Source: Anaerolineaceae bacterium
GTDB taxonomy: Bacteria; Chloroflexota; Anaerolineae; Anaerolineales; Anaerolineaceae
Assembly: GCA_016841525.1 (NCBI GenBank)
Contig: JAENYZ010000003.1
Coordinates: forward strand, 124,001 to 188,000
Reading direction: 5' to 3'
Length of the DNA: 64,000 nt
Part shown: piece after piece, positions 1-64,000 of the stretch
Numbering within the stretch: the first letter of the stretch is position 1
Layout of the letters: each line of letters opens with the position of its first letter
The notes under the pieces: model-generated
What the model saw: only the letters and a program-made list of their open reading frames with translations
What the model was told of the DNA's origin: nothing
Database searches by the model: none
Program-made: the position numbers and the translations under genes

Positions 1-124
1 CCTTATTTCTCTTCATAAAGCAATTTCCATTCAAACCTTATACAAAAACTTTGAAATCATCAACCCATCCCATATCATAAGACTATCGAAAACAAAATAA
101 AAAATAAAAAACAAGGAGTTTTAA

Positions 125-1075
125 ATGTTCAAAAATAAATGGTTTTATGCAGTATCACTTTTCGTTGCACTCGCTTTAGTTGGTGCAAGCTTTGCCCCCG
201 TACAGGCACAGGAAGCCGGCGACACAATCGTTGACATCGCCGTTGCTGACGGCCGCTTCGACACCCTCGTTGCAGCCCTGGGCGCCGCCGGTTTAGCCGA
301 GACATTGGCTGGCGAAGGTCCATTCACCGTCTTCGCACCCACCGACGCCGCATTCTCACGACTGCCCGAAGGCACCGTGGAAGCCCTGCTGAATGACATC
401 CCCGCCCTGACCGACATCCTCCTCTACCACGTCGTCTCCGGCGAGGTCATGGCAGAGCAAGCTCTCGAATTGGGCCAGGCTGAGACCCTTCAGGGCCAGT
501 CCCTGAGCATTATGTTCGATGAAGGCAACATCCTCATCCCCGGCGGCCTGGTTTACGTCAATGACGCATGGGTACGTATCACCGACATCCAGGCATCCAA
601 CGGCGTGATCCATGTTATTGATCGTGTCCTTCTGCCCGGCGAAGAAACCGCTGAAGAAGAATCCATGGGCACCATCGTTGACATTGCCGTCGCCGACGGA
701 CGTTTCACAACCCTCGTCGCCGCCCTCCAGGCAGCCGAATTAGTTGAGACACTCTCTGGCGAAGGCCCCTTCACAGTATTTGCCCCCACGGACGATGCAT
801 TTGGCAAACTCCCCGAGGGAACTGTAGAAGGATTATTGAATGATATTCCTGCCCTGACCGACATCCTCCTGTACCATGTCGTTTCCGGTGAAGTATTAGC
901 AGCAGATGTTGTAGAACTGGAATCAGCCGAGACAGTACTGGGTGAGCCCGTCAGCATCCGTGTGGAAGATGGCAATGTGTACATCAACGACTCAATGGTC
1001 ATCATCACCGACATTATGGCAGACAACGGCGTGATCCACGTGATTGACAGCGTCTTACTGCCCCCAGCAAACTAA
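125..1075 (+). CDS. Secreted protein with two fasciclin (FAS1) domains
   Basis: A 316-residue exported protein. Residues 1-28 form a Sec signal peptide (basic start, hydrophobic core, cleavage near VQA|QEAG). Two FAS1 domains follow, about residues 34-172 and 184-314; both carry the family motifs FTVFAPTD and GVIHVID followed by a V-LLP ending. The two domains are highly alike, including [13 protein letters not shown] in both, so they come from internal duplication. FAS1 domains mediate adhesion or ligand binding outside the cell; the ligand cannot be told here. The start is set by AAGGAG at 113-118, six bases before ATG. A strong terminator follows, so the gene is probably transcribed alone. 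Confidence 0.93.
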
Positions 1076-1107
1076 ACAATAATTTTTTCTCTCTCCTAAA
1101 TGAAAAC

Positions 1108-1140
1108 GGCGGAGCCCAAATTGGGCTCCGCCAGTTTTTT
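1108..1140 (+). terminator. Intrinsic terminator of the fasciclin gene
   Basis: A perfect 12-bp stem, GGCGGAGCCCAA (1108-1119) with TTGGGCTCCGCC (1121-1132), followed by a T run. It lies about 30 bases after the fasciclin stop codon. Confidence 0.9.
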
Positions 1141-1147
1141 ATACCTA

Positions 1148-1220
1148 AATCTAAATCCCTTCCCTAAAAGGAAGGAACTTTAAATTCCCCTTCCCTTTAG
1201 GGAGGGGGCAGGGGGTAGGT
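1148..1220. repeat. G-rich intergenic repeat, family R1
   Basis: A two-part element: an imperfect hairpin CCCTTCCCTAAAAGGAAGG, then a hairpin CCCTTCCCTTTAGGGAGGG that runs into a G-rich tail ending in GGGGGCAGGGGGTAGGTT. Other copies or halves in the window lie at about 1416-1456, 1960-2032, 2119-2192, 12300-12371, 12560-12638, 12757-12796, 16698-16736 and 16819-16862. The tail has four G-tracts, so a G-quadruplex is possible on this strand. Confidence 0.8.
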
Positions 1221-1641
1221 TCTAATTGGACCTTTGAATAAATGGATTTCAAGGTTGTAAATTTATTTAATGCTTATTAAACACCACTCACATTTTATTC
1301 ATTTGACAGTGTTCCAGGATAACCTCCAGAACTGTGTCAATATCTTCAATAACATCAAAATTATAAAAACAAAGCACTTTCAAACCAAGTCCAGCCAGAA
1401 ATTCATCTACAACTAAAATTCCCCTTCCCTTTAGGGAGGGGGCAGGGGGTAGGTTCGACTTGGACTTTTTAACAAACGGATTTCATGAGTGAATATTATT
1501 TTTGGCTTATCAAACACCACTCACATTTTATTCATTTGACAGTGTTCCAGGATAACCTCCAGAACTGTGTCAATATCTTCAATAACATCAAAATTATAAA
1601 AACGAAGCACTTTCAAACCAAGTCCAGTCAGAAATTCATCT
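1182..1641. repeat. Tandem duplication of an R1 repeat plus the DUF559 gene tail
   Basis: Unit 1 (about 1182-1408) and unit 2 (about 1416-1641) are offset by about 233 bases. Each holds an R1 half-repeat, a diverged linker and the last about 125 bases of the DUF559 gene. The coding part is nearly identical; the linker has diverged. The R1 repeats at the unit edges are the likely recombination sites. Confidence 0.85.
1272..1408 (-). pseudogene. Orphan 3' fragment of a DUF559 gene
   Basis: This stretch repeats the 3' end of the intact DUF559 gene that starts at 1901, with only a few base changes, and then breaks off at 1408 into an R1 repeat. It has no start codon of its own. It is the by-product of the local tandem duplication. 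Confidence 0.8.
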
Positions 1642-1901
1642 CGCTTCTGATCGTATTCTGTTTGATCTAAGTGTCCACTGCCATCAACTTCCACAACCAA
1701 TTTTGCTAAATGGCAATAAAAATCCAAGATATAAGACTCAATGATTTGTTGACGTCTAAAATGAAAGTTTGATAAATTATTTCTGCGCAAATGATACCAG
1801 AGTTTACTTTCTGCAGGTGTCATATTCCGACGCATTTCTTTTGCGCGCGCTTTGAGTTCTGGCGAGATATGCTGATTGGTTAGGATATGATCATTGGACA
1901 T
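1521..1901 (-). CDS. DUF559 endonuclease-like protein
   Basis: A 126-residue protein of the DUF559 family, which is related to the very-short-patch repair (Vsr) nuclease fold. Visible family features are MRRNMTPAESKLWYHLR near the N-terminus, FRRQQIIESYILDFYC in the middle (the acidic residue of ILDFYC is in the presumed active site), VVEVDGSGH and a C-terminal LRFYNFDV. Such genes are widespread, often single, and their role is not established. The 3' third of this gene is duplicated just downstream, and R1 repeats flank it on both sides, suggesting mobility by repeat recombination. Confidence 0.85.
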   Translation of the reverse strand: MSNDHILTNQHISPELKARAKEMRRNMTPAESKLWYHLRRNNLSNFHFRRQQIIESYILDFYCHLAKLVVEVDGSGHLDQTEYDQKRDEFLTGLGLKVLRFYNFDVIEDIDTVLEVILEHCQMNKM

Positions 1902-1959
1902 TGAAGGTATCCAAAATAAACTGGTTCTTCAAAATATTTTATTAACAAAAATAACCTAA

Positions 1960-2032
1960 CCCTAAATCCCTTCCCTAAAAGGAAGGGACTTTAAATTCCC
2001 CTTCCCTTTAGGGAGGGGGCAGGGGGTAGGTA
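1960..2032. repeat. R1 intergenic repeat
   Basis: A full two-hairpin copy of the R1 family, between the DUF559 gene and the M42 peptidase gene. Confidence 0.8.
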
Positions 2033-2118
2033 CTATTTTAATTTTAAGGAAAGATCCGACGATCATTACAATAATATCCTAAAATTAGTAATGAAGAAAA
2101 TTTCTCGACTTTTACCTT

Positions 2119-2190
2119 AGCCTAAACCCCTGTCCTAAAGAGAAAGGACTTTATGAACCCCTTCCCTTTAGGGAGGGGGCAGGGGGTAGG

Positions 2191-2192
<2 letters not shown>
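2119..2192. repeat. R1 intergenic repeat supplying a stop codon
   Basis: A diverged R1 copy. Its terminal GGTAGGTT abuts the end of the M42 peptidase gene, so the TAA stop of that gene (2193-2191 on the minus strand) sits at the repeat edge. Confidence 0.75.
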
Positions 2193-3226
<1,034 letters not shown>

Positions 3227-3240
<14 letters not shown>

Positions 3241-3658
3241 GGTTCCCTTTGCTCTTTTCGTATTGGATGATCTTCTCCCGCCACTGCGGTGGGATGGGGA
3301 TGCCCTGTTCTATCTCATTATCATAAGTCACCATCACCGACTTGCCACGTGCGAGGAGCGTCCCAGACAGATCTGATGCCATCTGGAAGCTGAAGGTGAT
3401 CGATTTGGTCCCCAGCTTTTCAACCCGCAAGCCGACAAGCAGCCTGGTCCCTAGCTGGATCGGCACCAGGTAATCGATCTCGTTGCGGACCACCACCATG
3501 CCGGTCAGGACCCGGTCCTCGGGGTGGTAGATGCCCGCCTGTTGGTAGTAGCCGATGCGTGCGGATTCAAGGTAGGTCAGGTAGACGGCGTTGTTGACAT
3601 GCCCCTGGGGGTCCAGGTCGCGGTAGCGGACAGTGATTGGGTGTGTGTAGGTGAACAT
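3227..3658 (-). CDS. Acyl-CoA thioesterase (4HBT/hotdog family)
   Basis: A 143-residue single hotdog-domain protein of the 4-hydroxybenzoyl-CoA thioesterase family. The N-terminal active-site block reads VRYRDLDPQGHVNNAVYLTYLE, where the Asp before PQGHVNN is the usual catalytic acid. These enzymes hydrolyse acyl-CoA thioesters in the cytoplasm. It is the first gene of a two-gene operon with the M42 peptidase (14-base overlap); no metabolic link between the two is evident. Confidence 0.9.
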
Positions 3659-3685
3659 GGGGATATTATAAATGAAATTGGGGAT

Positions 3686-3747
3686 TAGCTGGTAGCTGGT
3701 AGCTGGTAGCTGGTAGTTGGTAGCTGGTGGTTGGTAGCTTGTAGCAT
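3686..3747. repeat. Heptanucleotide tandem repeat (TAGCTGG type), family R2
   Basis: Seven-base units of the form TAGCTGG or TAGTTGG in tandem. Other tracts of the family lie at about 4648-4782, 9949-9985, 11169-11235, 12003-12085, 13456-13502, 16380-16418, 18386-18478 and 31672-31712. They resemble in style the short tandemly repeated heptamers known from cyanobacteria. Confidence 0.85.
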
Positions 3748-3881
3748 TTTTCCGTCATTGCGACCGAAGGGAAGCAATCTCAGAACAGGCAAACAGGTAC
3801 CAGGCAATCAGGTATTGGGTGATCAGGGATTTTGTAAATGTTTCAGCCCTCTAACTTCAGCTGCGTGCTACCCGCTGCGTG

Positions 3882-4442
3882 CTACTCGCTGCGAGCTAAC
3901 TTCGAATAGAGGTAAAAATCCCTGAACGCACCCTTTTGAAATAAGTATTCCTGCAGCCTGCCTTCGCGCATCATCCCTGCTTTGCGCATCACAGCAGCAG
4001 AAGCCAGGTTGTCGACCACACAAAATCCTTCCACCCGGTTCAATCCCAGCTCCCCCAGTGCATATTTGAGTACTTCCCTTAACGCTTCTGTCATCATGCC
4101 CTGGTTATGATAAGCCCTGGCCAGCACAAAGCCCACCTCGGCCTTGCGGTGGGTGGCGTCCATATCCATCAGGTGAATGCACCCGATGATCTTGCCGGTT
4201 TCACGCAGTGCAATCCCCCAGGGCCCATCTTCCCCGGTTTGATACTGCCGCACTACCGCCTTGAGGTATTCTTCTGTCTCCTGCAGTGCCTCATGGGGAC
4301 CCCAGAATAGGAAGTCTGTTACGGCAGGGTCCGAAGCATACGCAAAGACATCCGGGGCATCCGCCAGGGTGAAGGGCCTTAACACCAGGCGCCCGGTCTC
4401 TAACCTGGGGAGAGCTTGATAAAACCCACGAACATCGATCAT
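3882..4442 (-). CDS. GNAT N-acetyltransferase, RimJ/RimL type (copy 1)
   Basis: A 186-residue acetyltransferase of the ribosomal-protein-alanine type. It starts with LETGRLVLRPFTLADAPDVF, typical of the group, and carries the acetyl-CoA-binding segment VGFVLARAYHNQGMMTEALR and the ending ENxAS-like block VVDNLASAAVMRKAGM. The acceptor is unknown. A second copy at 10408-10968 is identical over the first about 155 residues and differs only in the last 30. The ATG at 4442 overlaps the stop of a small upstream reading frame (ATGA), which may couple their translation. Confidence 0.9.
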   Translation of the reverse strand: MIDVRGFYQALPRLETGRLVLRPFTLADAPDVFAYASDPAVTDFLFWGPHEALQETEEYLKAVVRQYQTGEDGPWGIALRETGKIIGCIHLMDMDATHRKAEVGFVLARAYHNQGMMTEALREVLKYALGELGLNRVEGFCVVDNLASAAVMRKAGMMREGRLQEYLFQKGAFRDFYLYSKLARSE

Positions 4443-4636
4443 GCCAGCCGCCTTTCAAGGGATAAAAGGGTCATAACTATCAAAATAATTATAATCGCGG
4501 TGGAAAGGATCTTCCGCTCAACTGGGAGAGATCGGCGCCTGCTGGTCCCTGCTCTCGCTGTCGACCCGGATGGTGATTGCCCCTGTTCATCCTGTTCCTG
4601 ATCTTCCAAAGGCAGTTTATTCAGAGTTTTTTGCAT
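4439..4636 (-). CDS. Possible small membrane protein upstream of GNAT copy 1
   Basis: A 65-residue reading frame: a charged Gln/Glu/Ser-rich N-terminal half, an Arg-rich stretch SRRRSLPVERK, then one predicted membrane helix ILSTAIIIILIVMTLLSL and a basic end. Its stop overlaps the GNAT start as ATGA. There is no clear ribosome-binding site. In copy 2 the ATG is missing and a one-base deletion destroys the frame near its end, which argues against an essential role. No family recognised. Confidence 0.3.
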   Translation of the reverse strand: MQKTLNKLPLEDQEQDEQGQSPSGSTARAGTSRRRSLPVERKILSTAIIIILIVMTLLSLERRLA

Positions 4637-4647
4637 TCGGGATTGAA

Positions 4648-4782
4648 GTAGCTGAAAGCTAGTAGCTGATAGCTCATAGCTGATAGCTGATAGGTGATAG
4701 CTCAAAGCTCAAAGCTGAAAGCTAATAGCTCATAGCTGGTAGTTTGTAGCTGGTAGTTGGTATTTGGTATTTGGTAGACGGG
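4648..4782. repeat. R2 heptanucleotide tandem repeat tract
   Basis: The longest R2 tract of the window, with mixed units TAGCTGA, AAGCTGA, TAGCTCA, TAGCTGG and TAGTTGG, running toward the 3' end of the antitoxin gene. Nothing else was seen between 4782 and 4855. Confidence 0.85.
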
Positions 4783-4855
4783 AGATTAGATAAACAATCA
4801 ATGATTAATAAACAAATCAGAGAAAATTTATTCTCAAAAACAAGTAATGAAAAAT

Positions 4856-5857
4856 CTAAACCCTCAAATCTTGAGCATAAATATATGAAATTAGTTCACC
4901 ATCCTTAGTATTTTTATAACCAATTTCATCATGAGAGTAGTTGGTAATTTCTCTACAAGAAAACCCAAGAAATTTTTCCTTAATTGATTGTAGAACTTTG
5001 ATTTCTGATGGCTGAAAGACGTTCATATCAGGAGGATCATCAGACATGAAAGTTTCTCCAACATTCTCATCAAAATAAACTTCTTCGCTTTCTATTTCTT
5101 CAATCCATTTCGATGAAGCAACCAACCATGTTTCAAAATTGTTCGGCACTGGCCCAAAGGGCGCATGCGCATACCTTAAACCAGTAATAGACACACCATA
5201 ATCTCTATAATGTAAATAGTCTGCATAGAATAAAAGTTTATTTAACTTTGTCTTATAAATTCTGCTATTGTAGCAAAAGAATTTAAATACATGAATTAGT
5301 TTACGAAAATCAAAGGTTTTTCCGCCACTAAAAATATCCGGGGAATAATTAGCTAGATTTTCGATGGTTTTTCTCACTAATACCGACTTTCCCTTCTCAA
5401 TTTGATGCAAATAATCTGTCAATTTCTCTTGTTCAGATTTTGTAAGCAAATTTGGTTTCCTGTTAAGAACCCCTAATATTAAGCTTGGGTCATCAACAAA
5501 AAGTCTGATTAATTGTTCATGCGCTTCTGATTGCAGCGAGCCGTTTTCATAACGGTTTAAGGTGGCAACACCAATACCCAAAATATCGCTAAATTGCTGC
5601 TGGGTCAAGCCCAAACTGTCGCGAAAAACTTTTATATCTTCAGGCTGCAGCCAAGCTTTTCGGCGACGATATTCACGATAGGCGAAATCCATATAATCCA
5701 TCTCAGGATGGAGATTTTCAAATTTTTCATCACATTTTTGACAATGAAAATATTCTTTCTCCACCGATATTATTTCGCCTCGAATATCGATCTCATCGCT
5801 TTCAATAATTTTATTAATTTCTGTCTCTTGTTCACATATTGGACAAAAAGTATTCAT
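4856..5857 (-). CDS. Antitoxin: MqsA-type zinc finger + HTH + Panacea (DUF4065) domain
   Basis: A 333-residue three-part protein. Residues 1-45 hold a zinc finger with CPICEQ and CQKCDE; about 70-125 are an Xre-type helix-turn-helix (LGLTQQQFSDILGIGVATLNRYENG); about 190-320 are a Panacea/DUF4065 domain (KLNKLLFYADYLHYRDYG, YAHAPFGPVPNNF). Panacea domains are known to neutralise many unrelated toxins. The gene lies just downstream of a small toxin-like gene, the order of mqsRA. The HTH probably represses the shared promoter. The locus is AT-rich compared with its neighbours, a sign of transfer. Confidence 0.88.
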   Translation of the reverse strand: MNTFCPICEQETEINKIIESDEIDIRGEIISVEKEYFHCQKCDEKFENLHPEMDYMDFAYREYRRRKAWLQPEDIKVFRDSLGLTQQQFSDILGIGVATLNRYENGSLQSEAHEQLIRLFVDDPSLILGVLNRKPNLLTKSEQEKLTDYLHQIEKGKSVLVRKTIENLANYSPDIFSGGKTFDFRKLIHVFKFFCYNSRIYKTKLNKLLFYADYLHYRDYGVSITGLRYAHAPFGPVPNNFETWLVASSKWIEEIESEEVYFDENVGETFMSDDPPDMNVFQPSEIKVLQSIKEKFLGFSCREITNYSHDEIGYKNTKDGELISYIYAQDLRV

Positions 5858-5898
5858 CTCTTTATTCCATTTCCACTTACAATAATTAATCTCATCAT

Positions 5899-6273
5899 TT
5901 ATGCATCACTTAGGGGGAATTTCAACGGAAATTCCGCATCATGGAAAGAATAACAAAACCCGAAATCATTTCCATGCTGATCTGTAGCAATTTTCAACTT
6001 AATGTAAATTGGATCATCATCAATGAAGATTCCAAACTCCCAATATATTCCAGAATGCTGCTCATCTTGTTTTGGACCTGCAAAATAGTCCTCGATATTC
6101 AGGTTGTAGATATAATTTTCCCGTTGTCGAAGCGTTAAGTTATGACGAATTAATGTTTCCTTGTTTTTCTGGTGAGGGTAAATAAAATATTTTTTCTCTT
6201 CGATTAGATTGCGAAAATCTCTTAATAACCAATGTAATTTATGACGCAGTTCCTCTTTGCTGTCATCGACCAT
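5899..6273 (-). CDS. Probable toxin of a MqsR-like/Panacea toxin-antitoxin pair
   Basis: A 124-residue protein with the layout of toxins encoded before MqsA-DUF4065 antitoxins: an N-terminal helix, a central LTLRQRENYIYNLNIEDYFAGPKQD block, then beta strands IYWEFGIFIDDDPIYIKLKI and a C-terminal CYSFHDAEFPLKFP. The YIKLKI ... SFH ending recalls RelE/MqsR-fold mRNA interferases, but catalytic residues cannot be assigned with certainty. It is 41 bases upstream of the antitoxin and shares its promoter. Family assignment rests mainly on context and these motifs. Confidence 0.7.
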   Translation of the reverse strand: MVDDSKEELRHKLHWLLRDFRNLIEEKKYFIYPHQKNKETLIRHNLTLRQRENYIYNLNIEDYFAGPKQDEQHSGIYWEFGIFIDDDPIYIKLKIATDQHGNDFGFCYSFHDAEFPLKFPLSDA

Positions 6274-6298
6274 GTACGCCTCAAATCAGTTAATTATC

Positions 6299-6373
6299 TA
6301 TCATTAGTATATCAATTGATAAATATTAAGTCAATACCTATCATTTGATTAATTACTATTCAAATCTATCATT
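6299..6373 (-). promoter_or_regulatory. Candidate operator array of the toxin-antitoxin promoter
   Basis: A very AT-rich region just upstream of the toxin start. It contains a perfect 12-bp palindrome TATCAATTGATA (6310-6321), a near match TATCATTTGATT (6339-6350), and further TATCATT half-sites at 6299-6305 and 6367-6373. Such repeated half-sites fit binding by the HTH antitoxin; this is inference. Confidence 0.5.
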
Positions 6374-6375
6374 TT

Positions 6376-6515
6376 AGTAAAGAAACAAAACCTGAAAATT
6401 TCTATCCCCGCCGCAAGCGGACGGGGCATTACAAAATTTTCTCCTTCGGATCAGGTTTTGCCTTATTCATGGAACCCACGCAGCAAGCTGCGGGGTATTC
6501 TGCTCCGCAGAATAA
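6376..6515 (+). repeat. Structured 140-bp repeat R3, copy 1
   Basis: Starts AGTAAAGAAACAAAACC and ends CCGCAGAATAA. The first half folds as nested stems: AAAACCT with AGGTTTT outside, GAAAATTT with AAATTTTC inside, and a central hairpin CCCCGCCGC-AA-GCGGACGGGG. The second half has GCAGCAAGCTGC and TATTCTGC-TCC-GCAGAATA hairpins. Copies 2 and 3 are at 36096-36236 and 53897-54036. All are intergenic and in the same orientation. The rest of the gap to 6660 shows nothing recognisable. Confidence 0.9.
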
Positions 6516-6659
6516 GTCCAACGCACGAATCAGAATTCCTAATTGATGTTATTCTACCAACTCCCCCGTTACGCAGGCTACTAAACACCGTCTTTAAATC
6601 GACTGAGCCCCCTTAGCTTGTGACATTAAGGAGGCTCGTCATAACAAGATTACGCAACC

Positions 6660-8744
6660 TTATCTGCCAAAATCCCGCAATCTCTTTTCCGAAACAATCC
6701 TAACAGCATTCGTCGATCCAAGTGCTCGGAAGAACGAATGGCCGTGGAATAGATGTAAGCGGTTGATAATATCATCTGCAGCTGGATCCCCAGTTTGGAT
6801 GATCTGATACAAAAGCCCCAATAACTGATCAGGCTCAGGGTGATCCCGTGGCAGTAAGTCTATAATAGGATCATTGTACATTAATGATAGTTCTTTTAGT
6901 TTTTGATTGAGAATATCCAAGCAATCAGCTTCATCAGCGTAATACCCGCTTTCAACCTCAACATCATCCCCCTCGAACATACCCTGGATCTCAGATTTTG
7001 CCTTGTTGTTCAAAGGGTCCTTTGCCTCGACTTCCAACCAGAAGAAATAATTATTATCCTCGGTGCGGTTGAGCAGTTTTATAGTATCACCTGAAATCGT
7101 GTAATCAATCTTTATATCCTTAATAACAGGTGTTCCTCCAGGCAGGGGGAAAGGCAAATAAGTTTCAACAGATGGAATAGTAATGGTGCCCTGTTGACCA
7201 GTCAAAGACACCGGAATACTGGTTGACATAGGTACGCCAAAGCCGCTCACAGAACCGGCGGTAATGGACCACTTTAAAGCTAAAGGCTCACCCATCAAGG
7301 TCCCTTTGGCTGAATATGTGCCTTTTTGCAGCCTGGCAAATTCTTCATAAGAATATGTCTTATTTTTACAGGATATCACGGTTCCAGTACCAATTTTTGA
7401 GGAAATTAGTGTTTGGACTGAACCCTTGATCTTGATGCCTTGCTTGGCGGTGTCAGGCAGGTTAATATTCATACTTCCCAACAATGTCAGGCCTTCTTGC
7501 GAAATTTTGACATCATAAAAAGCCACCCCGGGTATCTTGGAAGTATCAAAGCCTGGTAATCCGGTTGCAAACAACTCTTTGATCATTTTATCCGCCAAGT
7601 CAGACATGACAGAGTCCATCACAGTATCAAGAATGATGGTAATCTCCAGTCCAAAGGGGATGCCAATTGCAGCGGCTAATTTGCAATACCAAGGTATCGA
7701 TACATCAATTTTCGGTTGTTCAGTAGTGATGTTCGGTTTGATTGTAGACCCGCTGGCTGTAAGTGTCAGCTCACCATGGACTGAGCCCTTGGCGGTGTAG
7801 CAGGTGCCAGATTTTTTACAACTCACATCCAAATCAATGTGACCATTGGCAAAGCTGTCGGTCATCTTTGTTATCGTCACTCCCTGAGTTTTAACCCCCT
7901 CTGCCGCCCCACACGGTGTTGGAAGTTTGTTAATGGTCCCAGTTTGATCTTGACTGTACTCCGTAGGTAGAAGGAATTTCGCCATCATAGGGCACAGCAA
8001 GACTTTTCGGAAGATTTCTGGCGATATGCTCAACGCGATGTCATGGGTGCCTGTGATGGCTGTGGTTGTTTTCTGAGCATGATTTCCACTATTGTGGTTT
8101 GCTGCCAGAATGATCCCAAAGAGCCCCAGGACTTCCTTGGCAGGATCTTGATTCTCAATACAATGCACTTCCAGCTTCTCAAATTGGGTCAGGGAGCCAT
8201 CCACACCGGCTTTAACATCAAATCCCAGGGGAAAATTAATGACGCCCATATTGTGAATATATTTTTCAAGATTTGAACTGGCGGCATTGATCAATTGGTT
8301 ATAGGCAAAGTTGAGAGCACCAAGCTGATTCATAATTGCGGTGACAACAGCAGGCGTGAAAGTTAGCTGCACGGTAGCATTGGTCAAATCAATCCCAAGG
8401 GATTTTTTATTGCTTGAACCAACATTGACTATGGAAAGAGGTGCCTTAATTGCAATGCTGCCAGCCAGTTTTGACATTGTGATCGTTATAGGAGACGTCA
8501 GGCTGATGGATGTGTTGGAAAAAATGATGGTAAGCGTGGCATTATCATCTGCGTGCAATTTGATTTTCATGTCATTGGCAATCAGGTGCACCATACCTTT
8601 TATGCCCGCTTCTGTGATCGGCAGGTTTACTTCAAAAGGCGGGTTGGCAGGTGTGCCCTGGATCTTAAAATTGGCCTTGATTAGTTTCAACAAGGTTGCA
8701 TTGGAAATTTCAAATATCAAATCATAACCAGCAAGCAAACTCAT
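6660..8744 (-). CDS. Unidentified 694-residue beta-rich protein, possibly TULIP-like
   Basis: A long protein without signal peptide or membrane helix. It is rich in alternating hydrophobic beta strands with Thr/Ser/Asn, and contains repeated stretches such as DLIFEISNATLLKLIKANF and LGIDLTNATVQLTF. The pattern recalls lipid-binding TULIP/P47-type folds, but no motif proves this. Six or more cysteines are scattered, including CKKSGTC. The C-terminal about 100 residues look helical. The start overlaps the stop of the 102-residue gene upstream by four bases (ATGA), so the two are translationally coupled and probably act together. Base composition is more AT-rich than the core genes. Confidence 0.75.
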   Translation of the reverse strand: MSLLAGYDLIFEISNATLLKLIKANFKIQGTPANPPFEVNLPITEAGIKGMVHLIANDMKIKLHADDNATLTIIFSNTSISLTSPITITMSKLAGSIAIKAPLSIVNVGSSNKKSLGIDLTNATVQLTFTPAVVTAIMNQLGALNFAYNQLINAASSNLEKYIHNMGVINFPLGFDVKAGVDGSLTQFEKLEVHCIENQDPAKEVLGLFGIILAANHNSGNHAQKTTTAITGTHDIALSISPEIFRKVLLCPMMAKFLLPTEYSQDQTGTINKLPTPCGAAEGVKTQGVTITKMTDSFANGHIDLDVSCKKSGTCYTAKGSVHGELTLTASGSTIKPNITTEQPKIDVSIPWYCKLAAAIGIPFGLEITIILDTVMDSVMSDLADKMIKELFATGLPGFDTSKIPGVAFYDVKISQEGLTLLGSMNINLPDTAKQGIKIKGSVQTLISSKIGTGTVISCKNKTYSYEEFARLQKGTYSAKGTLMGEPLALKWSITAGSVSGFGVPMSTSIPVSLTGQQGTITIPSVETYLPFPLPGGTPVIKDIKIDYTISGDTIKLLNRTEDNNYFFWLEVEAKDPLNNKAKSEIQGMFEGDDVEVESGYYADEADCLDILNQKLKELSLMYNDPIIDLLPRDHPEPDQLLGLLYQIIQTGDPAADDIINRLHLFHGHSFFRALGSTNAVRIVSEKRLRDFGR

Positions 8745-9049
8745 TGCCTCCTCCTTCTAAATAGCCCCTTAACTTCAATCTGGATATTTTGTGTGCACCG
8801 ACTGCTTTTCAATGACTCGAAGGGCGTCTTTGAAACCGTTGAGAGACTCGGTTCAATTTCCAGAATCTCCTCTTTGGCTTGATCGGATAGTTCTACCCCC
8901 ATATCCGCCAGCAGCATAAAGGGGTTGGCTAAGAACAGATTGCCACCATTGCGAATTTCTGCAATACGTGCCACAATCTCTTCCTCGTGACTCATCAACG
9001 CCTCAAGGGAATCAATTTGCAGCCAGGTGCGATTTTCTTGCGGACTCAT
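8741..9049 (-). CDS. Small protein coupled to the 694-residue protein
   Basis: A 102-residue protein, not recognised. The N-terminal half is acidic and helical (IDSLEALMSHEEEIVARIAEI), followed by a conserved-looking block GGNLFLANPFMLLADMGVEL and a basic end GLFRRRRQ. It has a good ribosome-binding site (AAGGAG about nine bases before ATG) and shares an ATGA overlap with the downstream large gene. A role as chaperone, adaptor or leader-containing partner is possible; none is shown. Confidence 0.7.
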   Translation of the reverse strand: MSPQENRTWLQIDSLEALMSHEEEIVARIAEIRNGGNLFLANPFMLLADMGVELSDQAKEEILEIEPSLSTVSKTPFESLKSSRCTQNIQIEVKGLFRRRRQ

Positions 9050-10012
9050 TGGTCGTTACTCCTTTCTTAAATAATTGTGAACGTTCAGGAAAATTTGGTT
9101 TGCCTTGTTAAACATCAAAACAGATCCTAAACATAAAAGTGAGGGGATATCAGCGGCTGCGGTGTATTTAATTGTTTTTGTGATGGTTCGGGATGGGACT
9201 GTTTCCAAGCGTCAGGGAAACTGCCAGTGGAAAATAAACAGTACGGCGGTTGGGCTTTGAAACGATACAGCGTGTTTCAAATCAACAGCCTCTCTCAGCA
9301 AAAAATTGATGGATATGAATAGTATATAATAGTCAAAGCCAAGAAACAAGCAGAGATTTTCATTTAAAGGTATTGGGAAATCAGGAATCAGGTATCAGGA
9401 AAAATGGCGAATTTGTAGGTCATGCATGGCGTCGCCAGACGCCTGCATGAAAGGCTGCCGACCAGGCAGCAATATTTTGTCACGCGTGCCCGTAAGGGTA
9501 TTGCGACAAGATGAGCACCGTCGGGGTGCAAAGTCCCCTTCATGGGGATCATCGCCGCGCCACTCAAAGAGTGCTCTCTCTCAAAGAGCGGTCTCGCTCG
9601 AAGAGCGGTCTTTGACCGACCGAGCAGGCAGCTCCTGCTGCCTGCTAAAAAGCGACTGCGAAGCGTCCTTTCTACGAAGTCTGTTGTAAGGAAAGGAAGC
9701 AATCTAAGGATGAGGTATCAGGTATCAGGCAATCAGGTATTGGGTAATCAGGCATTAAGAAAAGATTCAAGGCCTGGTGCATGCTGATGGGATAGTTTTA
9801 TGCTTTCCCTTTAAGCTTTCAGCTAATGGCTACCAACCACCAACGACCCACCACCAGCTAAAAAATACCCCGTCATCCGTCTCCGGTCCTGGAGCGAAGC
9901 GGAACACCCAAAGTGAAACTGAGGGTGCCCGGTACCCGGTCATATTGCCACCAACTACCAACCACCAACTACCAGCTACCAGCTCACATTTTCTGTATAA
10001 TAAATACATCAC
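9050..10012. other. Gene-free region with dispersed repeats
   Basis: No convincing gene. From 9365 to 9402 and 9709 to 9757 there are tracts of ATCAGGTA/TATCAGGCA units (family R4). From 9416 to 9690 there is a composite of palindromes, including GCAGGCAGCTCCTGCTGCCTGC and repeated AAGAGCGGTCTTTGACCGACC pieces that recur at 13800-13930 and 31805-31920. Reading frames of up to 104 codons here are repeat-derived. A TATAAT hexamer at 9996-10001 precedes the next gene. Confidence 0.7.
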
Positions 10013-10023
10013 AAGGAGGACCA

Positions 10024-10221
10024 ATGGTCGAATATAAATTTGTCAAAATCGATGTCGATTATAAAGCCTTTGCCACAACCCAAAAGACGGTTGAGGATTA
10101 CCACGATGTCATAGAAGAAAATGCCAAAGATGGTTGGCGCCTGGTGCAGATCTTTGCCCCTCCCGTAAAAGGTTACGGTCTTGCAGATTATTTTGAGCTG
10201 ATCTTTGAGCGGGAGAAATAA
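10024..10221 (+). CDS. DUF4177 domain protein
   Basis: A 65-residue protein matching the short DUF4177 family: YKFVKIDV start, a helix with YHDVIEENAKDGWRLVQIFAPP, and an aromatic ending YFELIFEREK. The function of the family is unknown. The start is fixed by AAGGAGG at 10013-10019; a longer frame extending upstream to 9913 is made of R2/R4 repeat and is not real. TATAAT at 9996-10001 is a plausible -10 box. Confidence 0.88.
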   Translation: MVEYKFVKIDVDYKAFATTQKTVEDYHDVIEENAKDGWRLVQIFAPPVKGYGLADYFELIFEREK

Positions 10222-10364
10222 GGCAAGCAGGTATTGGGCGATCAGGTACAAGGTATCAGGTAAGCAACAAATATATTTGTCATTGCGATCGAAGGGAAGC
10301 AATCTCAGAACAGGCAAACAGGTACCAGGCAATCAGGTATTAGGCAATCAGGTATTGGGTGATC
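10222..10364. repeat. R4 tandem repeat tract (ATCAGGTA type)
   Basis: Repeated units such as GCAATCAGGTATTGGG and CAGGTACCAGG, interrupted by a TCATTGCGATCGAAGGGAAGCAATCTC element. Related tracts are at 3782-3832, 9365-9402, 9709-9757 and 18705-18739. Confidence 0.8.
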
Positions 10365-11175
10365 AGGGATTTGGTAAATGTTTCAGCCCTCTAACTTCAG
10401 CTGCGTGCTACCCGTTACGAGCTAACTTCGAATAGACATAAAAATCCCTGAACGCACCCTTTTGAAATAAGTATTCCCGCAGCCTGCCTTCGCGCGTCAT
10501 CCCGGCTTTGCGCATCACAGCAGCAGAAGCCAGGTTGTCGACCACACAAAATCCTTCCACCCGGTTCAATCCCAGCTCCCCCAGTGCATATTTGAGTACT
10601 TCCCTTAACGCTTCTGTCATCATGCCCTGGTTATGATAAGCCCTGGCCAGCACAAAGCCCACCTCGGCCTTGCGGTGGGTGGCGTCCATATCCATCAGGT
10701 GAATGCACCCGATGATCTTGCCGGTTTCACGCAGTGCAATCCCCCAGGGCCCATCTTCCCCGGTTTGATACTGCCGCACTACCGCCTTGAGGTATTCTTC
10801 TGTCTCCTGCAGTGCCTCATGGGGACCCCAGAATAGGAAGTCTGTTACGGCAGGGTCCGAAGCATACGCAAAGACATCCGGGGCATCCGCCAGGGTGAAG
10901 GGCCTTAACACCAGGCGCCCGGTCTCTAACCTGGGGAGAGCTTGATAAAACCCACGAACATCGATCATGCCAGCCGCCTTCAAGGGATAAAAGGGTCATA
11001 ACTATAAAAATAATTATAATCGCGGTGGAAAGGATCTTCCGCTCAGCTGGGAGAGATCGGCGCCTGCTGGCCCATGTTCTCAGCATCGACCCTGATGGTG
11101 ATTGCCCCTGTTCATCCTGTTCCTGACCTTCCAAAGGCAGTTTATACAGAGCTTTCTTCTTTCGGGATTGAAATA
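10279..11175. repeat. Copy 2 of the duplicated GNAT segment
   Basis: Matches 3755-4651. The core about 10513-10980 is base-identical with copy 1, apart from a one-base deletion in GCCTTCAAGG just upstream of the gene; the outer flanks carry many substitutions. Confidence 0.9.
10408..10968 (-). CDS. GNAT N-acetyltransferase, RimJ/RimL type (copy 2)
   Basis: A 186-residue paralogue of the protein at 3882-4442. The first about 155 residues are the same; five substitutions lie in the last 30 residues (for example GMTREGRLREY for GMMREGRLQEY). The ATG at 10968 corresponds to the start of copy 1; an in-frame TTG five codons upstream is less likely. The absence of even silent changes in the core, together with diverged flanks, suggests recent gene conversion rather than a simple fresh duplication. 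Confidence 0.9.
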   Translation of the reverse strand: MIDVRGFYQALPRLETGRLVLRPFTLADAPDVFAYASDPAVTDFLFWGPHEALQETEEYLKAVVRQYQTGEDGPWGIALRETGKIIGCIHLMDMDATHRKAEVGFVLARAYHNQGMMTEALREVLKYALGELGLNRVEGFCVVDNLASAAVMRKAGMTREGRLREYLFQKGAFRDFYVYSKLARNG

Positions 11176-11235
11176 GCTGGTTGCTCGCGGCTTGTAGCTG
11201 GTAGCTTGTAGCTGGTAGCTTTTAGCTGGTCGCCT
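11169..11235. repeat. R2 heptanucleotide tract
   Basis: Units TAGCTGG, TAGCTTG, TTGCTCG in tandem, at the outer edge of duplicated copy 2. The rest of the gap up to 11315 has no visible feature. Confidence 0.75.
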
Positions 11236-11349
11236 ATGTACCAGTTACGCCTACTTCTATGGGATCAGGGGGTGAGGGGTTGAGCGCTTAATAACAATCC
11301 GCCCCATAGATCATGTATAATGGAAATACCTATCAGGAGGTTTGTTGTC

Positions 11350-12003
11350 ATGAAGAAATTCACATTCATCCTTATCATATTGGTTTTCTCACTGCTGGCT
11401 TTCAAGCCGGCGTCTACCCAATCTGCCCTTGACGGTAAAAAAGTGTTAATTGATGCAGGTCACGGCGGGTCGGACCCCGGTTCCACGGAATGCTCGGGGT
11501 TGTACGAGTCAGATGCGAACCTGGATATTGCTCAACGCCTGAAAGCTTTGATCGAAGCTGACGGCGGTGAGGGCTTTTTGATCCGGGACGGCGATTATTA
11601 TATGACGAACGCAGATCGTTACAATCTCGCCAACCAGGTGGGCGGCGATGTTCTGGTCTCGATTCATCTCAACGGCTGGTACGATCACGATATGAATTAC
11701 ACCCAGGGTCTGTATGCCAAATATCCCAAGGACTATCTTTTCACGAGCGTCGTTCATGAAAGTTTGGCCGATGAACTGGGGATTGATGACGGCGGTGTCA
11801 GGCAGTTTGCCAGCGGCGTGGTTCTGAAATCGGATATGCCGGCGACTTTACAGGAAGCAGTGTTTATTTCCAGTACTGAGGAATGCGCAAAACTGACCGA
11901 TGACAGCGGCGATCGCCAGCAGGAAATTGCGACTGCGCTCTATCATGGATTGGTCGAGTGGTTTAATGACCCACAGGCGTTCAACCCGGGGAAGAGGAAG
12001 TAG
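11350..12003 (+). CDS. N-acetylmuramoyl-L-alanine amidase (Amidase_3)
   Basis: A 217-residue secreted zinc amidase that cuts the bond between N-acetylmuramic acid and the stem peptide of peptidoglycan. Residues 1-25 are a signal peptide. Zinc ligands and catalysis are visible: VLIDAGHGGSDPG (His), ESDANLDIA (Glu), VSIHLNG (His) and LQEAVFISS (catalytic Glu). There is no binding repeat. The start is set by AGGAGG at 11335-11340; TATAAT at 11316-11321 is a likely -10 box. Confidence 0.92.
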   Translation: MKKFTFILIILVFSLLAFKPASTQSALDGKKVLIDAGHGGSDPGSTECSGLYESDANLDIAQRLKALIEADGGEGFLIRDGDYYMTNADRYNLANQVGGDVLVSIHLNGWYDHDMNYTQGLYAKYPKDYLFTSVVHESLADELGIDDGGVRQFASGVVLKSDMPATLQEAVFISSTEECAKLTDDSGDRQQEIATALYHGLVEWFNDPQAFNPGKRK

Positions 12004-12150
12004 GTTGTAGCTCATAGCTCATAGCGTGTAGCTTGTAGCTCGTAGTATGTAGCTCGTGATTGGTAGTTGGTAGATTCTAGCTGAAAGTTTAAAGCCCAAA
12101 GCTGAAAGGAAAATAACTTGTAGCTCGTGGCTGGCAGCTGGTAGATTTGC
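12003..12150. repeat. R2 heptanucleotide tract
   Basis: Units TAGCTCA, TAGCTTG, TAGCTCG, TAGTTGG run directly from the amidase stop codon. Confidence 0.75.
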
Positions 12151-12638
12151 TTTCCCACCCTCACCTCAATCCTCTCCCTCAGGGAGGGCGAGGAGGCTAT
12201 GTACATGGTTTTTATGAAGATTTTTCCAAATAAATGGTATTGAGGGAACAAACTATTTGTTCATGAAGCCTTTTCTTTTATACCACATGAAAACCTAAGC
12301 CTTAATCCGTTTCCGTAAAGGAAGGGACATTAAGAACCCCTTCCCTTCAGGGAGGGGGCAGGGGGTAGGTCGTAAATTATCGCTGGTAGCTCGTGGCTGG
12401 CAGCTGGTAGATTTGCTTTCCCACCCTCACCTCAATCCTCTCCCTCAGGGAGGGCGAGGAGGCTATGTACATGGTTTTTATGAAGATTTTTCCAAACAAA
12501 TGGTATTGAGGGAACAAACCATTTGTTCATGAAGCCTTTTCTTTTATACCACATGAAAACCTAAGCCTAAGTCCCTTCCCTAAAAGAAAGGGCCTTTAAG
12601 AACCCCCTTCCCTTCAGGGAGGGGGCAGGGGGTAGGTC
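12120..12638. repeat. Tandem duplication, unit about 266 bp
   Basis: Unit 1 (about 12120-12374) and unit 2 (about 12386-12641) each hold an R2 piece, a CCTCTCCCTCAGGGAGGG hairpin, a common AT-rich stretch (GTACATGGTTTTTATGAAG) and a full R1 repeat. They differ at few positions, so the duplication is recent. The rest of the gap to 12840 contains a CACGTTTTCAACGTG palindrome and another R1 half at 12757-12796. Confidence 0.88.
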
Positions 12639-12840
12639 ATCTTTGCATTCTCAATAAAATCCTCTGTGAGCGAATTTTTCATGCAAGGTCACGTTTTCAA
12701 CGTGACAGTCACGCTGAAAGCATGACTTACAAATGAAATTTCAGAAGATCTTGCTACCTAACCCTAAATCCCTTCCCTGAAAGGAAGGGACTTTTTAAAA
12801 TCCTGATAAAATTAAGTACAGGTTTTGGAAGGAATCGGAT

Positions 12841-13455
12841 ATGGAAGAACAGGACATCATCCCCACAATTGACATGCTGCTGGATAAGATTGATGCGGTC
12901 ATCTCGGCATTGAACGAAGAAGGCGCCAGGCTGTTCTCAGAAGGCAAGTATGATCATGCGCGGGCGCTGCTGAACAAGGTGGAGGGGATCACCGGCTTTC
13001 GCGGCAAGGTGCTGTGTCTGAAGGATGATTGGAAGTCGCTGCGCGTGCCCGCGCTCGAAAAGCGAGCCGGCGTGGGTGAGGGGAGCGCACGCTCGAGGTC
13101 GGGTCCCTTGAAACCCGGCTTGAAGACCACACCGGAGGAATTCCGCTACCCGATTTTGGAAGCCCTGGTCCGCTTAGACGGTGCCGGGCGTGTGCGGGAT
13201 GTGGTTCGCATTGTGGAGGAGATCATGGCGGACCAGCTGAACATCTACGATTACCAGCCGCTGCCCTCCGACCCGGACTCGGTGCGCTGGAAGAATACGG
13301 TGCACTGGGAGCGGTATAACATGGTACAGGACGGCTTGCTGGCGGATGATTCGCCACGCGGCGTATGGGAGATCACCGATGCAGGGCGCCAGGCGTTGAA
13401 GCATGCAAAGAACAATCCGGATATCCAGCGGCGCTTGTTTGGGGGGGAGGAATGA
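12841..13455 (+). CDS. Protein with Mrr_N-like winged-helix domain
   Basis: A 204-residue protein. Residues 1-65 are a helical region (LDKIDAVISALNEEGARLFSEGKYDHARALLNK), a TPR-like hairpin; about 105-195 form a winged helix like the N-terminal DNA-binding domain of Mrr restriction proteins (FRYPILEALVRLDGAG, WERYNMVQDGLL, GVWEITDAGRQAL). No nuclease domain is attached and no partner gene is adjacent, so it may be a stand-alone DNA-binding protein. GGAAGGA precedes the start. Confidence 0.75.
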   Translation: MEEQDIIPTIDMLLDKIDAVISALNEEGARLFSEGKYDHARALLNKVEGITGFRGKVLCLKDDWKSLRVPALEKRAGVGEGSARSRSGPLKPGLKTTPEEFRYPILEALVRLDGAGRVRDVVRIVEEIMADQLNIYDYQPLPSDPDSVRWKNTVHWERYNMVQDGLLADDSPRGVWEITDAGRQALKHAKNNPDIQRRLFGGEE

Positions 13456-13930
13456 GCTGATAGGTCATAGCTGAAAGCTGAAAGCTCAAAGCTGAAAGCA
13501 ATGAAAATGTATGTCACGTATGGTCGCCCCAGCGACCTACTTGGCAATCTTTTTCGTTACTGCGAGATTGCAAACCTGGCTTACAATAAATTCCCCTTTC
13601 CTGCGTGAACCCTCATCAGTCAGCTTGCAGCTGACAGCTTCTCCTGGAACTTAGTGGAACACCTTCAGGTGCAAGGAGAAGCCTTAAAGTCTTCCCCTGG
13701 GGGAAGGTGGCACGCCAAAGGCGTGACGGATGAGGGATGAGTACTGCTTTGTTGTTAGGCTTACAATTGGCTGTTCATCAAATGTCACTCCGGGATTGCT
13801 TCACTTTCAAGCCGGCAGCACCTGCTGCCTGCTCGGTCGGTCAAAGACCGCTCTTTGAGTGGCACGGCGATGATGCACCGTGAAAGCGCTCATCTTGTCG
13901 CAATCCCCTGGCGGGGACAGGTGACAAAAG
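13456..13930. repeat. Composite repeat region
   Basis: In order: an R2 tract (13456-13502); a palindromic ACGTATGGTCGC element (13506-13541, family R5); a CTTCTCCTGG/CAAGGAGAAG inverted pair near 13635-13682; a CTTCCCCTGGGGGAAG hairpin; a GAGATTGCTTC-type element (13783-13806, family R6); and GGCAGCACCTGCTGCC with TCGGTCAAAGACCG and a CGATGATGCACCGTG block that recurs at 31805-31920. No gene seen. Confidence 0.75.
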
Positions 13931-14010
13931 CATATTGCCGCCTCTTTTGTTGTATCAACTGCTGCCAATTGGCTTCCCACATGCCTGAATACCTGGAAAG
14001 GCTTTACAAC

Positions 14011-14039
14011 TTGAATTAAAACCTGTTTTCCTTGATAAT
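14011..14039 (+). promoter_or_regulatory. Sigma70-type promoter of the nfeD-stomatin operon
   Basis: TTGAAT (14011-14016), a 17-base spacer and GATAAT (14034-14039), about 70 bases before the nfeD start. Confidence 0.6.
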
Positions 14040-14108
14040 ATTTATAAGGAAATGTTTAAATATTTCACACCGTGCAGTCATTTGATGGTGGGAAGGACGA
14101 AAAAAGAT

Positions 14109-15425
14109 ATGAGGACCAGGATTTTTTTAATCTCTGTCTTTGCCCTGATCATTCTCTCTGCTGGGATCGTTACACCAGCCGCAGGACAGGGACGGATTCA
14201 AACCGTTGTTGTCCTGGAGGTTGAAGGTGTGATCAATCCCTTCAGTGCCCGTTACCTTGACCGCGTGTTGGCTATTGCCCAGCGCTCAGACGCCGCACTG
14301 GTGGTGATGGTGCTTGATACCCCCGGCGGACTGGATACCTCCATGCGCCAAATGGTGCAATCGATCCTGCAGTCGCCAGTGCCGGTTGCTGTATATGTCT
14401 CTCCAGAGGGCGCCAGGGCAGCTTCTGCGGGCTTATTCATCCTGATGGTGGGGGACATTGCAGCCATGTCACCGGCGACGAACCTGGGTGCAGCTACCCC
14501 GGTTGCCCTGGGCGGCGAGATGGATGAGGTGATGAGCGAAAAAGCCCTCAATGATTCCGCTGCCTTTGCACGCAGCCTGGCTGAAAGGCACGATCGCAAC
14601 GTGTCATGGGTGGAATCATCGGTCAGGGAAAGCCTATCAATGACATCTACGGAAGCGCTTGATGCCAATGTCATTGATATCCTGGCAAATGATCTCGACG
14701 ACCTGCTCTCACAGGCGGATGGAAGGGAGGTCAGGGGCACCAGGCTGGATCTTTCGAGTTTTACCCTTCAGGTAGAGAAGATGAACTGGGTCGAGCGCTT
14801 TTCCCACATTATCAACGATCCGAATATTGCTTATATGCTTTTATCCCTCGGGACCTTATTCCTGTTAGCTGAGCTTTCTGACCCGGGGCTGAGTGCGGCG
14901 GGCATTGGCGCAGGCTTGTGTTATCTCATCGGCTTTATGGCATTGGGCAGCCTGCCGGTCAATTGGGCAGCTGTTGGGATGCTGGCGCTTTCATTGATTT
15001 TATTCGCGGTGGCATTGATGACGGATACCGAGGTCGTGGTGACTGCTGTCGGGCTGATCCCCTTCATCCTGGGCTCTCTACTCCTGTTCACACCCTTCCG
15101 GGCAGAATCCCCGGCAGCACCAGAACTGCGTGTCAGTTTGTGGTTGATCCTGTTTATGGCGGGTCTGATTGTCTTCTTCAGCCTGGTGATTTTGCGGGCA
15201 ATCCTGAAAGCCAGCAAACGCCCACCGCAAACCGGTGCTGAGAGCCTGTTCGGGAAAATTGGCACCACCGATACCACCCTCAACCCCGACGGGGATGTGC
15301 GGATCGATGGACAAACCTGGAGTGCAACCAGCCTGGGGGGAGAAGTCAGTAAAGGCGAGTCGGTGCGCGTGATTTCGGTGTCTGGTGTTCGCCTGATGGT
15401 GACGCCAGAAAACAAACAAGGGTAA
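14109..15425 (+). CDS. nfeD: NfeD-family membrane serine protease
   Basis: A 438-residue long-form NfeD. A signal peptide leads into a ClpP-class protease domain (about 30-230) with GGLDTSMRQMVQSI and EGARAASAGLFILMVGD, which holds the catalytic Ser; a Lys in VMSEKALNDSAAF fits the Ser-Lys dyad. Four to five membrane helices follow (about 245-370), then a C-terminal OB-fold NfeD domain. Family members cleave the C-terminus of stomatin-like partners; the stomatin gene lies 42 bases downstream. The ATG at 14109 with GGAAGGA at 14091-14097 was preferred; in-frame ATGs at 14052 and 14085 are possible. Confidence 0.92.
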   Translation: MRTRIFLISVFALIILSAGIVTPAAGQGRIQTVVVLEVEGVINPFSARYLDRVLAIAQRSDAALVVMVLDTPGGLDTSMRQMVQSILQSPVPVAVYVSPEGARAASAGLFILMVGDIAAMSPATNLGAATPVALGGEMDEVMSEKALNDSAAFARSLAERHDRNVSWVESSVRESLSMTSTEALDANVIDILANDLDDLLSQADGREVRGTRLDLSSFTLQVEKMNWVERFSHIINDPNIAYMLLSLGTLFLLAELSDPGLSAAGIGAGLCYLIGFMALGSLPVNWAAVGMLALSLILFAVALMTDTEVVVTAVGLIPFILGSLLLFTPFRAESPAAPELRVSLWLILFMAGLIVFFSLVILRAILKASKRPPQTGAESLFGKIGTTDTTLNPDGDVRIDGQTWSATSLGGEVSKGESVRVISVSGVRLMVTPENKQG

Positions 15426-15467
15426 TTTCAATTGATGTATTTGTAATAATGACTGAGGAGGTTGTTT

Positions 15468-16376
15468 ATGTTTGAAAACGCTTTAAATTTTACGCTGGTC
15501 GCTTTGCTGATTGGATTTATCGGGGCACTGGTCGTCATAGCTGTGCGTATTGTGCCAGAGTATAAACGGCTGGTTATCTTCCGCCTGGGCCGCAGCATCG
15601 GCGCACAGGGACCCGGCTTGATATTCCTGATCCCTTTTGTTGATCGAGCGATCTCAGTTGACCTGCGAGAGGATTATTTTGATGTCCCACCGCAAACCTG
15701 TATCACAGCAGACAATGCCTCGGTCAGCATTGATTTCCTGGTTTATGACAAGGTGATTGACCCCGTCCGCAGCGTCCTCGAGGTTGAGGATTTTACGGGT
15801 GCTGCCAGGGGTCTGGCGATCACCACCCTGCGTGCGGTTGTCGGCGCGATGGACCTGGATGATGTGCTCTCAAAACGGGATGAAATTAACCAGGTGCTTC
15901 ATGAGAAATTAGACCAGGTCACGGACCGCTGGGGCATCCGCATCATGGCGGTCGAAATCCGAGAGGTTGTGCCGCCGCGCGCTATTGAAGAGGCGATGAC
16001 CCGGCAGATGGCAGCTGAGCGCAATCGAAGAGCGATGGTGGCTGAAGCCGATGGTCAACGGGAAGCTGCCATAGCTGTTGCTACCGGTGACAAACAAGCC
16101 GCTATACTCAAAGCTGAGGGCAGCCGGGAAGCCAAAGTGCTGGAGGCCGAAGGTCAACGGCAGGCATCCATCCTTGAGGCAGAAGGCTTTTCACTCGCAT
16201 TGGGTAAGATTCATGATGTTGCGAAAGGCGTGGACAGCAAGACGCTCACACTGCAATACCTTGAAGCCCTGAAGAACCTGGGCGAGGGCGCATCAACAAA
16301 GTTCATCATTCCGACGGAATTGATCAACCTGGCAAAGCCCCTCAGTGATTTCGCCAAGGGTGCTCATTCAGAGTAA
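15468..16376 (+). CDS. SPFH/Band 7 (stomatin-like, slipin) protein
   Basis: A 302-residue membrane-anchored scaffold protein. It has one N-terminal membrane helix (LVALLIGFIGALVVIAV), the stomatin start PEYKRLVIFRLGR, the Band 7 domain (to about 190), then an Ala/Glu-rich coiled coil (REAKVLEAEGQRQASILEAEG) and a short C-terminal tail. Such proteins oligomerise and organise membrane domains. GAGGAGG at 15455-15461 fixes the ATG at 15468 rather than a TTG two codons earlier. It forms an operon with nfeD. Confidence 0.93.
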   Translation: MFENALNFTLVALLIGFIGALVVIAVRIVPEYKRLVIFRLGRSIGAQGPGLIFLIPFVDRAISVDLREDYFDVPPQTCITADNASVSIDFLVYDKVIDPVRSVLEVEDFTGAARGLAITTLRAVVGAMDLDDVLSKRDEINQVLHEKLDQVTDRWGIRIMAVEIREVVPPRAIEEAMTRQMAAERNRRAMVAEADGQREAAIAVATGDKQAAILKAEGSREAKVLEAEGQRQASILEAEGFSLALGKIHDVAKGVDSKTLTLQYLEALKNLGEGASTKFIIPTELINLAKPLSDFAKGAHSE

Positions 16377-16379
16377 TGG

Positions 16380-16862
16380 ATGGTAGTTGGTAGCTGGTAG
16401 CTGGTAGTTGGTAGATTTGATAACTCTGTAAAGGGATAGATAAATCGTACATCGTAGGTCACGTATGGTCGACCTACGTGACAAATTCTATTAGGAGTGA
16501 GGCTTTTAAGCCAACGAAATCATGATCAAATTTTCCTCTCCAAAAAATTAATGCTGGATCATGTTGGCTAAATAGAAGAGTATTTGTTACCAAAGTAATT
16601 CGGGCTAATCCTCATGCCTTTAAGGCTCAGGACAGGGCTCCTCACTCCAAATTTTTATAGGATAGGTGATTCACAATCGCCAGGTTGCAAACCTAGCCTT
16701 TCCCCTTCCCTTCAGGGAGGGGGCAGGGGGTAGGTTTTATTCTGATTTCAGGAAAAGCTTTCTGTGACTGGTTCGTTCACGACGCACATTCATCAATGAT
16801 TCTATAACACAAATTTTTACCTAACCCTAAATCCCTTCCCTGAAAGGAAGGGACTTTAAATA
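16380..16862. repeat. Composite repeat region after the stomatin gene
   Basis: An R2 tract (16380-16418), an R5 palindrome GTAGGTCACGTATGGTCGACC ending GACCTACGTGAC (16446-16484, GTAGGTC/GACCTAC arms), GAGTGAGG...CCTCACTCC elements (16495-16650), and two R1 halves (16698-16736, 16819-16862). No gene seen. Confidence 0.75.
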
Positions 16863-16872
16863 GAACTGCTGA

Positions 16873-18378
16873 TTAGGTAAGAAATTCTAGCGATTGCTCA
16901 CGGCAGATATCCCTGATCACATCCCGGCCGGAGGCGCAGCTCAGCTCCACATTGCCGCCGGGTTCCACCCACTGTCCGATCATGTAAAAGCCCGAGAGTC
17001 CAGGCAGGGTCTTATCCATTCCGATGCCCATCATCATGCTCATCTTGCGTGTGGTCAGCGCCCAGCCGGCAAAAGCGCCGCGCCAGTTGCCGGTGTAACG
17101 CTCATAGGTGATGGGTGTAGCAACATCCACCACCTCCAGGGCATTCCGAAAACCGGGGTAACGGTTATCCAGGATCTCGATGATCACCTCAGCGACCTCA
17201 TCCTTATGAGCGCGGTACCGTGCCCGATCGCCCCGCAGCCAATGCCAGTAGTCGTAATCCGCCTCGCACCACAATGTCAGCACGGATTTCCCTTCGGGTG
17301 CCATGCTGGGATCAAAGCAGTAATGCTTGAGGGTCAGGCGGTCATGGCGGACATTCCCCAGCCAGACCGGCTCTACAAGGGGGAAGTTGATCATCGGCGG
17401 CTGTTCGGAGAAATCCATCGCCACACCCAGGGAAACCTGGAGGATCGATTTGCTGGCGGTCATGCCGCCCTGGTAGATCTTGCAAATTTTGTCATCGGTG
17501 TAGGCACCATCCAGCAGGTCAAAGATGGTGCTGCGTCCGTCCGCGGCCGAGATGACGATATCCCCGTAGACTTTCTGACCATCTTCCAGTGCCAGCCCTA
17601 CCGCGCGATCCTCTTCAACGAGGATGTCGGCAACCCTTGCCCCGTAGACGACCTGGCCGCCCAATGCAAGGCAGCGGGCTTCAAGGGAGTTTGCGATTGG
17701 CAACGAGCCGCCGATCGGGTAGCCAGCCTCACGGTCTTGCATCATCCCCAGGGTCGAAAGGCATAACATCATTGGGAAGTCAGGGGGTGAGAACTGGAAG
17801 AACAGAGCCATCCCCTCTCGCAGCAGCGGATCTTCAAAGCGCTCTGCGAAGGCATCCAGGGTTATGCTGCGCCAGCGAATCGTGGGGAGCAGCACTGGCA
17901 GCATGTCCCTGCCCATCTGAGCAAACTCCCTGGGGTCTGTCGCGGTGATATCGACGGGCAGGTCCAGGCGTCTGAAGTCGTCAATCCCTTCGATGAAATC
18001 ATGGATGTGCGATGCATCCCGGGGAGAAAGTTCCAGCAGGTGCTTTTCAAGACGGTCGAGATCCGTATAAAGATGGAGTTTTCGCCCATCCCGACCTTCA
18101 ATGCAAACGAATTCATCATAGAAATAAAAATCGGTGTCTTTGAGGATGCTAAGCTCCTCCCACAACTGGTAGCCCTTCACATCCGGGTTGACCCCTGCCA
18201 GGTAGCGTACCGCACCGTCGAAGGTGTAGCCGCGCCGCTGCCAGGAGGTACATAAGCCGCCGGGGATATCGTGCATTTCGTAGATGGTGGATGTAAAGCC
18301 GTTCATTTGGGCGTAGATGCCTGCTGATAAGCCGGCAACGCCCGCGCCAATGATCAGGATTTTTGGAGTGTTGTTCAT
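16873..18378 (-). CDS. FAD-dependent phytoene-desaturase-like oxidoreductase
   Basis: A 501-residue flavoprotein of the carotenoid desaturase / retinol saturase / isomerase group. The N-terminal dinucleotide-binding motif is ILIIGAGVAGLSAGIYA, followed by IPGGLCTSWQRRGYTFDGA; the C-terminus carries the second FAD block GFYMIGQWVEPGGNV. The actual substrate (a carotenoid or another polyene) is unknown and no other carotenoid gene is nearby. The frame is open 49 codons farther upstream, but that part is a translated R2 repeat (YQLPATN heptads), so the ATG at 18378 is the real start. Confidence 0.9.
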   Translation of the reverse strand: MNNTPKILIIGAGVAGLSAGIYAQMNGFTSTIYEMHDIPGGLCTSWQRRGYTFDGAVRYLAGVNPDVKGYQLWEELSILKDTDFYFYDEFVCIEGRDGRKLHLYTDLDRLEKHLLELSPRDASHIHDFIEGIDDFRRLDLPVDITATDPREFAQMGRDMLPVLLPTIRWRSITLDAFAERFEDPLLREGMALFFQFSPPDFPMMLCLSTLGMMQDREAGYPIGGSLPIANSLEARCLALGGQVVYGARVADILVEEDRAVGLALEDGQKVYGDIVISAADGRSTIFDLLDGAYTDDKICKIYQGGMTASKSILQVSLGVAMDFSEQPPMINFPLVEPVWLGNVRHDRLTLKHYCFDPSMAPEGKSVLTLWCEADYDYWHWLRGDRARYRAHKDEVAEVIIEILDNRYPGFRNALEVVDVATPITYERYTGNWRGAFAGWALTTRKMSMMMGIGMDKTLPGLSGFYMIGQWVEPGGNVELSCASGRDVIRDICREQSLEFLT

Positions 18379-18385
18379 GGGATTG

Positions 18386-19762
<1,377 letters not shown>

Positions 19763-19835
19763 TTATAACAGATGATTCGGGGGTGGGTTTTCGTTTGGTT
19801 CCAGGAGAAGACTTTTGGGGCGTCAAGCTTTGTGG

Positions 19836-20000
19836 GTGTCACGTAGGTCGCTCTGCCCCCGAAGCAAAGCGGCGTGGGATGAGCGCGACCATACGTGACC
19901 TACATTTTTCCGAATTATTCCCCCTGCTTGTAGGGGGTTAAAGGGGATACAGCATTTGTCACTCCGAGATTGCTTCACTTCGTTCGCAATGACAAGAGAA
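19836..20000. repeat. Palindromic repeats R5 and R6
   Basis: TGTCACGTAGGTCGC (about 19838-19852) and GCGACCATACGTGACCTAC (19886-19904) face each other around an insert. At 19957-19996, TGTCACTCCGAGATTGCTTC pairs in part with GCAATGACAAG; this is the common GAGATTGCTTC/GCAATGACA type of element. Nothing else was seen in the 19733-20095 gap. Confidence 0.75.
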
Positions 20001-20099
20001 AATTGTCCCTTCGATATTGCTTCGCAGGCTCGCAGTAGCAAATTACCACCTTCTCCTGAAATAACACTGCTTTCGTGATTTCTTGTAGAACCTTTGTCC

Positions 20100-20128
20100 T
20101 TGCTCTACCACAGCCCTAACTCTATAAT
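20100..20128 (+). promoter_or_regulatory. Promoter of the hydrolase-selenoprotein operon
   Basis: TTGCTC (20100-20105), a 17-base spacer and a consensus TATAAT (20123-20128), 24 bases before the first start codon of the operon. Confidence 0.6.
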
Positions 20129-20151
20129 AAACATCAGAAGGATAATTAATA

Positions 20152-20892
20152 ATGAAGAAAATTTTGCGTTATATTGGACTTGGACTTATCATCACCCTCT
20201 TGCTGGGGGTCCTTGGCTTCCTGGTTTGGGCTTCTACCCCCGCCAAGCCGGAAGCAGCTGCCCTTGAAGCTCTTGCTTCTGCCCATGTCGATGAGGATCA
20301 CAATTGGCTGGTCTTCACACCTGAAGATGCTGACTCTTCCGCAGGCCTGGTGCTCTACCCCGGCGGACGGGTCGATTACCGCGCCTATGCCCCCCATGCC
20401 AAAGCCATCGCTGAAGCCGGATTCACCGTGGTGATCGTACCCATGCCCCTGAACTTTGCCTTTTTAGGAATTAACCGGGCAGCGGATGTGATTGCTGCCT
20501 TCCCTGAAATTGAAACCTGGGCTGTGGGCGGGCATTCCCTGGGCGGTGCCATGGCTGCGGAATTTGCCAAATCAAATCCTTCATTGGTCGATGGGTTGGT
20601 CCTTTGGGCATCCTACCCGGCTGATAACACCGACTTCTCCGACAGCAATCTGCCTGTCTTATCAATTTTTGCCAGCAATGACCAGGTAGCAAGCCTGGAG
20701 GAAATTGAGGACTCAAGAAGCCGCCTCCCGGAAGAAACGCAATTCATCCAGATTGATGGCGGCAACCATGCCGGCTTCGGCTGGTATGGCATGCAAAATG
20801 GCGACGGCAGTTTGGAAATATCAAAATTAGAGCAGCAAGACCAAATCGCGGAAACCACCCGCAATTTCTTACAAAACCTCGGTCAGGATTAA
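20152..20892 (+). CDS. Alpha/beta hydrolase, membrane-anchored (dienelactone-hydrolase-like)
   Basis: A 246-residue hydrolase with an uncleaved N-terminal helix or signal anchor (YIGLGLIITLLLGVLGFLVWA). The nucleophile elbow is GGHSLGGAM; the acid is probably the Asp in SIFASNDQ and the His is in GGNHAGFGWYG. The family acts on esters or peptides; the substrate is unknown. It is first in a four-gene operon (gap of 15 bases to the next gene). Confidence 0.88.
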   Translation: MKKILRYIGLGLIITLLLGVLGFLVWASTPAKPEAAALEALASAHVDEDHNWLVFTPEDADSSAGLVLYPGGRVDYRAYAPHAKAIAEAGFTVVIVPMPLNFAFLGINRAADVIAAFPEIETWAVGGHSLGGAMAAEFAKSNPSLVDGLVLWASYPADNTDFSDSNLPVLSIFASNDQVASLEEIEDSRSRLPEETQFIQIDGGNHAGFGWYGMQNGDGSLEISKLEQQDQIAETTRNFLQNLGQD

Positions 20893-20907
20893 GGGGTCAG
20901 GAATACG

Positions 20908-21888
20908 ATGAAAAAAGGCTGGAAAATCACATTAATCACACTGTTCTCCCTGCTCCTGCTGGTACTGGTGGGACCTTTCCTGGTGCCCATACCACCCCTT
21001 GAAGACACAGTTCCGCCGGAAACCCTTGCGGACCCCGACAGCCAATTTGTCGATATCAACGGCATTTCCGTGCATTATAAAATCGAAGGCGAAGGCGAAC
21101 CGGTTTTCATCCTGCTGCACGGCTTTGGTGCCAACACATTTTCATGGCGCGAGGTGATGGGTCCATTAAGTGAGCACGGGACTGTGATCGCATACGACCG
21201 CCCGGCTTTTGGCCTGACCGAGCGCCCGATGCTGTGGGCAGGCGACAGCCCCTATTCACAGGAGAGCAATATCCAGCTGCTTTCGGGACTGATGGATCAG
21301 CTTGGCGTCAATAAAGCTGTCCTTGTGGGCAATTCTGCCGGGGGTACCCTGGCGACAGCCTACGCCCTGGCATACCCGGAACGCGTTACAGCGCTTATAC
21401 AGGTGGATGCTGCCATCTACCAGACCCGACCTGATTCCCCACTGATCAACTGGCTGCTGAACACCCCGCAGGTGGACCACATCGGACCGCTGATCGCACG
21501 CCGGCTGGGTGCAGGTTCGGGTGAGGATTTCATCCAAAGTGCCTGGCATGACCCCAGCAAGCTGGATGCCAACCCGGAGATCCTTGATGGTTATCGCAAG
21601 CCCCTCATGGCGGAAAATTGGGACCGTGCCCTGTGGGAACACACAAAAGCAGCACAGGCACCCAATCTTGCTTCGCAGTTAAGCCAAATCCAGGCACCTA
21701 CCCTGGTGATCTCCGGCGACGATGACCAGATTGTCCCGGTAGAAAACAGCCGCCGCCTGGCAGCGGATATCCTTGGTGCAGAGCTTGTTATTATTGAGTC
21801 CTGTGGGCACCTGCCGCAAGAGGAGTGTCCCCAGGCATTTTTATCTGCAGTAGAAAATTTCATGACACAATTGGAGGAAAACAAATGA
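20908..21888 (+). CDS. Alpha/beta hydrolase, membrane-anchored
   Basis: A 326-residue hydrolase with an N-terminal membrane helix (ITLITLFSLLLLVLVGPFLV). Motifs: LLHGFGANTFSW (oxyanion region), VGNSAGGTLA (nucleophile Ser), SGDDDQIVP (Asp) and ESCGHLPQEE (His). It resembles haloalkane dehalogenase/epoxide hydrolase-type lipases, without residues that decide. Its TGA overlaps the ATG of the selenoprotein gene (ATGA), showing translational coupling. Confidence 0.88.
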   Translation: MKKGWKITLITLFSLLLLVLVGPFLVPIPPLEDTVPPETLADPDSQFVDINGISVHYKIEGEGEPVFILLHGFGANTFSWREVMGPLSEHGTVIAYDRPAFGLTERPMLWAGDSPYSQESNIQLLSGLMDQLGVNKAVLVGNSAGGTLATAYALAYPERVTALIQVDAAIYQTRPDSPLINWLLNTPQVDHIGPLIARRLGAGSGEDFIQSAWHDPSKLDANPEILDGYRKPLMAENWDRALWEHTKAAQAPNLASQLSQIQAPTLVISGDDDQIVPVENSRRLAADILGAELVIIESCGHLPQEECPQAFLSAVENFMTQLEENK

Positions 21889-22358
21889 GCAATAATCACA
21901 TCAAAGTCGGTGAAAAGGCACGGGACTTCACCATAGAAGATACCCAGGGGAATGCCGTGAGCCTTTCTGAATATGAAGGCAAGAAAAACCTGTTCCTGGT
22001 GTTTAACCGGGGTTTTACCTGACCATTCTGCCGCAGGCATATGGCGCAGTTGCGCCAGGATTATAAAGATTTTGTCGATCGTGATACTGAAGTGATCGCT
22101 GTAGGTCCAGACTCCCAAAAAGCCTTTGTGGACTTTTGGGAAGAAAATGAGATTTCCTTCGTTGGCCTGGCAGACCCGGACCACAAGGTAGCGAAAATGT
22201 ATGACCAGGAGGTCAACCTCCTTAAATTTGGCCGCATTCCCGCCCAAATGCTCATTGACAATCAAGGTATTGTCCGCTACGTCCACTATTCCAACTCAAT
22301 GTCCGATATCCCTGACAATGTGGATATGCTCAATCTTATTGATGAGATAAACGGTTAG
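21885..22358 (+). CDS. Peroxiredoxin/thioredoxin-fold selenoprotein (UGA = selenocysteine 46)
   Basis: A 157-residue AhpC/TSA-like protein if UGA at 22020-22022 is read as selenocysteine. Upstream of it lies a normal start (MSNNHIKVGEKARDFTIEDTQG); right after it the same frame continues as PFCRRHMAQLRQDY, giving NRGFT-U-PFC, where relatives have CPFC. So the UGA sits exactly on the active-site cysteine (UxxC). The rest is a complete thioredoxin fold (VIAVGPDS, ADPDHKVAKMY, PAQMLIDNQG) ending at TAG. A SECIS-like hairpin lies 19 bases after the UGA. TTGGAGG precedes ATG. Likely role: thiol-dependent peroxide reduction. It would otherwise look like two fragments. Confidence 0.88.
22042..22057 (+). 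promoter_or_regulatory. Candidate bacterial SECIS element
   Basis: A perfect 6-bp stem TGGCGC / GCGCCA with apical loop AGTT, starting 19 bases after the UGA, so the loop is about 25 bases downstream. Bacterial SECIS elements have this spacing and a G among the first loop bases, for recognition by SelB; both conditions are met. Confidence 0.75.
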
Positions 22359-22405
22359 AACGGCAAATTAGGAACGCTTTTATTGGTGAATTTACAGGTG
22401 CAAAG

Positions 22406-23110
22406 ATGAATGAGAACATCCTGATTGTGGGTGCTACCGGACAAACCGGGCGCATCATCGTCCAAAAACTGATTGACCGCGGTGAACAACCGCGGGTCCT
22501 TGTCAGGGATAAAGCCCTGGCAGAAAATTTGTTTGGCAGCAATGTCCAGGCAATGATTGGCGATGTGCGGCAGATCGAAAGCCTGCTGCCTGCCATGGAT
22601 GGGATCGACACGGTCATCTCTGCCATCGGCTCCCGAACTCCAGTTGGTAAAAACTGCCCCAAACGCGTGGATTACGAGGGCGTTGAAAACCTGGTACAGG
22701 CAGCTCTGGATGCGGGCGTCAGGCGCTTTATTCTGATCTCCTCGATCGCAGTGACAAATCTGCAACACCCGATGAATTGTTTTGGAAAGATACTGGAATA
22801 CAAACTAAAAGGGGAAGATATCCTTAGAGAAAGCGGGTTGGACTACCTGATCATCCGTCCCGGCGGCTTAAAAGACACCGAAGGCGGGAAGAAAAGCCTG
22901 ATCCTTGACCAGGGAGATCAGATCATGGGCACCATCAGTCGTTCTGATGTGGCAGCGTTGTGTTTGTTTGCCCTGGACTACACGGATGAACTGCGGCTGA
23001 CCTTTGAAGCTATTGAATCCGATGATGAAGGGCCGCAAGATTTAGCGGACTGCTTCTCTTCCCTTGCCAGGGATGAAACAGGGGCTTCACTTTCAGCGTC
23101 TAGCCTTTAA
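22406..23110 (+). CDS. NAD(P)-binding SDR-like protein (NmrA/atypical SDR)
   Basis: A 234-residue atypical short-chain dehydrogenase. The N-terminal cofactor motif is ILIVGATGQTGRIIVQKL, followed by VLVRDK, GDVRQ and ISAIGSR; YKLKGEDILRESGLDYLIIRPG matches the family's C-terminal block. The substrate is unknown. It is the last gene of the hydrolase-selenoprotein operon; a link to redox work of that operon is plausible. Its 3' end overlaps the convergent metal ATPase gene by 11 bases. Confidence 0.88.
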   Translation: MNENILIVGATGQTGRIIVQKLIDRGEQPRVLVRDKALAENLFGSNVQAMIGDVRQIESLLPAMDGIDTVISAIGSRTPVGKNCPKRVDYEGVENLVQAALDAGVRRFILISSIAVTNLQHPMNCFGKILEYKLKGEDILRESGLDYLIIRPGGLKDTEGGKKSLILDQGDQIMGTISRSDVAALCLFALDYTDELRLTFEAIESDDEGPQDLADCFSSLARDETGASLSASSL

Positions 23111-25274
23111 AGCGGGCCGCCCGAAGCCCGTTCAAAGTCACCAGCAGGGACACACCCATATCCGCAATCACTGCCAGCCACAGGGGCGCATAACCAAAGA
23201 TGGCTATTACAGCCACCAGCAGCTTGCTTCCCAAACTGAAGATGATATTTTGCTTGACCAGGCGGTTGGCAAAGCTTGAAAGTTTGATCGCAAAGGGCAG
23301 CTTTTGAATGCCGTCTGCCATCAAAACCACGTCCGCTGTTTCCATTGCCTGGGCGCTGCCGCCGCCCCCCATGGCGATTCCCAGGTCAGCCGAGGCAAGC
23401 GCCGGGGCGTCGTTGATGCCGTCACCGACCATTGCAACGGAGCCATATTTCTCGCGCAGCGTTTCAATTGCTCCCTGTTTATCACCCGGCAGAAGGTTCG
23501 ATTGAACATCTTCCAAACCGACTTCTGTCCCAACCACACCGGCAACAGTGGCATTATCCCCCGTCAGCATAATGGTGTGCTTGCCCATCTCATTCAGGGT
23601 CCTCACCACCCCCATCGACTCATCTCGCAAGGTATCCGCAACAGCAATAAATCCGCGCACCTTCTCGCCGTCGCATAAGAGCATAGCGGTCTTGCCCTGT
23701 TCCTGGGCATCCGCAACCCAATCATGAACAATGGGTGGAATGTGATGCTCTTGTTCGAAAAGCCTGAGGCTGCCGATGGTCATTTTTTCGCCGTTGATCT
23801 CACCTTCGAGCCCTAAACCGCCGCGTGTTGTGAGGTTCTTAGCAGGGGGATAAGCTTCTGTCACCCCTCGCCACTGGGCTTCTTCTTCAATCGCCTGTGC
23901 TAAGGGGTGGGAACTGTAACGCTCAAGGGCATAAGCCAGGGCAATTAAATCATCACAGGCAGCACAGCCCCCTTCACCCTCGCAGGAGAGGCCCTTGCAC
24001 TCGACGACTTCCGGGGCGCCCTGTGTGAGGGTGCCTGTTTTATCAAAGGCAAAAGCGTTAACCTGGGACAATGCCTCGATAAAAATGCCGCCTTTGAACA
24101 AGACGCCAGCCTTAACAGCTCGCACCAGGCTCGCCACCATGGTGACGGGGGTTGAAATCACCAGCGCACAGGGGCAGCTGATCACCAGCAGCACCAAAGC
24201 GCGGTGCAGCCATCCCTGGGAACCGCCGGAAGGATTCAAGAATGGCTCCCCAAAAAATAACGGCGGGATGCTGGCGATCAATATCGCCAATATCACCATG
24301 GCAGGGGTGTAATATTTCGCGAATTTATCGATGAATTTTTGGCTTTGTGATTGGCGTGACTGGGCTTCGGTCACCATCTCAATAATGCGGTGCAGGGTGC
24401 TGTCGGCAGCCAGGTGGGTGACCTCGAGAATCAAACGACCGTTGCCGTTGACAGTGCCGCTGAAAACCTCATCGCCGACTTCCTTCCAAACCGGGATGCT
24501 TTCCCCGGTAACCGGCGCCTGGTTGATGTCGCTTTCCCCTTCAATGACGTCCCCATCAATCGGGATACGATCGCCCGGGCGAACCAAAATCCGGTCGCCC
24601 ACAGCTAATTCTTCTACAGGAACCAGGGTTTCATGCCCGTCATCCACCCTGAGGGCATGGGTTGGCGTTAGGGAGGTCAATCCCGAAAGGGTTCGGCGAG
24701 CACGGGCGTTGGTGAAACCTTCCAGCGCTTCTGCCAGGTCAAACAATAAGATCAATGCGGCTGCTTCGGCATATTCCCCGATCACGACCGCGCCAATACC
24801 AGCGACGGTCATCAAAAAATTGATATTAAATGTATGGTTGATCCACAGGGTCATCAAGCCGTTGCGGGCAATCGGCCATCCGGCTAACAGGAGTGCCGCA
24901 ATTTGCATGCCGATCACAAGCCATGAAGGTGCTCCCAGTGAATTGAGTATCAGCGAGAGCAGCACAATGGCGCCTGCAGCCAAAGCCAGCTGGGTCTCTT
25001 CTTGCCCCAGGAGGTATCGCCAGAAGCCTACCAGTGCGTTGGGTTCATCCTCGGGTGGAATCTCAGACGACTCGCCATCGTCCACCCCGTAACCCAGGCT
25101 TGAAATCAACTTTCGCAGTTGGGGCTCATCCACATCGCCGCGCACGGTCAAAATGCCGTCAAAGAAATTGAGCTTCGCTTCTTCTACGGACGCCAAATGA
25201 ATCACAGAGCCTTCCAGCCCCTTTGCACAATCCACACAATCCAAACCAGTAATCGTAAATTGTTTTTCAATCAT
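23100..25274 (-). CDS. Zn/Cd/Pb-exporting P1B-type ATPase
   Basis: A 724-residue efflux pump. It has an N-terminal HMA domain with GLDCVDCAKGLE (CxxC), eight membrane helices, TGES phosphatase loop (PVTGESIP), the transmembrane CPC in SCPCALVIST, the phosphorylated DKTGTLTQG, the SSHPLAQAI (HP) motif and GDGINDAPALASADLG. The last helices carry GSKLL and ADMGVSLLVTLNGLR, whose Lys and Asp are typical of the ZntA/CadA (divalent zinc, cadmium, lead) subgroup rather than copper pumps. It lies 15 bases after an ArsR/SmtB repressor gene, forming a metal-resistance operon. Confidence 0.94.
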   Translation of the reverse strand: MIEKQFTITGLDCVDCAKGLEGSVIHLASVEEAKLNFFDGILTVRGDVDEPQLRKLISSLGYGVDDGESSEIPPEDEPNALVGFWRYLLGQEETQLALAAGAIVLLSLILNSLGAPSWLVIGMQIAALLLAGWPIARNGLMTLWINHTFNINFLMTVAGIGAVVIGEYAEAAALILLFDLAEALEGFTNARARRTLSGLTSLTPTHALRVDDGHETLVPVEELAVGDRILVRPGDRIPIDGDVIEGESDINQAPVTGESIPVWKEVGDEVFSGTVNGNGRLILEVTHLAADSTLHRIIEMVTEAQSRQSQSQKFIDKFAKYYTPAMVILAILIASIPPLFFGEPFLNPSGGSQGWLHRALVLLVISCPCALVISTPVTMVASLVRAVKAGVLFKGGIFIEALSQVNAFAFDKTGTLTQGAPEVVECKGLSCEGEGGCAACDDLIALAYALERYSSHPLAQAIEEEAQWRGVTEAYPPAKNLTTRGGLGLEGEINGEKMTIGSLRLFEQEHHIPPIVHDWVADAQEQGKTAMLLCDGEKVRGFIAVADTLRDESMGVVRTLNEMGKHTIMLTGDNATVAGVVGTEVGLEDVQSNLLPGDKQGAIETLREKYGSVAMVGDGINDAPALASADLGIAMGGGGSAQAMETADVVLMADGIQKLPFAIKLSSFANRLVKQNIIFSLGSKLLVAVIAIFGYAPLWLAVIADMGVSLLVTLNGLRAARFKG

Positions 25275-25289
25275 TAATATAAATTCACC

Positions 25290-25619
25290 TCAGTCATCCA
25301 GGATATGCTCAAGTGTTCGCAATAAGATGTCCCGCACATGATCATCCGCAAGAGAATAATAAACTTCGCGCCCCTCTTTGTGGTATCGGACGATATCAAG
25401 CGCACGCAGGATCCGCAATTGATGGGAAACTGCGCTCTGTGAAACGTCCAAATGGTCTGCCAGGTCTCCAACGGCATGCTCGCCGGTGAACAAGAGGGCA
25501 AGGATCTGCAAGCGGGTTGGATCCGACAGGGCTTTAAAGCTCTCTGCCATTTGGACCAATACTTCCTCCGAGAGACCTTCTTCACCTATCCTAAATTGGG
25601 CTTCTGCTTGCATCATCAT
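25290..25619 (-). CDS. ArsR/SmtB-family metal-sensing repressor
   Basis: A 109-residue winged-helix repressor. ALSDPTRLQILALL and VSQSAVSHQLRILRALDIV are the DNA-binding core. The C-terminal helix holds D-x-H-x10-H-x2-D (in DDHVRDILLRTLEHILDD), the alpha-5 zinc site of SmtB/CzrA sensors with the last Glu replaced by Asp. It lacks an N-terminal CxC arsenic/cadmium site. It should release DNA on zinc or similar ions and so induce the adjacent ATPase. Three ATG codons in a row (25619-25611) make the exact start ambiguous. Confidence 0.93.
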   Translation of the reverse strand: MMMQAEAQFRIGEEGLSEEVLVQMAESFKALSDPTRLQILALLFTGEHAVGDLADHLDVSQSAVSHQLRILRALDIVRYHKEGREVYYSLADDHVRDILLRTLEHILDD

Positions 25620-25634
25620 TTCTTATCCTTGAAT

Positions 25635-25654
25635 ATATGAACACTTATTCATAT
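25635..25654 (-). promoter_or_regulatory. Predicted SmtB-type operator
   Basis: A perfect inverted repeat ATATGAA (25635-25641) / TTCATAT (25648-25654) with a 6-base centre, 15 bases upstream of the repressor start. It matches the ATATGAA-N6-TTCATAT core of known SmtB/ZiaR operators. Confidence 0.8.
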
Positions 25655-25778
25655 ATATATTTTAGCATAATCGCAAAATTCGTCAAGTGTTTTTTTGATA
25701 TGGATATGCCTGTTGATAACCCCACTCTCCCTGTAGATGATAAGATCTTGACCTTAAAACCATCTGGCTAATCTGCAG

Positions 25779-27137
25779 TTAAACCAAACTGGTGATCATC
25801 AAAGTTGCCAGGCCAAGATAGAACAGATATCCAAAGGTGTCTGTTGTGGTCGTCACCAGAATAGGAGAAGCCAGCGCAGGATCAAATTTTAACTGCTGCA
25901 TTAGCAAAGGCACCAAAACCCCAGCAATCCCTGCACAAATCATATTCAATAAGGTTGACAAGCCGACCACAAAACCCAATATTGGGGTCCCTTTCCAAGC
26001 CAAAGCGATGACCGCAACAATCAGCCCAATACTGATCCCATTAATTAAACCAAGTGACAGTTCCCGCCCGAGTGTTTTCCAACCCTCCCGGGGGGCGATA
26101 TCTCCCAATGCAAGGCCGCGCACAGTAACGGTCAGGGTCTGTGTGGCGGCACTGCCGCTTACGCCAGCAACAATTGGGAAAAAAGCTGCCAGCACAGCCA
26201 CCTGGGCGATCGTACCTTCAAAGATGCTGAGCACTGCTGCAGAAAGCAAGGCAGTAATTAAATTTAATACCAGCCAGGGCAAGCGGGTCTTCATTGCCGA
26301 TGATAAACGAACATCTGACGGCTGCTCTTTGGGAACACCACCCAGGCGGTAAATATCCTCAGTCGCCTCTTCCTCTAACACGTCCAGCAAATCATCGTAG
26401 GTTATCATGCCAACCAGCATGCTGTCTGCATCCACCACGGGCAGGGCTAAAAGGTCATAACGCTGCATTAAACGGGCTGCCTCTTCCTGGTCAGCGCCAA
26501 CCTCGACAAAAATCGGGTCAGGGTCCATGATGTCACGAATCAATGTACCCGGTTTCGCCACCACTAACTGGCGCAAAGAAACAACGCCAACAAGGTGCCC
26601 GACCTCATCTTCCACAAAAAGGTAATAGATATCTTCAGAATCAGGAGAAAGATGCCGCAAATGCCAGATGGCTTCATCGACGGTCATGTTTTGCTTAATG
26701 TGGACATCCATTGCGGTCATCACGCCGCCAGCCGTCTCATCTGAATGTTCAAGCAAATAGCGGATGTCCTCAGACTCGTCAATTTGTGAAAGGACTTGCT
26801 CAGCTTGTTCTGAGGACATATCCCCCAGTAAGTCTGCTGCTTCATCCGGTTCCATCTCATCGACAATCTCAACCAGGCGCTGGGTTTCCATACGGTTGGC
26901 GATGTCCATGACATCCTCATCCTCCATTTCTTCGAGGATGTCCGCAGAATTTTCCGGAGATAATAATGGCAATATCTCCTGCTGTTGTTCAGGAGGCAAA
27001 TCAGAGAAAATCTCAGCCTGGTCGGAGCGTCTTAATGATTCAAGCAGCGTGGTTGCTTGATCCCAATCCCCCTCAGAAAGTGCCGCTCGCATATGTTCAA
27101 TAATTTCATCAATATTGATATTTTCTAAGGTCACCAC
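25779..27137 (-). CDS. mgtE: MgtE magnesium transporter
   Basis: A 452-residue magnesium channel. The N-terminal superhelical domain (about 1-130) has repeated LL..M..EEA-type helices (ADLLGDMSSEQAEQVL); two CBS domains follow (about 135-255); then the connecting helix and five membrane helices with LPWLVLNLITALLSAAVL and the pore block PIVAGVSGSAATQTLTVTVRGLALG. Cytoplasmic magnesium binding closes the pore. The start is GTG with GGAGG a few bases upstream. The leader holds a candidate attenuator. Confidence 0.95.
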   Translation of the reverse strand: MVTLENINIDEIIEHMRAALSEGDWDQATTLLESLRRSDQAEIFSDLPPEQQQEILPLLSPENSADILEEMEDEDVMDIANRMETQRLVEIVDEMEPDEAADLLGDMSSEQAEQVLSQIDESEDIRYLLEHSDETAGGVMTAMDVHIKQNMTVDEAIWHLRHLSPDSEDIYYLFVEDEVGHLVGVVSLRQLVVAKPGTLIRDIMDPDPIFVEVGADQEEAARLMQRYDLLALPVVDADSMLVGMITYDDLLDVLEEEATEDIYRLGGVPKEQPSDVRLSSAMKTRLPWLVLNLITALLSAAVLSIFEGTIAQVAVLAAFFPIVAGVSGSAATQTLTVTVRGLALGDIAPREGWKTLGRELSLGLINGISIGLIVAVIALAWKGTPILGFVVGLSTLLNMICAGIAGVLVPLLMQQLKFDPALASPILVTTTTDTFGYLFYLGLATLMITSLV

Positions 27138-27170
27138 AATCGCCTCCAGTTATAAATAAACTGACAAAAC

Positions 27171-27290
27171 AAAAAAAGACCATCACGGATTAATGATCGC
27201 GAAGGTCTTCCGGAACATCAAGAGAGGCGCAAGCGTGACCTAACTTCTCATAAACTTCCTTTGCATAGGCACGTCACGCATACAACCCCC
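27171..27290 (-). promoter_or_regulatory. mgtE: Candidate riboswitch/attenuator leader of mgtE
   Basis: On the minus strand the leader has an inverted repeat GCGTGAC (27279-27273) / GTCACGC (27239-27233) enclosing 33 bases, then a terminator-like hairpin (27208-27178; AGACC...GGTCT plus ATCA/TGAT) followed by seven T residues (27177-27171). AGGTC at the foot of the first hairpin can pair with GACCT of the terminator, so two exclusive states are possible. The sequence does not match the conserved core of the M-box magnesium riboswitch that I know. Confidence 0.5.
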
Positions 27291-27450
27291 TGGACCTGGT
27301 CAACCTTCTTATTTCTATCACCAACAGGTTCATCATCATTCATTGCGTATTAAGTATACACAAAATTTTAAAAAAATCTCGAGCAATTTTCCGGGATGCG
27401 AATCAATAATTCAACCCGGTTTCAGTAGATCCCACCCTCACCTCAATCCT

Positions 27451-27773
27451 GGGACTGTCTCAAAAGTTTTGGATAGTTTTTTTGAATAGAAACTTATATT
27501 CAAACATTTCGATAATATCAGATATATTAATCATCCGGAGTGCGGGTTTCAACCCGCTTTGAGAACGCTATCCAGAATAATTTTGGCATAATAGTAATAT
27601 TGATATCATGAGAAAATTGCGGACTGACCCTCACACCCTTCGGGTTCAGGGCAGGGTCCGCACTCCGGTATTAGAAATCAATATTTATGATCAACTATAC
27701 AAGATTGATTTTTCAAAATGACTGAAGAAAAAATGAAATTTGCGTCAAAGGCTTACCTTTTTGGACACCCCCT
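27451..27773. mobile_element. MITE-like element with imperfect terminal inverted repeats
   Basis: Left end GGGACTGTCTCAAAAG (27451-27466) and right end, read inward, GGGGGTGTCCAAAAAG match at 11-12 of 16 positions. About 320 bp lie between, without a gene, containing a nested inverted pair CCGGAGTGCGG (27537) / CCGCACTCCGG (27657). The element interrupts a CCCACCCTCACCTCAATCCT repeat that is intact at 12160-12180. A target duplication was not clear. Confidence 0.45.
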
Positions 27774-27997
27774 GGAGGTATGGCACCTCTTATCATTTAT
27801 GGAATTAGAATGCTGTTACATTTGAGTTCTGGAAATGTATTAAAAACCCTTACCCTACCTATGGTCGAGGGTAAAAGCCTGCAAATAGCCTTAATGATTT
27901 TGGGAAATGGATGGATTTGGACTTATAAAACGCCGTTAAAAAACCTCTCCTTTTGACAAAGGGAGAAGGCAGGGTGAGATATTCCTTTAATGCTGGT

Positions 27998-28261
27998 TCA
28001 ATCGCGCGCTTTCTGACGTCTATAGAGCACAAATTCCATCCGTGCTAAAACAACCCCAATCAAGATGAGAAGCACCGGAAAGATCATATGCCAAGCAAGG
28101 ACCCAGTCGGTGAAAACTAGCAGGACAGCGCCCAAAGCAAAGGATAAGATCCCCACAATAATCACAAGCCGGTAGACCACCCCCAATATCCTCTGCCAGC
28201 GACTCATACCAGCATTATTAATCTCTGATGGCTGTTCCGTTTTTTGTTCTTGCTCATCCAT
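27998..28261 (-). CDS. Small two-helix membrane protein
   Basis: An 87-residue protein with a charged N-terminus (MDEQEQKTEQPSE), two membrane helices (VVYRLVIIVGILSFALGAVLLVF and MIFPVLLILIGVVLARM) and a basic end. Not assigned to a family. It stands between a repeat-rich gap and the oligopeptidase gene, with its own spacing of 76 bases to the latter's stop. Confidence 0.65.
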   Translation of the reverse strand: MDEQEQKTEQPSEINNAGMSRWQRILGVVYRLVIIVGILSFALGAVLLVFTDWVLAWHMIFPVLLILIGVVLARMEFVLYRRQKARD

Positions 28262-28337
28262 GTGCGATCATCTCCTGCACTGTCATTAACTGTATTATAA
28301 TCCCCTCTCATTTTCTCAATACCGATTAATGCAAATA

Positions 28338-30380
28338 TCAGACCATATTGGCTAAGGCAAAGGTCCACATATCAGAAAATTCTTCAATTAGCTTGGCTGT
28401 TGGCTTGCCAGCGCCGTGACCCGCCCTAGTCTCAATCCTGATCAGCACCGGTGCTTCGCCGCCCTGTGCAGCCTGCAAAGCCGCACCAAACTTGAAGCTG
28501 TGTGCCGGGAAAACACGGTCATCATGATCCCCGGTCATCACCATCGTCGGCGGATATGCAACGCCCGGCTTGATGTTGTGATAAGGAGAATAAGCCCTGA
28601 TATAGTCAAAATCCTCAGGATCATCCGGTGAGCCATAGTCCGGAACCCATGCCCAGCCGATTGTGAATTTGTGAAAGCGAAGCATATCCATCACACCCAC
28701 ATTGGGCAGGCAGACCCCAAACAGATCCGGGCGCTGCGTCAAACATGCCCCGACCAGCAAACCGCCGTTGCTGCGCCCGCCGATGACCAACTTTTCAGTG
28801 CGGGTGTAGCCCTGTTCGATCAAGTATTCTGCTGCCCCAATAAAATCATCAAAGACGTTTTGTTTGTTGTGCTTCATACCGCCTTCATGCCATTCGCGGC
28901 CGTACTCACCGCCCCCGCGCAGGTGTGCCTGTGCATAGATGCCGCCCATCTCCATCCACACCAGGTTGGGCACGCTGAAGGCAAGGGATATGGGGATATT
29001 AAACCCACCGTAACCATAAAGATATGTGGGGGTGCCGCCATCAATCTCAATATCCTTATGATGACTGATAAATAAGGGTACCCGGGTGCCGTCTTTGCTT
29101 TCGTAAAAGACCTGATCTGTTACATAATTTTGCGGGTCGAAGGATAAATCAGGCGCTTTAAATACCCTTGATTCCCGGGTGTCCAGGTCAAAATGATACA
29201 CCGTACCGGGGGTTGTGAAGCTTGAGAATTTATAAAAGGTCTCCGGGTCATCCGAACGACCGCTGAAGCCCATCACCATGCCCAAACCAGGCAGTGATAA
29301 TTCACCATCAGGCATGCCATCGGTTTTGAATATCCGCACCTGGTGCGCCGCGTGATGTAAATACGTACAGATAAAGCGCTCGCCGACATAATCCACATAT
29401 TCCAGCTTATCAGCATCTTCAGGCACAAGTTCTATCCAGGCACCAGGATCTGGGTCTGCAGTATCAATCAGTATCATCCGGTTTTGCGGGGCATCCTTAT
29501 CCGTTTTGAAATAAAAATTGGTGTCATCATTGCCAACAAGGACGTATTCGGCATCAAAATCTGGCAGCAGTTCCACCACCTCAGCCGACGGATCCGCCAG
29601 GTCAAGGTAAAATACGGCATTTTCTGAGGCGGTACCGTGCCAGACATAAATAATCAGGTAACGTCCATCTTCGGTGACCTGTCCATCGAAACCCCATTCT
29701 TTTTGATCTGGCCGCTCATAGATCAATTGGTCTTCAGACTGGGTGGTGCCCATTTTGTGATAATATAGTTTATGAAAATAATTTGCCTGCTTAAGAGCGT
29801 CACCTTCCGGGGCATCATAGCGGCTGTAATAAAAACCCTCGTTCGCCTTATCCCAGCTGGCACCAGAAAATTTAACCCACTCGATGGTATCTTCCAAATC
29901 CACCCCATCATCCACCCGCCGGATACGCCAGGTCTGCCAGTCTGAGCCGGCATCCGAAATGCCATAAGCCAGGCAGCGCCCATTATGGCTGAGTGCAGCG
30001 CCGCTCAGGGCAACCGTGCCGTCATCAGACAGGGTATTGGGGTCGATCAATACGATCGGTTCACCTTCCAGGTCTTCCATCCAGTAAAGCACATCCTGGT
30101 TTTGCAGTCCGTCGTTGAAGAAATAAAAGTAACGCCCATGCCGTTTAAAAGGCGGCGACATTTTCTCATAATTCCACAACTCGGTCATGCGTTCCCGGAT
30201 ATTTTTCCGCAAGGGGAAACGCTCAAGAAAATCGAAGGTCAGCGCATTCTCAGCATCGATCCATGCCCGCAGTTCTTCGCTTTCCAGGTTTTCCATCCAA
30301 CGATAGGGATCAGCGATCTTGTGACCGTGAATTTCTTCAAAAAAATCGGACTTTTTTGTTTCAGGAACCTTAATGGGCAT
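28338..30380 (-). CDS. Prolyl oligopeptidase family serine peptidase (S9A)
   Basis: A 680-residue cytoplasmic peptidase that cuts short peptides after proline. The N-terminal seven-bladed propeller (about 70-410) starts after the typical DPYRWMENLES motif. The C-terminal hydrolase domain carries GGRSNGGLLVGA (nucleophile Ser), GDHDDRVFP (Asp) and RAGHGAGKP (His). Length and motifs are normal for the family. A 9-base gap separates it from the exonuclease gene upstream, so the two may be cotranscribed. Confidence 0.94.
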   Translation of the reverse strand: MPIKVPETKKSDFFEEIHGHKIADPYRWMENLESEELRAWIDAENALTFDFLERFPLRKNIRERMTELWNYEKMSPPFKRHGRYFYFFNDGLQNQDVLYWMEDLEGEPIVLIDPNTLSDDGTVALSGAALSHNGRCLAYGISDAGSDWQTWRIRRVDDGVDLEDTIEWVKFSGASWDKANEGFYYSRYDAPEGDALKQANYFHKLYYHKMGTTQSEDQLIYERPDQKEWGFDGQVTEDGRYLIIYVWHGTASENAVFYLDLADPSAEVVELLPDFDAEYVLVGNDDTNFYFKTDKDAPQNRMILIDTADPDPGAWIELVPEDADKLEYVDYVGERFICTYLHHAAHQVRIFKTDGMPDGELSLPGLGMVMGFSGRSDDPETFYKFSSFTTPGTVYHFDLDTRESRVFKAPDLSFDPQNYVTDQVFYESKDGTRVPLFISHHKDIEIDGGTPTYLYGYGGFNIPISLAFSVPNLVWMEMGGIYAQAHLRGGGEYGREWHEGGMKHNKQNVFDDFIGAAEYLIEQGYTRTEKLVIGGRSNGGLLVGACLTQRPDLFGVCLPNVGVMDMLRFHKFTIGWAWVPDYGSPDDPEDFDYIRAYSPYHNIKPGVAYPPTMVMTGDHDDRVFPAHSFKFGAALQAAQGGEAPVLIRIETRAGHGAGKPTAKLIEEFSDMWTFALANMV

Positions 30381-30389
30381 GTTTCTCTC

Positions 30390-30962
30390 CTAAGCTGAAT
30401 AATCAGCCATATATTTAAATAAGGCTGCGGTCAACATGGCATCGTCCACTGCACGGTGGGTGTTCGGAAGGGGGATGCCGCATGCTGCCCCGGCAGACTC
30501 TAATTTGTGAAATCGGAATCCCCGCCCGCGCCTGCTGGGTTCGCCGTAAAAAGCAGCGTAGAGTTTCATCACACAGAAGAACCGCTTGTCGTTAAGCGTC
30601 CAATCTAACCAGTAGCGCTCGTGGGTTTGCTTCATCATGCGCAGATCAAAATCAGCGTTGTACATACCGACAAATCGCCCTTCCAGCACGCTTTGCAAAT
30701 TCGGCCATTCATCCTTCCACGATGGGGCACTTGCCACCATCCCCTCGGTAATGTGATGGACATCCATCGCACTTTTGGGAATGGAGATCGTCGGTTTGAA
30801 CAGGGATTGATAGAGGGTCTCACCCTGTGCGTTAACCACCCCGATTTCAATCACCACGTCTTCCGGTGAAAAACCTGTGGTTTCGGTATCAATGAATACT
30901 GGCTCGTGTGCCAGGATTTGGCGGGCACGCTCGATCACTTTTTGGTTAGCAACAGGAAACAT
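30390..30962 (-). CDS. DEDDh 3'-5' exonuclease (DnaQ/PolC-epsilon-like)
   Basis: A 190-residue stand-alone exonuclease. Exo I is FIDTETTGFSPED (Asp, Glu), Exo II VGMYNADFDLRMM (Asp), and Exo III NTHRAVDDAMLTA (His, Asp), the complete DEDDh set. It is shorter than the polymerase III epsilon subunit and lacks a polymerase-binding tail, so it may be a repair or RNA-processing nuclease. Start is ATG at 30962. Confidence 0.88.
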   Translation of the reverse strand: MFPVANQKVIERARQILAHEPVFIDTETTGFSPEDVVIEIGVVNAQGETLYQSLFKPTISIPKSAMDVHHITEGMVASAPSWKDEWPNLQSVLEGRFVGMYNADFDLRMMKQTHERYWLDWTLNDKRFFCVMKLYAAFYGEPSRRGRGFRFHKLESAGAACGIPLPNTHRAVDDAMLTAALFKYMADYSA

Positions 30963-31038
30963 AAAACCTCAGTTCAATTCAATTTTAACATTAGGAAGTT
31001 TACCATATTCATCTTTTATATTACATGCCGGGAGAAGC

Positions 31039-31653
31039 TTATATGATTGCCAGCCCCTGCAAGCCCTGGTAAATTGCAAAGCCTGCCAGCACAAGGGCGG
31101 ATACCAGCAGTAAAGCTTTTCTTACCTGCTCGCCCAACTGCCGCATGCTGGAAAACAATAAGATCAGCGCTATATTGCTGATGATGAACACGCTGTAGAA
31201 ACTCCCGATATATGCCAAGCCCCACCAGTGTGAAATATCCCATGCCTGGATCAGGTTCGGCCCGTTGATCAGGCTCCAGAAAAGCCAGGGTCCGGGTCCC
31301 AACAGGTTCATGATCGTTGCTTTTACGAGGGTGCCGATTGAATTTGTGTCATCAGCTTCCTGTACACTTTGATAATTTTTGAATGATTTATAGGAATCCC
31401 ATGCCAGGTACAGGAGAAATCCTGCGCCAGCCACCTGCAGGATCTGTAAGAAAATACCTGGCAAATTATTAAGCACCAGGAATACGATCAGAATGACAGG
31501 GATATCGCTGACAAGGGGTGCAAATGCCGCCGGCAGCGCTTTTTTCCAGCCGCCTTTGATGGCGTAGGATAAGAAGACAGCCTGCAGCGGTCCGGGGGTG
31601 ATGCCGGCTGAAAAGCCAATGGCAGCCGCTTTGATGATGAATGAGAAAAGCAT
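31039..31653 (-). CDS. LysE-family amino-acid exporter
   Basis: A 204-residue membrane protein with about six helices and the family's N-terminal motif GFSAGITPGPLQ. LysE/RhtB proteins export amino acids or related metabolites; the substrate is unknown. The frame runs 42 codons farther upstream through R2 and R5 repeats, which are not coding; the ATG at 31653 directly before the first helix is the real start. Confidence 0.85.
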   Translation of the reverse strand: MLFSFIIKAAAIGFSAGITPGPLQAVFLSYAIKGGWKKALPAAFAPLVSDIPVILIVFLVLNNLPGIFLQILQVAGAGFLLYLAWDSYKSFKNYQSVQEADDTNSIGTLVKATIMNLLGPGPWLFWSLINGPNLIQAWDISHWWGLAYIGSFYSVFIISNIALILLFSSMRQLGEQVRKALLLVSALVLAGFAIYQGLQGLAII

Positions 31654-31671
31654 AGGGGTAATTATACGATA

Positions 31672-31925
31672 TAGCTTGCAGTTTGCAGTTGGTGGCTGGT
31701 AGTTTGTAGATTTTACAACGCTGAAAAGCGAAAAAATAATCGTACTTCGTAGGTCACGTATGGTCGCCGGGGCGACCATACGTGACAGTTTTATTACACA
31801 TGGAGATTGCTTCTCTTTTTAGCCGGCAGCTCCTGCTGCCTGGCACGGCGATGATGCACCCCGACGGTGCTCATCTTGTTGCAATGACATAAGCAGATTA
31901 TCACCGCACCGCTGCGCGGCTTGTT
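31672..31925. repeat. Composite repeat region
   Basis: An R2 tract (31672-31712), a perfect R5 hairpin GTCACGTATGGTCGCC / GGCGACCATACGTGAC (31754-31787), then GGCAGCTCCTGCTGCC (about 31823-31838) and a CGATGATGCACC...GGTGCTCATC block shared with 9480-9560 and 13860-13900. Confidence 0.8.
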
Positions 31926-31941
31926 GCCGTGAAAGAATTTT

Positions 31942-34497
31942 TTACTGCTGCAAAGCCTCCAGCCAACGGGCGGCGATCTTGCGGTTGCGCGCTTCCAAAA
32001 TGCCCATCGACCGCACCAATTTTGCTGTCACTTCCGCAATCTCCCAGCCGCGATCCTTAATCGTCTCAAGCACCGCCTTCAGGGTCTTCTGTGTAAAGCG
32101 TGTTTGAGAGAGCATATCCACCAAACGCCAGACGCTGTATGCCTTGCGAATTTCGTCAATCGTCAAATCCTCAAGCACACCTAAAGTTTCCTGCATGATC
32201 ACCTTGCCCTGCTGGGGATCCTTGCTCTCCACATAAACACGGTTTATTGGTTCCGTCCCCGAGGCACGCACCCGCAATTGATAGCGCTCATCACCATACT
32301 CATCACGCAGCAGCATCTCTGCCACGTCATAACGGATTCCGCCCAAAAATGCGAGTTCCATCCCTGCCACCCGCGGATCCGCTTCGTTTTGGGGCAAATC
32401 CAGGTAATAATTGATGAATGCTTCCTTTGCCTCCAGGGGTGCATCCACATCCGTTCGGCCGGTGTTCGACGTCTCATCATCGGGCGAACTGCCAAAGGAC
32501 TCCCATAAGCCATCCATCCTGACAGTATCTTCCCAAATCTCTGCAATGGTCCTAAGGGGGTTTTCTTCCCGGGTGCCAAAATATGCCAGCATATCCATCA
32601 CCAGCAGGTTTGCCCAGGGACCATCCTTATCGGTGACGTGACCGCGCGTGGTCAGCCCGGAGGATTCTTCTCCACCGATCAATATCCGATCGCGCCAGTC
32701 TTCGGGTAAAGACTTTTCACCTTGATAGGCACGGTTCACGCGGCGGATCTCTTCAATATATTTAATACCAACCGGCACAAGAAAAGCGTGCTCCAATACT
32801 CGGTCTTCCCGACTGCCAATCCGGATCTTATAAAAGGGGTGGCTGACATATGCCGGCAATGCGCCTTCTGCCGGTTCATTTTCATCATTGTTCGGGATCA
32901 TCCCTGCCAAGACCTCAATTAATGGTGACCCTGTTTGCGTGGCAATCACACGCCCAGACAAACCACGTTCCACACCGAGGTAACGCACCAGCATCGGCAA
33001 AATTTGGTTGGGGCGGAAGTAAACACCGCCCTTATCCACAACCCCAAAGCGATCAGCATCCGTATCCATCCCCAACCCTAAATGCGCCCCAGTTTCAGCA
33101 ACCTTCTCCTTGAGGGGGTTGATAAAGGGCTCTTCAGGGTTCGCATACGCCAGACCGGTCAATTCCGGGTCTCTTTGGGCATGAATGACGGTGTAGCGCA
33201 CACCCGCTTCACCAGCCAGGCGGGTCATGTACCCCCTTCCAGAACCGTGAAACTCATCAATAACCAGCATCTTATCGCTGAAAAAATCACGAATACGGTC
33301 AAAATCAACAGGGATGCGAGCATTCCCGTTGCCGTTATCCTTTATCCAATTGACATAATCATCCAATGGGTCAAAGCCCTTCAAACGCCCGCTCAAGCGC
33401 GCTTCTTCCACATCCGTTGTTCGCGCCCCTGCATCCACCAATTGGAGCTCATTGATATGAAAGGCAAGAAAATCGGTGACATTTGAGGGCGCAGGATAGC
33501 CCAAACGAGGGTTGAATTTTATGCCCTGCCATTCCGGGGGGTTGTGGCTGGCAGTACAGATCAGCAATCCGGCGACATCTTCAGCGGGTAAATAATCCGT
33601 CAGGTAATAGACCAAAGCAGGTGTGGGGGTGTCCCGGTTGGCAAACTCAACCTCAAAGCCGTTCGCAAGGCAGACCGATGCCGTCCATTCAGCGACCCTG
33701 TCCGCATTGCGGCGAGTATCATATCCCACCACAATCTTTTTACCCGAGAGATTTTCAGCGCCGACAAAATCCGGAACATCGATATCATTCAAGAAGTCAC
33801 AAACCGCCTGGACAACCTGCTTCGCACGCTGCTCAGTAAAATCCGCTGCCCACCGACCTCGCACGCCGCTGGTGCCAAATCGCAGATATTTCCGATCATA
33901 AATGGCTCGCAGCAAACCCGGTTTTTGATCATCACCAACCAGCAGCGGGTCCGCTGTTCGCAGCCTGAAGCCGTAAAGACGTTCATAAATATTCGCAATT
34001 TGCACAACTCTGAAGGGCATCCAGCGATCTGGATCTTTTTGATAATCCATGCTGTCCAGCAGGGGCAGGATTTCATGGTTGACAGCATCTCGTAAACTGT
34101 CAAAGACTGTCGCTTTCAGGTATTTTTTAGCCAGGTCAATGGCTTTTGCGCGCAGTGCACCGGTTTGGGGAATGTATTCTTCTACTATGATTCTGCGCCG
34201 TTCACGCCCTGCATCATCCTTTGGCTTAAACTGCTCGAGTCGGTATTGGGTCCCGACAGCAATCAGGGTCAGCAAGATGCTGAACGCTCGCGAGGAATCT
34301 CCGTGATCCTGTGCAATTTTCGTCTGGTTTAAAATCAATTTTCGGTCCAGGACATCCAAAAATTGGTCCATTGCCCGGATCGCAGTCTGCCATGCTTCAG
34401 CATCCTCCGCTGTCATTAAATCCCTGTTCAAGGCATTGAATGCCATACCAAATTGGGATACTTCAAGCTCTTCAAATTCAAAACCATGTTTACTCAT
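31942..34497 (-). CDS. Large alpha-D-phosphohexomutase (phosphogluco/mannomutase family)
   Basis: An 851-residue member, far longer than the usual 450-600. About 200 extra N-terminal residues, mostly helical, precede the mutase core, which begins RFGTSGVRGRWAADF. The core has the phosphoserine loop ICTASHNPPEW, the metal loop DTDADRFGVVD, the sugar-specificity loop GGEESSGLTTRGH and the phosphate-binding RASGTEPINRVYVE. About 95 further residues follow. The specificity loop GGEESSG is as in phosphoglucomutases. It lies upstream of, and reads toward, the repeat region; glmM sits just 86 bases upstream on the same strand. Confidence 0.9.
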   Translation of the reverse strand: MSKHGFEFEELEVSQFGMAFNALNRDLMTAEDAEAWQTAIRAMDQFLDVLDRKLILNQTKIAQDHGDSSRAFSILLTLIAVGTQYRLEQFKPKDDAGRERRRIIVEEYIPQTGALRAKAIDLAKKYLKATVFDSLRDAVNHEILPLLDSMDYQKDPDRWMPFRVVQIANIYERLYGFRLRTADPLLVGDDQKPGLLRAIYDRKYLRFGTSGVRGRWAADFTEQRAKQVVQAVCDFLNDIDVPDFVGAENLSGKKIVVGYDTRRNADRVAEWTASVCLANGFEVEFANRDTPTPALVYYLTDYLPAEDVAGLLICTASHNPPEWQGIKFNPRLGYPAPSNVTDFLAFHINELQLVDAGARTTDVEEARLSGRLKGFDPLDDYVNWIKDNGNGNARIPVDFDRIRDFFSDKMLVIDEFHGSGRGYMTRLAGEAGVRYTVIHAQRDPELTGLAYANPEEPFINPLKEKVAETGAHLGLGMDTDADRFGVVDKGGVYFRPNQILPMLVRYLGVERGLSGRVIATQTGSPLIEVLAGMIPNNDENEPAEGALPAYVSHPFYKIRIGSREDRVLEHAFLVPVGIKYIEEIRRVNRAYQGEKSLPEDWRDRILIGGEESSGLTTRGHVTDKDGPWANLLVMDMLAYFGTREENPLRTIAEIWEDTVRMDGLWESFGSSPDDETSNTGRTDVDAPLEAKEAFINYYLDLPQNEADPRVAGMELAFLGGIRYDVAEMLLRDEYGDERYQLRVRASGTEPINRVYVESKDPQQGKVIMQETLGVLEDLTIDEIRKAYSVWRLVDMLSQTRFTQKTLKAVLETIKDRGWEIAEVTAKLVRSMGILEARNRKIAARWLEALQQ

Positions 34498-34583
34498 GCA
34501 CTACTCCCAAATATTGTCTTTGACTTCGTTTTTTATTCGCTCAGCCTTAGCTTACCCAATAATCTCAAATTTCAACATTAATT

Positions 34584-36059
34584 TTATCGCTCAACGAGGC
34601 CGCCGCGGGTGACGTTGAGGACCTCAAGGAATGCACCTTCAGGCGTGTTTGTTGCCTTCTGCACAGTTTCACAGAGTTCAAAAGCGCTGGCAGCCAGATC
34701 CTCTTCTGTATGGCGGTTGTCCGCTTCCAGCATAAGGCGCACCTTGGGTTCCGTCCCGGAATAACGCAAATTCATGCGGGTGAGACCCGGTAATTGCCCT
34801 TTAATCGCCGCTTCTAAAGCAACAACGTCGTTCAGCTTATCCAGGTCAATTTTCTCGGCAACGACTGCAGAGGCGATCACCTGGGGATATTTATTGATGC
34901 TCTCTGCTAAATCCGCCAATTTTTCTTTGCCGCTTGCCAAAAAAGCTCGAATTAAATAGATTGCCGACCGTATCCCATCCCCCGTTGCATGGTTTTCATC
35001 CATCAATATAATGTGACCGGATTGTTCACCGCCCAGTCCAATTTGATCGGGTTTATGATCCTTGGTCATTAAATTCCTTAATTCCCCCATGATATACTTG
35101 TCGCCAACGGGGGTTTCAATAAAGTTCAGGGCGCGATCCTTAAAATAATTAACCAGCGCACCATTGCGCATGGTCGTGCTGACCACGGTCCTGGCCAGCA
35201 ATCGATCCTGCGACATCAGATAATCCGCTAAAATCGCCAGCATGTGATCGCCGTCCACAAGGTCCCCTGCCTCGTCGACGAAAATAACCCTGTCTGCATC
35301 GCCATCAAACACCACGCCAAAATTCGCACCATATTTCTGAATCAGATCGCTTAAATCCGCTGGCTGACGGCGAACATGTTCGGAACCTGAGCTCACATTG
35401 ATATTGCTCCCGGTTGGCGAGGCATGGATGACGATCACCTCTGCACCTAAACGAGAAAACACTTCCGGAGCATACCAGGACGCAGCGCCATTGGAACAAT
35501 CCAGGACCAGTTTTATACCATCCAACAAACCAACAGGGTGTTCATCCACAAGGTGATCGGCATAAAGCTCTCGCATATCCCTGCCATCAATCCGCCTCCC
35601 AAACTGCGATTCAACCGCAGCTTCTAAATCGATTGGGGCGTCTAAAAGTGCCTCGATTTCAAGCTCAATTTCCCGGTCCAATTTTAGGGCTTCAGCATCA
35701 AAAAACTTGATGCCATTCTCGCCGATCGGGTTATGAGAAGCAGAGATGACGACCCCTGCTTCAGCTTTCATCTTCTTAACCATAAAAGCAACACCTGGCG
35801 TTGTGATCACCCCCAGGTCAACCACGGTCGCACCGCTTGAAAGCAGCCCGGTCGTCAGGGCACTCTGCAGCATTTCTCCCGATTGACGTGTATCCCGCCC
35901 AATGACAAAGGTCGGGTGCGATGCACGACGAGAAAGAACCATGCCGGCGGCATAACCCAGGCGGGTGATGAAATCCGGCGTCAGTGGATGACGACCAACA
36001 TGGCCGCGAAGGCCATCTGTTCCAAAATATTTTCGTTTCTTTTGATTTGAGATGGTCAA
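34584..36059 (-). CDS. glmM: Phosphoglucosamine mutase
   Basis: A 491-residue enzyme converting glucosamine-6-phosphate to glucosamine-1-phosphate for UDP-GlcNAc and cell-wall synthesis. Motifs: YFGTDGLRGHVG at the N-terminus, the phosphoserine loop VISASHNPIGENGIKFF, the metal loop DGDADRVIFVD, the sugar loop GGEQSGHIIL and RYSGTEPKVRLM. GEQSGH is the GlmM-type specificity loop. Start codons are TTG; the one at 36059 is seven bases after AAGGAG and was preferred over 36065. A copy of the R3 repeat lies 37 bases upstream. Confidence 0.93.
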   Translation of the reverse strand: MTISNQKKRKYFGTDGLRGHVGRHPLTPDFITRLGYAAGMVLSRRASHPTFVIGRDTRQSGEMLQSALTTGLLSSGATVVDLGVITTPGVAFMVKKMKAEAGVVISASHNPIGENGIKFFDAEALKLDREIELEIEALLDAPIDLEAAVESQFGRRIDGRDMRELYADHLVDEHPVGLLDGIKLVLDCSNGAASWYAPEVFSRLGAEVIVIHASPTGSNINVSSGSEHVRRQPADLSDLIQKYGANFGVVFDGDADRVIFVDEAGDLVDGDHMLAILADYLMSQDRLLARTVVSTTMRNGALVNYFKDRALNFIETPVGDKYIMGELRNLMTKDHKPDQIGLGGEQSGHIILMDENHATGDGIRSAIYLIRAFLASGKEKLADLAESINKYPQVIASAVVAEKIDLDKLNDVVALEAAIKGQLPGLTRMNLRYSGTEPKVRLMLEADNRHTEEDLAASAFELCETVQKATNTPEGAFLEVLNVTRGGLVER

Positions 36060-36095
36060 CTTCAATCTCCTTAAATTTTCTAAGCTTCTAAAATT

Positions 36096-36236
36096 AGTAA
36101 AAAAACAAAACCTTGAAAATTTCTATCCCCGCCGCAAGAGGACGGGGCATTACAAAATTTTCTCTTTCGGATCAGGTTTTGCCTTATTCATGGAACCCAC
36201 ACAGCAAGCTGCGGGGTATTCTGCTCCGCTGAATAA
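36096..36236 (+). repeat. Structured repeat R3, copy 2
   Basis: A 141-bp copy with about ten differences from copies 1 and 3. One change (GAGG for GCGG) weakens the central hairpin and another (CCGCTGAATA for CCGCAGAATA) weakens the last one; the outer AAAACC/GGTTTT and AAAATTT/AAATTTT arms are kept. It lies between glmM and the EEP gene, opposite to the direction of both genes. Confidence 0.9.
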
Positions 36237-36294
36237 ACGCTGTCAACAGGGTAAGGGATCAAATCCGGACAGCGCTGCGCATACCTACCTGTAA

Positions 36295-37206
36295 TTATTT
36301 AATTTGTATATCGGCGACAACCGGCAAATGGTCTGAAGCCCTTCTGCTAAGATCACCCACTGCAATCTGACATGAATAATCGACCAGACGGTCTTTGGGA
36401 TAAAAGAAAATATGGTCAATGGGCTGTCCTAAAGCGGGATGCGTCGGCCCTTCATTCTCCGGGGTTAAATGCTGAAAATCGCATTCCGAAAGGAGCATTT
36501 CAGAAATGCAGGGTTCATTCCTGATTGCATTAAAATCACCTGCCAGGATTAATGGCTGATTGCTTTCCAAAATATGCTTTCGAATCAAATCCAGTAAGCG
36601 CTGAATTTGACGCATCCGCATCTGCCGTGATTGTTCAATGATTTCAGGAATCGCTCGAGGCGGACGCTCGCCAACCAGGGTAGACAAATGCACAGTGATG
36701 ACAAAGGGATAGGGCGGCACTTTCAAACGCCCGATCACGGCAAACCGGGGGTCTGTATCCCGGGTGCCTTCATAAGACACTGGCTGGAACAAAGGGATAT
36801 TCCTCGGGATGCCGGGGTATTGAGGGTCACCCAAGCGAGCAAAGGGAAATTTTGAATGGATAGAATTGCCTTTTGACCAATTCCACCAATCATTAAAAAT
36901 GCCGGTCACCATCACGTCCTTCTTGACCTGCATATGGGTTTCCATAGAAAGGGTCTCACCAAAATAGGAATAATCATAGCCGCCAGCGTGATTAATTTCT
37001 TCCAACAGGCTGTACTTAACGCCATCCGCATTAACATGCTGGGATACCTCCTGGAGACATAAGAGGTTCGCTCCCAGTTTCTTGATCAATATTCCTAACG
37101 CCTCTTTACGGGATTTCTGGGTATCATGGGGGAACTCTTCAAATGTTTTTTCACCCCCGCTGATATTTAATGTTGCAATGCGTAAATCCAATCCGGTCAC
37201 CAGCAC
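36295..37206 (-). CDS. Endonuclease/exonuclease/phosphatase family protein
   Basis: A 303-residue hydrolase of the EEP fold. Family residues are visible: LRIATLNISGGEKTF (Asn), LLCLQEVSQH (Glu), VITVHLSTL (His), ILAGDFNAIRNEP (Asp, Asn) and ASDHLPVVADI (Asp, His). The target could be nucleic acid, a phosphoinositol-like compound or another phosphodiester. The start is GTG at 37206 or 37200. No signal peptide is seen. Confidence 0.88.
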   Translation of the reverse strand: MLVTGLDLRIATLNISGGEKTFEEFPHDTQKSRKEALGILIKKLGANLLCLQEVSQHVNADGVKYSLLEEINHAGGYDYSYFGETLSMETHMQVKKDVMVTGIFNDWWNWSKGNSIHSKFPFARLGDPQYPGIPRNIPLFQPVSYEGTRDTDPRFAVIGRLKVPPYPFVITVHLSTLVGERPPRAIPEIIEQSRQMRMRQIQRLLDLIRKHILESNQPLILAGDFNAIRNEPCISEMLLSECDFQHLTPENEGPTHPALGQPIDHIFFYPKDRLVDYSCQIAVGDLSRRASDHLPVVADIQIK

Positions 37207-37350
37207 CTTTCCCCTTGAAAGAATATCCTGAGTAAAAGATTATGCTGAACACTCATACCCATTCATTATACCAAGTATCAATCATAGAGAAATCCTGGCT
37301 GATACAAAACCTTGAAACCAACAGCAAGCCAGGCGCTTCAGACTCGGGTC

Positions 37351-38364
37351 TCAGGCTGAAAGCTTCGCAATAAAAACATCCAGCGCAAGATCGCCTGGCA
37401 TGTCACCGGTTTTTTCTCCGAGGTCAATTGCTATTAATTGCTGGTAGATCGATTTTAAAGAGGAAAAACTGAACTTTTTTACCTGGTTAAAAATCTTTTG
37501 GGCAACAAAGGGATGCAAATTCAAATGATTACGGATATCATTCTCATTCCCGCCAGCATCCACAATCTCACGGGCTTGAATGAGCAAACGGAACTGCCGG
37601 ATGATCATCCCCAAAAGGTAGCTAAATTCCATCTCGTCTAAGAGCAAATGTGCCATATCCAGGGCTTGTTCACCCTGGCGATTACCAATGGCATCCACCA
37701 GCGTGAAAACGTTGGTTTGGTAATCCCGGGTTGTTAAAAGCAGTACATCGTCCTCGTCAACCGGACGTTCATAATTTACATATGTCAATAATTTGATAAT
37801 CTCCTGCGTTCCGCGCTGGGTATTGTTGCCAATAAAATCGGCAAGAGTGGCTGCTGCCCGGGGGTTGATAGCCCCGCCAAGTTCCGTAAATTTTTTACGG
37901 ACCCAACCTGGCATATCTCGCTCCGATGGCAGGGGACAATCCACAATTAAGGCGCGCCCACCCGCCTGGTTTGCCCAGCGTATAAACCAGTGTTTATCGT
38001 GGTACTTTTCCCATCCCCGCCTGTAATGCATGGAATCAGGCAGGATTAGCACCAGCGCCGTTGATTGCGGCAGGGAGTCCAATAAGGATAAAAACTGCGT
38101 TTGCAGGTCTTGATTCCCCTTACCATCAAAGGGTCGGAGGGCATCCTCCACAAGCACCAGGCGTCTTTCAGCCAAAAACGGCAGCGACAATGCCGCTGAA
38201 CGGAAGTCATTTAAATCCGCAGATTTCCCTTCCAGCCGAGAGGTATTCATCTCTGCCATATCCGGTTCACCCAGTTTGCTGTAAAGGGATTTAAAATGCG
38301 ATTTAATTGCTTCCTGGTCGTCCCCTCTGAGGATATAAACGATGGGTTTCATCTCTTCTGGCAT
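37351..38364 (-). CDS. holA: DNA polymerase III delta subunit
   Basis: A 337-residue clamp-loader subunit that opens the sliding clamp. The N-terminal domain starts PIVYILRGDDQEAI, followed by ALSLPFLAERRLVLVEDA and a region TALVLIL; the C-terminal half has the delta-type collar helices (FSYLLGMIIRQFRLLIQAREI, HPFVAQKIFNQVKKFS). It lacks a Walker motif, as expected for delta. The gene starts 8 bases after the DUF6391 gene's stop, so they share a transcript. Confidence 0.9.
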   Translation of the reverse strand: MPEEMKPIVYILRGDDQEAIKSHFKSLYSKLGEPDMAEMNTSRLEGKSADLNDFRSAALSLPFLAERRLVLVEDALRPFDGKGNQDLQTQFLSLLDSLPQSTALVLILPDSMHYRRGWEKYHDKHWFIRWANQAGGRALIVDCPLPSERDMPGWVRKKFTELGGAINPRAAATLADFIGNNTQRGTQEIIKLLTYVNYERPVDEDDVLLLTTRDYQTNVFTLVDAIGNRQGEQALDMAHLLLDEMEFSYLLGMIIRQFRLLIQAREIVDAGGNENDIRNHLNLHPFVAQKIFNQVKKFSFSSLKSIYQQLIAIDLGEKTGDMPGDLALDVFIAKLSA

Positions 38365-38372
38365 AAAAGTGA

Positions 38373-38885
38373 TTATCCCCTGGTGGTGACGCGATGAAAA
38401 CGCAAGCCAGCCCGTTCTGTCGTTTCAATCTTTGCCAATGCAAGGTTTTCAGGATGACCCGTTGTTGTATATTTTTTCTGGATATAGGGTCCTAATGGAC
38501 GAGTTATCACCAGGGCAATCATTGCCAAGGTCATCATCAAGGGTAACCTCTCAATTTTTTCCTTTTTGGAATTTCCAGCACCAATGGTGCCCAGCCATGC
38601 CCCCAATCCAGCCATCATGCCTGAAATGGCAAAATTTGTGCCGCAATTCGGATGCATAGCAAGATCAGCCTGACCCTCTCGCAGCTTTTTCAAAGCTTCA
38701 ATTGCGGCTTCTGCAATGTCTTCTGTCGACACATCACCGACAATTGTGAAACCGCCTGGAGATGACACACCGCCAAAAGGCCGGTTTGGGAATTTCTTGG
38801 TCAACATGTGAATGGTCGCATGTTCAAGACCGTGGTTCCGGCGGATGCGTGATATAGGTTGTAAATCCAGTATAGATTTGGTCAT
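38373..38885 (-). CDS. DUF6391 membrane protein
   Basis: A 170-residue protein of unknown function. It carries the RRNHGLEHATIHML motif near the N-terminus, GGVSSPGGFTIVGDVSTEDI, a conserved LAMHPNCGTNFA stretch and two C-terminal membrane helices (ISGMMAGLGAWLGTIGA and LMMTLAMIALVITRPLG). The His and Cys residues in the first and third motifs look conserved and could bind metal. ATG at 38885 with AGGA upstream was chosen over a TTG eight codons earlier. Confidence 0.8.
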   Translation of the reverse strand: MTKSILDLQPISRIRRNHGLEHATIHMLTKKFPNRPFGGVSSPGGFTIVGDVSTEDIAEAAIEALKKLREGQADLAMHPNCGTNFAISGMMAGLGAWLGTIGAGNSKKEKIERLPLMMTLAMIALVITRPLGPYIQKKYTTTGHPENLALAKIETTERAGLRFHRVTTRG

Positions 38886-38989
38886 TAATTGTCCTATTCC
38901 CAATCTCAATTGACGGTGCTTGTCAATCTGTTATTTAAACTTAACCTATTATAACGGCCTATTGACGAAATTAAGGGGTTTTCCAGAGA

Positions 38990-40387
38990 TTAATCAATCA
39001 ATGCTAATTTTATTGCTTCACGCAATGAGCGCGCCTCTGTCACCTCAATACCCCCAGGCCACGGTTGTTTCCGGTGCAATCGGCGTGGGACAATCGCCTG
39101 TTTAAAGCCTAAACTGGCTGCCTCCCGCAAACGGGCATCCATTTGACCGACCATGCGCAGTTCTCCTGAGAGACCCAATTCCCCGATTAAAACGAGGTCC
39201 GCTCGGACGGGTTTATCCTGCATAGATGAGGTAATGGCAGCAGCAACAGCAAGATCCGAAGCGGGTTCATCAATTCGGAGCCCACCCACAACATTAACAA
39301 ATACATCCTGCTCCGAAAGCCGAATATTGAGCCGGCGAGACAATACTGCCGTGATCAGCAGCAAGCGGTTAAAGTCAATTCCGTTGGGGGTGCGCCTTGG
39401 ATTGCCAAAATTCGTTTGACTGGTCAAACCCTGGATCTCCACCAGCAGCGGCCGAGTGCCTTCCATGGTTACGGCAATGGCAGAACCCGGTGCGTTCACC
39501 ATCCGCTCCGCTAAAAACGCTTCTGAGGGATTGCTAATTTCAATCATGCCGTTTTCTTGCATTTCAAAAACACCCACCTCAGAAGTGGCTCCAAATCGGT
39601 TCTTGACCGAGCGCAGCAAGCGGTATGCCTGGAAACGGTCGCCCTCCAGGTAAAGTACTGTGTCCACGATATGTTCAAGCACACGCGGACCTGCAATTGT
39701 TCCCTGTTTGGTGACATGCCCGATTACAAATACGGCAATACCGGATGTTTTTGCCAGTTCACGCAGTTGAGAGGCACTTTCACGCACCTGTGAGATGGAC
39801 CCAGCGCTGGATTCCATATCGGGGCGGTAAACGGTTTGAATTGAATCGATGATCAGGATGCGCGGGTTAATAGACTGAACGTGCGTCAATATCGCATCCA
39901 TATTGGTCTCAGTTACAAGGTAAAGATCACCCGGCAGGTCATTCAGGCCATTTTCCGTACTGCGTAAAAGGCGATTTGCACGCATTTTAATCTGGCGTGC
40001 CGATTCCTCACCAGAGACATACAAAACGGTGTTTCCATCTGCCATCTGCATGGTCATTTGCAGCATTAAGGTTGACTTCCCGATACCAGGATCACCGCCG
40101 ATTAAGACAATGGACCCCGGGACTACACCGCCGCCAAGCACCCTTGAAAACTCTTTGATGGGTACCTGGATGCGCTCTTCACTATCGCCTTCTATCTGGT
40201 TGAGCCGTACAGGCACAGAAAGACCACCCATGCCGTGTTTGCTAACACGGCTGAGGGTGGTCTGATTTGATTCGACGATTTCTTCGACCATGCTGTCCCA
40301 AGCCCCGCACTGCGGGCAGCGCCCCAGGGCTTTGGGAGAGGTTCGTCCACATTCCTGGCAGACAAAACGCGTTTTGGTCTTCGCCAT
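38990..40387 (-). CDS. radA: DNA repair protein RadA/Sms
   Basis: A 465-residue branch-migration helicase that acts in homologous recombination. It has an N-terminal C4 zinc finger (CQECGRTSPKALGRCPQC), a RecA-like ATPase with GGDPGIGKSTLML (Walker A), VSGEES, ILIIDSIQTV (Walker B), the RadA-specific KNRFGATSEVGVF motif, and a C-terminal Lon-protease-like domain (VFVNVVGGLRIDEPASDL). The gene starts 3 bases after the clpC stop, the usual clpC-radA linkage. Confidence 0.96.
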   Translation of the reverse strand: MAKTKTRFVCQECGRTSPKALGRCPQCGAWDSMVEEIVESNQTTLSRVSKHGMGGLSVPVRLNQIEGDSEERIQVPIKEFSRVLGGGVVPGSIVLIGGDPGIGKSTLMLQMTMQMADGNTVLYVSGEESARQIKMRANRLLRSTENGLNDLPGDLYLVTETNMDAILTHVQSINPRILIIDSIQTVYRPDMESSAGSISQVRESASQLRELAKTSGIAVFVIGHVTKQGTIAGPRVLEHIVDTVLYLEGDRFQAYRLLRSVKNRFGATSEVGVFEMQENGMIEISNPSEAFLAERMVNAPGSAIAVTMEGTRPLLVEIQGLTSQTNFGNPRRTPNGIDFNRLLLITAVLSRRLNIRLSEQDVFVNVVGGLRIDEPASDLAVAAAITSSMQDKPVRADLVLIGELGLSGELRMVGQMDARLREAASLGFKQAIVPRRLHRKQPWPGGIEVTEARSLREAIKLALID

Positions 40388-40390
40388 TGT

Positions 40391-42934
40391 TTACATTCCA
40401 ACTGCAGCTAAATCAGGGGTTTCTTCCTGATCAGCCTGGGTATCATGTTTGAAAACGATCTTCTTGACCTCAGCACCGTCTTCCTGGGTTACTTCAAGGT
40501 CAATCAAGATGTTCTGTCCTTCTTCAAATTCCTTTGCTAATAATGCATCGGATAGTTTATCTTCAATTTTGTGCTGGATCACACGGCGCAAAGGTCGAGC
40601 CCCCATTTCAGGGTTATAACCTTCTTCCGCCAGGTAAGCCAGGGCTTCATCGGTTGCACGCAAGTGAATATTGCTTTCTTCCAGGCGGTCGTTGACCTTT
40701 TCCAGCTCTAACTGGACGATCTCGCGAATATCCTCTTTGTTCAGTGATCGGAAGACAATCACCGAATCCAGCCGGTTGATAAACTCCGGTCGGAAACTGC
40801 GTTTGAGGGCATCCGTCAATTTCTTCTGCATTTCTTTGTAAGCCTGCGCCTCTTCTTCAGCTTCATCAACGGTCAATGAAAAGCCGAATGTCGATTGACG
40901 CTGGATCATTTCCGCACCAACATTGGTGGTCATGATGATGATGGCGTTACGGAAGTCCACCTTGCGACCGCGGGCATCTGACAGGTGCCCCTCTTCCATG
41001 ATTTGCAGGAGCATGTTATGGGCTTCCATGTGCGCTTTTTCAATCTCATCAAAGACGACAATTGAATAGGGTCGTCTGCGGATGGCTTCCGTCAACTGCC
41101 CGGCATCTTCATAACCAACATATCCTGGAGGGGCGCCAACCAGTCGGCTGACGCTGTGACGTTCCATAAACTCGGACATATCCAGTTGTATGAGGGCATC
41201 TTCACTACCAAACATGAACTCTGCCAGCGCTTTGGTCAGCTCTGTCTTGCCGACGCCTGTCGGTCCAAGGAAAATAAAGGAGCCAACCGGGCGATTGGGG
41301 TCTTTCAATCCCGCTCGGGCACGGCGAATTGCCTTGGAGATGGTTTCGATGGCTTCATTCTGACCGATAATATGCTCCGCTAATTTTGCTTCCATGTTCA
41401 ATAGACGAGCGGATTCTTCGGTCTCAAGCTGCATGAGGGGCACACCGGTCCACATTGAGATCACTTCAGCAATATCTTCTGTGGTCACGTGCGGGCTGGT
41501 GGTACGATCCCAAATGGTACGCATTTCCTCAAGCTGACCTTCAAGCGCATCAATCTGGTCCTGTAAATCTTCAACCCGGTCAAATTCCTCATTTTCCCTG
41601 GCTTCTTCGATTTCCTCGCGCTTTTCTCTTAAGTCTGAAATGACCTCCTTGGCATCAATCGCCGCAGGGCTTTTGTACATTCGGACACGAGATGCGGATT
41701 CATCAATCAGGTCAATGGCTTTATCCGGCAGGAAGCGATCGCTGACATACCTGGCTGAAAGCTTCGCCGCTGATTCCAGGGCTTCATCTTCAATCGTCAA
41801 GCGGTGATGATCTTCGTATGCCGACCGAATGCCGTGAAGAATTTCAATGGTCTCTTCCACACTCGGCTCATTAACAATAATGGGTTGGAAACGACGCTCA
41901 AGCGCCGCATCGCTCTCAATGTTCTTGCGATATTCATCAATGGTGGTCGCGCCGATCACCTGCAGCTCTCCTCGTGAGAGGGCAGGCTTCAAGATATTTG
42001 CCGCATCCACAGATGACCCGGCTGAACCAGCACCGACCAGCATATGGAACTCATCAATAAACAATATGGCATCAGATGATTTTAGCTCATCGATGACACG
42101 TTTCAGGCGCTCTTCAAACTGTCCGCGGTACATGGTGCCGGCGACAAGTGAGCCAACATCCAACTGCAGCAAACGCCGATCCAGCAATGGTGCGGGTACG
42201 TCACCTTCGACAATCCGCTGGGCAAGTCCTTCAACAATAGCCGTCTTACCCACACCGGGTTCACCGATCAGGGCAGGGTTATTCTTTGTTCGGCGAGCTA
42301 AAATTTGGATCACGCGCTCAATTTCTGTTTGGCGCCCAATCACGGGGTCCAGCTTGTTTTGTTCAGCAAGCGATGTTAAATCTGTTGCCAACTGATCAAC
42401 AAGCGGCGTCTTATCCTTATCTTTTTGTTCGGGTTTTCGACGCCCCCTGCTTGACCTTCCGGTCAGCTGCGGACGGGATTCGGATTCTGATTGCGATTTT
42501 GATTCCCTTAAGACCCGCTCCGTCTGACGTCGGATCTGCTCTTCGTTATAACCCAGTTTTGCAAGGATATTCATCGCTTCACAAGTGCTGAGACGAATCA
42601 ATCCCAGAAGCAAGTGTTCCGTTCCCACTGTTTTTTGACCCATCTTTCGGGCTTCTTCAATGGCAAAAGGAATAACCTGCTGCATTCCTGGTGAAAGGGT
42701 AACCTGACCATCGTGGTCGCCGTACCCAATCTCTTTTTCAATTAATGTATTGACCCGATCCCTTTCAAGACCGAGTTCCCGTAAAACACGGCTGGCAACG
42801 CTGCCCTCAAGTTCGATCAGCGCAAGTAATAAGTGTTCTGTGCTAATCTGGGGCTTGCGAAAACGTTCTGCTTGTTTTTGAGCCAGGCTGAGCACGTGAC
42901 GCGCTTTAGGTGTAAAGTTTTCAATTCCAGCCAC
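40391..42934 (-). CDS. clpC: ATP-dependent Clp protease ATPase ClpC
   Basis: An 847-residue HSP100 unfoldase that feeds proteins to ClpP. Two N-terminal Clp repeats ([17 protein letters not shown] and the second at [13 protein letters not shown]-like [14 protein letters not shown]) precede the first AAA domain ([16 protein letters not shown]), a UVR/coiled-coil middle domain ([19 protein letters not shown]) and the second AAA domain ([14 protein letters not shown]). The middle domain length marks it as ClpC, not ClpB. The start is GTG with AAGGAGG six bases upstream. clpP is not in the window. Confidence 0.96.
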
Positions 42935-43406
42935 GGCTTACCTCCTTGTGTAATTTCATTAGTATTTTCTACCTGTACTTTTAAATAATTGCCTGGATTG
43001 TCAAGTTCTAACTTTAATATCGGATCCAGGGGGAAGTTGAAGACCTTTACAACTTCAAAATGATACAGAATACATGATTCTATCTTCAATTCCATTTATA
43101 AGGTCTAATCTAATTCTACCAAAAATATGCCCCGACGGAACATCTGTACAATGTTTATAATAGAATGTTAATAAACAAAAGGGAGTTTCTCACTAATTTC
43201 CGATATTTTATATCATATTTATATTAATTCGGTTTCAGTTTACCCCCATTCTCAATCGGCTTGATTTGTGGATTCCTACGGAAATATTCAAAAGACTGGT
43301 TTACAAAGAATACCCTGCCTGAATGTGTCAACAATCTACTGGATTTTTGTGTAATATAATTATCCTTAACAGCGTCAGCAGTGAAACTGGTATAGAAAAA
43401 TAAAAC
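42935..43406. other. Divergent intergenic region clpC / FHA regulator
   Basis: About 470 AT-rich bases between two outward-facing genes. A TATAAT hexamer at 43355-43360, 47 bases before the FHA gene start, is a likely -10 box. A CIRCE-type or CtsR-type operator for clpC was looked for by eye and not seen. A reading frame overlapping the clpC start here is a shadow. Confidence 0.5.
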
Positions 43407-44075
43407 ATGGAAAAAAATAATCTGGAATACCCATTATTAATTGCTCAATCCGGGCCTCTGGAAGGTCAAAGGTGGAAGATCAAATCCGAATTACTGCTTG
43501 GCAGGGACTCTGACTGCGACATTGTCATCCCAATGCGCCAGGTCTCAAGACAGCATGCGCGAATTTTCAAGCGTGAAGACGGGACAGTGGTTGAGGATCT
43601 CAACAGCAAAAATGGCACTTATGTCAATGGACATCATATTGAAGAAGTGGTACGCCTTGAAGAAGGGGATGAGATCCAGGTTTCCCTGGCGCAGCATTTC
43701 ATTTACCTCAGCTCCGATGCCACCATGCCCCTGGACGCCCTGCCGCTTGACATGCAAAAACGGCGTCTCCGAGTCGATATCGGTGCCCGCCGTGTTTGGA
43801 TTTTGGATAAGGAACTCGATCCGCCCCTGTCTGCCTCACAATTCAATTTATTGAGAATTCTTTATGAACAAAGCGGCGAGGTGGTCGCAAGATCAGAAAT
43901 TATCCAAGCGGTGTGGGGAAAAGCCGCCGAGGGTGTAACTGAACAAGCTTTAGATGCGCTCGTGAGACGTTTGCGGGATCGCCTTGCAGAGATTGACCCG
44001 ATCTGGGATTACATCGTCACCGTCAGGGGACACGGCCTTCGCCTGGACAACCCCGCCGTCACACAAGCCGCTTAG
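43407..44075 (+). CDS. FHA domain + OmpR/PhoB-type winged-helix regulator
   Basis: A 222-residue protein that joins a phosphothreonine-binding FHA domain (about 14-95; LLGRDSDCDIVIPMRQVSRQHARIF, DLNSKNGTYVNG) to a DNA-binding trans_reg_C winged helix (about 120-215; FNLLRILYEQSGEVVARSEII, VTEQALDALVRRLRDRL, TVRGHGLRL). There is no receiver domain, so the input is probably a Ser/Thr kinase rather than a histidine kinase; no kinase is nearby. The gene ends 4 bases from the convergent CpXC gene. Confidence 0.93.
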   Translation: MEKNNLEYPLLIAQSGPLEGQRWKIKSELLLGRDSDCDIVIPMRQVSRQHARIFKREDGTVVEDLNSKNGTYVNGHHIEEVVRLEEGDEIQVSLAQHFIYLSSDATMPLDALPLDMQKRRLRVDIGARRVWILDKELDPPLSASQFNLLRILYEQSGEVVARSEIIQAVWGKAAEGVTEQALDALVRRLRDRLAEIDPIWDYIVTVRGHGLRLDNPAVTQAA

Positions 44076-44079
44076 ATTT

Positions 44080-45438
44080 TTAAGCTTCCTTTTGCAGGTT
44101 ACGCTTCATGGTAAAGCGCAGCGCTTTGCGGTAAATTTGCTGCAGTTTTTCAGCAGTCGCCTCCTGCCCTTTTTGCTGCTGTGTTTGGTTCAGCAAATTC
44201 ATCAAAAACTGCATAAATTCATCCGTCAACTCGTCGGCATTTTCGTCCAGAACAGCGTTGATTGCATCATCATTTTCTGCCCGGATCAATGTCTCAATCA
44301 GCTCGATGTTTGCCCCAGGCGAACTTACTTTCTGAATAGCACTGGCTACTTTTTGAAGCTTTGCCAATTTATCCTTCGCTTCTTCTTTACGAGCTTTCTG
44401 AATTTCACTCCGAAGCACATCTAAAAAGATCTCGTTGATCGAGGGGAGTGCTTCCATGGTTGCTTCTTCAATATCCTCTTGTTCAAGGATTTCATCTAAA
44501 AGCTGTTTGGCAAGACCTTGCTGTTCTTTAATCGCTTTGTCAATTTCGTTGGTCATTTCCAAAAGATTCTCTCGCAGCTCGGTCAACTTCGCCTGCTGCT
44601 CACCTGAAGCACGCTGGATTCGTTCTGAAAGGAGCTGGAAGAAAGCATAGTCGAGTCCACCCCTTGCCATGCTCACCAGGGTCACCAGGCGGATCTCACT
44701 ATCTGCTGCATCAATGATTAAATCGAGCAATTTCTCTCGAGTCAGCCCTTCTTTTGATGCTTTTTCAAGATCTTGCATTGCAGCTTGCTGTTCTTTTGCT
44801 TGTATAAGGATTTCTTGACCATACTCAGTATTTTCCAAGATCTCCTGCTGTAAACCGGCTAAAACCTGTGTGCTTTCCTCTTCACCAGATGCTGCTGCGC
44901 TCTGGATCAACCGCCCCAGGATCATCAACAATTCTTCATCAACCAGTTCCTCTTCCTGTTTAATCACCTCAGCCCGTGCCTCAGGGGAAGTGCTCGCCAG
45001 CCGTTGAAGGAAGTTCAAGCGTTTCTGCTGCGATTCGAGCATTTCAGGTGTGATACCGTCTTCTTCAAGAATGCGTTCCATCAAGCGCTGCCGTGTCAGC
45101 ATGGTTTCTGGTTTAAACAGGTAAGCTTTTCGTCTTTCCATCGGCAAGCTCTCCATGACTTTGTTGATCATGGGGCCAATCATTTGCTCTTGTTGATTTA
45201 CCGGTACGCTTAATTCCGGCGGGAAAAAGGTTAACAATACTTCCTTATCCGGGTCATGATACACAATCGGTGTGGGTGCCTGACCCTGGTAGCCGCAATT
45301 GGGGCACTGGATCAGGTTGTAAGCACCGGAAAGTAAAATTTGTTTTGCATCAGGATCCTGACTCACATCGAATAAACGGGTGATATCCGCAGCAACAGGT
45401 TGTCTACACTGGGGGCATGAAATGGTTGTCTTAGCCAT
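44080..45438 (-). CDS. CpXC domain protein with long helical region
   Basis: A 452-residue protein. The N-terminal CpXC zinc domain (about 1-125) has ISCPQCRQPV and LIQCPNCGYQ, four cysteines in two pairs. The remaining about 320 residues are strongly helical and charged (TLRENLLEMTNEIDKAIKEQQ-like segments), probably coiled coil. The function of the family is unknown. ATG at 45438 (start MAKTTISCPQC) was chosen over one six codons upstream. It converges with the FHA regulator, 4 bases apart. Confidence 0.85.
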   Translation of the reverse strand: MAKTTISCPQCRQPVAADITRLFDVSQDPDAKQILLSGAYNLIQCPNCGYQGQAPTPIVYHDPDKEVLLTFFPPELSVPVNQQEQMIGPMINKVMESLPMERRKAYLFKPETMLTRQRLMERILEEDGITPEMLESQQKRLNFLQRLASTSPEARAEVIKQEEELVDEELLMILGRLIQSAAASGEEESTQVLAGLQQEILENTEYGQEILIQAKEQQAAMQDLEKASKEGLTREKLLDLIIDAADSEIRLVTLVSMARGGLDYAFFQLLSERIQRASGEQQAKLTELRENLLEMTNEIDKAIKEQQGLAKQLLDEILEQEDIEEATMEALPSINEIFLDVLRSEIQKARKEEAKDKLAKLQKVASAIQKVSSPGANIELIETLIRAENDDAINAVLDENADELTDEFMQFLMNLLNQTQQQKGQEATAEKLQQIYRKALRFTMKRNLQKEA

Positions 45439-45624
45439 GGTCTCACTTTCTTTCATTTAATTTACGAATCCAAGGAATGAATTATACCATCTGGAAAGCC
45501 TCCAAGAATCAGCATAAATACAAGCCAATAATAAACTTTACTGGCAATTTCTAAGAAGTCTATAAGAGATTCGATGCAAGGGGTTATTTCGGGTTACATC
45601 CAGAGCTTTTTCTACCTGACAACA

Positions 45625-45664
45625 AAACCCCTGGACATTATTCGCAATAAATGTCCAGGGGTTT
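45625..45664 (-). terminator. Strong terminator of the propeller lipoprotein gene
   Basis: A perfect 15-bp stem, AAACCCCTGGACATT (45625-45639) with AATGTCCAGGGGTTT (45650-45664), followed on the minus strand by a T-rich stretch. It sits about 40 bases past the gene's stop. Confidence 0.85.
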
Positions 45665-45701
45665 ATATCATCAAACTTTGATAATTGAGTATTTTTCTAA
45701 A

Positions 45702-46925
45702 TTACGGCAAAAGCTGTGTCCAGTTCGCGCCGCCGTCATCCGTCCGATATAGTTTGCGCGGCTCCCAGGTATCCTCATCCGGTGTCGCCAGGACCCAGCC
45801 ATGCTGATCATCCACAAAATCAAGCTTCAGGAAAATTTCACCAGCTGGGATGCCGGTCATTGCGCTCAGGGACCAGGTGACACCCCCATCCGTTGTTTTG
45901 AAAAGGTTTGTCCCAGCTGCCATCCAGCCCTCATCCAGTGAATAAAAATCAAAGTCCCTGCCATCCTGAACAGCGTTTTGAAATACCCAGGTCTGACCAC
46001 CATCATCACTGCGATATATAAGGAGGTAAATATTATCATCCGGAGCCAGGGCTCGAACGCTAAGGTAGCCTGCATTATCTGTCAAAAAGACAGGCTGGTG
46101 CACTTCCAACCAACTGCCAGTGTAGGTGCCCGGCAGGGAAATGTCTGTTTCAAGCGCCCAGTTAACGCCGCCATCCATGGTCGTATGCAGATAAAAATAA
46201 TCTGTCATTGGGTAGGTTCCCCCTATCCAGGCATGTTCCACATCCAGGAATGTGAGCCCCCCTTTCGATCCGCCCTCAGGTAAAGACTTGGATTCTCCCG
46301 GTTCATGGCTGAACACCTCCGTCCAGGTTGATCCGCCATCATCGGTGCGATAAATCGCCACATAATGCGACCCAGCCCCTGCGCCCAAATCTACAAGTGC
46401 AAAACCATTATTCTCATTCAGGAAGAAATAACTTCCCCGCTCAAAGGGAATAACGGACGTTGTCCAGCTGACACCACCGTCCTGGGTATGATAAATCTCA
46501 CCTCCCAAAGAATTCGGCGTGAACCAGGCTGTTTCAGCATCCAGGAAGAAGGCTTCTATCCATAAAGAAGTGACATCGGGCGGCAGGGGATGCAGTTCTA
46601 CAGGCGTTGCATCCAGCCAGGTTTGACCGCCGTCCACGGTTCGCAAAAGCCTGTCATTATCCTGGGTTAATGCCCAACCATGGGTTGCTGTGAACATTTT
46701 GAAATCATAAATCACAGGGTCTGTAAAAACCGGCAGGGAGATCTCCGGTTCTTCGGTAGGCGTTGATGATGGGGGTAGTGTTGGTGCGCTTGTCTCAGAG
46801 GTCGTTGGTGTGCTTGTCGCCTCCTCAGGCTCTGGCTCTGCTCCTTCCAGCCACGGTAAATTGCACCCTTGCAAAGCAAGAACCAATAGAATGAGTGTTG
46901 AGATTTTGATCCAATTCTTTCTCAT
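45702..46925 (-). CDS. Ycf48-like beta-propeller lipoprotein
   Basis: A 407-residue surface protein. The signal peptide ends in a lipobox (LALQGC), then comes a Glu/Thr/Pro-rich linker and a propeller with seven Asp-box-like repeats, for example RTVDGGQTW, HTQDGGVSW, YRTDDGGSTW, TTMDGGVNW, YRSDDGGQTW, KTTDGGVTW and YRTDDGGANW. This pattern is seen in BNR/Ycf48-type proteins; a role in protein binding or assembly outside the cell is inferred. GGAGG five bases before ATG fixes the start at 46925. Confidence 0.88.
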   Translation of the reverse strand: MRKNWIKISTLILLVLALQGCNLPWLEGAEPEPEEATSTPTTSETSAPTLPPSSTPTEEPEISLPVFTDPVIYDFKMFTATHGWALTQDNDRLLRTVDGGQTWLDATPVELHPLPPDVTSLWIEAFFLDAETAWFTPNSLGGEIYHTQDGGVSWTTSVIPFERGSYFFLNENNGFALVDLGAGAGSHYVAIYRTDDGGSTWTEVFSHEPGESKSLPEGGSKGGLTFLDVEHAWIGGTYPMTDYFYLHTTMDGGVNWALETDISLPGTYTGSWLEVHQPVFLTDNAGYLSVRALAPDDNIYLLIYRSDDGGQTWVFQNAVQDGRDFDFYSLDEGWMAAGTNLFKTTDGGVTWSLSAMTGIPAGEIFLKLDFVDDQHGWVLATPDEDTWEPRKLYRTDDGGANWTQLLP

Positions 46926-47136
46926 ATTTGCCTCCAATTTTGAATGACCTCATGTTTATTGAAGCATTTAAAGTAATGAGTAACATTTTGTCATCGACTA
47001 AATGTGCCCCGGCAGATCACAGATTCATGCATTATCCTTTTCTATGAGCATATCACAGCAAAATACCATGAGTCAATCCTTATTGAACTGATGTTGTTAA
47101 AACAAACTTTAATACCCAAAATATTTCCACACAAAG

Positions 47137-47166
47137 TTGGTCTTATTTACAAACCTTCGTTATAAT
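47137..47166 (+). promoter_or_regulatory. Promoter of the ATP-cone kinase gene
   Basis: TTGGTC (47137-47142), an 18-base spacer and TATAAT (47161-47166), 48 bases before the start codon. Confidence 0.6.
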
Positions 47167-47213
47167 TAATTCAAAGTTTGCATTTAAATGAATGTTTATT
47201 GGAAGGAGAGACA

Positions 47214-48554
47214 ATGTCTGAGATTGAATCAGTCAAAAAACGAGATGGCTCGATTGTAGACTTCACACCGCAGCGAATCACCAATGCGATTTACCGAGCG
47301 GCTGTCGCTGTTGGCGGACGTGATAAAAGCACCTCTGAAAAATTAGCGGAGAAAGTTGTCCACGCCCTCGAAGCGCAAACACCTGAAGGTGAAACCCCCA
47401 CCGTAGAACAGATACAGGATATTGTAGAAAAAACATTGATCGAAGAGGGTCATGCGAAGGTTGCAAAAGCTTATATTCTCTACCGGGCGGAGCGAGCTCG
47501 ATTACGTGAACAGCGTGAGGAACGTCGGGCTGAACCCTCAGGGAACATCCCCTGGGCAAAATTATGGCGGATCCTCGATTGGGCGGTTGAGCATAATTTC
47601 CATACTGTTGAACACCTCAATGAGCGCATTCGGAAAGGTGAGCTTTCTGAAATCGTCGGGGCTTCTGAGGCTTTTTACCAGGAAGATGTGGAAAATGCCG
47701 CAAACCTGGTGGCGCAGCGGAAGGATGATCTTCGAATGGTGATCATTGCTGGTCCATCCTCATCGGGGAAGACCACAACCACCATTAAGCTTGGCGAACG
47801 GCTTGCACGGCATGATATGCATCTTGTGACGCTCAATGTAGATAATTATTTCTTTGACCTCGAAATGCATCCGAAAGACGAATTTGGCGACTATGATTTT
47901 GAAACACCGCAAGCACTGGATTTAGTTTTAATCAATGAACATCTCACCCGACTGTTTGCTGGTGAAGAGGTCAGGATTCCGTTTTACGACTTCAAGACCG
48001 GTACCCGCCAGCTTGAGCAAACGCTCATGAAGTTAGCACCGAATGAGGTCATCCTGATTGACAGCCTGCACGGTCTTTATCCCGATATGACCAAAGACAT
48101 CTCGCCGGAGAAGAAATTCAGGCTGTATATTGAACCTTTACTCCAGCTAAAGGCGCCTGATGGTCGTTATATCCGCTGGACAGATATTCGGTTAATCCGG
48201 CGCATGCTGCGCGATGCGTCGCACAGGGCTTATGATCCAACCAAGACACTCCTGCACTGGCATTATGTGCGCGCCAGTGAGCTGAGAAATATCATCCCTT
48301 ACCTCAATACGACCGATTACATCGTCAACAGCGGCATGCCCTACGAAATGCCAATGTACAAAGCCAAGCTGTTTGATGAATTTGCCAGGTGGACAGAGGA
48401 ATACAAAGACGATCCTTTACGTGCTGATGCATATGAACGTGCCAGCCGTGTTTATAAGCTGATGCAGTCATTGGAGCCAATCAAAGATGATTCGATTGTC
48501 CCTGAAAATTCTGTCATCAGGGAGTTTATCGGCGGGAGCATTTACGAGTATTAA
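47214..48554 (+). CDS. ATP-cone domain fused to a uridine-kinase/phosphoribulokinase-like kinase
   Basis: A 446-residue protein. Residues 1-95 are an ATP-cone (KKRDGSIVDFTPQRITNAIYRA ... GHAKVAKAYILYRAER), the nucleotide-sensing domain otherwise found in ribonucleotide reductases and NrdR. After a linker comes a P-loop kinase: IIAGPSSSGKTTTTIKLGERL (Walker A), LNVDNYF (substrate Asp) and VILIDSLHGLYPDM (Walker B region). The fusion suggests a kinase controlled by ATP/dATP levels. The phosphorylated substrate is unknown; uridine/cytidine is the nearest guess. GGAAGGAG upstream fixes the ATG at 47214. Confidence 0.85.
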   Translation: MSEIESVKKRDGSIVDFTPQRITNAIYRAAVAVGGRDKSTSEKLAEKVVHALEAQTPEGETPTVEQIQDIVEKTLIEEGHAKVAKAYILYRAERARLREQREERRAEPSGNIPWAKLWRILDWAVEHNFHTVEHLNERIRKGELSEIVGASEAFYQEDVENAANLVAQRKDDLRMVIIAGPSSSGKTTTTIKLGERLARHDMHLVTLNVDNYFFDLEMHPKDEFGDYDFETPQALDLVLINEHLTRLFAGEEVRIPFYDFKTGTRQLEQTLMKLAPNEVILIDSLHGLYPDMTKDISPEKKFRLYIEPLLQLKAPDGRYIRWTDIRLIRRMLRDASHRAYDPTKTLLHWHYVRASELRNIIPYLNTTDYIVNSGMPYEMPMYKAKLFDEFARWTEEYKDDPLRADAYERASRVYKLMQSLEPIKDDSIVPENSVIREFIGGSIYEY

Positions 48555-48596
48555 GAGCTAATCTACTCAATAACAATCATGTATATGATTATCGTA

Positions 48597-48648
48597 GGGG
48601 CGAGGCACTGTCTTCAATTCCTCGACACTTTGTGCCTCGCCCTTACCT
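48597..48648. terminator. Inverted repeat between convergent genes
   Basis: GGGGCGAGGCAC and GTGCCTCGCCCT form a 10-12-bp stem with a loop of about 24 bases, followed by TTACCTTTTACC. It sits between two convergent stop codons and could end transcription from both sides. Confidence 0.5.
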
Positions 48649-48649
48649 T

Positions 48650-49888
48650 TTACCCCTCAATTGCCCTCAATAAATCGCGAACAATATCATTTGGATCCTC
48701 GATACCTACCGAAAGGCGCACCAGACCGTCTGTAATACCGGCTGCCAGGCGTTTTTCACGAGGTGTGTTACGATGGGTCATGCTGGCTGGATGCTGAACC
48801 AGGGTATCCACATTACCCAAGCTTACCGCCAGGGTCGCCACCCTGACATTATCCATCATGCGCTTGCCAGCTTCCAGCCCACCCTTGAGATCAAATGCGA
48901 TCATCCCACCATAATCGGACATCTGTATTTGTGCCAGGGCAAAATCCGGGTGACTTTCCAATCCGGGATAATAAACGCAATTAACTTCGGGATGTTCCTC
49001 AAGGCGTCTTGCCACCCGAAGGGCGTTTTGACAGTGTCGTTTCATCCGCAATTCAAAGGTCTTCAAGCCAATATTTGCCATCCATGTATCGATAGGGCTT
49101 GGCGTCGCCCCCATGAGTTTATAAATCTGGTAGAGCGGTCCTTTTAACAATTCCAAATCTGTGGTGATCGCTGCGCCACCCAATACCTGTCCGTGCCCCG
49201 AAAGGTATTTCGTCGTCGAATGCACCACGATATCAGCCCCCAATGTGAGCGGACGCTGACAGAAAGGCGTCGCGAAGGTGTTATCCACTGCAACACGGGC
49301 TCCATAGCTATGGGCTAAATCTACAACCATTCTTATATCTGTCAAACGCAAGGAGGGGTTAACCGGCGTTTCGATGTACGCCAGCTTTGCGCCAGGATTG
49401 GCTTGAAAGGCTTGCTCCCAGGCCTGATACGTGTTATCCGTGACCCACACCACATTGATCCCGAAATTAGGCGCAAGGTTCTTGAAAAAGAGATAGGTGC
49501 CGTCATAGAGTGCTGCTTGTGTCAGCACCGTTTGACCTGCTTCGACACAGGATAGAATGGCAGCCGTAACAGCAGCCATCCCGGAAGCAAACACCAAACC
49601 GCCAACAACATCTTCAGGTAATACATCAGGGTTCTGTTTTAATAAATCCCAGGCTTCAAGGGCTGCTAATTTACGGGCTAATTGCTGATGATTGGGGTTA
49701 TTCAGCCGTGTGTAATAGAAACCAGGCTTCTCTCCACTGGCAATTGCCGCACCGGAATCAGTGTCATTAAAGGTAAACACGGAATTCTGGTATATGGGTG
49801 TGATATGTGCATTTTCAGCGTTATGGCCTTCTTCATAATGGGTTAGAAAAGTCGTCAGCCCTTCAAATTTACCCGGATGGTGTGACAT
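48650..49888 (-). CDS. Trans-sulfuration PLP enzyme (Cys/Met metabolism family)
   Basis: A 412-residue fold-type I PLP enzyme. The PLP lysine is in VVHSTTKYLSGHGQVLGGA; FASGMAAVTAAILS binds the phosphate and ETPVNPSLRLTDI and VDNTFATPFCQRPL are the other family blocks. Members act as cystathionine gamma-synthase/lyase, O-acetylhomoserine sulfhydrylase or methionine gamma-lyase; the sequence does not decide. No methionine-biosynthesis genes are adjacent. Confidence 0.9.
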   Translation of the reverse strand: MSHHPGKFEGLTTFLTHYEEGHNAENAHITPIYQNSVFTFNDTDSGAAIASGEKPGFYYTRLNNPNHQQLARKLAALEAWDLLKQNPDVLPEDVVGGLVFASGMAAVTAAILSCVEAGQTVLTQAALYDGTYLFFKNLAPNFGINVVWVTDNTYQAWEQAFQANPGAKLAYIETPVNPSLRLTDIRMVVDLAHSYGARVAVDNTFATPFCQRPLTLGADIVVHSTTKYLSGHGQVLGGAAITTDLELLKGPLYQIYKLMGATPSPIDTWMANIGLKTFELRMKRHCQNALRVARRLEEHPEVNCVYYPGLESHPDFALAQIQMSDYGGMIAFDLKGGLEAGKRMMDNVRVATLAVSLGNVDTLVQHPASMTHRNTPREKRLAAGITDGLVRLSVGIEDPNDIVRDLLRAIEG

Positions 49889-50033
49889 AGCACTCTCCTC
49901 TTATGGATAATCCTTTTCCAGCAGCTTATTTTCGTTCATCTTACAAATAAATGACAGTCCAATTCTATCACAGCAATATATTACAAACCTGCAGAATTTT
50001 CTTTACAACTCGGAAGAAAAGAAAAAATAAAAG

Positions 50034-50062
50034 TTTACAAAAATAAACTTTTTCAATAAAAT
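50034..50062 (+). promoter_or_regulatory. Promoter of the broken lipoprotein gene
   Basis: TTTACA (50034-50039), a 17-base spacer and TAAAAT (50057-50062), 48 bases upstream of the ATG. Confidence 0.5.
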
Positions 50063-50109
50063 CTATAGGAAACAAATTCACTTCATTTTCAACGAATATG
50101 GAGGACCCT

Positions 50110-50598
50110 ATGAAAAAATATTTATTTTTACTCTTGCTTCTACCAGTATTCTTATTAACCTCTTGTTCTTCGACAAAGATTGGTTGATTCGAAATGAATT
50201 ATGGCAACGACTTTGAAGCCTCCTACCAGCTTTTTGATGGGGAGGAGCGGGAGAGGATCCAGCTTGATGCTGGTGACACCTTTTCCTTATCCTATGAAGT
50301 AGATGTGGATGACGGCGCCTTAACAATCCAATTTGTAGATCCTGATGGAAACGCCATTTGGGAAGAAACCTTCCTTGAAGATGAAAAAAATGTATTTGAC
50401 TTCACTGCAAAAGCCAGCGGTCGCTATTCTCTGGTTGTTGCAGGAGACAAAGCCGAAGGCAGCTTCGATTTGAGCTGGGATGTTGGTGAATTACAGCACT
50501 TCTGTCGGCAAAATCATCGGGAAGGTTTATTGAACCATCCCGATTTTTTATTTATACAGTCTCAAGTAATTCAATATCGCTTTGGGTTGATTAAATAA
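50110..50598 (+). pseudogene. Small lipoprotein gene with in-frame UGA and lost natural end
   Basis: The ATG at 50110 opens a clear lipoprotein signal (MKKYLFLLLLLPVFLLTSC), then reads SSTKIG and hits TGA at 50185-50187. The same frame continues as FEMNYGNDFEASYQLFDGE and a beta-rich domain with TIQFVDPDGNAIWEE. Near the end it passes straight through an intrinsic terminator hairpin, so the true stop has been lost, probably by a frameshift after DLSWDVG. No SECIS-like hairpin is placed correctly after the UGA. A nonsense mutation (TGG or CGA to TGA) plus a later frameshift is the simplest reading. Confidence 0.65.
50516..50549 (+). terminator. Intrinsic terminator inside the degraded reading frame
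   Basis: ATCGGGA (50516-50522) pairs with TCCCGAT (50538-50544), extended by GGTT/AACC after one mismatch, followed by six T residues. It marks where the lipoprotein gene originally ended. Confidence 0.85.
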
Positions 50599-50837
50599 TA
50601 AATTCTTGTAGTGCGTGGATCTTTCCCACGCACCAATATTGACATGAGTTCAATATCCAATCCTATCCGAGTAAATTCATTTGGGATAGCAAAAAGACCG
50701 GCGGGATGACCCTCACGTCGTTCCTCCTCTGCACCTGAAGGTGTGACGCTCCGCTCCAGGCAGGCAACCGCATCTCGCCCTACGAGCTCTCTTTGCATAA
50801 TTCACTAAATAAATTCAAGAAGCATCACCAGCAGCAG

Positions 50838-50843
50838 TATAAT
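50838..50843 (+). promoter_or_regulatory. -10 box of the UPF0173-oxidoreductase operon
   Basis: TATAAT 39 bases before the start codon; the -35 candidate TTCAAG (50814-50819) is weak. The gap before it (50599-50837) holds a GGCGGGATG...CCGCATCTCGCC inverted element also seen at 55335-55370. Confidence 0.45.
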
Positions 50844-50882
50844 AAAATTATCGGGACGTCTTACTAAAAAAGGAGAAAATAT

Positions 50883-51569
50883 ATGTCTTTTGTATTAACA
50901 TGGATGGGCCATGCGAGTTTGGGCTTGGAAACCGACGGCTACATACTATTAATAGATCCATATCTGAAAAATAACCCTGCTGCCTCAATTGATCCTGACC
51001 GCGTGGAAGCCGATTACATCCTCGTCACCCACGGTCACGGTGACCATATTGGTGACACCATCGAAATTGCCAAACGCACAGGTGCAACTGTCATTTCAAA
51101 CGCAGAAATTTGCGGCTGGCTGAGGAAAAAGGACGTAAAAGTCCATGGGCAGCATCTCGGCGGCGGTTTTCAACATCCCTTTGGTTATTTGAAGTTGACA
51201 TTAGCCCTGCACGGCTCCGGCTTACCAGATGGTTCATACGGTGGAAATCCTGCAGGTTTGCTGCTGACCACCAATTCAGGTGAGAAAATTTACATGGCTG
51301 GGGATACGGGATTATTCGGGGATATGCGCCTGATCGGAGAGGAAGGCATCGCCTTAGCCGTTCTGCCCATCGGGGACAATTACACCATGGGGCCAGCCGA
51401 TGCGCTGCGGGCTGTAAAAATGCTGACGCCAGAACATGTGATCCCCATCCATTACAGCACCTTTGGGCTGATCAAACAAGATCCGGATGCCTGGGCAAAA
51501 AGCGTTCAATCTGAAACCAAGACAAAAGCTCATGTGCTCAAACCGGGCGAGCGTTTTGTTTATCCCTGA
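50883..51569 (+). CDS. UPF0173 metal-dependent hydrolase (MBL fold)
   Basis: A 228-residue metallo-beta-lactamase-fold hydrolase of the UPF0173 family. Metal ligands: VTHGHGDHIGD (HxHxDH), ALHGSGLPDG (His), YMAGDTGLFGDM (Asp) and IPIHYSTFG (His). The substrate is unknown. The stop is 7 bases before the start of the molybdopterin oxidoreductase gene, so the two are one operon. Confidence 0.92.
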   Translation: MSFVLTWMGHASLGLETDGYILLIDPYLKNNPAASIDPDRVEADYILVTHGHGDHIGDTIEIAKRTGATVISNAEICGWLRKKDVKVHGQHLGGGFQHPFGYLKLTLALHGSGLPDGSYGGNPAGLLLTTNSGEKIYMAGDTGLFGDMRLIGEEGIALAVLPIGDNYTMGPADALRAVKMLTPEHVIPIHYSTFGLIKQDPDAWAKSVQSETKTKAHVLKPGERFVYP

Positions 51570-51576
51570 AAACACA

Positions 51577-52176
51577 ATGGAAAAAGATAATCGTCTACCC
51601 CCTGGCCAATATCCCACAGAGCGGTTCCCAGTACTGCACCGTGGATCAATCCCGGAATTCAACCCTGTCACCTGGGAATTTCGTATCTGGGGTGCTGTTG
51701 AACAACCGCTGATCCTATCCTGGCATCAACTTATGGCTCTACCCCGGGTCCGGATCAAATTGGATCTGCACTGCGTTACAAAATGGAGCAAACTTGATAC
51801 GGATTGGGAAGGCATTTCTGTTAAATGGTTTATTGAACAGGGATTTGTAAAGCCAAAACCTGGTGCAAATTTTGTCATGCAGCACGGCGCTAATGGCTAT
51901 ACAACAAATCTACCCCTGGCAGTGGTCTTACAGGAAAATTTTTTACTCGCCATCCATTATGATGGGAAACCATTAAGCCCGGAACATGGTGCGCCCTTAA
52001 GGGGTGTGATTGGCGCAATCCCGGGGTCCTCACCTATGAAAGACCTTTACCTGTGGAAAGGTGCAAAATGGCTGCGGAGCCTGGAATTTATGACCGAAGA
52101 CCAATTGGGCTTTTGGGAAGCCAACGGCTATCATAACGAAGGGGATGTCTGGTTAGAGCAGCGGATTTCCAGCTGA
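51577..52176 (+). CDS. Sulfite-oxidase-like molybdopterin oxidoreductase
   Basis: A 199-residue protein that consists only of the SUOX Moco-binding domain. The molybdenum-ligating Cys is in LDLHCVTKWSKLD, followed by GISVKWF and GYTTNLPL; HGAPLRGVIG is the family's heme-free core end. It lacks the C-terminal dimerisation domain and any signal peptide, as in the cytoplasmic YuiH-type group. The substrate is not known to be sulfite. The ATG at 51577 was chosen; upstream codons overlap the UPF0173 gene. Confidence 0.88.
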   Translation: MEKDNRLPPGQYPTERFPVLHRGSIPEFNPVTWEFRIWGAVEQPLILSWHQLMALPRVRIKLDLHCVTKWSKLDTDWEGISVKWFIEQGFVKPKPGANFVMQHGANGYTTNLPLAVVLQENFLLAIHYDGKPLSPEHGAPLRGVIGAIPGSSPMKDLYLWKGAKWLRSLEFMTEDQLGFWEANGYHNEGDVWLEQRISS

Positions 52177-52983
52177 TCAGGACCCCTGGCGAGATCGGAT
52201 GAAAAAGAAAGCCAGTCCTGCGCCACCTGCAAGCAAAAATAAGCCTATTGCCAGGAGCAGCGGTGATCGATTAGCTGACACATCTGATTCATCTTCAGTG
52301 TTGAATTGTGAACTGGGCTGCGCACCAAAATCAATCACAATGGTATCACCGGGTGTAACTTCAAGGGCATAGTTTAAACTAGTCGTGGCAATATAACCGT
52401 CAGGAATACCCATGCTGAGGTTGTATTCTCCTTCCGGCACATCCTCAAAACAAAGCATCTCTACAAGCGCCGGGTCACCCCCCACAGTTTCTCCCGTCTC
52501 AGAGTAAGTGCCGGCACGGTTATTGACGCTGATCACCCCACCTGAAAGATACAACTCGCTTTCAGAGCGCATTTGGTTCCCGTCCAGATCCTCAAACAAA
52601 ACCACGCACACTTCTCCTGTACCCTCAAAAGGCGTAGGCGTGGGACCGCTTGGCGTCGATGTCTGAACCGGCGCTTCAAGGGTGGCTGTCGCAGGAGCAA
52701 CGGTTCCTAAAATTAGCGGTTGTCCAGCATAAATTTCACAATCTGCGCCAAGATTATTCAAGGTGCTGATTTCCTCAATAGATACCCCTGTTTTTAAGAA
52801 AATGACGGTGCAGGTTTCACCTTCCTGAACGGTATAGATGATCTGCCCGTCAGCATTGGGCGTTGGGGTACTGTAAGTCGCCTGGGATGCTGTGCCTGCA
52901 CTGGCAGGTTTTGCAAAAAGCAGAACCACAATGGCGAGTAGAATTAAAACAAAGGATGTCAATGCGATTTTTTTATTCTTCAT
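52177..52983 (-). CDS. Membrane-anchored LysM protein with SdrD-type domain
   Basis: A 268-residue surface protein. The N-terminal signal peptide ends near PASAGTA; a LysM-like module follows (IIYTVQEGETCTVIFLKTGV ... GADCEIYAGQPL), then a Thr/Pro-rich linker, a Cna-B/SdrD-like domain (VCVVLFEDLDGNQMRSESE, VPEGEYNLSMGIPDGY) and a C-terminal membrane helix with a basic tail (FFFIRSRQGS). This anchors the protein to the membrane with a peptidoglycan- or glycan-binding part outside. ATG at 52983 has GGAAGAG upstream at good distance. Confidence 0.82.
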   Translation of the reverse strand: MKNKKIALTSFVLILLAIVVLLFAKPASAGTASQATYSTPTPNADGQIIYTVQEGETCTVIFLKTGVSIEEISTLNNLGADCEIYAGQPLILGTVAPATATLEAPVQTSTPSGPTPTPFEGTGEVCVVLFEDLDGNQMRSESELYLSGGVISVNNRAGTYSETGETVGGDPALVEMLCFEDVPEGEYNLSMGIPDGYIATTSLNYALEVTPGDTIVIDFGAQPSSQFNTEDESDVSANRSPLLLAIGLFLLAGGAGLAFFFIRSRQGS

Positions 52984-53088
52984 AAGCATAATCTCTTCCA
53001 GAAACTGGATTATAACACTTCTTAAAAATACCACCAGCCAGAAGGATTTGGTGGCGGTTGACTTTAATTATATAATTAGAGCCCAATA

Positions 53089-53901
53089 ATGAGCAAATTA
53101 AATCTTAACACACAAGTTTTCAAAATTCTTCTCAGCATCATAATGCTGAGCTTTCCAATATTGATGGCTTCCTGCGGTGGTGTGGCTCCCTCTGTCACGC
53201 CCACCCTGACCCCAATATCAACACAAACTGCAACCGTCACACCAACGATCATATGGTTTCCTGCGACAGAAACTCCCACCCCAATTGCCAATATCAGCCC
53301 AACCCCGCAGCCGACGTTCGAATCCCAGCGAGAAGGCATATCTTCCTTGCTGGTGGATGACGATTTCAGCAGCCAATCTTTGTGGCAAACCTCTCAAGGC
53401 ACATCCGGAAATGTCGCTTATGGTATCAATGCCCTGACACTGGCAGTGGCACAGCCGAGTGCAACCCTGACAAGCGTCAGTCAACATGCTTTACCTGAAG
53501 ACTTCTACCTTGAAATCTCCATGCAAATCTCATTATGCCAGCCAGAGGATCAAATTGGCATCCTTTTCTGGTATAAAAACCCCGGGGATACCTATCGCCT
53601 GCTGATGACCTGCAGTGGAGAGTACCGATTGGAGCTGATACAGGACGGGCAAAGCATCGTCATCCAGGATTGGACCTTAGCAAGCCAAATGAACCTCGCC
53701 ATGCCAGCCACCAATCGCATTGGGCTCTGGGTTTACCAGGGACACTTCCAATTGTACATTGATGATGTCTTTCAATTTGAGGAAAGTATCGCTCGGGATC
53801 AAAATGGCGGCCTGGGACTTTTTGCAAGGACAATCCAGGGCAATGCCATGACCATCCGTTTTTCTGACTTGCAGATATACCAGGTCAATATTCAGGAGTA
53901 A
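53089..53901 (+). CDS. Lipoprotein with LamG/DUF1080-like beta-sandwich
   Basis: A 270-residue lipoprotein. The signal peptide has the lipobox LMASC, then a Thr/Pro-rich linker of about 60 residues and a C-terminal beta-sandwich (about 85-268) with VDDDFSSQSLWQTS, ALPEDFYLEISMQI and YIDDVFQFEE, as in LamG or DUF1080-type domains that bind or cleave sugars. No catalytic residues are evident. The stop codon TAA overlaps the first bases of an R3 repeat. A TATAAT at 53071-53076 is close to the start. Confidence 0.8.
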   Translation: MSKLNLNTQVFKILLSIIMLSFPILMASCGGVAPSVTPTLTPISTQTATVTPTIIWFPATETPTPIANISPTPQPTFESQREGISSLLVDDDFSSQSLWQTSQGTSGNVAYGINALTLAVAQPSATLTSVSQHALPEDFYLEISMQISLCQPEDQIGILFWYKNPGDTYRLLMTCSGEYRLELIQDGQSIVIQDWTLASQMNLAMPATNRIGLWVYQGHFQLYIDDVFQFEESIARDQNGGLGLFARTIQGNAMTIRFSDLQIYQVNIQE

Positions 53902-54036
53902 AGAAACAAAACCTTGAAAATTTCTATCCCCGCCGCAAGCGGACGGGGCATCACAAAATTTTCTCCTTCGGATCAGGTTTTGCCTTATTCATGGAACCCA
54001 CGCAGCAAGCTGCGGGGTATTCTGCTCCGCAGAATA
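53897..54036 (+). repeat. Structured repeat R3, copy 3
   Basis: A 140-bp copy nearly identical with copy 1 (differences: CCTTG for CCTG, CATCAC for CATTAC). It begins inside the stop codon of the lipoprotein gene and ends 19 bases before the stop of the convergent holB gene, so here it could serve as a terminator. Confidence 0.9.
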
Positions 54037-54054
54037 AAGCTTCATTTAATTAAT

Positions 54055-55083
54055 CTATCCCCTACTGCCAGTTAAATTCACACGCGGCCAGGTCAGCATC
54101 AGGTTTTCAATCAACAACCTGACATTGGCATAGGCATCCAGCTGCTGGAAAGCTTTTTCGTGCAAAATAACCAGTTCCCTGGCAGCCCCTGCATCAATAT
54201 GAGAAGCCACCTGTTCAATTTGCGGGGTCAGATCAACATTCACCAGCGGCAAATCGGAATCAAATGAACAAAGAAAGACATCCCGCCAAAATGAGAGCCA
54301 AATCGGCAGGACTTCAGCGGTTTTTTCCCGCGCCTTATCATAAGGCTTCGAAAGTTCATTCGCTAATTTAAATCGCTCGTGTAGAGATGCAGGCAGTAAA
54401 TCAAGGAAATCACCCAGGTGCTTCTCTCGCCGAATGAGCTCTTCCGGATCCTGTGCCAATTTAATCGCTGCCCCAATGCGTCCTCCTGAAAGATGGGCAA
54501 ACAGCTCAGCCTTTTCATCAGTGAGATCATAGAAAGATTGAAGATATGCGCTGGCGTCCTTAAGCGATGCAGGGCGCAGCCGGATCAGCTCACAACGGGA
54601 CACCACGGTTGGCAATAAATTCTCAAGGGCATCTGCAGTCAGCAGTAAAACGACTTTCTCTGCCGGCTCTTCCAGTGTTTTAAGCAGCGCGTTCATCGCT
54701 TCTGTTGTCGTGCGTTGAAAATCGGGCAGCAGGGCAATACGAAAAGGTGCCACATAAGGGGAGAGGGACAGGCGATGTTGAAGTTCGCGCACCTGGTCAA
54801 TTAAAATGTCCTTATGTCCTTCCTGAGGCTGCAGTAAGTCCAAATCGGGATGTGACATAGCACCAATTTGCCGGCAGGTCTTGCACACACCGCAAAAATC
54901 CCCTTGCCGAGGTGGATTCTCACAGTTAATCGCCTGGGCGAATCGCAAAGCCAGTGTTCGTTTGCCAACGCCCTGCGCTCCAACAATGAGATAAGCATGC
55001 CGGAGTTTATCCGTCCCAGCATGTGTGCGAAGCAAATTCACAGCCCAATCATGTCCGAATATTTGCCAGTTTTTATTTTCCAT
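54055..55083 (-). CDS. holB: DNA polymerase III delta' subunit
   Basis: A 342-residue clamp-loader subunit. The N-terminal AAA+ domain has HAYLIVGAQGVGKRTLALRF (Walker A retained), a four-Cys zinc module (CENPPRQGDFC, CKTC) and the region TTEAMNALLKTLEEPAEK with VVSRCELIRL (the SRC sensor). The C-terminal collar is helical. The intact P-loop places it between gamma/tau and a typical E. coli delta', which is common outside the Proteobacteria. Confidence 0.9.
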   Translation of the reverse strand: MENKNWQIFGHDWAVNLLRTHAGTDKLRHAYLIVGAQGVGKRTLALRFAQAINCENPPRQGDFCGVCKTCRQIGAMSHPDLDLLQPQEGHKDILIDQVRELQHRLSLSPYVAPFRIALLPDFQRTTTEAMNALLKTLEEPAEKVVLLLTADALENLLPTVVSRCELIRLRPASLKDASAYLQSFYDLTDEKAELFAHLSGGRIGAAIKLAQDPEELIRREKHLGDFLDLLPASLHERFKLANELSKPYDKAREKTAEVLPIWLSFWRDVFLCSFDSDLPLVNVDLTPQIEQVASHIDAGAARELVILHEKAFQQLDAYANVRLLIENLMLTWPRVNLTGSRG

Positions 55084-55652
55084 AGTTTTATTGTATCTTA
55101 ACAGGTGGATGGTGATGGCAAATGATTTTAATTCAAGACGGGAGACAGGAGACCGGGAACGGTAAACAGAGACTGATTTTTATTGTGTTGTTAGAGAAGA
55201 TGAAACTACAAAGATAAAATTTTATAGTCCTAACCCTCGCCAGGGCAGGTCTCTCACTCCGGACGTCTTAGAACAGAAGTTAAGAGTTATTAATAATTTA
55301 GATTTGTTTATTTCTCTGTTGAGACTCAATTGATTAATGTTCGGCGGGATGAAAACCGCATCCCGCCCTACAAAAATCCATCACTCGTAGGGTGCAGTTC
55401 AATCTTCACTGCATCACCAACGGTATACTACCAATATAAACCTTGTCTGATTAAATGTGTTTGGATTTGAACGCTCTACCAAATTTATTGCTGGCTGACC
55501 AAATATTCATTAAACATAAGTCTTTCGGGCTAAAGCCCCTCACTCCAGAAAACTTTCTCGCTTTTCACCATTCACCACTCACCATTCACTATAAACAATC
55601 ATTGCTCTCTCCATAAGTGACGTGGTAAACTTCATTGAACAGGAAGAAAACC
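55084..55652. other. Gene-free region between holB and chlD
   Basis: Contains GCGGGATG/CATCCCGC hairpin (about 55341-55364) of the same kind as at 50700-50780, GGGCTAAAGCCC, CTCACTCC elements and a short array of CACCATTCAC units (55566-55592). No gene and no clear promoter was seen. Confidence 0.6.
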
Positions 55653-56822
55653 ATGGAAAAATCGATTATGCGAGTAATCTATCCCTTTACTGCCATCGTC
55701 GGCCAAAAACGTATGCGTCGTGCGTTGATCTTAAATGCCATCGACACACGCATCGGCGGCGTGTTAATTCGCGGCGAACGCGGTACGGCAAAATCCACTG
55801 CCGCCAGGGCGTTAGCGGCGCTGTTACCACCTGTCCAGGTTGTCCAGGGCTGCCGTTTTGGATGCGATCCCAGGAAACCCATTTCATGGTGTACTGAATG
55901 CCGAGAACGTTTTAAAGACGATCAAGATGTTCCGGTTGAAACCCGGCAGACACCTTTTATCAACCTGCCAATTTCAGCAACGGAAGACCGGGTTGTCGGC
56001 ACGCTGGATATCGAAAGAGCGATTCAAAAAGGTGAACGCCATTTCGAACCCGGTGTACTGGCATCTGCCAATCGGGGGCTCTTATACATCGACGAAGTAA
56101 ACCTGTTGGATGACCACGTTGTTGACGTGCTGCTTGACTCGGCGGCCATGGGGATGAATATCATTGAACGAGAGGGAATCTCCTTTGCACACCCAGCGCG
56201 CTTCATCCTGGTGGGGACCATGAACCCTGAAGAGGGAGACCTGCGTCCGCAGTTATTAGACCGCTTTGCGCTCTCTGTCGAAATTCACGGCATTTTAGAA
56301 CCCCGCCAGCGGGTCCAAATTATGGAGCGCAACCTGGCTTTTGAAGCCAACCCGGAAACCTTCCGAAAAGAATGGCTCCCCATGGAACTGGAACTTTCAG
56401 AAAAAATTGCCCAGGCGCGAAAATTGGTTGACCGCGTACGCTATACCAGCCGTGACCTTCTGGTGATTGCAGACCTGACGGCTAAAATGCAGGTGGACGG
56501 CCATCGTGCCGACCTTGTGATTCTCAAAGCGGCACGTGCACATGCAGCATTTGAAGGCCGTGAGACCATCAACCCTCGTGATATCGCCCTGGCTGCAGAG
56601 CTTGCACTGCCCCATCGCGTCAAAGCCGGCCCTTTCAGGCACTCAGAAATGGGCGTTACACAGCTTGAAGAGCAAATTGAACAGCTCAAAGGTGCCGCCT
56701 CGGAAGGTGCGCCTGCACCTGAAAAGGAACAGAACGCCACTGAAGAGGAAACGGCTCAAAAAAAAAGTCAGGCACCCCCCATATCGAGATTAGCGACGAA
56801 CCCGTTGGACCCGAGTCCGTAA
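55653..56822 (+). CDS. chlD: Chelatase small subunit (ChlI/BchI-type AAA+), frame-0 product of chlD
   Basis: In the zero frame this gives a 389-residue AAA+ protein: RGERGTAKSTAARAL (Walker A), a Cys-rich insertion GCRFGCDPRKPISWCTEC, LLYIDEVNLLDDHVVDVLL (Walker B), GTMNPEEGDLRPQLLDRF (sensor 1) and a helical C-terminus. It ends soon after an A9 run. The D-type VWA part follows in the -1 frame without a start codon of good quality, so the same gene can make both a small I subunit and an I-D fusion. Such subunits power metal insertion (Co or Mg) into tetrapyrroles. AGGAAG six bases before ATG sets the start at 55653. Confidence 0.9.
   Translation: MEKSIMRVIYPFTAIVGQKRMRRALILNAIDTRIGGVLIRGERGTAKSTAARALAALLPPVQVVQGCRFGCDPRKPISWCTECRERFKDDQDVPVETRQTPFINLPISATEDRVVGTLDIERAIQKGERHFEPGVLASANRGLLYIDEVNLLDDHVVDVLLDSAAMGMNIIEREGISFAHPARFILVGTMNPEEGDLRPQLLDRFALSVEIHGILEPRQRVQIMERNLAFEANPETFRKEWLPMELELSEKIAQARKLVDRVRYTSRDLLVIADLTAKMQVDGHRADLVILKAARAHAAFEGRETINPRDIALAAELALPHRVKAGPFRHSEMGVTQLEEQIEQLKGAASEGAPAPEKEQNATEEETAQKKSQAPPISRLATNPLDPSP
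56757..56767 (+). promoter_or_regulatory. chlD: Probable programmed -1 frameshift site (C-A9-G)
   Basis: Zero-frame codons are CAA AAA AAA AGT; slipping one base back gives AAA AAA AAG, which enters the frame of the VWA domain. A Shine-Dalgarno-like GAGGAA lies at 56745-56750, about 8 bases upstream, the place where such sequences stimulate -1 shifts. A small hairpin GGAC-CCGA-GTCC follows at 56808-56819. Confidence 0.7.
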
Positions 56823-57778
56823 ACCCATCACGTCAGGATATCTTCCAGGACGCAACCGCACATTGGTGGGACGGGGGACAGAAGATCAAGCCCGGTGAAA
56901 CTTTTGAACCGCGTCGACTTGACACACCCCTTGACAATATGATGCGAAAACAAAGCGGCCGCCGGTCGCAGACGCAGACCGATCGCAAACGCGGCCGGTA
57001 TATCCAATCACGTCCTGCGAACGGCAATCCGGAAGACCTGGCATTTGATGCAACAATCCGGGCTGCTGCGCCATTCCAGAAGGCTCGCGAACAAATTCGT
57101 GAAGAAGAAGATATTGCTTTCGCTGTCCGCAGGGAAGATTATCAGCGCAAAGTCCGCGTCCGCCGGGCGTCCAACCTGATTCTTTTCCTGGTGGATGCCT
57201 CCTGGTCAATGGCTGTAGCAGAACGCATGGCAGCTACAAAAGGGGCGATTCTTTCACTATTGACCGACGCTTACCAGCGGCGCGATCGTGTCGGATTGAT
57301 TGTATTCCAGAAGGATCGCGCAACCCTGGTTCTGCCCCCAACAAATTCCGTATTATTAGCACAACGCGCCCTCGCCGATATCCCTGTCGGCGGCAAAACG
57401 CCCTTAAGTGCTGGCTTAACCATGGCTTACCAGGTTTTGAAAAGAGAAAAAACGCTTCACCCCGATGTGCTGCCGCTGCTGATCATCCTAACAGATGGCG
57501 CCGGCAATGTTTCCCTGGAAGGGGGATCTCCGCAGGCTGAAGCCCACAAAATGGCTGACCAGATCGCAAGTGAGGATATTCGCACCGTTGTCATCAATAT
57601 GGAACATGAGGCTTTTGATCAGGGTCTGGCACAAGCCCTTGCTGAACATTTGGATGCACCTTGCTATACCCTGGCGGACTTGCGCAGTGAGACCCTGTAC
57701 CGGGCTGTACAAAATGAAATTTATGCCGGTCCAGGTGCAGGGAAAGAGATGCAGCCGAAGGATGATGGTAAGAAATAG
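56759..57778 (+). CDS. chlD: Chelatase D-type region: acidic linker + VWA domain, -1 frame part of chlD
   Basis: Read in the -1 frame from the A9 run, this adds 337 residues and gives an I-D fusion of about 708 residues, the normal size of single-frame ChlD-family cobaltochelatase subunits. It starts SGTPHIEISDEPVGPES, has a basic stretch (GRRSQTQTDRKRGRY) and a VWA domain (LFLVDASWSMA for the MIDAS site, LIILTDGAGNVSLEGG). An internal ATG at 56939 has no ribosome-binding site and would cut off the conserved linker. ChlD-family genes are known to use programmed frameshifting to make two subunits that work with CobN. Confidence 0.85.
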   Translation, partial: KKKSGTPHIEISDEPVGPESVNPSRQDIFQDATAHWWDGGQKIKPGETFEPRRLDTPLDNMMRKQSGRRSQTQTDRKRGRYIQSRPANGNPEDLAFDATIRAAAPFQKAREQIREEEDIAFAVRREDYQRKVRVRRASNLILFLVDASWSMAVAERMAATKGAILSLLTDAYQRRDRVGLIVFQKDRATLVLPPTNSVLLAQRALADIPVGGKTPLSAGLTMAYQVLKREKTLHPDVLPLLIILTDGAGNVSLEGGSPQAEAHKMADQIASEDIRTVVINMEHEAFDQGLAQALAEHLDAPCYTLADLRSETLYRAVQNEIYAGPGAGKEMQPKDDGKK

Positions 57779-57795
57779 TGGGAACCCTCACCCTG

Positions 57796-57826
57796 CCCTC
57801 TCCCTTGCGCTAGGGAGAGGGTTTTT
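57796..57826 (+). terminator. Intrinsic terminator of chlD
   Basis: CCCTCTCCCT (57796-57805) / AGGGAGAGGG (57812-57821) with a six-base loop and five T residues, 18 bases after the stop. A second hairpin of the same type (CCCTCTCCCTTG / CAAGGGAGAGGG, about 58100-58133) shows that it belongs to a repeat family. Confidence 0.85.
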
Positions 57827-58387
57827 AATGTGGTTTAGTCTCTCATTTGGATGAAATCGGTCGGGGCCACTCCAAAAGATAAAAATAATTCCGGTTGGAT
57901 AACTATTTTTATTTTCTAAATCTGGCAGAATTATCCACAAGCCTTTAAAAGGAATGGCGAAACGTTCTTTTTATGAAACTGTAATATCAATAAAACTTTC
58001 TTCTCCCGGAGTGCGGAACCTACTCTGGTGAGGGTGGGAATCTCATCAGTTGCTAAAAAAAACTAAACCAAACCTATTGTTCATTTTTTTGTCGAAACCC
58101 TCACCCTGCCCTCTCCCTTGCGACAAGGGAGAGGGCAATTTATTGATGAAGACAAAAAAGCGGGTTAAAACCCGCGCTCCGAAAAATGATTTTTGCCCAT
58201 AATTAGAAAAACGAATAAAAACGCAACTTATATCGGACTAATCCTTATGCCTTGCAGTCTTAGGACAGGGTACTCACTCAAAATGACGTTTCTCTTCTTA
58301 AAACAAGTTATTCAAATTTAAATACAAAGAGAGGCTGCCAAAAAAATTAGTCCAGCCTCTCTAAATATTTTATTTCTACAAATGTAC
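57827..58387. other. Gene-free region with a DnaA box and repeats
   Basis: AT-rich. It contains a perfect DnaA box TTATCCACA at 57931-57939, a CCGGAGTGCGG element (about 58015), the second CCCTCTCCC hairpin and a diverged CTAATCCTTATGCC...CTCACTC element (58222-58285) like that at 16600-16650. At 58331-58370 GAGAGGCTG / CAGCCTCTC forms a stem with TAAATATTTT after it, a possible terminator of neither gene's sense strand with certainty. Confidence 0.55.
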
Positions 58388-58630
58388 CTATTCAGCTTTT
58401 TCAACCTTAATATCCGGGAAAAATTGCCTCAAAGTTCCTGCGACCCAACCCTGCAGCGTCGCAAGGGAGAGCGGACAATCCTCACATGCACCGCCCAGTC
58501 TTACGTAGACGGTATTCCCTTCCATATGATCAAAGGCAACTGAGCCATCATGATATTGCTCAATATAAGCGCTCAACTGGTCAATGAGGGTGCTAATTCG
58601 TTCTTCACCTGACTGGTTTTGTTCAGACAT
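58388..58630 (-). CDS. NifU C-terminal domain (Nfu-type) iron-sulfur protein
   Basis: An 80-residue stand-alone NifU-like domain. It carries VRLGGACEDCPLSLATLQGWV, in which the CxxC binds a [4Fe-4S] cluster between two subunits for delivery to target proteins. The start at 58630 follows AGGAG by eight bases; an upstream in-frame ATG lacks such a site. No other cluster-assembly gene is close. Confidence 0.9.
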   Translation of the reverse strand: MSEQNQSGEERISTLIDQLSAYIEQYHDGSVAFDHMEGNTVYVRLGGACEDCPLSLATLQGWVAGTLRQFFPDIKVEKAE

Positions 58631-58736
58631 TAAATCTTCTCCTGATAACACTTTTCAAAATGATATCACAAAGTTCTTGAGAATGGCAACTCATCCATTG
58701 TGCCTACCAAAGCTTCAAAAGTAAATAAACAGCACC

Positions 58737-58787
58737 TTTTCCACACAAATTCGGTTTTTATCCACAGTTTTTCACGGTTTATCCACA
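58737..58787 (+). other. Three DnaA boxes with exact 21-bp phasing
   Basis: TTTTCCACA (58737-58745), TTATCCACA (58758-58766) and TTATCCACA (58779-58787) lie in the same orientation, each 21 bases from the next, i.e. two helical turns. The last two are perfect consensus. They sit between the NifU-like gene start and the ABC-F stop. Use as a replication-linked control or DnaA-titration site is possible. Confidence 0.75.
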
Positions 58788-58789
58788 GT

Positions 58790-60466
58790 TCAAGATGACA
58801 TAATTTTATGCACCGTCTCAGCCATCAATTCAACGCGGATGCCGTCATCAGAAAAGACCCAGACAAGCTGCGCAAATCGATCAATAAAATAACGATCATG
58901 GGCAATGGCTAAAATTGTGCCGTCAAAAGTACTTAAAGCGGATTCAAATGCTTCTTGAGATGCCAGATCCAGGTGGTTAAGGGGTTCATCCAGGAGTAAA
59001 AAATTGCAGCCCTGGGCAACCAGCAAAGCTAACATCAGCCGGGATCGCTGCCCGTAGGACAGGGTATCCACCGCTTGAAACACCTCATCTCCCTTGAATA
59101 GAAACCGGTGTAAATAGGAACGGGCTTCTGTGTGATTTCCCATCCCCTGGATTTGCTGAATTGTCTCAAGTACCGTCAACTTTGGGTCTAGGCAATCCTG
59201 CTCCTGTGACAGGTATCCCGGATATACCCCACTGCCGTAGGTAAAAGTCCCACCAACCGGGGGAATCTCTGCTAAAAGCGTTTTAAACAGCGTGGTCTTT
59301 CCAACCCCATTAGGCCCCACTAGAGCGATCCGCTGTCCCAGAATGACCGTCTGGCTTAAGGGGGGAAGCAGCGCGATGCCGTCATAACCGATGCATAATT
59401 GATCTAATTGCAAGACGATTTTTCCGGATTGCGGCGTGTCTGAAAAATCCATTCGCATTTCCCAGGCGTGGGCGGGTTTATCGAGGGCACCTTCCCCTTC
59501 CAGAAAGGCTACCCGCTTTTCAAGCTGCTTGGCACGCCGTGTCGTTTCAAGAGAACGATCGGCAAAAAAGCCTGCAGAAAATCCGTCCGTGTTTTTAATA
59601 TCTGCCTTGCCACCTTTATGCGGTTTAGCCAAATCCCTAACACTTCGGGCAGCTTTCTTCAATCGCCTGATCTCATCCTGCTGGTCATTATAGGCTTGTA
59701 AAGCTTCCTCAAATTCCTTTTCCCGGACTTCCAAATAGTTGGAATAATTTCCCAGGTATTCACGAATGCCCTCACCGGAAGGCGGAAAGGCAATCACTTT
59801 GTGAATAACCGCATCCAGGAAGGCACGATCATGGGAGACCAGCAAAATCCCGCCCTGGTAGGATAAGACCCATTCCCTGAGCCAATCCCGCATTTCGATA
59901 TCAAGATGGTTGGTTGGCTCATCCAGCAGCAGCACATGAGGTCCCTCCAAAAGGACGCCTACCAATGCCAAACGAACTTTTTGCCCACCGCTCAGGGATT
60001 CAATTAAGGTATCCTGCGGGATATCTTCCAGCTGAAAGCCAGAAAGAATATCCAGGCGAGCGCCCTCCATTTGCTGGGCACGATCTAAATTTCGCAATGC
60101 ACGGTCGTACTCGTTGACCAACAGCACTTCTTCGGGTGATGCTGCCAGAGCTTCACAAACGGTTTCCAAGCGCTCAAGACATTCTTTGAGGTTAGACGCA
60201 AAGCGGTTAAGGTATGCACCGATGGTTTCGCCCTGGTCAAAGGAAATCCCCTGACGCAGGTAACCTATTCTGAGATCCGATGGTGTAAAAGCCACGTGCC
60301 CTGAATCTGCTTTTTGCACACCTGCAATAATATCCATCAATGTGGATTTTCCGCAGCCATTGGGGCCGACCAGGGCAGCACGTTCACCCTGATTTAAACT
60401 GAATGAAATTTTTTTGAGAACGGGATTCAGACCGTATGATTTTGTAAGATTTTGTACTGTAAACAC
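58790..60466 (-). CDS. ABC-F family ATPase (ribosome-associated, possible antibiotic protection)
   Basis: A 558-residue protein with two nucleotide-binding domains and no membrane part. Domain 1: GPNGCGKSTLMDIIAG, LSGGQKVRLALVG, LLLDEPTNHLD. Domain 2: GPNGVGKTTLFKTLL, LSYGQRSRLMLALLV (degenerate signature), LLLDEPLNHLD. Between them is the charged helical linker (EALQAYNDQQDEIRRLKKAARSVRD) that reaches into the ribosome in this family. ABC-F proteins act in translation or protect against ribosome-targeting antibiotics. The start is GTG. The complete attenuator upstream strongly suggests induction by stalled ribosomes, hence an antibiotic-protection role. Confidence 0.9.
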   Translation of the reverse strand: MFTVQNLTKSYGLNPVLKKISFSLNQGERAALVGPNGCGKSTLMDIIAGVQKADSGHVAFTPSDLRIGYLRQGISFDQGETIGAYLNRFASNLKECLERLETVCEALAASPEEVLLVNEYDRALRNLDRAQQMEGARLDILSGFQLEDIPQDTLIESLSGGQKVRLALVGVLLEGPHVLLLDEPTNHLDIEMRDWLREWVLSYQGGILLVSHDRAFLDAVIHKVIAFPPSGEGIREYLGNYSNYLEVREKEFEEALQAYNDQQDEIRRLKKAARSVRDLAKPHKGGKADIKNTDGFSAGFFADRSLETTRRAKQLEKRVAFLEGEGALDKPAHAWEMRMDFSDTPQSGKIVLQLDQLCIGYDGIALLPPLSQTVILGQRIALVGPNGVGKTTLFKTLLAEIPPVGGTFTYGSGVYPGYLSQEQDCLDPKLTVLETIQQIQGMGNHTEARSYLHRFLFKGDEVFQAVDTLSYGQRSRLMLALLVAQGCNFLLLDEPLNHLDLASQEAFESALSTFDGTILAIAHDRYFIDRFAQLVWVFSDDGIRVELMAETVHKIMSS

Positions 60467-60487
60467 ATCAACCTGCCTTCTTAAAAC

Positions 60488-60545
60488 AAAAAACCCAGGG
60501 AAAGCCCTCGGTTAAATAAAATCTACCAGGAAAATTGGCTTTCCT
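60488..60545 (-). promoter_or_regulatory. Attenuator of the ABC-F gene
   Basis: In transcript order: hairpin AGGAAA/TTTCCT (60545-60528); then a terminator CCGAGGG-CTTT-CCCTGGG (60511-60494, one mismatch) followed by six T residues (60493-60488). GGAAAGCC in the first hairpin is fully complementary to GGCTTTCC in the terminator, giving a mutually exclusive antiterminator. Confidence 0.8.
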
Positions 60546-60560
60546 AAACACTTAAGATTT

Positions 60561-60581
60561 TTAGCAATTGATGCGAATCAC
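60561..60581 (-). CDS. Leader peptide MIRINC upstream of the ABC-F gene
   Basis: GTG ATT CGC ATC AAT TGC TAA, with a perfect AAGGAG (60593-60588) six bases upstream. Its stop lies 16 bases before the attenuator hairpins. A second GTG two bases after AAGGAG would give a 13-codon peptide. Ribosome stalling on this peptide would favour the antiterminator. Confidence 0.6.
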   Translation of the reverse strand: MIRINC

Positions 60582-60612
60582 GCACAGCTCCTTACTCGTT
60601 GATCTGTTCAGA

Positions 60613-60642
60613 ATTATATCCTAATTTAAAAATTCTAGACAA
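60613..60642 (-). promoter_or_regulatory. Promoter of the ABC-F leader
   Basis: TTGTCT (60642-60637), an 18-base spacer and a consensus TATAAT (60618-60613), placing the transcript start about 15-20 bases before the leader-peptide ribosome-binding site. Confidence 0.7.
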
Positions 60643-60852
60643 GAATTTCATTACTTACAAAGGTGTTCACAAAGCATAATGATGTCATATCATACAATAT
60701 TAATTGTCATAGTAAGGGAGGACAGAGCCCCACCTCTACTAAAAACTCACAAATAAATCATTCTTACTGTAAAAATCAAATTTTCCGACCCATTATTAAT
60801 TTGGGGCGCATTTTTCAATCAAATTGATTGATCATGGCTTTCGAAATCAGCG

Positions 60853-62286
60853 CTAATTGACCGCTAATGCTTTCTCTTTAATCCCAAATAAAGCCAGGGT
60901 TGAGATTAAAAATAGGAAACCAAAGATGCTGAGTAAAACAGTGAAGCCCACACCGTCACCGATCGGACCGCCGATATATGCACCAATTGCTCCTGCCCCA
61001 GCCCCAGCCAGGTTCTGGATGCCCAGGTAGCGTCCAGCTTCTTCCCTGGGTACAAGTGCCGTTCCCAAAGCCCAGCTGGCTGAATAGAAAAAGCCAATCG
61101 CAATTCCAACCAAAAGGCCGCCCACGTATAAAACCGTCATATTTGGGGAAGAAACCACAATAATCGTGCCGATCATCGCCAGAACACCGCTAAAAGCACA
61201 AACAGGTTTGCGTCCGAACTTGTCTGTCAGCCACCCTGCCGGGATGCTGGAAATAAGGATTGCCACACCGACAAACATCACCAGCATCGCTGTTGGTCCA
61301 GCCGCTGCAGCACCTTGCAAGTGGCTAAATCGTTCCTGGATGAAATACAGGGCAAAACTGGCAAGGTTGGTAGACCCCACCAAAAACGCCAGCCGGTTGA
61401 CAACCCACCAGGTAAATGAGTTCCTATCCACATCTGTTTTTTCACCAAGGCTGATGCGAATACTGCCCCAGACCCCCACAACAACGGCTAAAACCATCCC
61501 AAGAACCCCCACAGCAGCGGTCATGATCTTTGCAGGAAGGTCAGAAAGATCAGCGGACAGTGAATTGATGTAATTAACCAATGCGCCAGACCCCAAAATG
61601 ACCGCTGTGAATGCAATCGTCATACCCACCAGGCGGATGACAGGCTGCCAATCCCATTCATATGGCGGCTTTTTAATGGGTTTTTCAGGGGCAAACATTG
61701 CGATGGCAGTACAAATTAAAACAACGGCACTCAGCACCAGCAAAGCACCCCAAATGTTTTCATTCTCAACAAATTTTGTAATGACAAAGGAAACAAAAAT
61801 CAATGGCGCTGGTAATTCAAAGAAGGCTTTAAACCCGGAAAAAAGACCGTGTTTGGATTCAGGAACAATATCCGGGATAAGCCCCTGAACGGCTGCGTGT
61901 CCCGTATTTGCTGAAAGCATAGAGAGAATTGTGGCGGCAAATAATGCCCAGTAACCCGCTTCACCTTCCAAAGTCGCAGCGATCACGCCAATCCCAATGA
62001 AAACCAGTACCTCTGTTGTAGCGCCAATCAGGATAAACGGACGTCGGCGTCCAAAGCGCGAGGTGCTGTGATCCGAAACCATCCCGATAAATCCCTGCAT
62101 CAAGACTGCGATCATCAGTGACCACAAACGGAGATTGCCATAAGCAGTACCTTTTACTTCTTCTCCCATAAAAGATTGCACCAATAAGGGCAATATCAAT
62201 GGGGTTAAGGTTTGCGATCGCGCTGTCAGGGCAAAGTAATAAATATTAATAGTGATATAGTCGTACCAGCGAAGTTGTCTATCCAT
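60853..62286 (-). CDS. MFS transporter (GPH/SLC45-like)
   Basis: A 477-residue permease with about twelve membrane helices. SDHSTSRFGRRRPFILIGA after helix 2 and GWLTDKFGRKPVCAFSGVL after helix 8 are the duplicated MFS loop motifs. The N-terminus (DYITINIYYFALTARSQTL) and the RFGRRRPF loop resemble sugar-cation symporters of the GPH/SLC45 type. The substrate is unknown. It is followed on the minus strand by nothing closely linked; upstream, the phosphoribosyltransferase stop is 14 bases away, so they probably share a transcript. Confidence 0.9.
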   Translation of the reverse strand: MDRQLRWYDYITINIYYFALTARSQTLTPLILPLLVQSFMGEEVKGTAYGNLRLWSLMIAVLMQGFIGMVSDHSTSRFGRRRPFILIGATTEVLVFIGIGVIAATLEGEAGYWALFAATILSMLSANTGHAAVQGLIPDIVPESKHGLFSGFKAFFELPAPLIFVSFVITKFVENENIWGALLVLSAVVLICTAIAMFAPEKPIKKPPYEWDWQPVIRLVGMTIAFTAVILGSGALVNYINSLSADLSDLPAKIMTAAVGVLGMVLAVVVGVWGSIRISLGEKTDVDRNSFTWWVVNRLAFLVGSTNLASFALYFIQERFSHLQGAAAAGPTAMLVMFVGVAILISSIPAGWLTDKFGRKPVCAFSGVLAMIGTIIVVSSPNMTVLYVGGLLVGIAIGFFYSASWALGTALVPREEAGRYLGIQNLAGAGAGAIGAYIGGPIGDGVGFTVLLSIFGFLFLISTLALFGIKEKALAVN

Positions 62287-62300
62287 GTAAGTGTACTCCC

Positions 62301-62807
62301 TTAAAGATCCCGCAAGAGTGATCCTTTAATGTCCCGATCAATTTCCCAGGGATAAATAATAAATGCGTCTGTAATTGCCGCAAAATAATCCGGTCTATTG
62401 GTCCCAAACAAATTTCGATAAGGATTAAAATGTAAAACGCAGGTGTACGGAAACCCGCCGGCAGCTGAAACCCGGTTTTTAACCGATGTGATCGTCCTTC
62501 CCGACCCCCAAACATCATCCATGATCAATATCCTCTCGCCGCTCAACAATTCATCCTCTGGAAACATTAAAAAGTTCGGCCAGGCTAATAAACGCGGCCG
62601 TTCCATTTCCGCCAGCTCAGAGGGAAAATCCACGGATGCAATCAATAATTTTTGAATATCCATGACTTCAGCCAGCAATCCCCCCGGTACGATGCCGCCG
62701 CGTGAGACCATGATCATGCCGTCAAAGGTCAAATCAAATTGTGGAAGCAGATGATCGATCAACTTATCAACGTCATTCCATGTGAGAACTTCTTTTCTTT
62801 TCTTCAT
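62301..62807 (-). CDS. Phosphoribosyltransferase (xanthine/hypoxanthine PRTase-like)
   Basis: A 168-residue type I PRTase. The PRPP-binding motif is ILIMDDVWGSGRTITSV, preceded by GMIMVSRGGIVPGGLLAEV, as in xanthine/guanine/hypoxanthine PRTases. It would join a purine base to PRPP in salvage, in line with the adenine deaminase of this window. AAGGAA before the ATG at 62807 fixes the start; a longer frame overlaps the upstream membrane protein gene. The nearby MFS gene could supply the base, which is speculation. Confidence 0.88.
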   Translation of the reverse strand: MKKRKEVLTWNDVDKLIDHLLPQFDLTFDGMIMVSRGGIVPGGLLAEVMDIQKLLIASVDFPSELAEMERPRLLAWPNFLMFPEDELLSGERILIMDDVWGSGRTITSVKNRVSAAGGFPYTCVLHFNPYRNLFGTNRPDYFAAITDAFIIYPWEIDRDIKGSLLRDL

Positions 62808-62820
62808 ATCGACGTTCCTT

Positions 62821-63798
62821 TTATTTCTTTCTGGTCGTTCCCATAGCTTTCCGCAAGATATCTGGGGGAACTGCTCTTTCAGGTTTGCCCGTTTCTCGAG
62901 CTTTTTCCACATTCCTGACCCATTGGTAAAGGGCAGCATGATAGAAACTCCGGGAATAGGCGCTGAAGAGATTGCCAGATGTTATGAATAACCACACAAT
63001 TAACAAGCCAACCCCCAAACCAAGGATCAGCAGCCAGGGATCAGGTGCAATGGGGTCGGTGATCAGAATTGCCACGGTAAGACCAATCAAAATGCCAATA
63101 AAACTTAAACCCCACTGCACAAGGCTGCCAACCAGGTCGACTTTCACCAATCCTGGTTGAAAACGGAGCAGGTGATCATCGACCATCTGATTAATTCGCC
63201 GCACTGCATCCTTTATACCGAGGTTTTCCACGCTGATCACCGGTACCAACAATGTATGTGAAGGTAACCAGGCGTGTTTCGGTTCCATTTCAGGCTTCAA
63301 TAATTTTTGAAAATGATAAATCAACCGCTTCCCAGGCAGTGCAAGGGTCAGAACGAGGATATCTGACCAGTGCTTAAACAAGCCTTTCTCCTGGGGACCC
63401 TCCTCAACCTGGGGAATTTTTTCTAACACCAGTTCCTCATCCATCTCATATTCTTGTGCTGCTCCTAATGGGTCTTCATATTGGACCGTGCCGTCAACAA
63501 CAGGGCTTTTCCCCTCTTGAAATAATGCCACGATTCTTCGGCTGGCAGGTTCCCTGGTGATCTCGCTCCAGGCATAGAAACTGAACAGCATGAAAACACC
63601 AATCAACCCAATCAGCAGCATGCCAACTGGCTGGAGTCCAATTAAACCCAACAACAAACCCAGGGGTAAAAACCAGATGAATAATAAAATCAGATTACCA
63701 ACCGCAATGTACACCCACTGCTCTTGAAGTTGGATCGTTTTGAAGGCGATTGAAAAACTTTCTTTAATAAATCGAGATGCGTACCTGATGTTTTGCAC
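62821..63798 (-). CDS. Membrane protein of unknown function (DUF6159-like)
   Basis: A 325-residue protein with two pairs of membrane helices: VYIAVGNLILLFIWFLPLGLLLG and MLLIGLIGVFMLFSFYAW near the N-terminus; SFIGILIGLTVAILITD and WLLILGLGVGLLIVWLFI near the C-terminus. Between lies a soluble acidic part and HTLLVPVISVENLGIKDAVRR. The layout and the TLLVPVI...AVRRI block recall DUF6159, an unassigned family. It ends 13 bases before the PRTase start; the start is GTG with AGGA upstream. Confidence 0.65.
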   Translation of the reverse strand: MQNIRYASRFIKESFSIAFKTIQLQEQWVYIAVGNLILLFIWFLPLGLLLGLIGLQPVGMLLIGLIGVFMLFSFYAWSEITREPASRRIVALFQEGKSPVVDGTVQYEDPLGAAQEYEMDEELVLEKIPQVEEGPQEKGLFKHWSDILVLTLALPGKRLIYHFQKLLKPEMEPKHAWLPSHTLLVPVISVENLGIKDAVRRINQMVDDHLLRFQPGLVKVDLVGSLVQWGLSFIGILIGLTVAILITDPIAPDPWLLILGLGVGLLIVWLFITSGNLFSAYSRSFYHAALYQWVRNVEKARETGKPERAVPPDILRKAMGTTRKK

Positions 63799-63889
63799 TA
63801 ATTTAGTCCTGAATTTGAAGATCTTTCATTCCTATTATAACTTGAGCTGACTGATTATATAAACCATTTATGAGGAAATCCAGATTAGC

Positions 63890-64000
63890 TTACAACAAAC
63901 TGGAAGGATCAACTTCAACCATCCAATCTGGCAATTGCCGATCACGCAAAAAGCTGGCGGGGTCATTGCCCCGCAGTACAATTTGCCAGCGGTAACGTCC
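63890..64000 (-). CDS. priA: Primosomal protein N' (PriA), C-terminal end only
   Basis: The window edge cuts this gene. The visible 36 C-terminal residues read GRYRWQIVLRGNDPASFLRD ... MVEVDPSSLL, the characteristic end of the PriA replication-restart helicase (RYRWQ...LRG and the terminal VDPxSLL). It runs off at 64000 on the minus strand; the stop TAA is at 63892-63890. Confidence 0.88.
   Translation of the reverse strand, partial: GRYRWQIVLRGNDPASFLRDRQLPDWMVEVDPSSLL

Follow-up and report, generated by a model that had tools for sequence, protein, structure and literature searches.

Does a single chlD-like gene, lying in a genome of the Anaerolineaceae, give rise to two proteins, one with and one without a VWA domain, by slippage at a run of adenines, and, if so, what would these proteins be for? 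The question is raised by a locus of the window, i.e., the whole 64 kb stretch of DNA that was analysed, which belongs to a genome of 3.2 Mb in 9 contigs (97.3% complete). The earlier note stated that programmed frameshifting in chlD is known from other prokaryotes, and this is borne out by published work on what are called fs-chlD genes, which includes cases from Anaerolineaceae and Brevefilum fermentans (Antonov 2013 NAR, PMC3711429; Kuznetsov, Milenkin and Antonov 2022, PMC9227772). It is very likely that the window holds an fs-chlD gene of this published kind, with two subunits obtained via a slip on nine adenines; that -1 slippage is the source of the two products is, as a part of this reading, even more probable.

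Layout of the gene and its two predicted products

The 0-frame ORF (55653-56822; all features given here are on the + strand) runs from ATG 55653, which follows a likely ribosome binding site (AGGAAG, 55641-55646), to TAA 56820-56822 and encodes 389 aa. Towards its end lies the A-run proper (A9, 56758-56766, within a C-A9-G at 56757-56767), the sole run of at least nine A or T in the window. The VWA part is encoded in the -1 frame relative to the 0-frame; this frame is open from 56744, directly after a TGA (56741-56743), and closes with the stop codon 57776-57778. A slip at the in-frame heptamer A_AAA_AAA (56759-56765) would pass into the -1 continuation (56765-57778) and yields a product of 708 aa without gap, in agreement with the length of about 708 residues first predicted. 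The two frames overlap over 57 dual-coding nt (56766-56822), where the 0-frame tail (SQAPPISRLATNPLDPSP, then the stop) lies over the -1 linker. Directly 3' of the gene, the intergenic stretch 57780-57826 contains a sequence that looks, by eye, inverted-repeat-like and terminator-like (CCCTCTCCC...GGGAGAGGG).

Profile and solved-sequence matches identify the unshifted product as a ChlI-like AAA+ ATPase with a C-terminal tail of its own. Alone, this 389-aa part scores 411.8 bits against TIGR02030 (ChlI equivalog), under the cut-off of 466.95, and also matches TIGR02442 under its cut-off; its nearest solved sequence is ChlI 8osf (E 1.5e-105), and its Walker motifs look intact by eye. The joined 708-aa product scores 790.9 against TIGR02442 ("putative cobaltochelatase"), above the cut-off of 779.45, and 448.1 against TIGR02031 (ChlD equivalog), under the cut-off of 499.55. 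Its VWA (integrin I-type) domain (57179-57685) matches PF00092 and PF13519, as well as BchD 2x31 (E 8.9e-21), and carries DASWS, GGKTPL, and LTDG, which we take to be MIDAS-like motifs. Among named records, the one closest to the VWA part, at 98% identity, carries the label Brevefilum sp., while a record labelled B. fermentans is only 66% identical; the host is thus probably a member of a Brevefilum-like genus of the Anaerolineaceae for which record labels disagree.

In the proposed mechanism, normal reading through A9 would end at the stop at 56822 and give the 389-aa AAA+ protein (I-type subunit), while a fraction of expression events would slip -1 at A_AAA_AAA to give the 708-aa AAA+VWA protein (D-type subunit). 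The two proteins, with their common AAA+ domain, would presumably assemble into a mixed AAA+/VWA ring; their ratio, too, is inferred.

Conservation of the -1 arrangement in the order

A search of 101 order genomes for the VWA part gave matches in 92 of them (58 of the 62 of good quality), a few of these matches being weak, and the junction was fetched for 90 of the 92. The VWA frame is -1 at 89 of these 90 junctions, +1 at one (L101), and fused with the AAA+ frame at none; L101 is a divergent paralogue whose overlap lacks the A-run. The -1 frameshift joining AAA+ to VWA, as proposed at the outset, is thereby confirmed in its frames and found in the relatives, as is the slippery site, whose conservation the earlier note had suggested checking: the 89 loci carry A9 (56 loci), A10 (21), A7 (10), or A8 (2). 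The run is followed at short distance by the 0-frame stop (median 5 nt; at most 12 nt in 66/89 loci), and runs of at least 7 A are otherwise rare, with only 1 in 84,200 nt upstream of the junction (up to 970 nt in each of the 89 relatives) versus 89/89 at the junction itself. Within the genus, all 14 junctions have A9 in an identical codon phase, and in the 10 relatives with A7, the run is invariably in the A_AAA_AAA phase (10/10). A set of 80 named loci gives a similar distribution (VWA in -1 in 76, in +1 in 2, and in the same frame in 2), but it overlaps the order set, and many of its members are probably the same genomes and hence not independent. The gene may not be universal in the genus, because the VWA part is missing in 2 of 16 genomes, namely G001 (66% complete), which has only a fragment, and G012 (92%), which is without a close copy.

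The four named loci that depart from -1 have similar sequences (L119, L120, L125, and L134), among which A8, A9, and A10 alternate along with the frame of the VWA part. Such variation could be polymorphic, an artefact of assembly, or a trace of transcriptional slippage.

Selection on the short product

The 0-frame tail was analysed in 14 of the 16 genus genomes, G001 and G012 being left out. Counted from the last codon of the run, its length is exactly 57 nt in 14/14 genomes, with the consensus S-x-x-x-(P/H)-x-S-x-L-A-x-N-P-(L/M)-D-P-S-P at its end. When changes are counted on the tree of the 14 genus loci (Fitch), the overlap shows, for 0-frame codon positions 1/2/3, 13/14/44 changes. A segment of 57 nt at -114 gives 26/8/87, and that just 5' of the run, which is a variable linker, gives a less clean 55/27/69, while the next 57 nt past the 0-frame stop give 9/72/17; the switch in periodicity therefore falls at the 0-frame stop rather than at the slip site. 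Proportions in the overlap differ from those of the region read in the -1 frame only with a chi-square p = 4e-32 (0 of 1e6 simulations), changes being treated as independent, and mean per-site agreement across the overlap within the genus reaches 0.88 for frame 0, against 0.76 for frame -1. Since the frame-0 wobble pattern persists to its own stop and does not flip at the slip site, the short product is under selection, and both reading frames are selected in the 14 genus loci. Outside the genus, the 0-frame of the 75 -1 loci stops 0-26 nt past the run, which is why the long tail of the genus is best taken to have been gained by overprinting of the linker.

These data bear on two explanations that would dispense with a slip altogether. 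A-runs are error-prone, and the frame differs in 4 of the 80 named loci, so that one may ask whether a sequencing or assembly error in the homopolymer hides a gene that is truly fused. The agreement of 89 of 90 relatives on the same -1 arrangement rules this out for practical purposes, and so improbable a reading also sits badly with the 0-frame stop found no farther than 12 nt from the run in 66/89 loci and with a frame-0 periodicity that holds through the tail. Alternatively, the VWA part could be a second gene, started separately by coupling and without any frameshift, as both frames are well conserved and an ATG is present at 56939. This ATG is, however, the first ATG, GTG, or TTG of the VWA frame and lies 171 nt past the run, while -1 periodicity starts at 56823 and the matches of relatives start even earlier; conserved -1 coding thus precedes 56939, and separate initiation would lose conserved residues. 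In addition, no stop interrupts the -1 frame as far back as the run itself at 89/89 loci, or across the start of the run at 75/89. Two separately started genes are therefore very unlikely, though not quite to the degree of a sequencing error, and -1 slippage is the reading retained below.

Fused genes that keep the A-run outside the order

Forty further loci from the class and phylum were picked by hand, and their same-frame subset is rich in one family (f33). The VWA part is in -1 in 16 of them, in +1 in 1, and in the same frame in 23. The earlier note took plain fused relatives as evidence against frameshifting, a criterion that does not hold as worded: none occurs among the 90 order junctions, but they do exist in the class and phylum, where 18 of the 23 same-frame loci keep an A-run at the junction and the other five are without it. 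In f33 (L224, L229-L243), AAA+ and VWA are fused in all 16 genomes listed with a VWA match, A8-A10 being kept in loci of 56-65% GC, and all 16 genomes match PF02514 (CobN/ChlH). A -1 slip would reach a stop in 1 codon in 15/16 of these loci (4 codons in L242), which suggests, judging from sequence, that f33 would be the reverse setting of the switch, with -1 slippage making the short form. A +1 change would also stop early, within 2-6 codons in 13/16 loci, and transcriptional slippage would therefore serve equally. Two loci of the same class as the window (L211 and L212) also have a fused chlD with A7 or A9 kept, where a -1 slip would stop in 9 codons.

What drives the slip

A Shine-Dalgarno-like GAGGAA, present at 56745-56750, had been put forward as a stimulator. 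A motif of the GAGGA type is found in only 3/14 genus members and 20/89 relatives, and anti-SD pairing 5' of the run shows no excess over synonymous shuffles (mean z -0.05, n=89), leading us to reject this stimulator. Downstream RNA structure other than pseudoknots was scored over 30-81 nt past the run against shuffles. No structure is apparent at the A9-10 loci (n=77), with mean z of +0.01 to +0.38 over eight settings directly past the run, nor in the window itself (z +1.41). The A7-8 loci (n=12), on the other hand, tend to have structure directly past the run (mean z -0.91 to -1.82 over the eight settings), fading farther out (-0.47 to -0.72 at 120 nt and -0.07 to +0.11 at 240 nt). This relation between run length and structure is a pattern rather than proof, because the A7-8 loci are small in number and in part related to one another.

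These data fit transcriptional slippage as well as slippage of ribosomes on a long bare run. We consider it reasonably likely that the slip is mainly ribosomal in the genome of the window; of note, a 9-A reporter of another member gave 40% frameshifting in E. coli (PMC3711429). Transcriptional slippage would involve RNA polymerase gaining or losing A's at A9, with mixed mRNAs that, by normal reading, give the same two proteins. The lack of downstream structure at A9-10 loci, which make up 77/89, together with that of an SD signal across all 89, leaves room for such a mechanism in the window, and dnaX of Thermus thermophilus is reported to undergo transcriptional slippage at 9 A (PMC3711429). 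The early stop after a +1 change in f33 goes in the same direction, as do the near-identical L120 (A9, VWA in the same frame) and L134 (A10, VWA in +1), a pair that would not be served by -1 ribosomal slippage alone but in which the A9/A10 difference may be an assembly error. Against it, the phase of A7 is A_AAA_AAA in 10/10 relatives, and the structure tendency of the A7-8 group points to ribosomes in that group. On balance, a transcriptional origin is possible but rather unlikely, and a mainly ribosomal slip is preferred.

Function: a chelatase or another AAA+/VWA machine

The two products had also been described as chelatase subunits. This stands insofar as the joined product passes TIGR02442, but becomes doubtful when the rest of a chelatase is looked for: the search for cobN proposed in the earlier note yielded no match to CobN/ChlH (PF02514) in the genome of the window, 97.3% complete, or in any of the 101 order genomes, and HemB has no match in the genome of the window or in any of the 16 genus genomes, 8 of which are at least 90% complete. 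In a phylum-wide sample of 251 genomes, PF02514 matches 44, as against 0/101 in the order. One could instead suppose that the pair is a genuine chelatase for cobalt or magnesium, its large subunit being either missed or borrowed. The TIGR02442 match and the HemB found in 20/101 order genomes speak for this reading, which is improbable in view of the PF02514 survey and the 0/16 result for HemB in the genus. We think that the target is probably other than the classical chelatase reaction, and would be some other protein or metallocentre rather than a tetrapyrrole. By analogy, the products may form an AAA+/VWA remodelling pair with another target, for which RavA-ViaA and CbbQ-CbbO are presumably the relevant parallels.

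No separate ChlI was found in the genome of the window, where P0001 has, as its best remaining AAA match, one of 30% identity. Four other genomes (G018, G022, G040, and G056) show, among the matches listed, another AAA match that shares 63-71% identity with the ChlI part and is perhaps a separate chlI alongside fs-chlD. Published work on fs-chlD reports four Anaerolineaceae with both fs-chlD and a separate chlI. It also names B. fermentans, described as being without both pathways and the large subunit, and gives the function as unknown (PMC9227772).

Gene neighbourhoods were compared at 81 loci (the 80 named loci and the window), one of which yielded no chlD frame on the strand that was read. 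Of the 73 loci with an upstream neighbour, 59 have it on the opposite strand, and the commonest upstream family (27/73) looks S1-like by eye, though a 90-aa piece of it gave no confirmation in a Pfam scan. On the downstream side the neighbours vary among the loci, so that they give no clue to function; with no conserved partner adjoining the gene, an operon partner was rejected as a guide. Elsewhere in the genome of the window (G000:C5, 710-771 kb; L001-L005, L007, L008), a full comM/yifB-like gene is accompanied by several incomplete same-strand copies that match it at 75-85% identity over 245-578 nt, possibly as a result of repeated integration into comM.

Taken together, and as a tentative picture about as likely to be wrong as right, if not slightly more so, the gene would encode an order-wide AAA+/VWA machine that has ceased to be a chelatase, with a recoding switch kept throughout, a genus-specific tail gained by overprinting, and opposite settings of the switch that yield the same product pair within the phylum.

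Comparison with known systems

The kind of gene described here is already known, frameshifted chlD having been reported for Brevefilum and other Anaerolineaceae (PMC3711429, PMC9227772). What is added is the selection on the short product, the absence of detectable stimulators, and the order-wide absence of the large subunit. In their available portions, the two papers make no mention of a selected 0-frame tail, of the pattern linking run length and structure, of a HemB survey, or of the inverted arrangement. These additions show, on evolutionary grounds, selection acting on the short product of an fs-chlD gene itself. They also split lineages between short runs with some structure and long bare A-runs, making the question of ribosomal or transcriptional slippage directly testable. 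Furthermore, an I/D motor is retained in a survey of 101 genomes in which its namesake subunit was not found, and its real target could be searched for in cultured Anaerolineaceae.

As in published fs-chlD, a single gene has an A-rich site between AAA+ and VWA and requires a -1 shift, and three features by which such genes can be recognised are present, namely different frames at the A-rich site, conservation (89/90), and selection on both products (14 genus loci). As in the published stage-1 fs-chlD species, no large subunit was found in the host. Downstream structure is called usual for fs-chlD in PMC9227772, whose Figure S4 is stated to show the B. fermentans signal; in this respect the window differs, being without such structure.

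The gene is also reminiscent of dnaX (tau/gamma), where an A-rich slip site allows synthesis of two AAA+ proteins, one short and one long, that begin with a common N-terminus. Slippage in the E. coli gene produces the short form and is stimulated by an SD and a hairpin (PMC3711429), whereas here it would make the long form, with neither SD nor hairpin detectable; the reverse setting proposed for f33 is closer to dnaX in that the slip would make the short form. Lastly, the AAA+ and VWA domains belong to the same families as those of magnesium chelatase ChlI/ChlD and cobaltochelatase CobS/CobT. Those pairs work with ChlH or CobN, for which no counterpart was found here, and, in contrast to them, the I and D types would both come from one gene, with a single AAA+ domain common to the two proteins.
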